DNA of 35,940 nt from Sphingomonas sp. (lineage in GTDB: Bacteria > Pseudomonadota > Alphaproteobacteria > Sphingomonadales > Sphingomonadaceae), in NCBI GenBank assembly GCA_013361785.1, contig JABFXK010000086.1, forward strand, positions 1 to 35,940, written 5' to 3'. Positions 1 through 35,940 of this stretch are shown in pieces. The first letter of the stretch is position 1; every line of letters begins with the position of its first letter. The notes beneath the pieces are model-generated. The model searched no databases, was not told where the DNA came from, and was given only the letters and a program-made list of their open reading frames with translations. The translations under genes and the position numbers were made by a program.

Positions 1-45
1 CCGTTCGCGGTTGCAGCATTGCAGCGGCTATCCCATAGCCCTTCT

Positions 46-819
46 ATGCGCATTTTGATCACTAATGACGACGGCGTGAACGCTCGCGGCCTGAAGCTGC
101 TCGAATCGGTCGCGCGCGAGTTCAGCGACGATGTCTGGATCGTCGCTCCGACCGAGGAGCAGTCGGGCGCGGGCCATTCGCTGACCCTGACGACTCCGGT
201 CCGGCTGCGGCGCCACGACGACCGCCGCTTTTCGGTCACCGGCACGCCCACCGACGCCGTGATGCTCGCGCTCGCGCACATCATGAAAGACTCGCCGCCG
301 GACGTGATCCTGTCGGGGATCAACCGTGGCGCGAACCTCGCCGAGGACGTCACCTACTCGGGGACGGTTTCGGCGGCGATGGAAGGCGCGCTTGCCGGTG
401 TTCGCTCGATCGCGCTGAGCCAGGCCTATTCACGTGAGGGTATGGGCGACACCGTCCCCTTCGCCGCGGCGGAAGTCTGGGCCGAGCGGGTGCTCGGACC
501 GTTGCTCGAGTTTGAGACCGAGGCTGGGACTTTGGTCAACGTCAATTTTCCGGCGTCCCCGCCTGAAGAGGTCAAGGGCATCCGGGTGTGCCGCCAGGGT
601 CTTCGCGATTACGGGCGGCTCCGGATTGTCCAGCGCACCGATCCGCGCGGTTATGAATATTACTGGTTCGGGCTGGGCTCGATGATCCAGACGCCTGGCC
701 ACTCGACGGACCTCGAGGCGATGGCGGACGGTTACGTCACCGTCAGTCCGCTACATCTCGACCTCACGCACGAACCGTCGCTCGACGCGCTCCACAAACG
801 ATTTGCGGCCGCGCCCTGA
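46..819 (+). CDS. surE: 5'/3'-nucleotidase SurE
   Basis: SurE is a metal-dependent phosphatase that removes phosphate from nucleoside monophosphates, a housekeeping and stationary-phase enzyme of the cytoplasm. The protein opens with the family's N-terminal signature, MRILITNDDG, whose Asp8-Asp9 pair binds the metal. It continues with SGAGHSLTL near residue 40 and SGINRGANL near 95, which hold the conserved Ser and Asn ligands. At 257 residues it has normal family length. I start at ATG 46 because the signature begins there; an in-frame TTG at 19 would add nine residues that do not look like SurE. The stop codon sits in the loop of a strong hairpin (803-835). Confidence 0.97.
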   Translation: MRILITNDDGVNARGLKLLESVAREFSDDVWIVAPTEEQSGAGHSLTLTTPVRLRRHDDRRFSVTGTPTDAVMLALAHIMKDSPPDVILSGINRGANLAEDVTYSGTVSAAMEGALAGVRSIALSQAYSREGMGDTVPFAAAEVWAERVLGPLLEFETEAGTLVNVNFPASPPEEVKGIRVCRQGLRDYGRLRIVQRTDPRGYEYYWFGLGSMIQTPGHSTDLEAMADGYVTVSPLHLDLTHEPSLDALHKRFAAAP

Positions 820-835
820 CGGGCTGCGGCCGCAA
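803..835. terminator. strong hairpin spanning the surE stop codon
   Basis: A nearly perfect stem: TTGCGGCCGC plus GCCC, a four-base TGAC loop that contains the surE stop, then GGGC, one bulged T and GCGGCCGCAA. It lies between convergent genes and is symmetric, so it could form in either transcript. No U-tract follows on either strand, so intrinsic termination is unproven; it may act as a 3' stabiliser or a weak bidirectional terminator. Confidence 0.5.
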
Positions 836-861
836 TTCAACGAAATGAAAGTCGCGCCGGA

Positions 862-1257
862 TTAGCGGCCGCGCTCTCCCTTCTGGCCCTGCGTCGGCGG
901 CTGGTTGGTCGACTGGGCAAGCCAGGTCTCCGTCGCGCCGCACGAGCTGGTCAGAGTCTGCGGCGTTCCGGCCTGGAACGGCGCGTTGTACGGCACGCAT
1001 TCGCGCGCGGCGCCGACTCCCATGCACAGCTGTCCGCTCGCCGCGGTCCAGGTGCCCGGAACTGTCGTGCCGCCCGGCGTCACGATCCGAAGCTGTCCGC
1101 CCGGATCGAGATAGACGGTGTTGGTGGTGCCGTTGGTGGTCACCTGTATGGGCTGACCGACGACTTCGGCGCCGGTGGCCTGCGCGAAAGCGGCTGCGGG
1201 GAGCATTGCTCCAATCGCAATTCCGAGCGCGGCACGTGTGATGAAGCAGCTCTTCAT
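862..1257 (-). CDS. small secreted protein of unknown function
   Basis: I do not recognise a named family. The 131-residue product has a clear Sec signal peptide: MKSC, a hydrophobic stretch, then a probable AFA-Q cleavage near residue 26. The mature part is rich in Thr, Gly and Pro. It contains a segment with paired cysteines (GQLCMGVG, then ECVPY), a CGATETW stretch, and a polar QGQKGERGR tail. I chose ATG 1257 because an AGAGAGGAA ribosome site lies a proper distance upstream and the signal peptide starts there; the longer open frame upstream has the composition of a shadow of the neighbouring gene. It lies 29 bp downstream of another exported small protein on the same strand, and the two probably form an operon. 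Confidence 0.7.
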   Translation of the reverse strand: MKSCFITRAALGIAIGAMLPAAAFAQATGAEVVGQPIQVTTNGTTNTVYLDPGGQLRIVTPGGTTVPGTWTAASGQLCMGVGAARECVPYNAPFQAGTPQTLTSSCGATETWLAQSTNQPPTQGQKGERGR

Positions 1258-1286
1258 GATCCCAATTCCTCTCTGATCAGAGCTCC

Positions 1287-1697
1287 TTACGCGGGGCTGT
1301 TGGCACCGTGATGCTTTTTGTGAAGCACCAGATAGAGCCCCACAGCCGCAGCGACGGCAATAAGGCCAAGCAGTAGCGGGCTGATGCCGAAGCCGGTGCT
1401 GACCGGTTCGACCGGCGGGACCGGAACCGGCGGCGGAGGCGCAGTCTGGACCGGCACAGGCGCGACGTCGACCTGCGGCAGTATGCACCCGGCCGCGGGC
1501 TGCACTGCAGCAGCGGCTGCAGCGGCAGCGGCCCCGCAGACCGAAGCGGCAGCGGCGCCGCCGCTCATGGCGCTGAGTACCGCCCAAGGGTCGGCGTGCG
1601 TCGCAGCGGGGGCCGCTGCGGCGATTGCACCGGTCGAACTGAAAAGGAGTGATCCTGCAATTAGCGCGCCGATTGCGCAATTCCGTCTGCCAGCCAT
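1287..1697 (-). CDS. Ala/Pro-rich exported protein with C-terminal membrane anchor
   Basis: Unrecognised family; 136 residues. It has a signal peptide (MAGRRNCAIG, then a hydrophobic core ending TGAIA). An alanine-rich stretch of about 35 residues with two cysteines follows, then a proline/valine spacer (PPPPVPVPPVEPV). The C-terminus is one transmembrane helix (ISPLLLGLIAVAAAVGLYLVL) ending in HKKHHG. That layout suggests a protein anchored in the inner membrane with its low-complexity body in the periplasm. ATG 1697 is preceded by AGGAGAG at good spacing. An in-frame upstream start at 1883 would overlap the divergent agmatine deiminase gene and has no signal peptide, so I rejected it. The GCN-repeat DNA could be prone to length change. 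Confidence 0.7.
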   Translation of the reverse strand: MAGRRNCAIGALIAGSLLFSSTGAIAAAAPAATHADPWAVLSAMSGGAAAASVCGAAAAAAAAAVQPAAGCILPQVDVAPVPVQTAPPPPVPVPPVEPVSTGFGISPLLLGLIAVAAAVGLYLVLHKKHHGANSPA

Positions 1698-1748
1698 AAC
1701 TTGCTCTCCTGGCCCGAGGGGGGAGCCCCGCGGAAGGTCGAACGCCTT

Positions 1749-1763
1749 ACTCCAAAGTGGAGT
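1749..1763. promoter_or_regulatory. short inverted repeat in divergent intergenic region
   Basis: ACTCCA, three bases AAG, TGGAGT: a perfect 6-bp inverted repeat in the 180-bp gap between the exported-protein pair (minus) and aguA (plus). It could be an operator half-site pair, but I recognise no regulator for it and a repeat of this length can arise by chance. Confidence 0.25.
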
Positions 1764-1877
1764 TGCATTACACCGGTCTGGACAGCAAATTTTAATGTTC
1801 GCGTCAAAAATCGCGCCGTTGTGACAGAGAGAGTGCAAGACTTGGCGCTGCTCTGATCGCCTGTTAGCGGCGCATCG

Positions 1878-2857
<980 letters not shown>

Positions 2858-2861
<4 letters not shown>

Positions 2862-3709
2862 GTAAAGTCACTGTCGCTGCACTCCAGCTCGCATTTAGTG
2901 AGGACACCGTCGGAAACATCCGCGCGGTAAGCGAGCTTGTGCGCGAAGCGGCGGCGAAGGGAGCGCAGATCGTCCTTCCGCCGGAGCTGTTCGAAGGACC
3001 GTATTTCTGCCGGGTTGAAGACGAGACGCTGTTCGCCAATGCGCGGGCGGCGAACGAACATCCATCCGTGCTTGCGATGCAGGAGCTCGCGAAGAAGCTG
3101 AAGATCTGGATTCCGACGAGCTTCTTCGAGGCCGACGGGCCGCACCATTACAATTCGCTCGCGATGATTGCCCCGGGCGGGAAGATCGCTGGCGTTTATC
3201 GCAAGAGCCACATCCCCGACGGGCCTGGGTATGAAGAGAAATTCTACTTCCGGCCGGGGAATACGGGGTTCAAGGTTTGGGACGGTCCGCATCATGCGAA
3301 GCTCGGCGTCGGTGTGTGTTGGGATCAATGGTATCCGGAAACCGCCCGGGCGATGATGCTGATGGGTGCGGACATCCTCTTCTACCCGACGGCGATCGGG
3401 ACCGAGCCGCACGATCCCGACCTGGACACGTCACGGCTCTGGCGCCGGGCGATGATTGGCCATGCCGTGTCGAATGTGGTGCCCGTCGTCGCCGCCAATC
3501 GCATCGGCAGCGAATGCGGTCAGCGCTTCTACGGTCACAGCTTCATCTGCGACGAGCGAGGCGACATCCTCACGGAGTTCGGAGCCGAGGAGACGGGAGC
3601 GCTTGTGGCCACTCTCGACCTTACGGCTGCGAAGAAGCATCGGGCCGCCTTCGGCTTCTTCCGCGACCGCAGGCCGGAACTCTACGGCCGGCTGGTCGAG
3701 GATATCTGA
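2858..3709 (+). CDS. aguB: N-carbamoylputrescine amidase
   Basis: A nitrilase-superfamily enzyme that converts N-carbamoylputrescine to putrescine, CO2 and ammonia, completing the step begun by aguA. The Glu-Lys-Cys catalytic triad is visible: Glu43 in PPELFEG, Lys116 in VYRKSHIPDG, and Cys154 in GVGVCWDQWYPE. The length of 283 residues is normal. The start overlaps the aguA stop (ATGA). The last 28 bases overlap the 3' end of the convergent TMEM175-like frame. Confidence 0.97.
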
Positions 3710-4352
3710 AGGCGCCGGCGCCGGCGGAAGATCTTCTGCGACGCGGCAAGCAGCACAACGATGGCGGCGAAGAGATTGCCGTTGACAGGCGCGTGACGCG
3801 AGATTGCCCATAAACCCAGCCCCACGAGCGCCGCTGCGATTAACGCGTGATAGAGCAGCTCCAGGCGAAATCCGCCTCGATCGACACCGGTGTGGAAAAG
3901 TCTCGGACGGAATAGGACCCACGCCTGCATCAACGCGATCGAAGCGAAAACACTGCCAACCGTGATCATGTAGAATGGAAGCCCCCGCGTGGGACCCGCC
4001 TCGGCGATCATCCGAGCGACGTAGGGAGTCAGCCCGACGAGGCCGAGCAGCACCAGGTTCAGGAGCGTGATTACACCGTCCACCTGCTCCAGCTCCGCGA
4101 ACAACCTCCGGTGTAGAACCAGAACACGCCGACCAAGGCGAATCCGAACAGATAGCCGACGAGCGGCCGACCGGTTGCTCCCAGCAGGGCGCCGGCGCTG
4201 CCGTCCCAGTGATTGGGCAGCTTCAGCTCGAGCGCGATTGCGATCGCGAACACGCCGTCGGACAGCATCAGCAGACGATCGTAATTGTGCCGGTCGACCC
4301 GAGCCCTGAGCGGCTCGTGGATGTGCAAGCTTTCGGGTTCGCCCGCCATCAT
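3682..4352 (-). pseudogene. TMEM175-like potassium channel family protein, frameshifted
   Basis: Two overlapping reading frames together encode one bacterial TMEM175-type (DUF1211) membrane protein, a family with potassium-channel members. The first frame (from 4352) carries the signature RLLMLSDGVFAIAIALELKLP and a second helix ending GVFWFY. The second frame (to 3682) resumes with HRRLFAELEQVDG and several more helices, ending in an Arg-rich tail. The join is at about 4112-4115. The DNA reads TTCTACACCGG where TTCTACCACCGG would give the expected FWFYHRRLF, so one missing base explains the break. Corrected length would be 223 residues, normal for the family. The start overlaps the upstream glycosylase stop (ATGATG). 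Real pseudogene or assembly error cannot be told apart here. Confidence 0.85.
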
Positions 4353-5020
4353 CCCCCCTTTAGCCGAAGCGCGCGTTCGAACACCTGTTCAAACATATCG
4401 TGCGTGAGCTTGCCAGTGTTCGTGTTCTGGCGTGAGCAATGGTAGCTCGCGAGGAGGACCCTTCCGCCAGGCACGGCGGCTTCGGAGCCGTGGGCGAACT
4501 TCGCGTTCGTCACGCCCAGCGCTTTCGCGCACGAAGCATGCGCGATTTGCCCGAGGGCGATGATCACCTTCACCCTCGGCAACATGGCGAACGATGCTTC
4601 GAGGTAATTGCGGCAATTCGCCACTTCGGTCGGCAACGGCCGGTTGCCCGGCGGAAGACATCTGACCGCATTGACGACGATTGTGCCGACGAGTCTCACG
4701 CCGTCGTCGGGCTCCCCGCCATAACTGCCCTCGGCGAGGCCGAATTTGAGCAACGTCGAATAGAAAAGCTCGCCCGAATAGTCGCCGGTGAACGCCCGCC
4801 CCGTTCGGTTGGCGCCCTTCGTTCCGGGCGCCAGACCGATGACCGCCAGCCATGCGCCGGAGTCGCCGAACGCAGGCACCGGCGCATTCCACCAGCCCGG
4901 GTGTTCGCCGCGAAGCTCCCGGCGCAACGCCACCAGCCGCGGGCACAAAGGACAGTCGCGCGGCGCTTCAGCCTGCGGGATCGGCGACAGGTCGGCGGGA
5001 CTGGCGAACGGCATGGTCAT
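4349..5020 (-). CDS. uracil-DNA glycosylase, family 5 (UdgB-like)
   Basis: A base-excision repair enzyme that removes uracil and related deaminated bases from DNA. Family 5 identity comes from the long motif GLAPGTKGANRTGRAFTGD (62-80), which lacks the polar catalytic residue of family 1. The second motif, SYHCSRQNTNTG (from 192), supports it. Four cysteines placed for a 4Fe-4S cluster are visible at 23, 26, 121 and 136. At 223 residues it has normal length. ATG 5020 is used; ATG 5014 would remove only two residues. It is divergent from folK with a 17-bp gap, and its stop overlaps the start of the TMEM175-like gene. Confidence 0.93.
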   Translation of the reverse strand: MTMPFASPADLSPIPQAEAPRDCPLCPRLVALRRELRGEHPGWWNAPVPAFGDSGAWLAVIGLAPGTKGANRTGRAFTGDYSGELFYSTLLKFGLAEGSYGGEPDDGVRLVGTIVVNAVRCLPPGNRPLPTEVANCRNYLEASFAMLPRVKVIIALGQIAHASCAKALGVTNAKFAHGSEAAVPGGRVLLASYHCSRQNTNTGKLTHDMFEQVFERALRLKGG

Positions 5021-5037
5021 GACCTAGGCGAACCGCC

Positions 5038-5526
5038 GTGGCTGCCGCAACGCACCTCTATGCAATCGCCATCGGGTCGAACCGCTCTCACGCCCGCCAC
5101 GGCCGGCCGCCGCAGATCGTCGAAGCGGCGATCGCGCGGCTCGACCAGGAGTTCGGCTTGTTCGATGCATCGCCGATCGTGCTCAGCGCGGCGCACGGGC
5201 CCGCCGGACGCGATTTCGCAAACGCCGCGGCGCTGGTGGAAAGCGATCTCAACCCCATGGAAATGCTTGCTCGGCTGAAGGCGATCGAGCGCGAGTTCGG
5301 ACGCCGCTCAGGCCGCCGCTGGGGGCCTCGCGTGCTCGACCTGGACATTGCGCTGTGGAGCGGCGGCAAGGTCCGCTCGCGCCGGCTCACCATTCCGCAT
5401 GTCGAGCTGGCCAGGCGCAGCTTCGTCCTGCAGCCTCTGCTCGCGATCGCACCTGACTGGAGGATCGGATCGACGGCGGTGCGGCATCTCGCCGCTCGCC
5501 TTGCCCGACGCGCGCCGCGGGGCTAG
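5038..5526 (+). CDS. folK: 2-amino-4-hydroxy-6-hydroxymethyldihydropteridine diphosphokinase (HPPK)
   Basis: It transfers pyrophosphate from ATP to 6-hydroxymethyl-7,8-dihydropterin, the step before FolP in folate synthesis. The family landmarks are present: IAIGSNRS (residues 10-17), and RRWGPRVLDLDIALW (93-107), whose Asp101 and Asp103 bind the catalytic magnesium ions, followed by IPHVELARRSFVLQPL. Length is 162 residues. The GTG at 5038 is the first start consistent with the conserved N-terminus; its ribosome site is weak. The stop is TAG. folP lies 21 kb away, so the two folate genes are not one operon here. A tRNA-Lys gene begins 15 bp downstream and may be cotranscribed. Confidence 0.95.
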   Translation: MAAATHLYAIAIGSNRSHARHGRPPQIVEAAIARLDQEFGLFDASPIVLSAAHGPAGRDFANAAALVESDLNPMEMLARLKAIEREFGRRSGRRWGPRVLDLDIALWSGGKVRSRRLTIPHVELARRSFVLQPLLAIAPDWRIGSTAVRHLAARLARRAPRG

Positions 5527-5541
5527 TCGCGCGCTTGAGGT

Positions 5542-5617
5542 GGGCCCATAGCTCAGTCGGTAGAGCAACTGACTTTTAATCAGTAGGTCGCTGGTTCGAA
5601 TCCAGCTGGGCTCACCA
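5542..5617 (+). tRNA. tRNA-Lys (anticodon TTT)
   Basis: A complete 76-base cloverleaf with encoded CCA. The acceptor arm GGGCCCA pairs with TGGGCTC (one G-T pair). The D arm is GCTC-AGTCGGTA-GAGC. The anticodon stem ACTGA/TCAGT encloses loop CTTTTAA with anticodon TTT, and the T arm contains GGTTCGAATCC. The CCA ends only three bases before the stop codon of the convergent polysaccharide gene. Confidence 0.98.
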
Positions 5618-5619
5618 GC

Positions 5620-6984
5620 CTATTTGAATTCGACGTGGCGCTTTCGCCGGAGCTGCGCCTTTTCCTTGGGTGGAGCGGCGCGGCTGTCCGCGAGCAGCGC
5701 GGCGCACATTCCGAAGCAGGCCGCGATCGCCGCGGTTCGAAGCGGAAAATCGACAATGCTGTGGATGAGGACCGCGGCTGAAGCGATTGCCGCTGCGCGG
5801 GCGAACGGCCCAGCTTCCGCGGTTCGCCAGGCGCGCCAAACCGCCGCCGCCCACCAGGCGAGGAAAAGGCCGATCAGGATGATTCCTGCAATGCCGAGCT
5901 CGAGCGCAACCTCGAGATAATCATTGTGCGCGTGGACGACATAGACGTCCGTGACCTGCTCGGGCTGTTCATAGAGTGAATAGACGCTCCGGAACGTGCC
6001 GAGGCCCGACCCGGCAGGCATGAAATCCTTGACCGCCTCAGCCGTGGTGGCCGCAATTTCCTTCCGCGATTGGACGGAGTTCGTGGCGTGGGTGCCGATC
6101 TCGCTGCTGCCGATAGCGGTGGTCTCAAGGGCAGCGACCGAACCGATCACCAGAAGCGCCGCGAGCGCGATCAACCAAAGGCGAAGGCGGCTGCCCGGCG
6201 GGAGGATGATGAGGGCGCTGGCGACGATCACCGGCAGTGCGAGGCCGTAACCGGCGAGCGAACCGTTGAGCGCAAGCCCGACAATCACCAGGATCCCAAT
6301 CCCGGCGGCGGTCGCGACAATCGCCGAAAAACGCTGCATGCCGGCGCTTTTTCCTGCAGCCACGAGCGCCGCAAGGAAGGGGATCGTAATCACGAGCAGC
6401 GACGCCATATGGTCGGCGTTGGCGAAGAACCCGACCGCCTTGCCAAAATTGGTGTCCTCATAAAGGTACAGCGGCGATTCTAGCGGGTTTGCAGCCGCAG
6501 CCTGGAGCGCGCCCAGCGCAATTCCTGCCAACGTCCCTGCGATGAGCGCAGCCGCAAGCCATTTCGGCGCGTAAGCCCTGAGCCGCGCCATCGCGCAGAT
6601 CACTGCAAGTGGCGGGATGATCCCGAGCAGAGAGTTGAGCCCCTCGGCGGGGTTCAGGGAGACCGGCTCTGCAGGGACTGGCATGCCCAGCGCCGCAAAA
6701 CCATCGGCGATGGTTCCTCGGCCGCCAAGATGCGTCCACACAGTTGGCGGCAATGGAATCATCTGGAAGCCGACAACGAGGATCGCCAGGACCCCGAGCC
6801 ACAGGAGCTGCCGGGCAGCCAGCGACAGCGGCTGCTCGCTTTTCGCCATCGCTGCCCAGGCAATGATCGCGATGCCGGCAAGCTGCAGGATCATGTTCTG
6901 CCAGATGCCCTGCGCGCTCCCGCCCAGAATGAGGCAGGCGAACAGATAGCCCGGCGCAATGATCACTCGGGCGCGGCTAGGCAC
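5620..6984 (-). CDS. O-antigen ligase / polysaccharide polymerase family membrane protein (Wzy_C)
   Basis: A polytopic inner-membrane protein with about a dozen hydrophobic segments, 454 residues. It carries the O-antigen ligase/Wzy family loop motif VVHAHNDYLEVALELG (His353) and the later HSIVDFPLR (from 408), both typical of the WaaL/Wzy superfamily. The likely role is polymerising exopolysaccharide repeat units, or ligating them, on the periplasmic face. It is the last gene of a minus-strand operon after the export lipoprotein, the autokinase and a periplasmic protein, which favours the exopolysaccharide polymerase role over LPS ligase. The GTG start overlaps the upstream gene by 8 bp. The C-terminus is a basic Lys/Arg tail. 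Confidence 0.85.
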   Translation of the reverse strand: MPSRARVIIAPGYLFACLILGGSAQGIWQNMILQLAGIAIIAWAAMAKSEQPLSLAARQLLWLGVLAILVVGFQMIPLPPTVWTHLGGRGTIADGFAALGMPVPAEPVSLNPAEGLNSLLGIIPPLAVICAMARLRAYAPKWLAAALIAGTLAGIALGALQAAAANPLESPLYLYEDTNFGKAVGFFANADHMASLLVITIPFLAALVAAGKSAGMQRFSAIVATAAGIGILVIVGLALNGSLAGYGLALPVIVASALIILPPGSRLRLWLIALAALLVIGSVAALETTAIGSSEIGTHATNSVQSRKEIAATTAEAVKDFMPAGSGLGTFRSVYSLYEQPEQVTDVYVVHAHNDYLEVALELGIAGIILIGLFLAWWAAAVWRAWRTAEAGPFARAAAIASAAVLIHSIVDFPLRTAAIAACFGMCAALLADSRAAPPKEKAQLRRKRHVEFK

Positions 6985-8152
6985 TGGAACCCGCCCAAAC
7001 GAGGCTAAGTCGGGTGATCGTCACGTCGGACTGCTGCGCGATGTCTTCCGAGCGTCCCGACAATTCGAGCCACTGTGCGGGGCAGTTAGCAGGCACCTGA
7101 AAAGACCAGCCGTGATTTGCCGCCTGGTCGAGCGTGATGCTCGCCAGCGGCTGTTGCGACTTGTCGCAGCGCACCGACCAACGAAGCGATTCCGGGTGAA
7201 CCGGCGACCCGGTTAGCTGCAGTTGCAGCCGATAAGTGCCGGCGCGCAGCATCAGGAGCTCGCTTGCGAGCACACCGTCCTGATTGCCGTAAAAGATCAC
7301 GTGAAGCCGCTTGCCGGACTGGCGCTCGGCGAGGCCGACCGTGGAAGAGGTGAGCGACCAGTTGAACGGCGGCGGCGGCTGGGGTGAAGAGAAGGTCGCA
7401 TCGTATACGAGTTCATCACCCGCATTGCCGCGGCCGATCGACGTCCAGATCGCGCGCGCCTGCTGATAGTTGCCGCTGGAGACGAGGCTCTGCAGCAGGA
7501 CCGGGAGCCACTGGCTGTCCGGCGCTCGGTGAGCCTGGTCGGCGACGGCGAGGATCGCATTAGTATTGCCCGGATTGCGCGCGAGCACGGTGAGGACGTC
7601 GTCTTCGATCGCCGGCTGCGAATGGAACAGTGCACGCATTTGCGGCCAGCTGGACCGATTCTGCGCATAGGCCGCAACGAACGGGGCGACCGCGTCAGCT
7701 CCTCCCGGCGAAAGGCGAGCGAGAAGGACCGTCTGCTGCAGGCCGGGAAGCGCCTGCCCCGAGCGGAAGTAATAATCAGCTAGAAAGTAAGCTGCGGGCA
7801 ACGACCGCGGGTCGCGCGATTGCGCTGACAGAAAGGCGCGCTTTGCACCCTCGGCTTCTCCCGCGGTCTGCGCCTGCACGCCACGAACTAGGAACGGCTC
7901 CGCCGAGAGCGGAGACTTCACGGCTGCGTCCTCGATCATCGAGAACGTGCGCTGATCGATGCTCTTGCGTGCTTGGGCGTCGCGGCCAATCTGGGCCAGT
8001 CCGAGAGAGATCTCGACCGAAGGGTGGTACGGCCAGAATTGTGCAGCGATTGCGGGATGGAAGGTGGCGAGCGCCACCACAGCGGCGTTGCGGACGACCT
8101 CAACGGCCAGAAGCAGCGCAGCGGCAATAACCACGACGCGCCGGACGATCAC
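6977..8152 (-). CDS. exopolysaccharide-locus protein with N-terminal membrane segment and TPR-like body
   Basis: I cannot assign a named family. The 391-residue product starts with a membrane anchor or uncleaved signal (VVVIAAALLLAVEVV). An alpha-helical, TPR-like region follows to about residue 235 (for example VRGVQAQTAGEAEGAKRAF). The C-terminal part, from about 245, looks beta-rich (FNWSLTSSTVGLAE, GTYRLQLQLTG, LRWSVRCD). Such a layout suits a periplasmic scaffold in polysaccharide assembly, an inference from position between the autokinase and polymerase genes. GTG 8152 has AAGG six bases upstream. The TAG stop overlaps the polymerase start by 8 bp, which implies coupled translation. Confidence 0.7.
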   Translation of the reverse strand: MIVRRVVVIAAALLLAVEVVRNAAVVALATFHPAIAAQFWPYHPSVEISLGLAQIGRDAQARKSIDQRTFSMIEDAAVKSPLSAEPFLVRGVQAQTAGEAEGAKRAFLSAQSRDPRSLPAAYFLADYYFRSGQALPGLQQTVLLARLSPGGADAVAPFVAAYAQNRSSWPQMRALFHSQPAIEDDVLTVLARNPGNTNAILAVADQAHRAPDSQWLPVLLQSLVSSGNYQQARAIWTSIGRGNAGDELVYDATFSSPQPPPPFNWSLTSSTVGLAERQSGKRLHVIFYGNQDGVLASELLMLRAGTYRLQLQLTGSPVHPESLRWSVRCDKSQQPLASITLDQAANHGWSFQVPANCPAQWLELSGRSEDIAQQSDVTITRLSLVWAGSSA

Positions 8153-8174
8153 TCGGCCTTGACCTCAGCGCTGA

Positions 8175-10454
8175 TCAGGCGTCGGACTCCTCGGCCGCGG
8201 ATTCCGGCGGCGCCTCGTCCTCGGCCTGCGGGATCATCAGGATCTCGGTGCGCTTCACCTTACCCTTGCCGTAATTGTAATCGGAGCCGTAGCCATAACC
8301 GTACCCATAACCGCTATAGCCATAGCCCGCGCCGCCTTCGGTCGCCTTGGTGAGCACTGCGCCGATAATGTGGGTCCCTGTCGCTTCGAGCCGGTTCAGC
8401 GCCTCGACCGCCGCACGGGTGCGGGTCTTGGAGCTTTCGACCATGAACACCACGTTCCCGGCAGCGGCCGCGAGCAGCGGAGCATCCGCAAGGCCGAGCG
8501 TCGGCGGGCCGTCTATGACCACTAGCTCGAAGCGCTCTGCCGCCTCCGCGATGATCCTGCGAATGCGCCCGGTGGACAGCAGGTCGGCCGGACTCGGCGG
8601 AACAGGCCCGCTGGGCACCAACCACAGATTGGGATGCTGGGTCTCGACGACATGATCCTCGACTTTGTCGTCCGTCGTCAGGAGCTTGCTCAGACCCTGG
8701 TTGTCGCTTGCCGCCTTGAACGCCGGCTTGCGCAGGTCGGCGTCGATCAGCAGCACGGATTTGCCGCGCCTGGCGAAATTCTGGGCAATCGCCAGCGCAG
8801 ACGAGGATTTGCCTTCGCCGGAGCGGGTGCTCGTCAGCAGGAGGACTTTGGGCATTCCCGATTCGGTGCTGAACCGAAGCGCGGTGACAATCGCTGAATA
8901 AGCTTCTGAAATGATCGACGTCGGGTTTTTAAGGTCGTCGACGAACGCGTTCTTTGCCGGCGTCCGCGGAACTGCTCCAAGGCAGGCGAGAGCGAGCTTC
9001 TTGCGGACATCCTCGCGCGTTTTCACCGTGTCGTTGATGAATTCGAGACCGACCGCGCCGGCGATACCGGCCGCAAGGCCGAGGCCGAGGCCCACGATCA
9101 GGTTGAGCAAGAGGTTTGGTTTGAACGGAACCTTTGGAACGCCCGCGCGGTCGACGATGGACACGGGCGCAACTCCGACTCCTCCCGCAACACCGATCTG
9201 CTTGTAGCGCTGAAGCAGCGCGTCATAGAGAGCACGGTTTGTATCCACCTCGCGCTGCAGGATGGTGTACTGGATGCTGCGGCCGCGCAGGTTCAACACG
9301 TCGCCCTTGAGCTGCGCGACCCGTCCCTTCAGCGCATTCTCGGCCGAGACTGCAGCCCGGTATTGGGCAAGCAGATCGTTGTTGCGCCCGGATGTAACCT
9401 GGGCCTGATCCTTCGAAATCTGCCGCTGCAGCTCGTCGATCTGCGCGCGAAGGCTGACCATCTCGGGATGCTCCGGCTTCATGAAGGCGCGCTTCTGCTG
9501 ATATTGCGCCTGCAGCGCCGCAAGCTGCTGGATCAAGACTTGGGTGCTCTGCGTCACCTCCGAGCCCGGGCCCGCCGCCAGCGATTGCTGATAGGCGCCC
9601 TCGGCCGCGACGCGGCGCGCAGTTGCGTCCGCAAGCGCCTCGTTGAGCTTCACGAGCGATTGGCCCTGGAGCGAGTTGGTATCGCCTTGCGACTGGCTGG
9701 TCGCCGCCGGATCGGCACCCGAGGTGTTGATGATCCCCTGCTGCTGCGCATAACTGACCAGCGCGCGCTCTGAATTCTCGAGATCGCCGCGCGTCTTGCT
9801 GATCTGCCGCTCCAGGAAATTTCGCGCGTAGGCCGAGGATTCGTAGCGCCTTTGAATCGCGGTATTGATGAAACTGTCGGCGACTGCGTTGGCAACCGAT
9901 GCCGCGAGTTGCGGCGAGGTCGAATCGTAACTGAACCTGATGAGCTCGCCGATCTCGGGAGGAGTAACGTTCAGGTTTTGGGTGATCATTTGCGTCGCGG
10001 TCCACAGGCGCTTTGACGCGTCTAGGTCCTGCCGAACCACTTCCGGGTTATTGGGTAGATTGAGCTCCTGAGCCGCGCGTTCGGCTACGCTCCTGCTCTG
10101 AACCAGGCCGACCTGAGTCGCAACGAATCCGATGGGATCGCCGCCGGTGACATCAGTCTGATCACCGTCCTTAGCGTCGGTGACCTGGAACGAAGGCGGA
10201 TTCGCTTCGAGAGTGACCCAGGCCCGATAAACCGGCCGCGTCAGCAAGGTTATGAGGATCGCGCCTGCAAGGCCGAGGGCAATCGCGCCGAGGACCAGCC
10301 ATCGCCAGTGATGGATGATGCGCAGCAACGTCGCAAAATCGAGCATATTCGCTGACGAATAATTGCGTTGACCGCGCGTCAGCTGATCCGCGTCGGGATT
10401 GTAAGCTCCGACTGGCCACGGGCCGTCGTTCGGTACTGGCAGGCTTGTGTTCAC
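8175..10454 (-). CDS. polysaccharide chain-length regulator / BY-type tyrosine autokinase (GumC/ExoP-like)
   Basis: A fusion of a Wzz-type copolymerase and a cytoplasmic bacterial tyrosine kinase controlling exopolysaccharide length and export, 759 residues. Order: cytoplasmic N-terminus; first transmembrane helix about 53-71; periplasmic domain with long coiled coils (210-420); second helix about 447-470; then the kinase. The kinase has Walker A STRSGEGKS (542-550), Walker A' LLIDADLRKP (568-577) and Walker B LVVIDGPP. A tail with eight tyrosines among glycines (about 710-729) is the expected autophosphorylation cluster, followed by an acidic 20-residue end. The start is GTG 10454. It lies 38 bp after the export lipoprotein gene in the same operon. 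Confidence 0.94.
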   Translation of the reverse strand: MNTSLPVPNDGPWPVGAYNPDADQLTRGQRNYSSANMLDFATLLRIIHHWRWLVLGAIALGLAGAILITLLTRPVYRAWVTLEANPPSFQVTDAKDGDQTDVTGGDPIGFVATQVGLVQSRSVAERAAQELNLPNNPEVVRQDLDASKRLWTATQMITQNLNVTPPEIGELIRFSYDSTSPQLAASVANAVADSFINTAIQRRYESSAYARNFLERQISKTRGDLENSERALVSYAQQQGIINTSGADPAATSQSQGDTNSLQGQSLVKLNEALADATARRVAAEGAYQQSLAAGPGSEVTQSTQVLIQQLAALQAQYQQKRAFMKPEHPEMVSLRAQIDELQRQISKDQAQVTSGRNNDLLAQYRAAVSAENALKGRVAQLKGDVLNLRGRSIQYTILQREVDTNRALYDALLQRYKQIGVAGGVGVAPVSIVDRAGVPKVPFKPNLLLNLIVGLGLGLAAGIAGAVGLEFINDTVKTREDVRKKLALACLGAVPRTPAKNAFVDDLKNPTSIISEAYSAIVTALRFSTESGMPKVLLLTSTRSGEGKSSSALAIAQNFARRGKSVLLIDADLRKPAFKAASDNQGLSKLLTTDDKVEDHVVETQHPNLWLVPSGPVPPSPADLLSTGRIRRIIAEAAERFELVVIDGPPTLGLADAPLLAAAAGNVVFMVESSKTRTRAAVEALNRLEATGTHIIGAVLTKATEGGAGYGYSGYGYGYGYGSDYNYGKGKVKRTEILMIPQAEDEAPPESAAEESDA

Positions 10455-10492
10455 GGTTGCTTGCCTCGCTTATTAGTCGCCCCGAAGCGCAC

Positions 10493-11215
10493 TCAGAACG
10501 GCCGGAAAATTCCAATCAACGGCAGAGCCTGGAAAATCTGCTTCTCGGCCTGCTTAACCTTCGATCCGTCGACCACGATGATATCGCCCGGATAGATTTG
10601 CGGATCGGGCGCTTCGCCGCGCCGAATGGCCGTGAGGTCAAACGCTGCTGCCTGCCGCTGCCCGCCGATCGTCCTGAAGACCGCAAGGCGACGGGCGTTG
10701 GCATCCTCCGTCGTTCCTTCGGCCAACGCGATAGCCTGGATGAGCGTGATCGGTCCCGCGATCGGGAACTGCCCGCCTTTCTGAACGGCTCCATCGACGG
10801 TGACCACATGGGCCGTCGACTTCTTGATCGCGACGCTGACGTCGGGATGTTCGAAATATTTGGTGCCGTACAGTTGCGACAGTTTTGTATCGAGTTGCGC
10901 TGTCGTGAGGTTGGCCGCCTCGACCTCCCCGACGAGAGGCAGGGAAATGTGGCCTGCCAGATCCACGGCATAATCGCCCGAGATCTGATCCTGGCCCGGA
11001 AGGAGATTGCCCTGGTACAGCTTGACTGCAAGCGTATCCATCGGCGCGATCTTGTAGTCTTCCGGCAGGGTTTCGAAATGCTGCTCGTCCGGCGCCGCAA
11101 GCGGCTTATCATAGGGCAGACTTCCTCCGCGCGTATCTGCGCAGGCACTCGTCAGCACCATCGCAACAATCGCGAGGCCGGCAAGTACAGGACGTTCGAC
11201 ACGATCAGCAAACAC
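10493..11215 (-). CDS. outer-membrane polysaccharide export lipoprotein (Wza/GumB-like, SLBB)
   Basis: It forms the outer-membrane exit channel for exopolysaccharide, partner of the copolymerase/kinase encoded next. The N-terminus is a lipoprotein-like signal (GLAIVAMVLTSAC). The Poly_export domain follows (YKIAPMDTLAVKLYQ, then GDYAVDLAGHISLPLVGEV), then an SLBB-like region (HVVTVDGAVQKGGQFPIAG) and PGDIIVVDG near the end. I prefer GTG 11215 because GGGGAGGA (11222-11229) lies seven bases upstream of it but directly abuts the in-frame ATG at 11221, too close to serve that codon. The difference is two residues. It is the first gene of the exopolysaccharide operon. Confidence 0.93.
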   Translation of the reverse strand: MFADRVERPVLAGLAIVAMVLTSACADTRGGSLPYDKPLAAPDEQHFETLPEDYKIAPMDTLAVKLYQGNLLPGQDQISGDYAVDLAGHISLPLVGEVEAANLTTAQLDTKLSQLYGTKYFEHPDVSVAIKKSTAHVVTVDGAVQKGGQFPIAGPITLIQAIALAEGTTEDANARRLAVFRTIGGQRQAAAFDLTAIRRGEAPDPQIYPGDIIVVDGSKVKQAEKQIFQALPLIGIFRPF

Positions 11216-11296
11216 GACCATTCCTCCCCAAACGTCGGAGCTTCCTATTCGAAAATTCGTCGGATGTAGAGTGACTAATGTCCGAAATGGTTCAAA

Positions 11297-12109
11297 TTAC
11301 GGCGCAGCCGGCTGCTCCGCGGCCGTTCTTGTGTCGAGCAGCCAGCTGTCGCACCCTTCGATCGCGAGCGCCGTGAGCACGCCGCTTCGGTAGGCGCCAG
11401 TGTCGATTCCGATGCGGTTCGGCCGCATTTCGACCTCGGGGCTGATGGTATGCCCGTGGACGACCACGAAGCCGTGATCGGTTTCGTCGAACAGGAATTC
11501 CTCACGAATCCAGCGTAGATCGGATTGACGCTGCTGGTCGAATTCGACGCCCGGCCGAATTCCCGCGTGAACGAACAGATAGTCACCGAAGCGACAGCTG
11601 TCGTCGAAGCTTTCGAGGAATTCGACGTGGCGCTTCGGAATAGCCTCCCGGATGACGCCAAGGGCCTGCTCGTCGTCGAGGCCGGTCAGATCGGCCACGT
11701 CGACGCCGTAGCTCTTCAGGCATTCGGTGCCGCCGAAGCGCCGCCAATCCGTAACCAGGTTCGCATCTCCGGCGAGTATCCGCAGAAGGACCTCCTCGTG
11801 GTTGCCGAGCAGGAAAACGGTTCGCACTCCAGAGTGCCTGTAAGTCCGGAGTCGCTCGACCACCTGGGCCGAGTTCGGGCCACGGTCGATCAGGTCCCCG
11901 ACAAAGACGAGAAGCACCTTGCGCGCGGGCCGCCGGTGGATGTCCTCGTGGATCTTGTCGAGCAGCTGATCGAGGAGATCGAGACGACCGTGAAGGTCGC
12001 CGACGACATAGGCGCGCCATCCGCGAGCGCCGGCGGGGCCGCTTTGCCGTCGAGAAGCGAAATTGAACATGCTGCCCCGTCGATTGCGAATCTCAGGCCG
12101 GCTGCCCAT
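11297..12109 (-). CDS. metallophosphoesterase, PrpA/ApaH-like serine/threonine phosphatase family
   Basis: A calcineurin-type phosphatase with all metal-binding motifs in order: VVGDLHGRLDLL, FVGDLIDRGPNS, LLGNHEEVLL, FVHAGI and VVHGHT, closing with IGIDTGAYRSG. These resemble the PP1/PP2A-like bacterial phosphatases and ApaH. Substrate cannot be told from sequence; protein phosphoserine/threonine or a dinucleotide are the family options. It lies between apaG and the exopolysaccharide operon, so a link to the tyrosine kinase cluster is possible but unproven. The start is uncertain: ATG 12109 gives 270 residues, while ATG 12070, preceded by a GGGG run, would drop 13 residues before MFNFASRR. 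Confidence 0.88.
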   Translation of the reverse strand: MGSRPEIRNRRGSMFNFASRRQSGPAGARGWRAYVVGDLHGRLDLLDQLLDKIHEDIHRRPARKVLLVFVGDLIDRGPNSAQVVERLRTYRHSGVRTVFLLGNHEEVLLRILAGDANLVTDWRRFGGTECLKSYGVDVADLTGLDDEQALGVIREAIPKRHVEFLESFDDSCRFGDYLFVHAGIRPGVEFDQQRQSDLRWIREEFLFDETDHGFVVVHGHTISPEVEMRPNRIGIDTGAYRSGVLTALAIEGCDSWLLDTRTAAEQPAAP

Positions 12110-12174
12110 CGGACACCAGTCCGGACGAATAGCGGCCCATATACTAAACCTGCCCTGAACCCCGAGAAATGAAA

Positions 12175-12576
12175 TCAGGAGCTGAGCAGCTGAAAACGCG
12201 GGATCTCGACGTCGAACGCGGTCCCGTCCTCGTCGACCATGCGGTAAGTCCCGCTCATCGCCCCGCTCGGCGTGTCGAGTGGACAGCCGGAGACGTAATC
12301 GAAGCTCGCTCCGGGGGCGATCAGCGGCATTTCCCCGACGACGCCCTCCCCGACCACCTCGTGGACGGTTCCTCGGCCATCGACGATTGACCAGCTGCGC
12401 GACAGCAGCTGGACAGCGACATCCGAGCCGTTCTCGATCCGTACATGATAGGACCAGAACCAGCGGTTCGTGGAAGGGTCGGACTGCTCGGCAAGGAAGC
12501 TCACCGCCACACGCACGGCAATCCCGCGCGTCACGGCGAGGTTCGGAAACAGCATGGCGAGCGTATCTATGGTCAC
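12175..12576 (-). CDS. apaG: ApaG domain protein
   Basis: A small fibronectin-III-like beta-sandwich protein, 133 residues, linked in enterobacteria to cobalt/magnesium resistance; its biochemical role is unsettled. The family run is obvious: TRGIAVRVAVSFL, RWFWSYHVRIEN, VQLLSRSW, VVGEGVVGEMP, FDYVSGCPLDTPSG, and FDVEIPRFQL at the end. GTG 12576 is my start; ATG 12555 would remove seven residues, and neither has a good ribosome site. The open frame extends far upstream into recO but that part is a shadow of recO. It follows recO by 35 bp on the same strand. Confidence 0.93.
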   Translation of the reverse strand: MTIDTLAMLFPNLAVTRGIAVRVAVSFLAEQSDPSTNRWFWSYHVRIENGSDVAVQLLSRSWSIVDGRGTVHEVVGEGVVGEMPLIAPGASFDYVSGCPLDTPSGAMSGTYRMVDEDGTAFDVEIPRFQLLSS

Positions 12577-12611
12577 GGCGCCATGTTTAGCGGGCGCGAT
12601 TGCACTGACAA

Positions 12612-13349
12612 CTAGGCAAGGCCGCCCGCTCGACAAAGCCGGTCGACGAGCCGTGCCCGCGCCTCGCCGAGCGGACGGGACCGCTCGGTCATCAGGTCGC
12701 GCATGAGGAAATGGCCGGTAAGCGCCAGGCCCTGCACGATTTCCTGCCACGACGCAGGGCCTCCATCGCGGACGAACGGAGGCAGCGGCAGAAGCTTTCC
12801 GGCATAGGGCTCGGCTTCCGCGGCGCTGACAGCCCGCCCCGATTTGGGACTGACCGCGATGAGCCCGTCGTTCGATCCGGTCACCGCACATCGCTCGAGG
12901 TCGAGACCGAAGCCGAGTTCGGCAAGCACCAGCAGCTCATAACGGACCAGCGCCGCGCCCCAGCCCCCAGCGGAGGGCGCGGCCTCGATCGCGTCGAGCA
13001 ATCCCTCAAGCGCCTCGTAGAGCCGCGGGTACGGCTGGCCCTCCGGAAGAACGGTGGCGGTGAGCACCGTCGCCCATTCGATGGCCGCCGCCGGCAGCGG
13101 TTCCGACAGCAGCGGACCGCGGCTGTGGACCAGCTCGACTGTCGCCTGGGGAAGTTGCGTGTCGGTCCTCGCGGAGAGCTGGGCCTCGACCGAATTGCCA
13201 GCGATCAGCACAGGGCGCATGCGCCGTCCGCGGGCTCCGCGGACATAGGCCGCCTGCAATCCATGGTCGGGAGTCATCAGGCGGACCACGGCGCCATGCT
13301 CGCCATGGTTCCTCAAGGCGCAAACGATTGCTGGAGTGGCGACGCGCAA
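12612..13349 (-). CDS. recO: DNA repair protein RecO
   Basis: RecO helps RecR load RecA onto SSB-coated DNA in recombinational gap repair. The N-terminal OB-fold is recognised from [20 protein letters not shown] and [18 protein letters not shown]; the helical C-terminal part contains [18 protein letters not shown], typical of the family. Length is 245 residues. The conserved N-terminus forces a start at about the TTG at 13349, which overlaps the end of the uvrC frame by 37 bp; the ribosome site is weak, so translation may be coupled to uvrC. If uvrC translation ends early at its amber codons, that coupling would be lost. The stop is TAG. Confidence 0.94.
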
Positions 13350-15292
13350 CAGCCCGACGGATGGAAATAATCATAGACCTGCCGGGCGGTCGCGCGGCTG
13401 ATCCCGGGCGCCTTCTCCAGGTCTTCGAGCGCAGCACCCTTGACGGCGCGGGCAGTCCCGAAGTGCATCAGAAGCGCGCGCTTGCGGGTGGGACCGATGC
13501 CCGGCACATCGTCCAGCGTCGACACGGTAAGGCTCTTCGCCCGTTTCGCCCGGTGAGTGCCGATCGCGAACCTGTGAGCTTCGTCGCGCAAGCGCTGGAG
13601 ATAGAACAACAAAGCCGAATTCGGCGGCAGCGTGATCTCGCGCCCGCCAGGCAGATGGAAGACTTCGCGCCCTTCCCGGCCGTGGTGCGGCCCCTTGGCG
13701 ACTCCGACCACCGGCACGTCGTGAATGCCCGCGTCCTCCATCGCCTCGGATACGGCCGACAGCTGGCCCTTGCCGCCGTCGATCAGGACGAGATCGGGCC
13801 ATTCACCGCTCTGCCGGTCGGGATCATCCTACTCCAGCCGGCCGAAGCGGCGTTCGAGCACTTCGCGCATCATCGCGAAATCGTCGCCCGGCTGGGTCTC
13901 AGGCCGCTTGATGTTGAACTTGCGGTAGTTGTTCTTGCGAAAGCCCTCCGGCCCGGCGACGATCATCGCGCCGGTTGCGTTCGTCCCCATGATGTGGCTG
14001 TTGTCGTAGACCTCGATGCGCTTGGGCACTTCGGCAAGTTCGAACATATCGGCCAATTCCCGCAGGATCTTGCCCTGCGTCGTGGTTTCAGCGAGCCGGC
14101 GGTCGAGCGCCTCCTCGGCATTGCGCTTGGCCTGCTCCATCAGCTTGCGCCGCGAGCCGCGCTGCGGGATTTCGATCGCCACCTTGTGACCCGAGCGCTC
14201 GCAAAGCGCCTCCTCGAGCAGTGCCCGGTCGGGGAGCTCGCGGTCGGCGAGGATCCGCCGCGGCGGCGGCATGTCCTAGTAGAACTGGACGAGAAAGCTC
14301 GACAGAACATCCGCTTCGGGGATGTCATTCGTATGCGCAGGGAATAAGGCACGGTGCCCCCCAGACTGCCCGCCGCGAATGAAGAAGGCCTGGATCGACA
14401 CCGTCCCTGCCTTGCAGGCGAGCGCGAACACGTCTGCGTCGCCGAGCCCTTCCGCATGCACCGTCTGACTGCCCTGGATGTAGGTCAGCGCGCGCAGCCG
14501 GTCGCGATAGACGGCGGCGAGCTCGAAGTCCTGCTTCTCCGCCGCCTCCGCCATCAGCTTACTGAGGCGCGCCTGCACGCCGGTCGACTTGCCGGCCAGG
14601 AACGCCTTCGCGTCGTCGACCAGCTCGTCATAATCCGCTTCGCTGATGCGCCCCACGCAGGGCGCCGAGCAGCGCTTGATCTGGTAGAGCAGGCACGGCC
14701 GCGAGCGGTTTTCGAAATAGCTGTCGGAACAGCTTCTTAGCAGGAATAGTTTCTGAAGCGCATTAAGCGTCCGAGTGACCGATCCGGCGCTTGCGAACGG
14801 ACCGTAATATTGGCCCTTGATGCGACGCGCTCCGCGATGCTTCTGGACCCGCGGAAACGCGTGGTCCTCGCGCAGCAGGATGAAGGGGAAGCTTTTGTCG
14901 TCGCGCAGAAGCACGTTGTAGGGCGGGCGGAAGCGCTTGATCAGCTGCGCTTCGAGCAGCAGCGCCTCGGCCTCTGTGCGCGTCGTGACGATCGTCATCG
15001 ACCGGGTCTGCGACACCATCCGCTGCAGCCGCTTCGGCAGCTTGGCGACCTGGGTATAGTTGGTTACCCGGTTCCTCAGCGCCCGCGCCTTCCCCACGTA
15101 GAGAACGTCCCCGCGTGCATCCTGCATCCGGTAGACTCCGGGATTGCGCGGAAGCGTCTTCAGCACCTCGCGGATGGCGGCCACACCTTTCTCGAGGTCC
15201 GGCTGGTCCGCTCCGCGCACGGCGTAGGTCGCCTGCTCCTCGTTGAAGCGCTCGGCAGATTTGGGATGGTCGGGGCGGTCGGCCTTGCTCAC
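13313..15292 (-). pseudogene. uvrC: excinuclease ABC subunit C, interrupted by two in-frame TAG codons
   Basis: UvrC makes both incisions in nucleotide excision repair. One continuous frame of 660 codons from GTG 15292 covers the whole family. It has the GIY-YIG nuclease (RNPGVYRMQDARGDVLYVGKA), a UVR motif (LSKLMAEAAEKQDFELAAVY), the RNase H-like nuclease (EVYDNSHIMGTNATGAMIV) and a tandem HhH end ([23 protein letters not shown]). TAG occurs at codon 339 (14276-14278, between QFY and DMPPPRR) and codon 488 (13829-13831, between FGRLE and DDPDR). Reading frame is kept throughout. A single G-to-T change from GAG would explain each. As written, only the first 338 residues (3' incision nuclease half) would be made. 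Readthrough, pseudogene or consensus error are all possible. Confidence 0.88.
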
Positions 15293-15332
15293 ATGGCCGA
15301 GATAAGCGCTAGCTGTGGCGAGCGCGAGAGGG

Positions 15333-16049
15333 TCAGGCGGCGACCCTCGCCTCCTCTTCCTCGGCGAGCATCCACTCGACGCAGGCGCGGGCATGGATCG
15401 CGGTCGTGTCGTAGACCGGAAGCACGTTGGCGCGAACATCGACGGCGAGCACCATCTCGGTGCAGCCGAGGACGACGGCCTGCGCCTTCTGCTTCGACAG
15501 CTCGGTGACCAGCGTCTTCAATTTGCGCTGGCTGTCGCGGACGACGCGGCCGGCGGCGAGCTCCTCGAAGATGATCCGGTCGACTTCGCGAATCCATGTC
15601 GGATCGACCGGAACCAGGCTGATGCCACGGCTTTCCAGGCGGCCGCGCACATGCGGCTCGGTCATGGTGAAACGGGTGCCGAGAAGCGCGATGCGGCTGC
15701 GGCCGTCGGCGACGAGCTTGTCCGCCGTCGCCTCGCCAATGTGGAGCATGGGCACACGGATGTGGGACTTCACCGCTTCATAGACTTTGTGGCCGGTGTT
15801 CGATGTGATGATCACGCCATCGACGCCGCACTTCACGAGGCGCTTCGCCGCCTCGATGTGCGTCTCGGCGACGCCGTCCCAGTCGCCGGACAGCTCCATC
15901 TCGGCGACTTGAGCGAGATTGAGGCTTTCGATCGCCAGTAGCGCGCTGTTGAGCCCGCCGAGCCGCTGCGCGACGCCGCGGTTGATATGGTCGTAATAGA
16001 GGGCGGTTGACGACCAGCTCGTCCCGCCGATGATGCCCAGCTTGCGCAA
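15333..16049 (-). CDS. aspartate/glutamate racemase family protein (YgeA-like)
   Basis: A PLP-independent amino-acid racemase-fold protein, 238 residues. It opens MRKLGIIGGTSWSST and has the two catalytic regions IITSNTGHKVY (Ser83) and VVLGCTEMVL (Cys196). Classical members have Cys at both sites. The Asp/Glu-specific YgeA enzyme of E. coli has Thr at the first, so Ser here fits that unequal subgroup, though activity is not assured. I start at TTG 16049 because GAAGGG lies seven bases upstream and homology begins there; an ATG at 16136 would add 29 basic residues without family character. The upstream 150 bp to pntB hold no other gene I can see. Confidence 0.86.
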   Translation of the reverse strand: MRKLGIIGGTSWSSTALYYDHINRGVAQRLGGLNSALLAIESLNLAQVAEMELSGDWDGVAETHIEAAKRLVKCGVDGVIITSNTGHKVYEAVKSHIRVPMLHIGEATADKLVADGRSRIALLGTRFTMTEPHVRGRLESRGISLVPVDPTWIREVDRIIFEELAAGRVVRDSQRKLKTLVTELSKQKAQAVVLGCTEMVLAVDVRANVLPVYDTTAIHARACVEWMLAEEEEARVAA

Positions 16050-16201
16050 CGCCTTTCCCTTCCCGCCCTTGCCCGCGAGCAATCTTCTACTCTGCAGCTG
16101 AATCGCTGCTGACGGAGTCGGCGCGATTCGCCGCATTTGTCAGCCAAGTTGCTGCTGCCGACAAGGCATAAACGTTTGAGTTTACGGGAAATGAATCAAA
16201 A

Positions 16202-17641
16202 TCAACCGAGCGCTTTTACGATCTCTTCAGTCATCTTCTTGGCGTCGCCCAGCAGCATCATCGTGTTGTCGCGGTAGAAGAGCTCGTTATCGATGCCGGC
16301 ATAGCCGACTCCGCCCATCGAGCGCTTCACGAACAAGCAGGTCCGCGCCTTCTCCACGTCGAGCACCGGCATTCCGTAGATCGGCGAGCCCTTGTCGTTC
16401 TTCGCAGCGGGATTGGTGACGTCATTGGCGCCGATCACATAAGCGACGTCGGTCTGCGCGAACTCGCTGTTGATGTCCTCGAGCTCGAACACTTCGTCAT
16501 AGGGCACGTTGGCTTCGGCCAGCAGCACGTTCATGTGCCCCGGCATTCGGCCTGCCACCGGGTGGATCGCATATTTGACGGTCACGCCCTTCGCCTTGAG
16601 CAAGTCGGCCATTTCGCGCACCGCATGCTGCGCCTGCGCGACCGCCATTCCGTAGCCGGGAACGATGATGACCTGTTCCGCCTGCGCCATCAGGAAGGCC
16701 GCGTCTTCGGCCGATCCGCGCTTGTACGGCCGGTCGATCGCCGCGGCATCGCCGCTGCTCGCGACCGCTCCAAACCCGCCGGCGATGACCGAGATGAAGC
16801 TGCGGTTCATCGCCCGGCACATGATGTAGCTGAGGATCGCGCCCGAGCTTCCGACCAGGGCGCCGGTGATGATCATCGCGCTGTTGTGGAGCGTGAAGCC
16901 CATCGCTGCGGCCGCCCAGCCCGAGTAGCTGTTGAGCATCGAGATCACGACCGGCATGTCGGCGCCGCCGATCGGGATGATCAGCAGGAACCCGATGGCG
17001 AAGCTGAGCGCCGCAATAAGCCCGAAGACGACGGGCGACTGGTCCTGCGTGAAGTAAGCGATCAGCCCGAGGATCGCGGCCAGCGTGCCGAGGTTGATCA
17101 CGTGCCGAAGCGGCAGCAGGATCGGCTTGCCCGACATATTGCCGTTGAGCTTGAGGAAGGCGATCACGGAGCCGGAGAAGGTGATCGCCCCGATGGCCAC
17201 GCCGAGGCCCATCTCGACGCGGCTGACCGGCAGGATGCTCACGAACGATGGCGAGGCGATCGGGGTGATTCGAACGCCGATCCCGAACGCGAGCGGATTC
17301 AGGTAGGCGGCCGCGCCGACGAGCACCGCCGCAAGGCCGACCAGGCTGTGGAAAGCCGCCACCAGCTGCGGCATCGCCGTCATCTGGATCTTGCGCGCGG
17401 TGACGACCCCGATCCCGCCGCCGATCACCATCGCGCCGATGATCTCGGGCAGCGATGCGATCTGGTGGATCGCTAGTGTGGTGACGACCGCGATCGTCAT
17501 GCCGATCATGCCGGTCCAGTTGCCGCGCCGGCTTGTCTCCGGGCTCGACAGCCCCCTCAGCGCGAGAATGAAGCAGACGCCGGCAATGAGGTAAGCGAGC
17601 AGGACCCAGGCGGGCTGCGCGTGCGCGGCGGCCTCACCCAT
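16202..17641 (-). CDS. pntB: NAD(P) transhydrogenase subunit beta
   Basis: The membrane and NADP-binding subunit of the proton-translocating transhydrogenase, which uses proton-motive force to make NADPH from NADH. It has about nine hydrophobic helices up to residue 280. Domain III then follows with [48 protein letters not shown], and [15 protein letters not shown], all of which line the NADP site. Length is 479 residues. ATG 17641 overlaps the pntAB stop by 8 bp and has GGGAG upstream; a longer in-frame start at 17698 lies inside pntAB. Subunit alpha-1 is not adjacent but nearly 5 kb away. Confidence 0.97.
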
Positions 17642-17924
17642 CCTTGCGCTCCCGCTTCTTGTACATCGAGAGCATGCGCTGGGTGACCGCGAAGCCACCG
17701 AAGATGTTCACACTGGCGAGCGTCACCGCGGCCAGGCCGAGCCATTTGGAGCTGGGGCTGCCGGCAGCCGCGGCGGCAATCAGCGCCCCGACGACGATGA
17801 CCGAGGAGATGGCGTTGGTGACGCTCATCAGCGGCGTGTGGAGCGCCGGAGTCACCGACCAAACCACATAATAGCCAACGAAACAGGCGAGCACGAAAAT
17901 CGACAGGATCGAGATGAAGTCCAT
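17634..17924 (-). CDS. pntAB: NAD(P) transhydrogenase subunit alpha-2 (membrane part)
   Basis: The small membrane subunit of the three-polypeptide form of transhydrogenase, 96 residues with about three transmembrane helices. The family stretches [22 protein letters not shown] and [18 protein letters not shown] are present. I start at ATG 17924 (MDFISILSI) because GGGAGGGG lies immediately upstream; the in-frame GTG at 17936 would place that ribosome site inside the coding region. It is coupled to pntB by an 8-bp overlap. Confidence 0.96.
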
Positions 17925-18005
17925 GACCCCTCCCACGAGGCTTCGCCCACATTAGTGGCGGGTGGATTTTCGGCTGTCGAGGGGCAAGCCCGTTAATTTG
18001 AACGC

Positions 18006-18024
18006 GGTTAGCGGTTTCCTAACC
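18006..18024. promoter_or_regulatory. 19-bp palindrome, GGTTAG-N7-CTAACC, in divergent promoter region
   Basis: A perfect 6+6 inverted repeat with a 7-base spacer in the gap between pntAB (minus) and the CHASE2/EAL gene (plus). The architecture, TTAG-N7-CTAA, resembles the alphaproteobacterial CtrA box TTAA-N7-TTAA with one symmetric change in each half. A dimeric regulator acting on one or both genes is plausible; its identity is inference. Confidence 0.4.
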
Positions 18025-18074
18025 TTTTCGCGCGCAATGCGGGGGAGACCAATTGGGAAGGAAAGTGCGCTCTG

Positions 18075-18752
18075 GTGTCGAAGCGCCAAACAGCTATCGC
18101 CGAGCAGCCGTCCTGGAAACTTCTTCTGTGGGTGGCGATCGCCGGACTTGTCTTCGGGCTGATCGGCTTCGGAGAGATCGCCGAGGACTGGCTGCGCGTC
18201 GCGCGAAACCAGCTCCATCGACACAAGGCCAGCGGCGACATCGTTCTGGTGAAAATCGACGACAATTCGTTGCACGACGTCGGCCGATGGCCTTGGCCGC
18301 GAAGCGACTTCGGCCGAATTACCGACGTCCTGACCAAGGCGGGCGCGAAGCGCATTTTCTTCGACCTCACCTTCTACGGCCCGACCAATGCCACGGACGA
18401 CACCGCTTTCGCCGAGGCGATCAAGCGTTCGAAACGGGTCTACATCGCCGTCCGAACCCGCGCCGGGACCGATAGGGAAGCGCCTAATGGACCCTCAGCG
18501 CTGCCGGAGATTGCCCGATACGCGCACCTTGGAAACATCAGCGCCCACTACAATTATCAGAACGCTATCTGGGAGCTGCCCTACGCAGTTCCGATCGGCG
18601 GGGTTGCGCTTCCGTCCTACGCGGTGCTGCTCGCCGAGCGCTCGGGCCAAGCCAATGGGACCTTCATGGTCGACTATTCGATCGACCCGAAGTCTGTCCC
18701 GTCCGTCTCCGCATCGCGCCTGTTCCGCGGCTCTTCCGCGGCAAAGATGTGA
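18075..18752 (+). CDS. CHASE2 sensor domain, N-terminal part of a broken CHASE2/GGDEF-like/EAL protein
   Basis: The first half of what looks like one cyclic-di-GMP signalling protein. From GTG 18075 (GGAAGGAAAG upstream) it encodes a transmembrane helix (LLLWVAIAGLVFGLIGFG). Most of an extracytoplasmic CHASE2 domain follows: DIVLVKIDDNSLHDVGRWPWP, AGAKRIFFDLTF, and VDYSIDPKSVPSVSAS. It then runs out of frame at an 11-bp tandem repeat (18720-18741) and ends RLFRGSSAAKM at a TGA overlapping the next frame's GTG (GTGA). The rest of CHASE2 continues in the next entry, so this fragment lacks the end of its own domain and all output domains. Removing one repeat copy joins the two as SRLFRGKDVMVAW. 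Confidence 0.8.
   Translation: MSKRQTAIAEQPSWKLLLWVAIAGLVFGLIGFGEIAEDWLRVARNQLHRHKASGDIVLVKIDDNSLHDVGRWPWPRSDFGRITDVLTKAGAKRIFFDLTFYGPTNATDDTAFAEAIKRSKRVYIAVRTRAGTDREAPNGPSALPEIARYAHLGNISAHYNYQNAIWELPYAVPIGGVALPSYAVLLAERSGQANGTFMVDYSIDPKSVPSVSASRLFRGSSAAKM
18720..18741. repeat. 11-bp tandem duplication at the CHASE2/EAL frame break
   Basis: CTGTTCCGCGG followed directly by CTCTTCCGCGG; the two units differ at one base. Eleven is not a multiple of three, so the second copy shifts the frame. With one copy the reading would continue into the downstream frame without interruption. Confidence 0.85.
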
Positions 18753-20347
18753 TGGTCGCATGGGTCAGCGAATCTCTCGGTGACCAGGATTTCAGTCCCG
18801 GCAGCGGCAAGATGGCTGGCGCTTACGTCCAGATCCTCGGCGCCGAGACCCTCAAGCGCGGGAACCCAGTGTATTTCGGCTGGATTCCGCTGTTTCTCGT
18901 CGCTTTGGCAATTGCCACCGTGGCAGTACGTCGGCGCCGTTTAGCACATCGGATGTGGTTGCTTGGCGGTGGAGCGCTTCTGTTCCTGCTTGTGCCGGCG
19001 ATCCTCGAAGACAAACTGATTACGCTCGACGTAACGCCTGGGCTCTTCATCCTGCTGACCGTTGGCGTCGTCGTCGCTTGGCGGACATACCGCGCCCGCG
19101 GCCTGGTGAACCCCGTCTCCAACCTTCCCAACCTCGACGCGCTGCGTGCCAACCGCGAAGGCCGCAAGCACGCGATCGTTGCTGCGCGCATCCTGAACTA
19201 TGAAGAGATCGTCGCCGCGCTGCCGCCGAATAACGAGCGGCAGCTGATCGAGCAGATCGTCGCCCGGCTGAATGTCGGCTCCCCTGATCGGCTTCTCTAC
19301 CAGGGTGACGGCGGGATCTTCGGCTGGTTCGAGGAGCCGAAGCAGCCGTTCGGCAATCATCTCGAAGCTCTCCACGCGCTGTTCCGCAACCCCGCACGTA
19401 TCGCGGGTCTTTCGATCGATCTCGCCATTTCGTTCGGGGTCGAGATCGGGAGCGGCCGCTCGCTTGCCAACCGTCTCGCCAGCGCGCTCGTCGCTGCCGA
19501 CGAAGCGGCGCACCACGGCCTCAAATGGAAGTACCACGACCCCGAGACGCTCGAGAACGCGTCGTGGAAGCTGTCCATGCTCAGCCAGCTCGACGAGGCG
19601 ATCGACCGCGGAGAAGTCTGGGTCGCGTATCAACCCAAGCTCGACGTCGCGACGCGCAGGATCATCGGCGCCGAAGCGCTCGCCCGCTGGACGCACCCGG
19701 AGAAGGGCCCGATCGCGGCAACCGAGTTCGTCGCTGCCGCGGAACAGCATAATCGGATCGGCAAGCTTACCGACTTCGTTCTCGAGAAGGCGGTCGCGGC
19801 CGGTGTGCAGATGATCAAGCGCGCAGCCGACTTCGATATCGCAGTCAACCTTTCGGCGCGGCTCCTGACCGACAAGGGATTCACGCTTCGGCTTTCCGCC
19901 TTGCTCGCGCGCCACGGGCTCGCCCCAAACCATCTGACTCTCGAGCTGACCGAGACTGCCGCGCTTGCCGACACCGGCGAGGGGCTCGACATGATCAACC
20001 GGCTTCGGGACCTCGGCGTCAATATTGCGATCGACGACTACGGGACCGGACAATCGACGCTCGACTATCTGAAGAAAATCCCCGCGAACGAGATCAAGAT
20101 CGATCAGAGCTTCGTCAAAGGTATCGTCGACAACCGAAGCGACCGGCTGATGGTGCAGTCCACGATCGGCCTTGCGCATTCGCTCGGCCGGAAGGTCGTT
20201 GCCGAAGGGGTCGAGCACCGCGACATCCTCGAGACGCTGGTCGAGCTCGAGTGCGACATTGCGCAGGGCTTCGCTGTCGGTCGGCCGATGAGCCTCGAAG
20301 CCCTGGCCAAGCGCGTCTCGGCCGTCCGTCGACGCAGCGCCGCCTGA
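18749..20347 (+). CDS. degenerate GGDEF + EAL domain protein (cyclic-di-GMP phosphodiesterase), C-terminal part
   Basis: It continues the upstream CHASE2 frame: VMVAWVSESLGDQDFSPGSG is the end of CHASE2. Two or three transmembrane helices, a GGDEF-like domain and an EAL domain follow. The cyclase site reads QGDGG instead of GGDEF, so it should not make cyclic-di-GMP. The EAL domain looks active: EALARW, NLSARLL, ELTETA, DDYGTGQST, KIDQSFV and VAEGVE keep the expected acidic and lysine residues. The likely function is cleaving cyclic-di-GMP in response to a periplasmic signal. As written it could be made only by restart at the GTG overlapping the upstream TGA (GTGA), giving a 532-residue product without an intact sensor. 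Confidence 0.87.
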   Translation: MMVAWVSESLGDQDFSPGSGKMAGAYVQILGAETLKRGNPVYFGWIPLFLVALAIATVAVRRRRLAHRMWLLGGGALLFLLVPAILEDKLITLDVTPGLFILLTVGVVVAWRTYRARGLVNPVSNLPNLDALRANREGRKHAIVAARILNYEEIVAALPPNNERQLIEQIVARLNVGSPDRLLYQGDGGIFGWFEEPKQPFGNHLEALHALFRNPARIAGLSIDLAISFGVEIGSGRSLANRLASALVAADEAAHHGLKWKYHDPETLENASWKLSMLSQLDEAIDRGEVWVAYQPKLDVATRRIIGAEALARWTHPEKGPIAATEFVAAAEQHNRIGKLTDFVLEKAVAAGVQMIKRAADFDIAVNLSARLLTDKGFTLRLSALLARHGLAPNHLTLELTETAALADTGEGLDMINRLRDLGVNIAIDDYGTGQSTLDYLKKIPANEIKIDQSFVKGIVDNRSDRLMVQSTIGLAHSLGRKVVAEGVEHRDILETLVELECDIAQGFAVGRPMSLEALAKRVSAVRRRSAA

Positions 20348-20452
20348 ATTCGCCAGCGCCTGCGGCTGAACAGCCGGCCGCGCACTGCTCCACAATCCGT
20401 TGCAAATTGAGACAGGGTGCAGGCTCACTCACCGCCCGAAATGGTGAATCGT

Positions 20453-20481
20453 TTGTCAACCATATCGATTAAGGTTAATAT
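20453..20481 (+). promoter_or_regulatory. near-consensus sigma-70-type promoter of the small peptide unit
   Basis: TTGTCA (20453-20458), a 17-base spacer and TAATAT (20476-20481). This is the best vegetative-type promoter I noticed in the window. Transcription would start near 20488, leaving a leader of about 35 bases before the small open frame at 20523. Confidence 0.75.
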
Positions 20482-20522
20482 GCCCACGACTGCCGAATCG
20501 CAGTGGACAAAGGGGCATCCCG

Positions 20523-20603
20523 ATGAAGAAGACCAAAAGCGCTCGCGGATTTTGGACCTGGCTGATGGGTGGCGGCTGGACCGGCACCGGCGGGGGCGGC
20601 TGA
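20523..20603 (+). CDS. 26-residue Trp/Gly-rich small peptide, unknown function
   Basis: A tiny frame in an otherwise gene-free 357-bp gap. It has AAAGGGG about seven bases before ATG 20523. A near-consensus promoter lies 40 bp upstream and an intrinsic terminator starts 28 bp after the stop. The peptide has three parts: a basic start MKKTKSAR, an aromatic centre GFWTWLM, and a glycine-rich end GGGWTGTGGGG with no residue after the final glycines. Three tryptophans in 26 residues is unusual. I recognise no family. Options are a membrane-active or regulatory small protein, a modified-peptide precursor, a toxin or leader peptide, or an sRNA whose frame is incidental. No modification enzyme is adjacent. 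Confidence 0.55.
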   Translation: MKKTKSARGFWTWLMGGGWTGTGGGG

Positions 20604-20630
20604 TCGTCGCACCAATTCAAACCGTTAGAA

Positions 20631-20661
20631 AGCGCCCGCATCTCGCGGGCGCTTTTATTTT
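20631..20661 (+). terminator. intrinsic terminator of the small peptide unit
   Basis: AGCGCCCGC, loop ATCTC, GCGGGCGCT, then TTTATTTT: a perfect 9-bp GC-rich stem followed by a U-rich tract, a textbook rho-independent terminator. With the promoter at 20453 it delimits a transcript of roughly 170 bases. Confidence 0.9.
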
Positions 20662-20704
20662 GGGGCTTCTGGAACGTTCCTGCCCAGCACGCTAGTCCGC
20701 CCCG

Positions 20705-21124
20705 ATGCTCCGGCAGGCCAGCACCACCTTGTCGATTCGCGCGAGTCGCGCCGGGCTGCATGAATTTACCGATGACGTGCAGCATTTCGTCGCCGACAGC
20801 GGAATTCGCGAGGGTCTGCTGACCCTCTTCTGCCGTCACACTTCGGCGTCTCTTATCATTCAGGAGAATGCCGCGCCGGCAGCGCGGCACGACCTCGAAG
20901 CCTATTTCGAGCGCATCGCTCCCGAAGGCGCGGGATACGAGCATGACGACGAAGGACCCGACGACATGCCCGCGCACCTCCGGACAGCGCTCACCGCGAC
21001 GCAGCTTTCCATTCCCGTGAAGGACCGAAGGCCCGCGCTCGGCACGTGGCAGGGCATCTTCTTGTTCGAGCACCGCCGTAACACCCCCGAGCGCCAGATC
21101 GCGCTCCACCTGATCGGCGAATGA
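20705..21124 (+). CDS. YjbQ family protein (UPF0047)
   Basis: A 139-residue single-domain protein of the widely conserved YjbQ family; members have been reported to have weak thiamin-phosphate synthase activity, but the true role is unclear. Family marks are GLLTLFCRHTSASLIIQENA, a DDEGPDDMPAHLRTAL region, and GTWQGIFLFEHR. Conserved His and acidic residues there suggest a metal site. The stop overlaps the next gene's start (ATGA), so the two are translated together. Confidence 0.93.
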   Translation: MLRQASTTLSIRASRAGLHEFTDDVQHFVADSGIREGLLTLFCRHTSASLIIQENAAPAARHDLEAYFERIAPEGAGYEHDDEGPDDMPAHLRTALTATQLSIPVKDRRPALGTWQGIFLFEHRRNTPERQIALHLIGE

Positions 21125-21603
21125 GCCTCGCTTCGGTTCGGCAGTGGCTCGCTGAGAACGCGCCTGACCTCCGGCTGATCGAGGTCGAGGAAACCACCGC
21201 GACAGTCGATACGGCGGCGAAGGCCCTCGGAGTGGAACCGGGGCGGATCGCGAAAACCTTGGCAGTGCGTGCGGGCGAGCATCTCTTCCTGCTCTGCACG
21301 CGTGGCGACGCCCGGCTCGACAACCGCAAATGCAAGGACGAGTTCGGCGCGCGGCCACGGATGCTCGGGCCCGAAGAGACGTTCGAGGTGACCGGTCACC
21401 CGGTCGGCGGCGTCTGCCCGTTCGGGCTCAAGAACCCGCTGCCGGTCTATGTCGACGTTTCGCTCCAGACGTTCGAGGTCGTCTATCCGGCTGGCGGGTC
21501 GCTCAACACTTCGGTTGAAGTGCCGACCGACCGCCTGTTCGAGCTCGTAGGGAAGCGCTGGGTCGACCTATGCCGGCTGCCGGAGGAAGCGGTCGGGGAG
21601 TAG
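21121..21603 (+). CDS. YbaK/EbsC-type aminoacyl-tRNA deacylase
   Basis: A trans-editing domain that hydrolyses mischarged tRNA, usually Cys- or Ala-tRNA(Pro). At 160 residues the whole protein is one YbaK fold: AKTLAVRAGEHLFLLCTRGDARLD, the GHPVGGVCPFGLKNPLPVYVD motif with its conserved Gly-Val-Pro-type turn, and AGGSLNTSVEVPTDRLFEL. The start overlaps the yjbQ stop by four bases. The 3' end overlaps that of the convergent FAD oxidoreductase by 36 bp. The stop is TAG. Confidence 0.93.
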   Translation: MSLASVRQWLAENAPDLRLIEVEETTATVDTAAKALGVEPGRIAKTLAVRAGEHLFLLCTRGDARLDNRKCKDEFGARPRMLGPEETFEVTGHPVGGVCPFGLKNPLPVYVDVSLQTFEVVYPAGGSLNTSVEVPTDRLFELVGKRWVDLCRLPEEAVGE

Positions 21604-22689
21604 GTCCTCCCTTGCGACGTCGGGTACCGGCCAGGCCGTGCCGCCGATCAGCGATTCGGCGATCGCTGCCATTGCCGGCGAGGTCTGGAGCCCGAAGCCC
21701 CCCTGCCCCGCCAGCCAGAAGAACCCTTCCGAGTCCGGCGCAAAGCCGACCGCCGGGTGCCGGTCGGACGTGAAGGTGCGGAGGCCGGCCCATTTGCTGT
21801 GGATCTGCCGGACCTCGACAGTCGTACGCTCACCCATTCGGTAGGCGGCGAGCGCGACTTCATATTCGTCGGGCTGGGCGTCGGTCGCCTCGCTCGGCAC
21901 CTCGTCCATCGGCGAGGCGAAGAGGCGCCCGCTCTCCGACCCGAAATAGAGCTCGTCTCCGATCGTCTTGGTGAACGGCAGATGCTCGAGGTCAGTGCCC
22001 GCGGGCGCGTCGAAGGTGATGATCGTTCGGCGTTTGGGCTCGAGGCCGATCGGCTGCACTCCGGCGAGCTCGGCAATGCGATCGGCCCACGAACCGGCGG
22101 CGTTGACGAGGGTCGGAACGAAAAAGCGTTCGCCTTTTTCGCTCGTCACGGCCCACGTCGCCCCTTCCCGGGCGATCGCCGCGATCCGGTGCCCGGTATG
22201 CAGTTCGCCCCCGCGGCTCCTCAGCTTGCGCAGATTGCCTTGGAGGAGCGCGTGCGGATCGAGCCGTGTCCCGTTGAGGTCTGCGATGCCGTGCCGCGCA
22301 TCTTCCCTGAGCAGCGGGCAAAGCGTGTGCACACCCGCGGCATCGAGCCGCTCGAGTGTCGCGAAATGCGAGATTTCGGCGTCGAGCTTGTCGAGCGCCT
22401 CGCGTTCGTCCTCGCGGGCATGGACCAGGACCGGCGTGCGCCGGCCGAGCGGCACGTCGCTGAAGCCGTCGGGCGGCTCGTCGAAGAAGGGTCGGCTCGC
22501 GAGCGTCAGCGCCCTGACGAGCCGGTCGCCGAGCGCATAATGGACCATGGTCGCGCTTCGCCCCGACGAATGAAAGCCGATCTGCTCTTCGGCCTCGAGG
22601 ACCGTCACTCGAGCATGGCTCGACAGCGCGGCGGCGGCGGAAAGGCCGGCAATCCCCCCGCCGATGACGAGGATGTCGGGCGACGTCAC
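21568..22689 (-). CDS. FAD-dependent amine/amino-acid oxidoreductase (DAO family)
   Basis: A 373-residue flavoprotein of the D-amino-acid/glycine oxidase family. The N-terminus has the dinucleotide-binding motif DILVIGGGIAGLSAAAAL and the adenosine-binding acidic residue in VTVLEAEEQIG, followed by HSSGRSATMVHY. The FAD-contacting NAAGSWADRIAEL lies mid-protein and WLAGQGGFGLQTSPAMA near the end. Substrate cannot be assigned; it may feed electrons from an amino acid or sarcosine-like compound. GTG 22689 overlaps the pntAA TGA (GTGA), which makes it the coupled next gene after pntAA. A much longer open frame upstream is only the antisense-frame shadow of pntAA. Confidence 0.9.
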   Translation of the reverse strand: MTSPDILVIGGGIAGLSAAAALSSHARVTVLEAEEQIGFHSSGRSATMVHYALGDRLVRALTLASRPFFDEPPDGFSDVPLGRRTPVLVHAREDEREALDKLDAEISHFATLERLDAAGVHTLCPLLREDARHGIADLNGTRLDPHALLQGNLRKLRSRGGELHTGHRIAAIAREGATWAVTSEKGERFFVPTLVNAAGSWADRIAELAGVQPIGLEPKRRTIITFDAPAGTDLEHLPFTKTIGDELYFGSESGRLFASPMDEVPSEATDAQPDEYEVALAAYRMGERTTVEVRQIHSKWAGLRTFTSDRHPAVGFAPDSEGFFWLAGQGGFGLQTSPAMAAIAESLIGGTAWPVPDVAREDLLPDRFLRQPA

Positions 22690-23813
22690 GCGGCGGTCAG
22701 CCGCTCGTTCACGACCTTGCCGTCCTGCGTGAGGCGGATCGCCTTCACGATCTCGTCGTCGTCGGGAAGCAGCGGCCGTCCCTGTTCCTTGTCCCAGAAG
22801 GCGCTGAGGAAATTGTAGAGGTTGCGGGCGAACAGCGCCGAGGCGTCCGCAGCGAGGCTCCGCGCGAGGTTCGACGCGCCGATGATGGCCACGCCGTGCT
22901 TGTCGACGCGCTCTCCGCTGACGGTCCCCTCGACGTTGCCGCCCGCCTCCGCGGCGAGGTCGACGATGATGCTGCCCGGCCGCATCGACGCGACCTGCGC
23001 ATCGCTGATCAGCCGCGGCGCTGGCTTGCCAGGGATCAGCGCGGTCGTGATGACGATGTCCTGCTTCGCGATATGGCCGGAGACCAGCTCCGCCTGGGCC
23101 TTCTGATATTCGGGCGACATCTCCGTCGCGTAACCGCCCGCGCCTTCGCCTTCGATCCCCGCGACATTCTCGACGAAGATCGGCTTCGCGCCGAGCGACT
23201 GGATCTGCTCCTTTGTCGCCGAGCGCACGTCGGTGGCGCTGACCTGCGCACCGAGGCGCTTGGCCGTCGCGATCGCCTGCAGGCCGGCGACTCCGACTCC
23301 CATCACGAAGACCTTGGCCGGGCTGATCGTCCCCGCCGCCGTCATCATCATCGGGAAGGCGCGGCCGTAAGCCGACGCGGCGTCGACCACCGCCTTGTAG
23401 CCGCCGAGGTTGGACTGGGAGGAGAGGATGTCCATCGACTGGGCGCGAGTGATGCGCGGCATCCACTCCATCGCCAGCGCCTCCAGGCCTGCCGCGGCAT
23501 AGGCATTGATACGCTCAGCCGAGCGTGCCGGATCGAGTGCGCCAACGAGGAGCGCTCCCTTGCCGGCGCCCGCTACCGATTCCGGATCCGGGCCGTTGAT
23601 GCACAAGATCACTCCGGCGCCCTTGAGCACATCCTTGCGTGCGGCGACCTTGGCGCCCGCATGGTCGAAATCGGAATCGGAGATCGAGGCACTTGCGCCA
23701 GCGCCCGTTTCCACCGCCATCTCGGCACCGAGGGCTGCGAACTTCTTCACGGTCTCGGGAGTCGCGGCGCAACGCGTCTCGCCGGCCGCCTCCTTCAGGA
23801 CCGCGATCTTCAT
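22686..23813 (-). CDS. pntAA: NAD(P) transhydrogenase subunit alpha-1 (NAD-binding)
   Basis: The soluble NAD(H)-binding subunit of proton-translocating transhydrogenase, 375 residues, of the three-subunit type that lacks the membrane part. It starts MKIAVLKEAAGETRCAATPE. It has the signature SSQSNLGGYKAV, the Rossmann motif VMGVGVAGLQAIATAKRLGA with the ATDVR acidic end, the mobile-loop-like GGYATEMS, and IVDLAAEAGGNVEGT. Its partners PntAB and PntB are encoded at 16.2-17.9 kb rather than directly downstream. Here it follows the aa3-oxidase subunit IV gene by 10 bp and overlaps the FAD oxidoreductase gene. Confidence 0.97.
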   Translation of the reverse strand: MKIAVLKEAAGETRCAATPETVKKFAALGAEMAVETGAGASASISDSDFDHAGAKVAARKDVLKGAGVILCINGPDPESVAGAGKGALLVGALDPARSAERINAYAAAGLEALAMEWMPRITRAQSMDILSSQSNLGGYKAVVDAASAYGRAFPMMMTAAGTISPAKVFVMGVGVAGLQAIATAKRLGAQVSATDVRSATKEQIQSLGAKPIFVENVAGIEGEGAGGYATEMSPEYQKAQAELVSGHIAKQDIVITTALIPGKPAPRLISDAQVASMRPGSIIVDLAAEAGGNVEGTVSGERVDKHGVAIIGASNLARSLAADASALFARNLYNFLSAFWDKEQGRPLLPDDDEIVKAIRLTQDGKVVNERLTAA

Positions 23814-23823
23814 CCGTGAAGGC

Positions 23824-23982
23824 TTACCAATAGGCCTTGATGAAGATCAGCGAGAAAATGCCGATAACCAGGCACACGATCGCGCCCCTGAACATCAGCT
23901 TCGTGAAGCGCTCATAATCGCGGACGTGAACGGCGACGTCCTGCGTGGGCGGGCTGACAAGCAGCGGCTCTTCCTCGGCCAT
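23824..23982 (-). CDS. aa3-type cytochrome c oxidase subunit IV
   Basis: A 52-residue single-helix accessory subunit of the alphaproteobacterial aa3 oxidase (bacterial COX IV family). It has a charged N-terminal half ending VRDYERFTKLMFRGA and one transmembrane helix (IVCLVIGIFSLIFI). Two adjacent ATGs exist; the second (23982) lies about seven bases from AAGGG, so I use it, and 23985 would add one Met. It precedes pntAA by 10 bp, a neighbourhood I know from sphingomonads. Confidence 0.9.
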   Translation of the reverse strand: MAEEEPLLVSPPTQDVAVHVRDYERFTKLMFRGAIVCLVIGIFSLIFIKAYW

Positions 23983-24117
23983 CATTGATCCCTTTTCGTC
24001 GATTGCGGGTTGGCCGCGTCCATAACAAGGCAAGCCGCGCTCCCCAAGCCCCGTCGGATGTCGGCTTAAGGCCCCCTTTACTCCTTAGGGCCTAGGCTGC
24101 GGCTCGAAAGACGAAAA

Positions 24118-25557
24118 ATGCGCGAAGAACCCACACGCTCGCTCCTGCTTCTCGACTCCAACGCCGACGAGCGGCGGCTGATTGCGGCCATTGCGGCGCG
24201 CGCCGGTTGGAGCGTCGTGGGCGCCGCTGATGACGAGCTTGCCGTGGCGCTGCTGCAGGGTCCGCACGGGCGCGAGGTGCAGGCCGCGATCTTCGGCAGC
24301 TGGGATGTCGACGACGCGCCCGCGCTGATCGAGGTGCTGCGCGAGCACCGGCCAAACCTCCCGGTGATCGTGCTCTCGCACAGCGACACCGTTTCCACCG
24401 CGGTCGAGGCGATGCGCGCCGGCGCCTCGGATTTCCTCGTGCGGCCGGTCGCGCCGGAGCGGCTGCTCGAGGCGCTTGCCGCCAATGCCGATCGTCGTCG
24501 AGCCTCAGGCGAGCTGGCGCCGGTCTCAGAAAAGCTCGCGCCGCCGCTCGAACTCGAGCAGCTGGTCGGGTCGGCACCTGAATTTCGTGCCGCCCTCGCG
24601 ATCGCTGCCAAGTCCGCCCGCAACCGCCTCCCGGTCCTGGTTCTTGGGGAGCCCGGCACCGGTAAAGAGACGGTCGCGCGCGCGATCCACGCTGCCAGCC
24701 TTCGGAACAAGGGGCCGCTGCTCAGCCTCGACTGCAAGGCGATTCCCGCGAACATCATCGACAGCGAGCTGTTCGGCCATGAGAAAGGCGCATTCGCAGG
24801 CGCCTTCGCTCCAAAGACGGGCAAGCTCGTCCAGGCTGATGGCGGCACCTTGATCCTCGACGAGATCGCAGCGCTCCCGTCCGAGACTCAGGAACGGCTC
24901 GACCGAATGCTCGCGACGGGCGAGGTGCGGCCGGTAGGGCTGAACGGCAGTCACTCGGTGGACGTCCGAGTCATCGCCACCAGCAGCCGCCCGCTTCCCG
25001 ACGAGTTCAACCCCGGTCTTGCCGAGCGGATCGGGGCGACCACCGTATCCCTGCCGCCGCTTCGCGAACGCAGCAGCGACATTCCGGCACTCACCAAGCA
25101 TCTGCTCAGCCGGGTGGCCGAACAGGCCGATCTAAAGCCGCTTTCGATCGGCGACGACGCGCTCGCGCTGCTGATGCGCTACGGCTGGCCCGGCAACGTC
25201 CGCCAGCTCGCCGGCGTGCTGTTCCGAGCGGCGCTGCAGTGCGAGGGTCGCTCGCTCACCGCCGAGCATTTCCCGCATATCGCGGTGCAGTCGCGCTTCA
25301 CCAGCCGGCGCACCGACTTTGCTCCGACGCTCAGCAAAACGCGGAGCGAAGAAGCGATTGCCGGAGCTCCGGGCGTCACCCTTTATACGGCGGACGGCCA
25401 CCTTCGGCCGCTCGATGAGATCGAAGCCGACATCATTCGCCTCGCCATCGGCCATTACCGCGGGCGGATGAGCGAAGTTGCCCGCCGGCTCGGGATCGGC
25501 CGTTCAACGCTCTACCGGAAGCTCGGCGGCCTCGGGATCGACACGACCGCGGCTTAA
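24118..25557 (+). CDS. sigma-54-type AAA+ regulator with degenerate receiver and GAFAGA loop
   Basis: Architecture is that of an NtrC-family response regulator, 479 residues: receiver (1-125), AAA+ domain (145-380), Fis-type helix-turn-helix (about 432-470, MSEVARRLGIGRSTLYRKL). The receiver lacks its phosphorylation site: the expected Asp falls at Gly60 in AAIFGSWD, and the conserved Lys is Arg109. ATPase motifs are Walker A GEPGTGKET (177-185) and Walker B GGTLILDEI (242-250). The sigma-54 contact loop reads GAFAGA (224-229) instead of GAFTGA. It may therefore be phosphorylation-independent and either a weak sigma-54 activator or a regulator that no longer uses sigma-54. No kinase gene is adjacent. 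Confidence 0.92.
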   Translation: MREEPTRSLLLLDSNADERRLIAAIAARAGWSVVGAADDELAVALLQGPHGREVQAAIFGSWDVDDAPALIEVLREHRPNLPVIVLSHSDTVSTAVEAMRAGASDFLVRPVAPERLLEALAANADRRRASGELAPVSEKLAPPLELEQLVGSAPEFRAALAIAAKSARNRLPVLVLGEPGTGKETVARAIHAASLRNKGPLLSLDCKAIPANIIDSELFGHEKGAFAGAFAPKTGKLVQADGGTLILDEIAALPSETQERLDRMLATGEVRPVGLNGSHSVDVRVIATSSRPLPDEFNPGLAERIGATTVSLPPLRERSSDIPALTKHLLSRVAEQADLKPLSIGDDALALLMRYGWPGNVRQLAGVLFRAALQCEGRSLTAEHFPHIAVQSRFTSRRTDFAPTLSKTRSEEAIAGAPGVTLYTADGHLRPLDEIEADIIRLAIGHYRGRMSEVARRLGIGRSTLYRKLGGLGIDTTAA

Positions 25558-26024
25558 GCGCCTCCAAGCGCCTCCAGCAGAATGCCATAGGCTATCGCAT
25601 AGATGTGCGGTCGCTTGCTCGCGCGCGGACCGGCGATATTGAGCCGGTGCGGTCGAATGGCGGCGATCCAATCGGAAATGGCCCCTGCCGCGGCATCCTC
25701 GTCGAGCGAGTCGACATCGACAATCAGCAGCGGCTTTCCGGCTTTCCGCGCGGTTTCCGCCGTGAGAAGCGTGCCGCCTTCGCATTCGCCCCGAGTAATG
25801 ATGAGCGTCGCGTCCGACTTTCTTACGTTCAATTTCGTCCGCTTCGAGGGTGCCGGTCTCTCGGTCTCGACAATTCCTACATAATCGCCGGGCAGCGGGC
25901 CTTGCTCGGTCCAACGGCCGTGCGGGATATAGCCTCCGTAGGGCAATCCGAGCTTTCGGGCGACGTCGAGGGCCGCGCGGTCGACGCCGGTCTGGCCGCC
26001 GCTGACGATCGTCAAGGCGGTCAC
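25554..26024 (-). CDS. putative molybdenum carrier / YpsA-like Rossmann protein
   Basis: A 156-residue protein of the MoCo_carrier family, related to the LOG/DprA-like Rossmann folds. Recognisable parts are IVSGGQTGVDRAALDVA, GGYIPHGRWTEQG, and RKSDATLIITRGECEGGT. The family name rests on weak structural similarity to molybdenum-cofactor carriers; nucleotide-derivative binding is the safer expectation. GTG 26024 overlaps the folP stop (GTGA). Its 3' end overlaps the convergent regulator gene by four bases. Confidence 0.85.
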   Translation of the reverse strand: MTALTIVSGGQTGVDRAALDVARKLGLPYGGYIPHGRWTEQGPLPGDYVGIVETERPAPSKRTKLNVRKSDATLIITRGECEGGTLLTAETARKAGKPLLIVDVDSLDEDAAAGAISDWIAAIRPHRLNIAGPRASKRPHIYAIAYGILLEALGGA

Positions 26025-27094
26025 CCAGCGCGCGGGGTCAGCGCCTGGTCGCGCATTCCGCGCCAGATTCGCAGCGCCTGCACCGTTTCGAAGACGTCGT
26101 GGACGCGGACAATCTGCACGCCCTGTTCCACGGACTTGAGCGCGAAGGCGATGCTTCCGCCGAGGCGGCGGTCGGCCGGGGCTTCGCCGGAGAGCGCGCC
26201 GACCGTGCGCTTGCGGCTTGTGCCGATCACCAGCGGGCAGCCGAGTGAATGGAATAGCGCGAGCCCGTTCATCAGCTCGAGATTGTGGCCGACGTTCTTG
26301 CCGAAGCCGAAACCCGGATCGACGAGGATACGTTCGCGCTTGATCCCTGCCGCCTCGGCAGCCGCGATCCGCTCCTCAAGCCATTCATAGACTTCGACAA
26401 GCACGTCGTCGTAGCGCGGGTCGTCCTGCATCGTCTCCGGCGGACCCTTGTGGTGCATCAGAACGACGGGAACACCGGATGCGGCGACCACTCCGGTCGA
26501 GCGGCCGTCGTAGGTCAGCGCCGACACATCGTTGATCATCCGCGCGCCGGCTTGAATCGCTGCCGTCATGACGTCAGCCTTGCGGGTGTCGACCGACACC
26601 GCCGCGCCGCCGCCTGCGAGCTGACGGATCACGGGTATGACACGCTCGATTTCGTCCCCTTCCCACACGAGCCTGGCGCCCGGACGGGTGGACTCACCGC
26701 CGACGTCGATGATTGCGGCTCCCTGCGCAGACATTTGCATCCCGGCTTCGGCCGCGGCCGCGGAATCGGCGAACTGGCCACCGTCGGAGAAACTGTCGGG
26801 GGTGGCGTTGACGATTCCCATCACCTGCGGCTGGTCGAGGCGGATCGTGCGCTCGCCCATCTGCAACGGCCCTCGTGGCGACGTGAGCGCCTTCCATTGC
26901 GCTGCCATGTCGTCGTCGAAGCGGTCCTCGATGCCTTCAATGGGCACTAGTTCGGTCGAGGTTCGCTCGTGGGCCTCGACCCGAAGCAGCTCGACCGCGG
27001 CGAACCAGCTCATCCCTCCGGCGAGCCGCGCCACTTTGCCGTCGTGCCCGAACGGCGAATCGACGAAGCCGGTGGGCCTGAGAAGCGTGCGCAT
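26021..27094 (-). CDS. folP: dihydropteroate synthase
   Basis: It joins hydroxymethyldihydropterin pyrophosphate with p-aminobenzoate to make dihydropteroate, the sulfonamide target step. The TIM-barrel motifs are clear: MGIVNATPDSFSDGG (92-106), IIDVGGESTRPGA, VSVDTRKADVM, MINDVSAL, MHHKGPPETMQ, LVDPGFGFGKN and IGTSRKR. At 357 residues it is longer than the usual 270-290 because of an N-terminal extension of about 80 residues before the barrel, in frame and without a good internal start. It is coupled to the downstream Rossmann gene and preceded by ccrM by 7 bp. Confidence 0.97.
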   Translation of the reverse strand: MRTLLRPTGFVDSPFGHDGKVARLAGGMSWFAAVELLRVEAHERTSTELVPIEGIEDRFDDDMAAQWKALTSPRGPLQMGERTIRLDQPQVMGIVNATPDSFSDGGQFADSAAAAEAGMQMSAQGAAIIDVGGESTRPGARLVWEGDEIERVIPVIRQLAGGGAAVSVDTRKADVMTAAIQAGARMINDVSALTYDGRSTGVVAASGVPVVLMHHKGPPETMQDDPRYDDVLVEVYEWLEERIAAAEAAGIKRERILVDPGFGFGKNVGHNLELMNGLALFHSLGCPLVIGTSRKRTVGALSGEAPADRRLGGSIAFALKSVEQGVQIVRVHDVFETVQALRIWRGMRDQALTPRAG

Positions 27095-27101
27095 GGCCGC
27101 G

Positions 27102-28250
<1,149 letters not shown>

Positions 28251-28270
28251 TTACTCAAGCCGCAAAGGGT

Positions 28271-28286
28271 GAGTCAGGCGGGAGTC
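28271..28286. promoter_or_regulatory. paired GANTC sites in the ccrM leader
   Basis: GAGTC at 28271-28275 and again at 28282-28286, 36-51 bp before the ccrM start codon in the 97-bp gap after rnhB. CcrM itself methylates GANTC. In Caulobacter two such sites in the ccrM leader affect its expression, so autoregulation is a reasonable inference here. Confidence 0.5.
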
Positions 28287-28332
28287 GCGGTCAAGCAGAC
28301 AACGGTTAACGCGACGCTGCGGACGCCTAGGG

Positions 28333-29064
28333 TTAGGCTGCGGCGGGCGGCAAACCTACAAGATGTTGAGTCTCGATGATCTCGATGGACTCAACCGCTG
28401 GTGTGTGTGGCGCGGAAGACTCGCTTGTGCCGATTTCTTCGAACACCAGCTCGGGCTGCTTGTCGCCATCGATTGCGGCGCGGACTTTCGGAAAGCTTCG
28501 GCGGTGGAGCGGCGTCGGGCCGAGCGCGTGAAGCGCACGCCAATGCTCGGGCGTTCCGTAGCCTCTATTCGTCTCCCACCCGTAGCCGGGATATTCGCGG
28601 GCAAGATCGGCCATGATCCGGTCGCGGGTGACCTTGGCAATGATCGAAGCGGCGGCGATCGAGCGGCATTTGGCGTCCCCATCGACGATTGCCTTGGAGG
28701 GCCGCTGCCACTTCGGGCAGGCATTGCCGTCGACCAGCACCCAGGCGGGCTCAAGGCCCAGCGCCTCGACCGCGCGAGCCATCGCCAGCATGCGGGCCCA
28801 ATAGATGTTGAGCTGGTCGATTTCCTCGACGCTCGCGATTCCGACCGCCCAAGCGGAGCATTTCACCAGCTTGGCGTAGAGCGCCTCGCGCTTTTCGATC
28901 GGCAGGTTCTTCGAATCGTCGATCCCGCGGGGAAATTTGCTGCGGTCGAGGATGCAGGCGCCCGCGACCACCGGCCCCGCTAGCGGAGCGCATCCCGCCT
29001 CGTCGACCCCGGCGAGCGGCTGCGGATAGTCGAGCTCGAGCTTGAAGGAACAGCGCCGCGGCAT
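28333..29064 (-). CDS. rnhB: ribonuclease HII
   Basis: It cuts RNA in RNA-DNA hybrids and removes misincorporated ribonucleotides. The first catalytic pair is in LAGVDEAGCAPLAGPV (Asp21, Glu22). The next acidic sites are in VLVDGNACPKW and AIVDGDAKCRSIAAASIIAKVTRD, and the GYGTPEHWRALHALGPTPLHRRSF end is typical. Length is 243 residues including a C-terminal extension of about 40 residues. ATG 29064 is my start; two GANTC sites lie 2-12 bp upstream of it (29066-29076), and there is no strong ribosome site. It is followed by ccrM, a conserved pairing in alphaproteobacteria. Confidence 0.95.
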   Translation of the reverse strand: MPRRCSFKLELDYPQPLAGVDEAGCAPLAGPVVAGACILDRSKFPRGIDDSKNLPIEKREALYAKLVKCSAWAVGIASVEEIDQLNIYWARMLAMARAVEALGLEPAWVLVDGNACPKWQRPSKAIVDGDAKCRSIAAASIIAKVTRDRIMADLAREYPGYGWETNRGYGTPEHWRALHALGPTPLHRRSFPKVRAAIDGDKQPELVFEEIGTSESSAPHTPAVESIEIIETQHLVGLPPAAA

Positions 29065-29134
29065 CGAGTCGGACTCTTGCACCCGCGCGCGGGCGGCGGT
29101 CCAGACGCTCAGCCGACAGAAGCTGTGGAAAAGT

Positions 29135-30316
29135 CTAGTTTTCCATCCGCCAAGGCGGAAAGCGGCGCGCTTCGCCGGCCTTGTAAAAGAAGATGATGTT
29201 GCCGTCGGGGTCGCGGAGCCGCGCCTCGCGCCACATCCAGGGCTGGTTTCGGGGTCCGTGTTCGAACGCGATACCGCTGCGCGCGAGCTGCTCCACACGC
29301 TCGTCGAGGTCGTCGCACTCGAGGTAGATCGCGGTCGTCGCCTGGATCTTCTCGTGCGGGTCGATCTGTACGGAGAGCGTCACTCCGCCCGCGGTCTCGA
29401 AGCGCGCGTAGCCCGTGTCGGGACTGTCGATGATCTGCTTGAGGCCGAGGCTGCGGTAGAACTCGGTCGAGCGACGGTAATTGGTGCCTGTGACAGTGAC
29501 CTGATTGAGCCTCGGGCCGGCGCCGACGTCCAGGCGCACGTTCGACTGGCCGATCGGGCCAGCGCCATTCCCCAGCCCCGGCCCGTCATGGAGCGCAACG
29601 CGCACGAACTCGCGCGCGCGGGCGACCGCGTCGGAAAGGCTCGAACCCTGGGCGAGGAACAAAGCAATCGCGCTCGCCAGCGTGCAGCCGGTGCCGTGCG
29701 TGCTGGTCGTCTCGATCCGCTGGCCCTGCCAGCTCGTCATATTGTCTTCCTCGATGAGCGCGTCGGCCAGCGCGTTCCCCTCATCGTGGCCGCCTTTGAT
29801 CAGCACCGCGCAGCCATGCTCGCCGACGAGGTGAAGCGCGGCGGCGACCGGGTCTTCTTCGGAGGTGAGGCGCTTGAGCTCGGGCAGGTTGGGCGTCGCG
29901 ACCGTCGCCACGTCCATGAGCCGGCCGAAGGCGGCAATGGTGGAATCGTCCGCGAGCGAGCCGCCGCTGGTCGACGCCATGACCGGGTCGAACACGATTG
30001 GGAGCCCCGGCTGCGCCGCTTTCATTTCCTGCAGACGGCTCGCAACCTGCTTTGCCGCGAAGGCGCTTCCGATCATCCCGATCTTGACCGCATCGACCCC
30101 GATGTCGGCGACGACCGTGTCGATCTGCGCGAGGATCATCTCGGCGGGAATCGGGTGGATTGCGTCGACGCCGAGCGTATTTTGCGCGGTAACGGCCGTG
30201 ACAGCCGTCATCGGATGGCCGCCGAGCAAAGCAACGGTCTTGATGTCGGCCTGAATGCCTGCACCGCCTCCGGAATCGGAGCCGGCGATGATGAGGATGC
30301 GAGCCGTCGGCGTCAC
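29135..30316 (-). CDS. thiD: hydroxymethylpyrimidine/phosphomethylpyrimidine kinase fused to a VOC (glyoxalase-like) domain
   Basis: The first 260 residues are ThiD, which phosphorylates HMP and HMP-phosphate for thiamin synthesis. They carry ILIIAGSDSGGGAGIQADIKT, VKIGMIGS, FDPVMASTSGG, TPNLPELKRL, VLIKGGHDEG and the catalytic HGTGCTLASAIA (Cys211). A linker near 245-270 leads into a vicinal-oxygen-chelate domain: STEFYRSLGLKQIID, GGVTLSVQIDP, IYLECDDLDERVEQL, and LRDPDGNIIFFYKAGE. The first metal-ligand position, usually His, is Gln272, so metal catalysis is doubtful. I use GTG 30316, with GAAGG eight bases upstream; ATG 30358 would add 14 residues without a ribosome site. The stop is TAG. 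Confidence 0.92.
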   Translation of the reverse strand: MTPTARILIIAGSDSGGGAGIQADIKTVALLGGHPMTAVTAVTAQNTLGVDAIHPIPAEMILAQIDTVVADIGVDAVKIGMIGSAFAAKQVASRLQEMKAAQPGLPIVFDPVMASTSGGSLADDSTIAAFGRLMDVATVATPNLPELKRLTSEEDPVAAALHLVGEHGCAVLIKGGHDEGNALADALIEEDNMTSWQGQRIETTSTHGTGCTLASAIALFLAQGSSLSDAVARAREFVRVALHDGPGLGNGAGPIGQSNVRLDVGAGPRLNQVTVTGTNYRRSTEFYRSLGLKQIIDSPDTGYARFETAGGVTLSVQIDPHEKIQATTAIYLECDDLDERVEQLARSGIAFEHGPRNQPWMWREARLRDPDGNIIFFYKAGEARRFPPWRMEN

Positions 30317-30401
30317 GCTACGCGCCTTCGACCCCTTTCCCGGGGCGAAGTTTTCCATGTGCACGGCAACGTCGTTAGGCCGACAATTACCAAGAAATGG
30401 T

Positions 30402-31742
30402 TCACGCGGCCGACCGCACCGCCTCGCAGATATCGTCGACGACACGCTCAACGAGCTTCGCATCGTCGCCTTCGGCCATCACCCGGATCAGCGGCTCGGT
30501 GCCCGATTTGCGGATGACGAGACGCCCGCGGCCTTCGAGCTCCGCCTCGGCCGCGGCAATCCGCTTCCTGACGCTGTCGGTCTCGAGCGGCTCGGCGCCG
30601 CCGTTGAAGTGCACGTTCTTCAAAAGCTGCGGAAGCGGCTCGAACTGGCGCAGCAACGCGCTCGCGGGCGCTTTCGCCTCGACAAGCGCCGCCAGCACCT
30701 GAAGGCCGGCGACGAGGCCGTCGCCCGTGGTCGCATGGTCGGCAAGAATGATGTGCCCCGACTGCTCGCCTCCGACGTTGCAGCCGCGCGCGCGCATTTC
30801 CTCTAGCACGTAGCGGTCTCCGACCTTCGTCCGGAGCAGCTTCAGGCCCGCTTCGCCGAGCTTCCGCTCAAGGCCGAGGTTGGACATCACAGTCGCGACC
30901 ACCGCATCACCTTTGAGCGCGCCGCGGGCGTGCAGCCCAAGCCCGATCAGCGCCATCAACTGGTCACCGTCGACCAGCTGGCCCTTCTCGTCCGCTACGA
31001 TCAGCCGGTCAGCATCGCCGTCGAGCGCAAGACCAATGTCGGCACCGCTCGCGACCACCGTTTCCTGCATCAGCTCGGGATGGGTGGAACCGCAGCCGGC
31101 GTTGATGTTGAGGCCGTCGGGATTGACCCCCACGGCAACGACCTCGGCGCCGAGCTCCCACAGTGCCTCGGGCGCGACATGGTAGGCGGCGCCGTTCGCG
31201 CAATCGACTACGACCTTCAGGCCGTCGAGCCGGAGATGCTCGGGGAAGGTGTCCTTGGCGAACTGGATGTAGCGGCCGCGGGCATCGTCGATCCGGCGTG
31301 CGCGGCCGATCATGTCCGATTTTGCGAGCTTCGGGCCTGCTTCCAGCCGTTTCTCGATCGCCTGCTCGTCCTCGTCGCTAAGCTTGTAGCCGTCGGGCCC
31401 GAACAGCTTGATCCCGTTATCGGCGAACGGATTGTGCGAAGCGCTGATCATCACGCCGAGGTCCGCACGCATCGAGCGGGTGAGCATCGCCACCGCCGGG
31501 GTCGGCATCGGACCCAGCAGCACCACGTCCATGCCGACACTGGTGAAGCCCGCGACCATCGCCGATTCCATCATATAGCCGGAAAGCCGCGTATCCTTGC
31601 CGATCACGACGCGGTGGCGGTGGTCGCCGCGGAGGAAGTGCGCGCCCGCCGCCATGCCGACGCAGAGCGCCGTCTGTGCGGTCATCGGATGGACGTTGGT
31701 CGTTCCGCGAATCCCGTCGGTGCCGAAGAACTTGCGTGTCAT
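30402..31742 (-). CDS. glmM: phosphoglucosamine mutase
   Basis: It interconverts glucosamine-6-phosphate and glucosamine-1-phosphate, which feeds UDP-GlcNAc for peptidoglycan and LPS. It opens [16 protein letters not shown] and has the phosphoserine loop [15 protein letters not shown] (active Ser102). The magnesium-binding DGDADR, the sugar-binding GGEQSGHI, and the phosphate-binding [15 protein letters not shown] near the end are all present. Length is 446 residues, normal. It sits upstream of thiD with an 85-bp gap. Confidence 0.98.
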
Positions 31743-31781
31743 CGGTGCTGATTTAGCGGCTGCGCGCCCGCAGCGCGAGTG

Positions 31782-33167
31782 TCAGGGGCGATACGCCTTC
31801 GGCATGTCGGTCCGCTGTAGGTAGCGATAGCGCTCAAGAAGACGCGACTGGTGATCGTCGAGCGGCTGCTGAACGCCGTCGATGAACACCTGTTCGGCGC
31901 CGCTCGTCACTTCGAGCGGGTCGCCCGACCAGATGACTACGTCCGCATGCTCGCCGGGAGAGAGCCGGCCGATCTGCCCGCCCAGCCCGACCGCTTCCGC
32001 GGGTTTGGACGTGATCATCGCCAGCGCGTCGCCCCAGCTGACACCGCTCGCCCCCGGGATCTTCTGCAGCGCCACGAGGTTGCCCGCAGATTGCCGCTCG
32101 TCGAAGTCACGGTGCGATTCATCGTCATCGATCATCCCGATCGACACCTTGACGCCCGCGGCGCGCATCCGGCCGATGTTCGACTGGGTCGCGGCGATCT
32201 CCTCGAAGCTCGCAGGAAGGTCGTTCATCGCCGACGCGATCACGGGGATTCCCGACCTCGCGAGTTGATCGGCGACGAGCCAGCCTTCGGTGGCGCCGAC
32301 GATCACGAACTTCATCGCGTGGAACTCACGCGCGAGATCGAGGACGTTGAGGATATCGCTGGCGCGCTCGACATGGACCAGGAGCGGCTGTCTGCCCTGG
32401 AGCACCGGAACGAGTGCCGCCGCGTCGAAGCGCGTCAGGAGCACGTCCTGGCTCCGGTCCGCGCTTCGACTGTACACGCGCGATTCGTTCGGGTTCTGGA
32501 TGGGGCGAAAGCGCACATCCGGCTCGCCCCCGGCGCCGGAGGACACAGGGGTAGCGAAGCGCGTCAGCTCCGCAGCCTCGCGAAGTGCGTTCCGGAACAG
32601 AACGTAAGCGGAAGGCCGCGATCCGCCGGCGTTCTCGGCGCCCGTTTCGCCAAGCTCGACGAACTGGAAGGCACGCGCCTTGGTGATCGGATCCATATCG
32701 GCGCCGGTGTCGATCACCGCACCCTGGCCGGCGAAAATGTTGTGCGACGCCTGAGGCGCGACCACGGCGCGGGTCACGCCGTCGGCGCGGTTCACCTTGA
32801 TCGGCTGGTAGTTGGGATTGATCGCCGGCGCGACGTCGAGCGCCGCGTTGAACGGGCTCTTGTCCGCACGCTCGTCATTCGCGCCCTTGGCGCCTCCCGA
32901 CACGTCGGTGAGACCGAGGCGCGAGAAGCCGGCGACGATCCCGGGCGTCACCCACTTGCCGGTTCCGTCGATCACTCGAGCCCCTGCCGGCACTGCGACG
33001 CCCTGTCCCGCGGCGACGATGCGCCCGTCGCGGATCACGACGGTGCCGTCCTGGATCGGTCCCGATCCGTCGCCGATCGCGACGGTGGCGTGGGTGATGG
33101 CGATGGTCTCGGCGCTCGCCGGCATGGCGACGGTGAGCAGGAGCGCGGTTGCGACAGAGCGGATCAC
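31782..33167 (-). CDS. secreted amidohydrolase-family protein lacking canonical metal ligands
   Basis: 461 residues with a signal peptide (LLLTVAMPASAE). The fold is that of imidazolonepropionase-like amidohydrolases: a beta-sandwich start (ITHATVAIGDGSG, DGTVVIRDGRIVAAG), a barrel, and the C-terminal GRLSPGEHADVVIWSGDPLEV. The HxH metal motif expected after VTPGI is absent; the sequence reads VAGFSRLG. The later Asp region reads GMIDDDES. It is probably not an ordinary metal-dependent hydrolase and may be a non-catalytic partner of the upstream paralogue. GTG 33167 has a perfect AAGGAG seven bases upstream and overlaps the preceding stop (GTGA). Confidence 0.87.
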   Translation of the reverse strand: MIRSVATALLLTVAMPASAETIAITHATVAIGDGSGPIQDGTVVIRDGRIVAAGQGVAVPAGARVIDGTGKWVTPGIVAGFSRLGLTDVSGGAKGANDERADKSPFNAALDVAPAINPNYQPIKVNRADGVTRAVVAPQASHNIFAGQGAVIDTGADMDPITKARAFQFVELGETGAENAGGSRPSAYVLFRNALREAAELTRFATPVSSGAGGEPDVRFRPIQNPNESRVYSRSADRSQDVLLTRFDAAALVPVLQGRQPLLVHVERASDILNVLDLAREFHAMKFVIVGATEGWLVADQLARSGIPVIASAMNDLPASFEEIAATQSNIGRMRAAGVKVSIGMIDDDESHRDFDERQSAGNLVALQKIPGASGVSWGDALAMITSKPAEAVGLGGQIGRLSPGEHADVVIWSGDPLEVTSGAEQVFIDGVQQPLDDHQSRLLERYRYLQRTDMPKAYRP

Positions 33168-34558
33168 TTCACGTCTCCTTCACCGGGCTGTCCGAGCTCG
33201 AAATCGCTGACCGGCCGCTTATGCGGGTCGTTGGCATCGTACATTTCGGCGCCATCGATCCAGACGCGCTCCGGCCGCGAGTAATCGCTGAACGGATCGC
33301 CGTTCCACATCACCACGTCGGCTGCCTTGCCGGCCGTAAGCGTGCCGGTCACGCCGAGGATTCCGAGCGCTTTGGCAGGATTGCGGCTCAGCCACTCCCA
33401 TGCGACCGCCTCAGACAGTCCGGGGATTCCGGCGCGCTGTCCTACAGCCATCGCTTTCGCGGCGGCCTGGTTCAGCCGCTGGATGCCGTTCGGATCGTCG
33501 GAGTGGACCATCGCGCAGGCGCCCGCATTGTGAACGAGGGCAATGTTCTGCGGGATCGCGTCATAGGCTTCCATCTTGAAGCCATACCAGTCGGCCCACA
33601 TCACCGCGCAAATGTCATTGTCCCGCAGCAGGTCGGCGATCTTGTACGCTTCGACGGCGTGGTGGAACGCCGTGATGTGATAGCCGAACTCCTTCGACAT
33701 ATCGATCATCTGGGCCATTTCGTCCGCGCGATAGCAGTGGTTCTGGATAAGGATCCTGCCTTCGAGGACGCCCTTCAGCGTGTCCATCGTCAGGTCGCGC
33801 TTGGGCATGTCGCCGCCCTTCGCGTAATATTTATCCCACTCGTGCTTATAGGCGACTGCCTTGGCCCAGGTCTCGCGATCGAGCGCGATATTGCCCATGC
33901 GCGTCTGGGGCATGTGGTCGTGGCTGCCGAACACGCGCTTCGGGTTTTCGCCGCACGCCATCTTGAGGCCGTAAGGGGCTCCCGGGAACTTCATCTCCTG
34001 AACCGTGCGGCCAGGGACGTTCTTGAGCACGACCGAGCGGCCGCCCATCAGGTCGCCTGAGCCGGGGAGGATCTGCATCGTGGTCACCCCGCCGTTCACC
34101 AGCGCTCGGCTGAAGCCGGGGTCCTGCGGCCATACGCTATGCTCGGCCCAGACGTCGGCGTGGATCGGATCGGTCAGCTCGTTGCCGTCAGAGTTCGCCT
34201 CCACGCCTGGCGACGGATAGACCCCGAGGTGGCTGTGGATGTCGATGATCCCCGGTGAGACGAACTTGCCCGTCCCATTGATCTCGAGCGCTCCGGCGGG
34301 CGACGGTAGGCCTGGCCCGCCGACTGCCTGGATGACTCCGTTGCCGAACACGACCGTGCCGTCGTTGATCTGCCCTCCGTCACCGGTGAACACGGTCGCA
34401 TGGCGGATGACCGTGAGCACGCCCGGGTAGCGGACATAGGTCGATGGATAGGGATTCTCATTGAGGCGGACGGCCGGGGCCGCCGGCGGCGGAGTGGTCG
34501 CGCAGGCGGTGAGGCAAAGAGCAGCCGAAAGCGCCCCGAAAACGAGCTTATTTGACAC
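33164..34558 (-). CDS. amidohydrolase-family lipoprotein
   Basis: 464 residues beginning with a lipoprotein signal (GALSAALCLTACATT, lipid-modified Cys about residue 19), so an envelope-anchored enzyme. It retains the metal residues its neighbour lacks: DIHSHLGVY (HxH), QNHCYRADE, HITAFHHAVEAYKIADLL, and HSDDPNGIQRL. Substrate is unknown; related proteins include dipeptidase-like and imidazolonepropionase-like hydrolases, and the adjacent peptide transporter suggests peptide-derived substrates. The start is GTG 34558, which overlaps the transporter's stop by 11 bp. Longer in-frame starts lie inside the transporter gene. Confidence 0.9.
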   Translation of the reverse strand: MSNKLVFGALSAALCLTACATTPPPAAPAVRLNENPYPSTYVRYPGVLTVIRHATVFTGDGGQINDGTVVFGNGVIQAVGGPGLPSPAGALEINGTGKFVSPGIIDIHSHLGVYPSPGVEANSDGNELTDPIHADVWAEHSVWPQDPGFSRALVNGGVTTMQILPGSGDLMGGRSVVLKNVPGRTVQEMKFPGAPYGLKMACGENPKRVFGSHDHMPQTRMGNIALDRETWAKAVAYKHEWDKYYAKGGDMPKRDLTMDTLKGVLEGRILIQNHCYRADEMAQMIDMSKEFGYHITAFHHAVEAYKIADLLRDNDICAVMWADWYGFKMEAYDAIPQNIALVHNAGACAMVHSDDPNGIQRLNQAAAKAMAVGQRAGIPGLSEAVAWEWLSRNPAKALGILGVTGTLTAGKAADVVMWNGDPFSDYSRPERVWIDGAEMYDANDPHKRPVSDFELGQPGEGDVK

Positions 34559-35940
34559 CGTGCATCCACTTCTGAAGAGGCCAGGAGAGAAGGAACAGCA
34601 CCACGCCCGCGCCGATGGCGACCCAGGCGATGGTCGTGAACGTGTGAGTATAGGTGGCGAGGCTGACCTTGAGGTTCGTGACCTGCCCGCCGACCGTCTC
34701 GACGCTCGCAAACTGGGCCACCACGCCCGCGAAATATTGAGCAACCGAGATCGACAGGAACCAGACGCCCATCATCAGACCGACGATGCGCGCGATCGAC
34801 AGCTTGGTGATCATCGACAGGCCGACCGGTGAGATGCACAGCTCGGCCAGCGAATGAATGAGATAGAGGCCCGCTAGCCACCACAGGCCAACCTGGAAAT
34901 TATTCGCCGCATCCGCGAACGTGGATCCCCAGATCAGGAACAGGAATCCTGCGCCAACGCCCACCAGTGCAATCGCGAACTTGACCGGGATCGACGGTTC
35001 CAGCCCGCGCTTGGCAAGGCCGGTCCACAGCATGCTCATTAGCGGCGCGAACAGCACGATACAGATTGGGTTGAAGTTCTGCGTCTGCGGCGCCGAGATG
35101 GTGAAGAGGCCGAAGACGCTGCGATCGGTGTTGCGGTCAGCGAACAAGGTGAGCGACGATCCGGCCTGCTCAAACAAAGTCCAGAAGAAGACGTTGAAAG
35201 TGATCAGGATCATGGCCGCGCACATCATCTGGAACTCGGTGCGTGTGCCCTTGGCGTAGGACCAGATCAGGATCGCGGGGACGCCGATCAGGAACGAGCC
35301 GAACAGCAGCTTGCCCATGAGCGAAAGCGACTCAATGTAGCCGAGGAACCCCGATCCAGGCTCGGGCTCGGGCGTGTTCATCAGGTTGACGAAGAGCAGA
35401 TAGAATAGTGGCACGGCAACGATCGCCGCGACGTAGACGAGCAGCGAGCGGTCCTTTTCCTTGGCCGGCGGCTCGCCATAACCGGCGAGACGGCCGCCGT
35501 CGAACTGCATCAGGAAGTAGGCGATCGACATGCCGACCCCGGCGAGCGCAAAGCCGGCCCACCAGCCTATCCAGTCTGCGAGTATCGGACAGGCGACTTG
35601 GCCAAGAATAGAGCCGAGGTTGATTCCCATGTAGAAAATCGTGAAGCCGGAATCGCGGCGCCGATCACCCTGGTCGTAAAGCGTGCCGACGATGGTCGAG
35701 ATGTTCGGCTTGAAGAACCCGTTGCCAACCGAAATCAGCGATAGCGCGATCAGCAGGATCGCCACGGTGAGCGGATCCCGCTGCCCATGGGACTCGAAAC
35801 CCCCCTTGGGAACCGTTCGTGCGACGCTGTTGTCGGGCCTCAGCAATGAGACGCTGCCGTCGTCATTGCCCCGGATCTGCAGCTTCTGGTTGCCAGCGAC
35901 GAGGTAGCGGACCTCATTACCCGTAGTTGGCCGGTCCTGG
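34548..35940 (-). CDS. POT-family (PTR2) peptide:proton symporter, partial (5' end outside window)
   Basis: A major-facilitator oligopeptide transporter that imports di- and tripeptides with protons. Family marks are GNGFFKPNISTIVGTLY, FYMGINLGSILGQV, FFWTLFEQAGSSLTLFAD, FNPICIVLFAPLMS, and AELCISPVGLSMITKL, with many transmembrane helices. The frame stays open to the right edge (residues such as VRYLVAGNQKLQIRG precede the first in-frame start-like codon at 35846), so the true start lies beyond the window. It ends WMHGVK and overlaps the amidohydrolase lipoprotein start, which makes one operon for peptide uptake and hydrolysis. Confidence 0.95.
   Translation of the reverse strand, partial: QDRPTTGNEVRYLVAGNQKLQIRGNDDGSVSLLRPDNSVARTVPKGGFESHGQRDPLTVAILLIALSLISVGNGFFKPNISTIVGTLYDQGDRRRDSGFTIFYMGINLGSILGQVACPILADWIGWWAGFALAGVGMSIAYFLMQFDGGRLAGYGEPPAKEKDRSLLVYVAAIVAVPLFYLLFVNLMNTPEPEPGSGFLGYIESLSLMGKLLFGSFLIGVPAILIWSYAKGTRTEFQMMCAAMILITFNVFFWTLFEQAGSSLTLFADRNTDRSVFGLFTISAPQTQNFNPICIVLFAPLMSMLWTGLAKRGLEPSIPVKFAIALVGVGAGFLFLIWGSTFADAANNFQVGLWWLAGLYLIHSLAELCISPVGLSMITKLSIARIVGLMMGVWFLSISVAQYFAGVVAQFASVETVGGQVTNLKVSLATYTHTFTTIAWVAIGAGVVLFLLSWPLQKWMHGVK

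Follow-up and report, generated by a model that had tools for sequence, protein, structure and literature searches.

A ThiD kinase fused to a C-terminal VOC domain is conserved in Sphingomonadaceae

In vitamin pathways, gene fusions often expose functional links (PMC4921024). The thiamin-pathway kinase ThiD (TIGR00097) is known from E. coli and Salmonella (1jxh, 1jxi) as a protein without a C-terminal VOC domain. In ThiD-ThiE proteins and in yeast THI20 (3rm5, ThiD-TenA type), ThiD carries a C-terminal domain which is itself a thiamin enzyme. ThiD is also the entry point of bacimethrin, and ThiD2 has been presented as a means of telling this compound apart (PMC12345177). Among VOC proteins, the mitomycin-binding MRD (1kll, 2a4w) and the bleomycin-binding proteins (1ewj, 1ecs) have the VOC fold without the conserved metal-ligand set. 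The protein described here contains the whole ThiD kinase domain with its motifs, passes the equivalog-domain cut-off and, like ThiD-ThiE and THI20, continues into a C-terminal domain; that partner, however, is a VOC domain without a known thiamin role. Its VOC half likewise lacks the conserved metal-ligand set, although it is only about 20-26% identical to MRD and the bleomycin-binding proteins and, unlike them, is fused to a vitamin kinase.

The gene lies within the window, i.e. the whole stretch of 35,940 nucleotides of Sphingomonas sp. DNA that was analysed (Table 1). Translation gave a single open frame without internal stops. The GTG start is inferred from homologues, which align from residue 4-5. 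The source genome is fragmented (2.34 Mb, 88% complete), and the fusion is the sole ThiD found there, just as the fusion protein is usually the sole ThiD of its genome in general. An Rfam scan of the window for an RNA regulator near the gene matched only a tRNA gene (5542-5614, plus strand).

Table 1 Features of the thiD-VOC locus (positions in the window)
Feature	Position	Strand	Remarks
thiD-VOC fusion gene	29135..30316	-	393 aa; GTG start 30316, stop 29135-29137
ThiD (HMP/HMP-P kinase) domain	29546..30298	-	residues 7-257; TIGR00097, E. coli ThiD alignment, Foldseek
Interdomain linker	29513..29545	-	residues about 258-268; inside conserved GxxxVRxD stretch, fused copies only
VOC domain	29192..29512	-	residues 269-375; PF00903, AF2, conservation
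C-terminal tail AGExRRFPPWR, conserved	29138..29179	-	residues 380-393; common to stand-alone VOC family
glmM	30402..31742	-	upstream, same strand; conserved beside fused and unfused thiD
rnhB (RNase HII)	28333..29050	-	downstream neighbour; start approximate
CcrM-like DNA methyltransferase	27102..28235	-	downstream neighbour, conserved

The initial annotation proposed a full HMP(-P) kinase followed in frame by a VOC domain, and both domains were confirmed above their cut-offs. The kinase half matched TIGR00097 (HMP-P_kinase) with 242 bits (cut-off 204.95) and Phos_pyr_kin PF08543 over residues 14-255 (E 4.7e-77), and ThiD structures were its best Foldseek matches. The motifs AQNT, KIGM, DPVM, KGGH and GTGC are intact in the alignment to E. 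coli ThiD, and the GTGC loop and the Gln of AQNT are invariant in the ThiD-VOC alignment. The monofunctional type ThiD2 is not indicated, PF17792 being absent from the Pfam matches. Judged by these sequence features, the kinase half is predicted to be a complete housekeeping ThiD, i.e. a bifunctional HMP/HMP-P kinase.

ThiD-VOC is a real, conserved domain fusion, confined in the samples searched to Sphingomonadaceae, a family with members in soil and water. A missed stop at the join near residue 265 (about 29520-29524) had been considered in the initial annotation, and inspection of the join found none. A frame error or missed stop was ruled out, as independent genome assemblies provided more than 50 homologues with both domains in one frame and the same linker. 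This stop-free linker, G[QH]xxV[R]xD...LNQ, is common to all intact fused copies, whereas the unfused ThiDs terminate shortly past the GPMGH motif. Relatives carrying ThiD and VOC as adjacent separate genes, which would have spoken against a fusion, were not found; in the unfused relatives, VOC is either absent or located elsewhere in the genome. The sequences deposited for Sphingomonas rhizophila, a Sphingomicrobium MAG and S. sediminicola contain broken thiD-VOC copies, with a frame break inside VOC (L058) or several frame breaks (L061 and L064). These would fit sporadic decay or errors in assembly. Contig ends truncate three other fused copies (L050, L053 and L066).

Searching with the full protein, we found the intact fusion in 37 of the 201 Sphingomonadaceae genomes (36 with full-length alignments and G159, in which the locus L136 was read as a fusion), and the VOC half is missing from most family members. 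A pattern scan of GTDB genomes provided more than 30 further fused loci, some of them from the same genomes as the 37. All of those with an organism name belong to Sphingomonadales (Sphingomonas, Sphingomicrobium, Sphingosinicella, Sphingorhabdus and MAGs). Among the matches listed for 385 genomes of the class searched with a whole-fusion profile, no ThiD-VOC was seen outside Sphingomonadaceae. The VOC profile detected relatives in 20 non-family genomes among 349 genomes of the phylum, and no frame among these had the size of a fusion with ThiD. The literature searched, the supplementary part of a survey of thiamin fusions (PMC4921024) excepted, yielded no paper on a ThiD-VOC fusion. ThiD has long carried the extra domain in this family.

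The gene order glmM-thiD-(rnhB)-ccrM is kept in fused and unfused genomes, and the fused and unfused thiD thus represent the same orthologous gene. Both forms interleave on the ThiD tree as well as on the tree of the independent neighbour gene product GlmM. The fused label needs 11 changes on the ThiD tree (on which L053 and L061 are labelled 'single' only owing to a contig end and frame breaks, respectively), at least 7 of them forced by well-supported branches, and 9 changes on the GlmM tree, at least 6 of them forced. Placing all fused VOC domains in one clade was not rejected (p-AU 0.277). Since the junction is common to the fused copies and a single VOC clade is not rejected, the distribution is read most simply as a single, early fusion followed by repeated loss; most likely, the fusion happened only once, in an early ancestor of the Sphingomonadaceae, and VOC was then lost several times. 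Alternatively, repeated fusion or transfer at the thiD locus may have produced the same distribution. The probable loss of the VOC half in several lineages suggests that, though useful, it can be dispensed with and that ThiD catalysis does not require it.

The absence of VOC from most family members and its probable repeated loss would also suit a mere passenger, i.e. a domain which accidental read-through joined to ThiD and which is tolerated although it has no function, or an assembly artefact. We regard this as very improbable. The fusion is intact in more than 50 independent assemblies, and its core and C-terminal motif are invariant. Moreover, the VOC half is under purifying selection similar to that on the ThiD half: in the closest pairs, on which this reading is based as the distant ones are near saturation and were left aside, dN/dS was 0.08-0.27 for VOC and 0.07-0.25 for ThiD (e.g. 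0.085 vs 0.074 and 0.081 vs 0.146 in individual pairs). Conservation and dN/dS have thus already largely refuted the passenger explanation.

The VOC half matched Glyoxalase PF00903 (E 5.6e-10, 40.1 bits vs a cut-off of 20.6). Its AF2 model (pLDDT 92.3, pTM 0.85; 86.7 and 0.75, respectively, for the full-length fusion) consists of two beta-alpha-beta-beta-beta modules. With these paired modules, also supported by Foldseek, and the Pfam match above the cut-off, the domain belongs to the VOC superfamily. Mitomycin-binding MRD (1kll/2a4w) came first in the Foldseek search, and bleomycin-binding 1ewj and TnmS1 (5umq) also scored high; bleomycin- and mitomycin-binding VOC proteins hold ranks 1-3, 5, 6 and 8, and metallo-VOC enzymes appear from rank 13 (E. 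coli glyoxalase I), although a match of the VOC fold does not by itself assign a function. The matches of the profile search included 4hc5, TnmS-type entries and 1kmz. The NCBIfam bleomycin-binding models remained far under their cut-offs (BLMA NF033156, 13.8 vs 140 bits).

It was proposed initially that Gln272 replaces the usual first His ligand of the metal and that the VOC half may consequently bind rather than transform its ligand. The replacement was borne out, since this position is Gln in 56 of the 58 fused copies and His in the other two. Human glyoxalase I has Gln as its first metal ligand. As Gln and His, moreover, interchange at this position in the fused copies, Gln272 alone is weak evidence against metal catalysis. 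The other metal positions were compared in an alignment to E. coli GloA which has a probability of 28% and an uncertain register: GloA His74 corresponds approximately to Ala329 and Glu122 to Phe376, both in variable columns, and the region of Glu56 contains the invariant Ser315 (weak alignment). Of the four conserved ligands of the glyoxalase I type, Gln/His272 is the only residue which could act as a ligand according to this low-probability alignment. Across the fused copies, Trp362, Arg363 and the PPWR tail show little or no variation. These observations favour a putative metal-free binding pocket. Binding rather than transformation is plausible, as the metal positions are not kept and drug-binding VOC proteins rank high, even if the argument from Gln272 is weak.

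Many members of the VOC superfamily are enzymes, and FosA, FosB and GloA are among the structure matches. The VOC half could accordingly be an enzyme (of the isomerase, transferase or dioxygenase type) whose active site has escaped recognition and which became joined to ThiD by chance or so as to be co-expressed with it. Gln272/His272 could then provide one metal ligand and His/Gln317 another, and the stand-alone relatives are weakly similar to catechol dioxygenase models. However, the positions equivalent to His74 and Glu122 of GloA are variable non-ligands, and none of the curated enzyme models reached its cut-off. We consider this explanation unlikely.

Relatives of the VOC half are also encoded separately from thiD. 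Sixteen unfused family genomes (G193 weakly) and one fused genome, G199, have such a copy away from thiD; that of G199 (L176:4716-5105) is distant and clusters, on long branches, with a sequence from outside the family. A stand-alone VOC family of Proteobacteria with the PPWR tail shares the core residues and the C-terminal motif, its clear members reaching E values of 1e-26 to 1e-56. These proteins differ from the fused domain in being encoded by separate genes elsewhere in the genome, sometimes beside soxR, and the samples searched contained no fusion of theirs with ThiD outside Sphingomonadaceae. The stand-alone orthologues retain Asn271, Gln/His272, Tyr303, Arg305, Ser315, Trp362 and the PPWR tail, so the pocket is not ThiD-specific.

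The neighbourhood of the stand-alone copies bears on a role in thiamin metabolism. No homologues of E. coli ThiC, D, E, F, G, H, M and S were present near 34 stand-alone VOC loci (roughly 10 kb around each) in a search with these eight proteins that detected its ThiD controls. Four genomes from two related genera have the stand-alone VOC gene divergent to soxR and paired with a second VOC gene. The SoxR assignment is based on TIGR01950, which gave 181.3 and 179.6 bits for the two proteins scanned (cut-off 116.9); the genes are located at L163:5317-5769, L164:4336-4779, L165:5292-5747 and L167:4366-4806. SoxR is a sensor of redox-active compounds. This context points away from thiamin, although it comes from one clade of stand-alone copies and may not hold for the fused form. 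The genomes themselves were also compared: ThiC is present in 73 of 74 genomes and ThiE in all 74 (73 above the cut-off), in fused and unfused ones alike, and TenA is nearly absent (0/37 fused, 3/37 unfused). No link of the fusion to the presence of ThiC, ThiE or TenA was seen.

These data do not support the thiamin precursor or inhibitor initially proposed as the VOC ligand, given the lack of thi homologues near the stand-alone loci, the same ThiC/ThiE pathway in both groups of genomes and the SoxR context. In a thiamin-related role, the VOC half would bind or channel the pyrimidine intermediate, or sequester a toxic HMP analogue, e.g. bacimethrin, which a broad-specificity ThiD would otherwise convert to methoxythiamin. 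The VOC domain is kept in frame with the only ThiD of the genome in many lineages, this ThiD is not the ThiD2 said to discriminate against bacimethrin, and the compound enters the pathway through ThiD. Nevertheless, the VOC half was apparently lost repeatedly while ThiD was retained, and the core residues are the same in the stand-alone VOC proteins; together with the genomic data above, this makes a thiamin role possible but on the unlikely side. An antivitamin ligand such as bacimethrin may still be an attractive alternative, with the fusion itself as its sole genomic support. That VOC serves ThiD as an integral antidote or sensor is rather improbable; it would then catch a toxic pyrimidine or an aromatic antimetabolite at the very enzyme that the compound would hit or be activated by.

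We tentatively favour, as a serious candidate if short of probable, a ThiD with a VOC domain at its C-terminus that works without a metal and sequesters a ligand, as in the mitomycin- and bleomycin-binding proteins. The predicted target is probably a toxic aromatic or redox-active compound. The ThiD half would do its usual job as HMP/HMP-P kinase, and the VOC half would pair with a second one within the ThiD dimer to form a cleft. In this cleft, the conserved strand with Trp360, Trp362 and Arg363 may hold a small molecule, planar or aromatic in shape and probably toxic or redox-active, so that VOC would bind and hold the compound in the manner of MRD and the bleomycin-binding proteins. Attachment to an essential kinase which is made constantly would give the VOC domain steady expression.

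If the VOC ligand is an antivitamin, the fusion would be a case of resistance borne by the target enzyme itself. If it is not, ThiD-VOC would be a warning that a conserved fusion can last even when its halves share no pathway. In both cases, ThiD-VOC offers a soluble and tractable test protein for a widespread VOC family. This family also takes part in another type of fusion, observed in the genome G007 (L170:4757-5725), in which VOC forms the C-terminal part of a frame of 318-323 aa, and the N-terminal part is membrane-protein-like and had no Pfam match.
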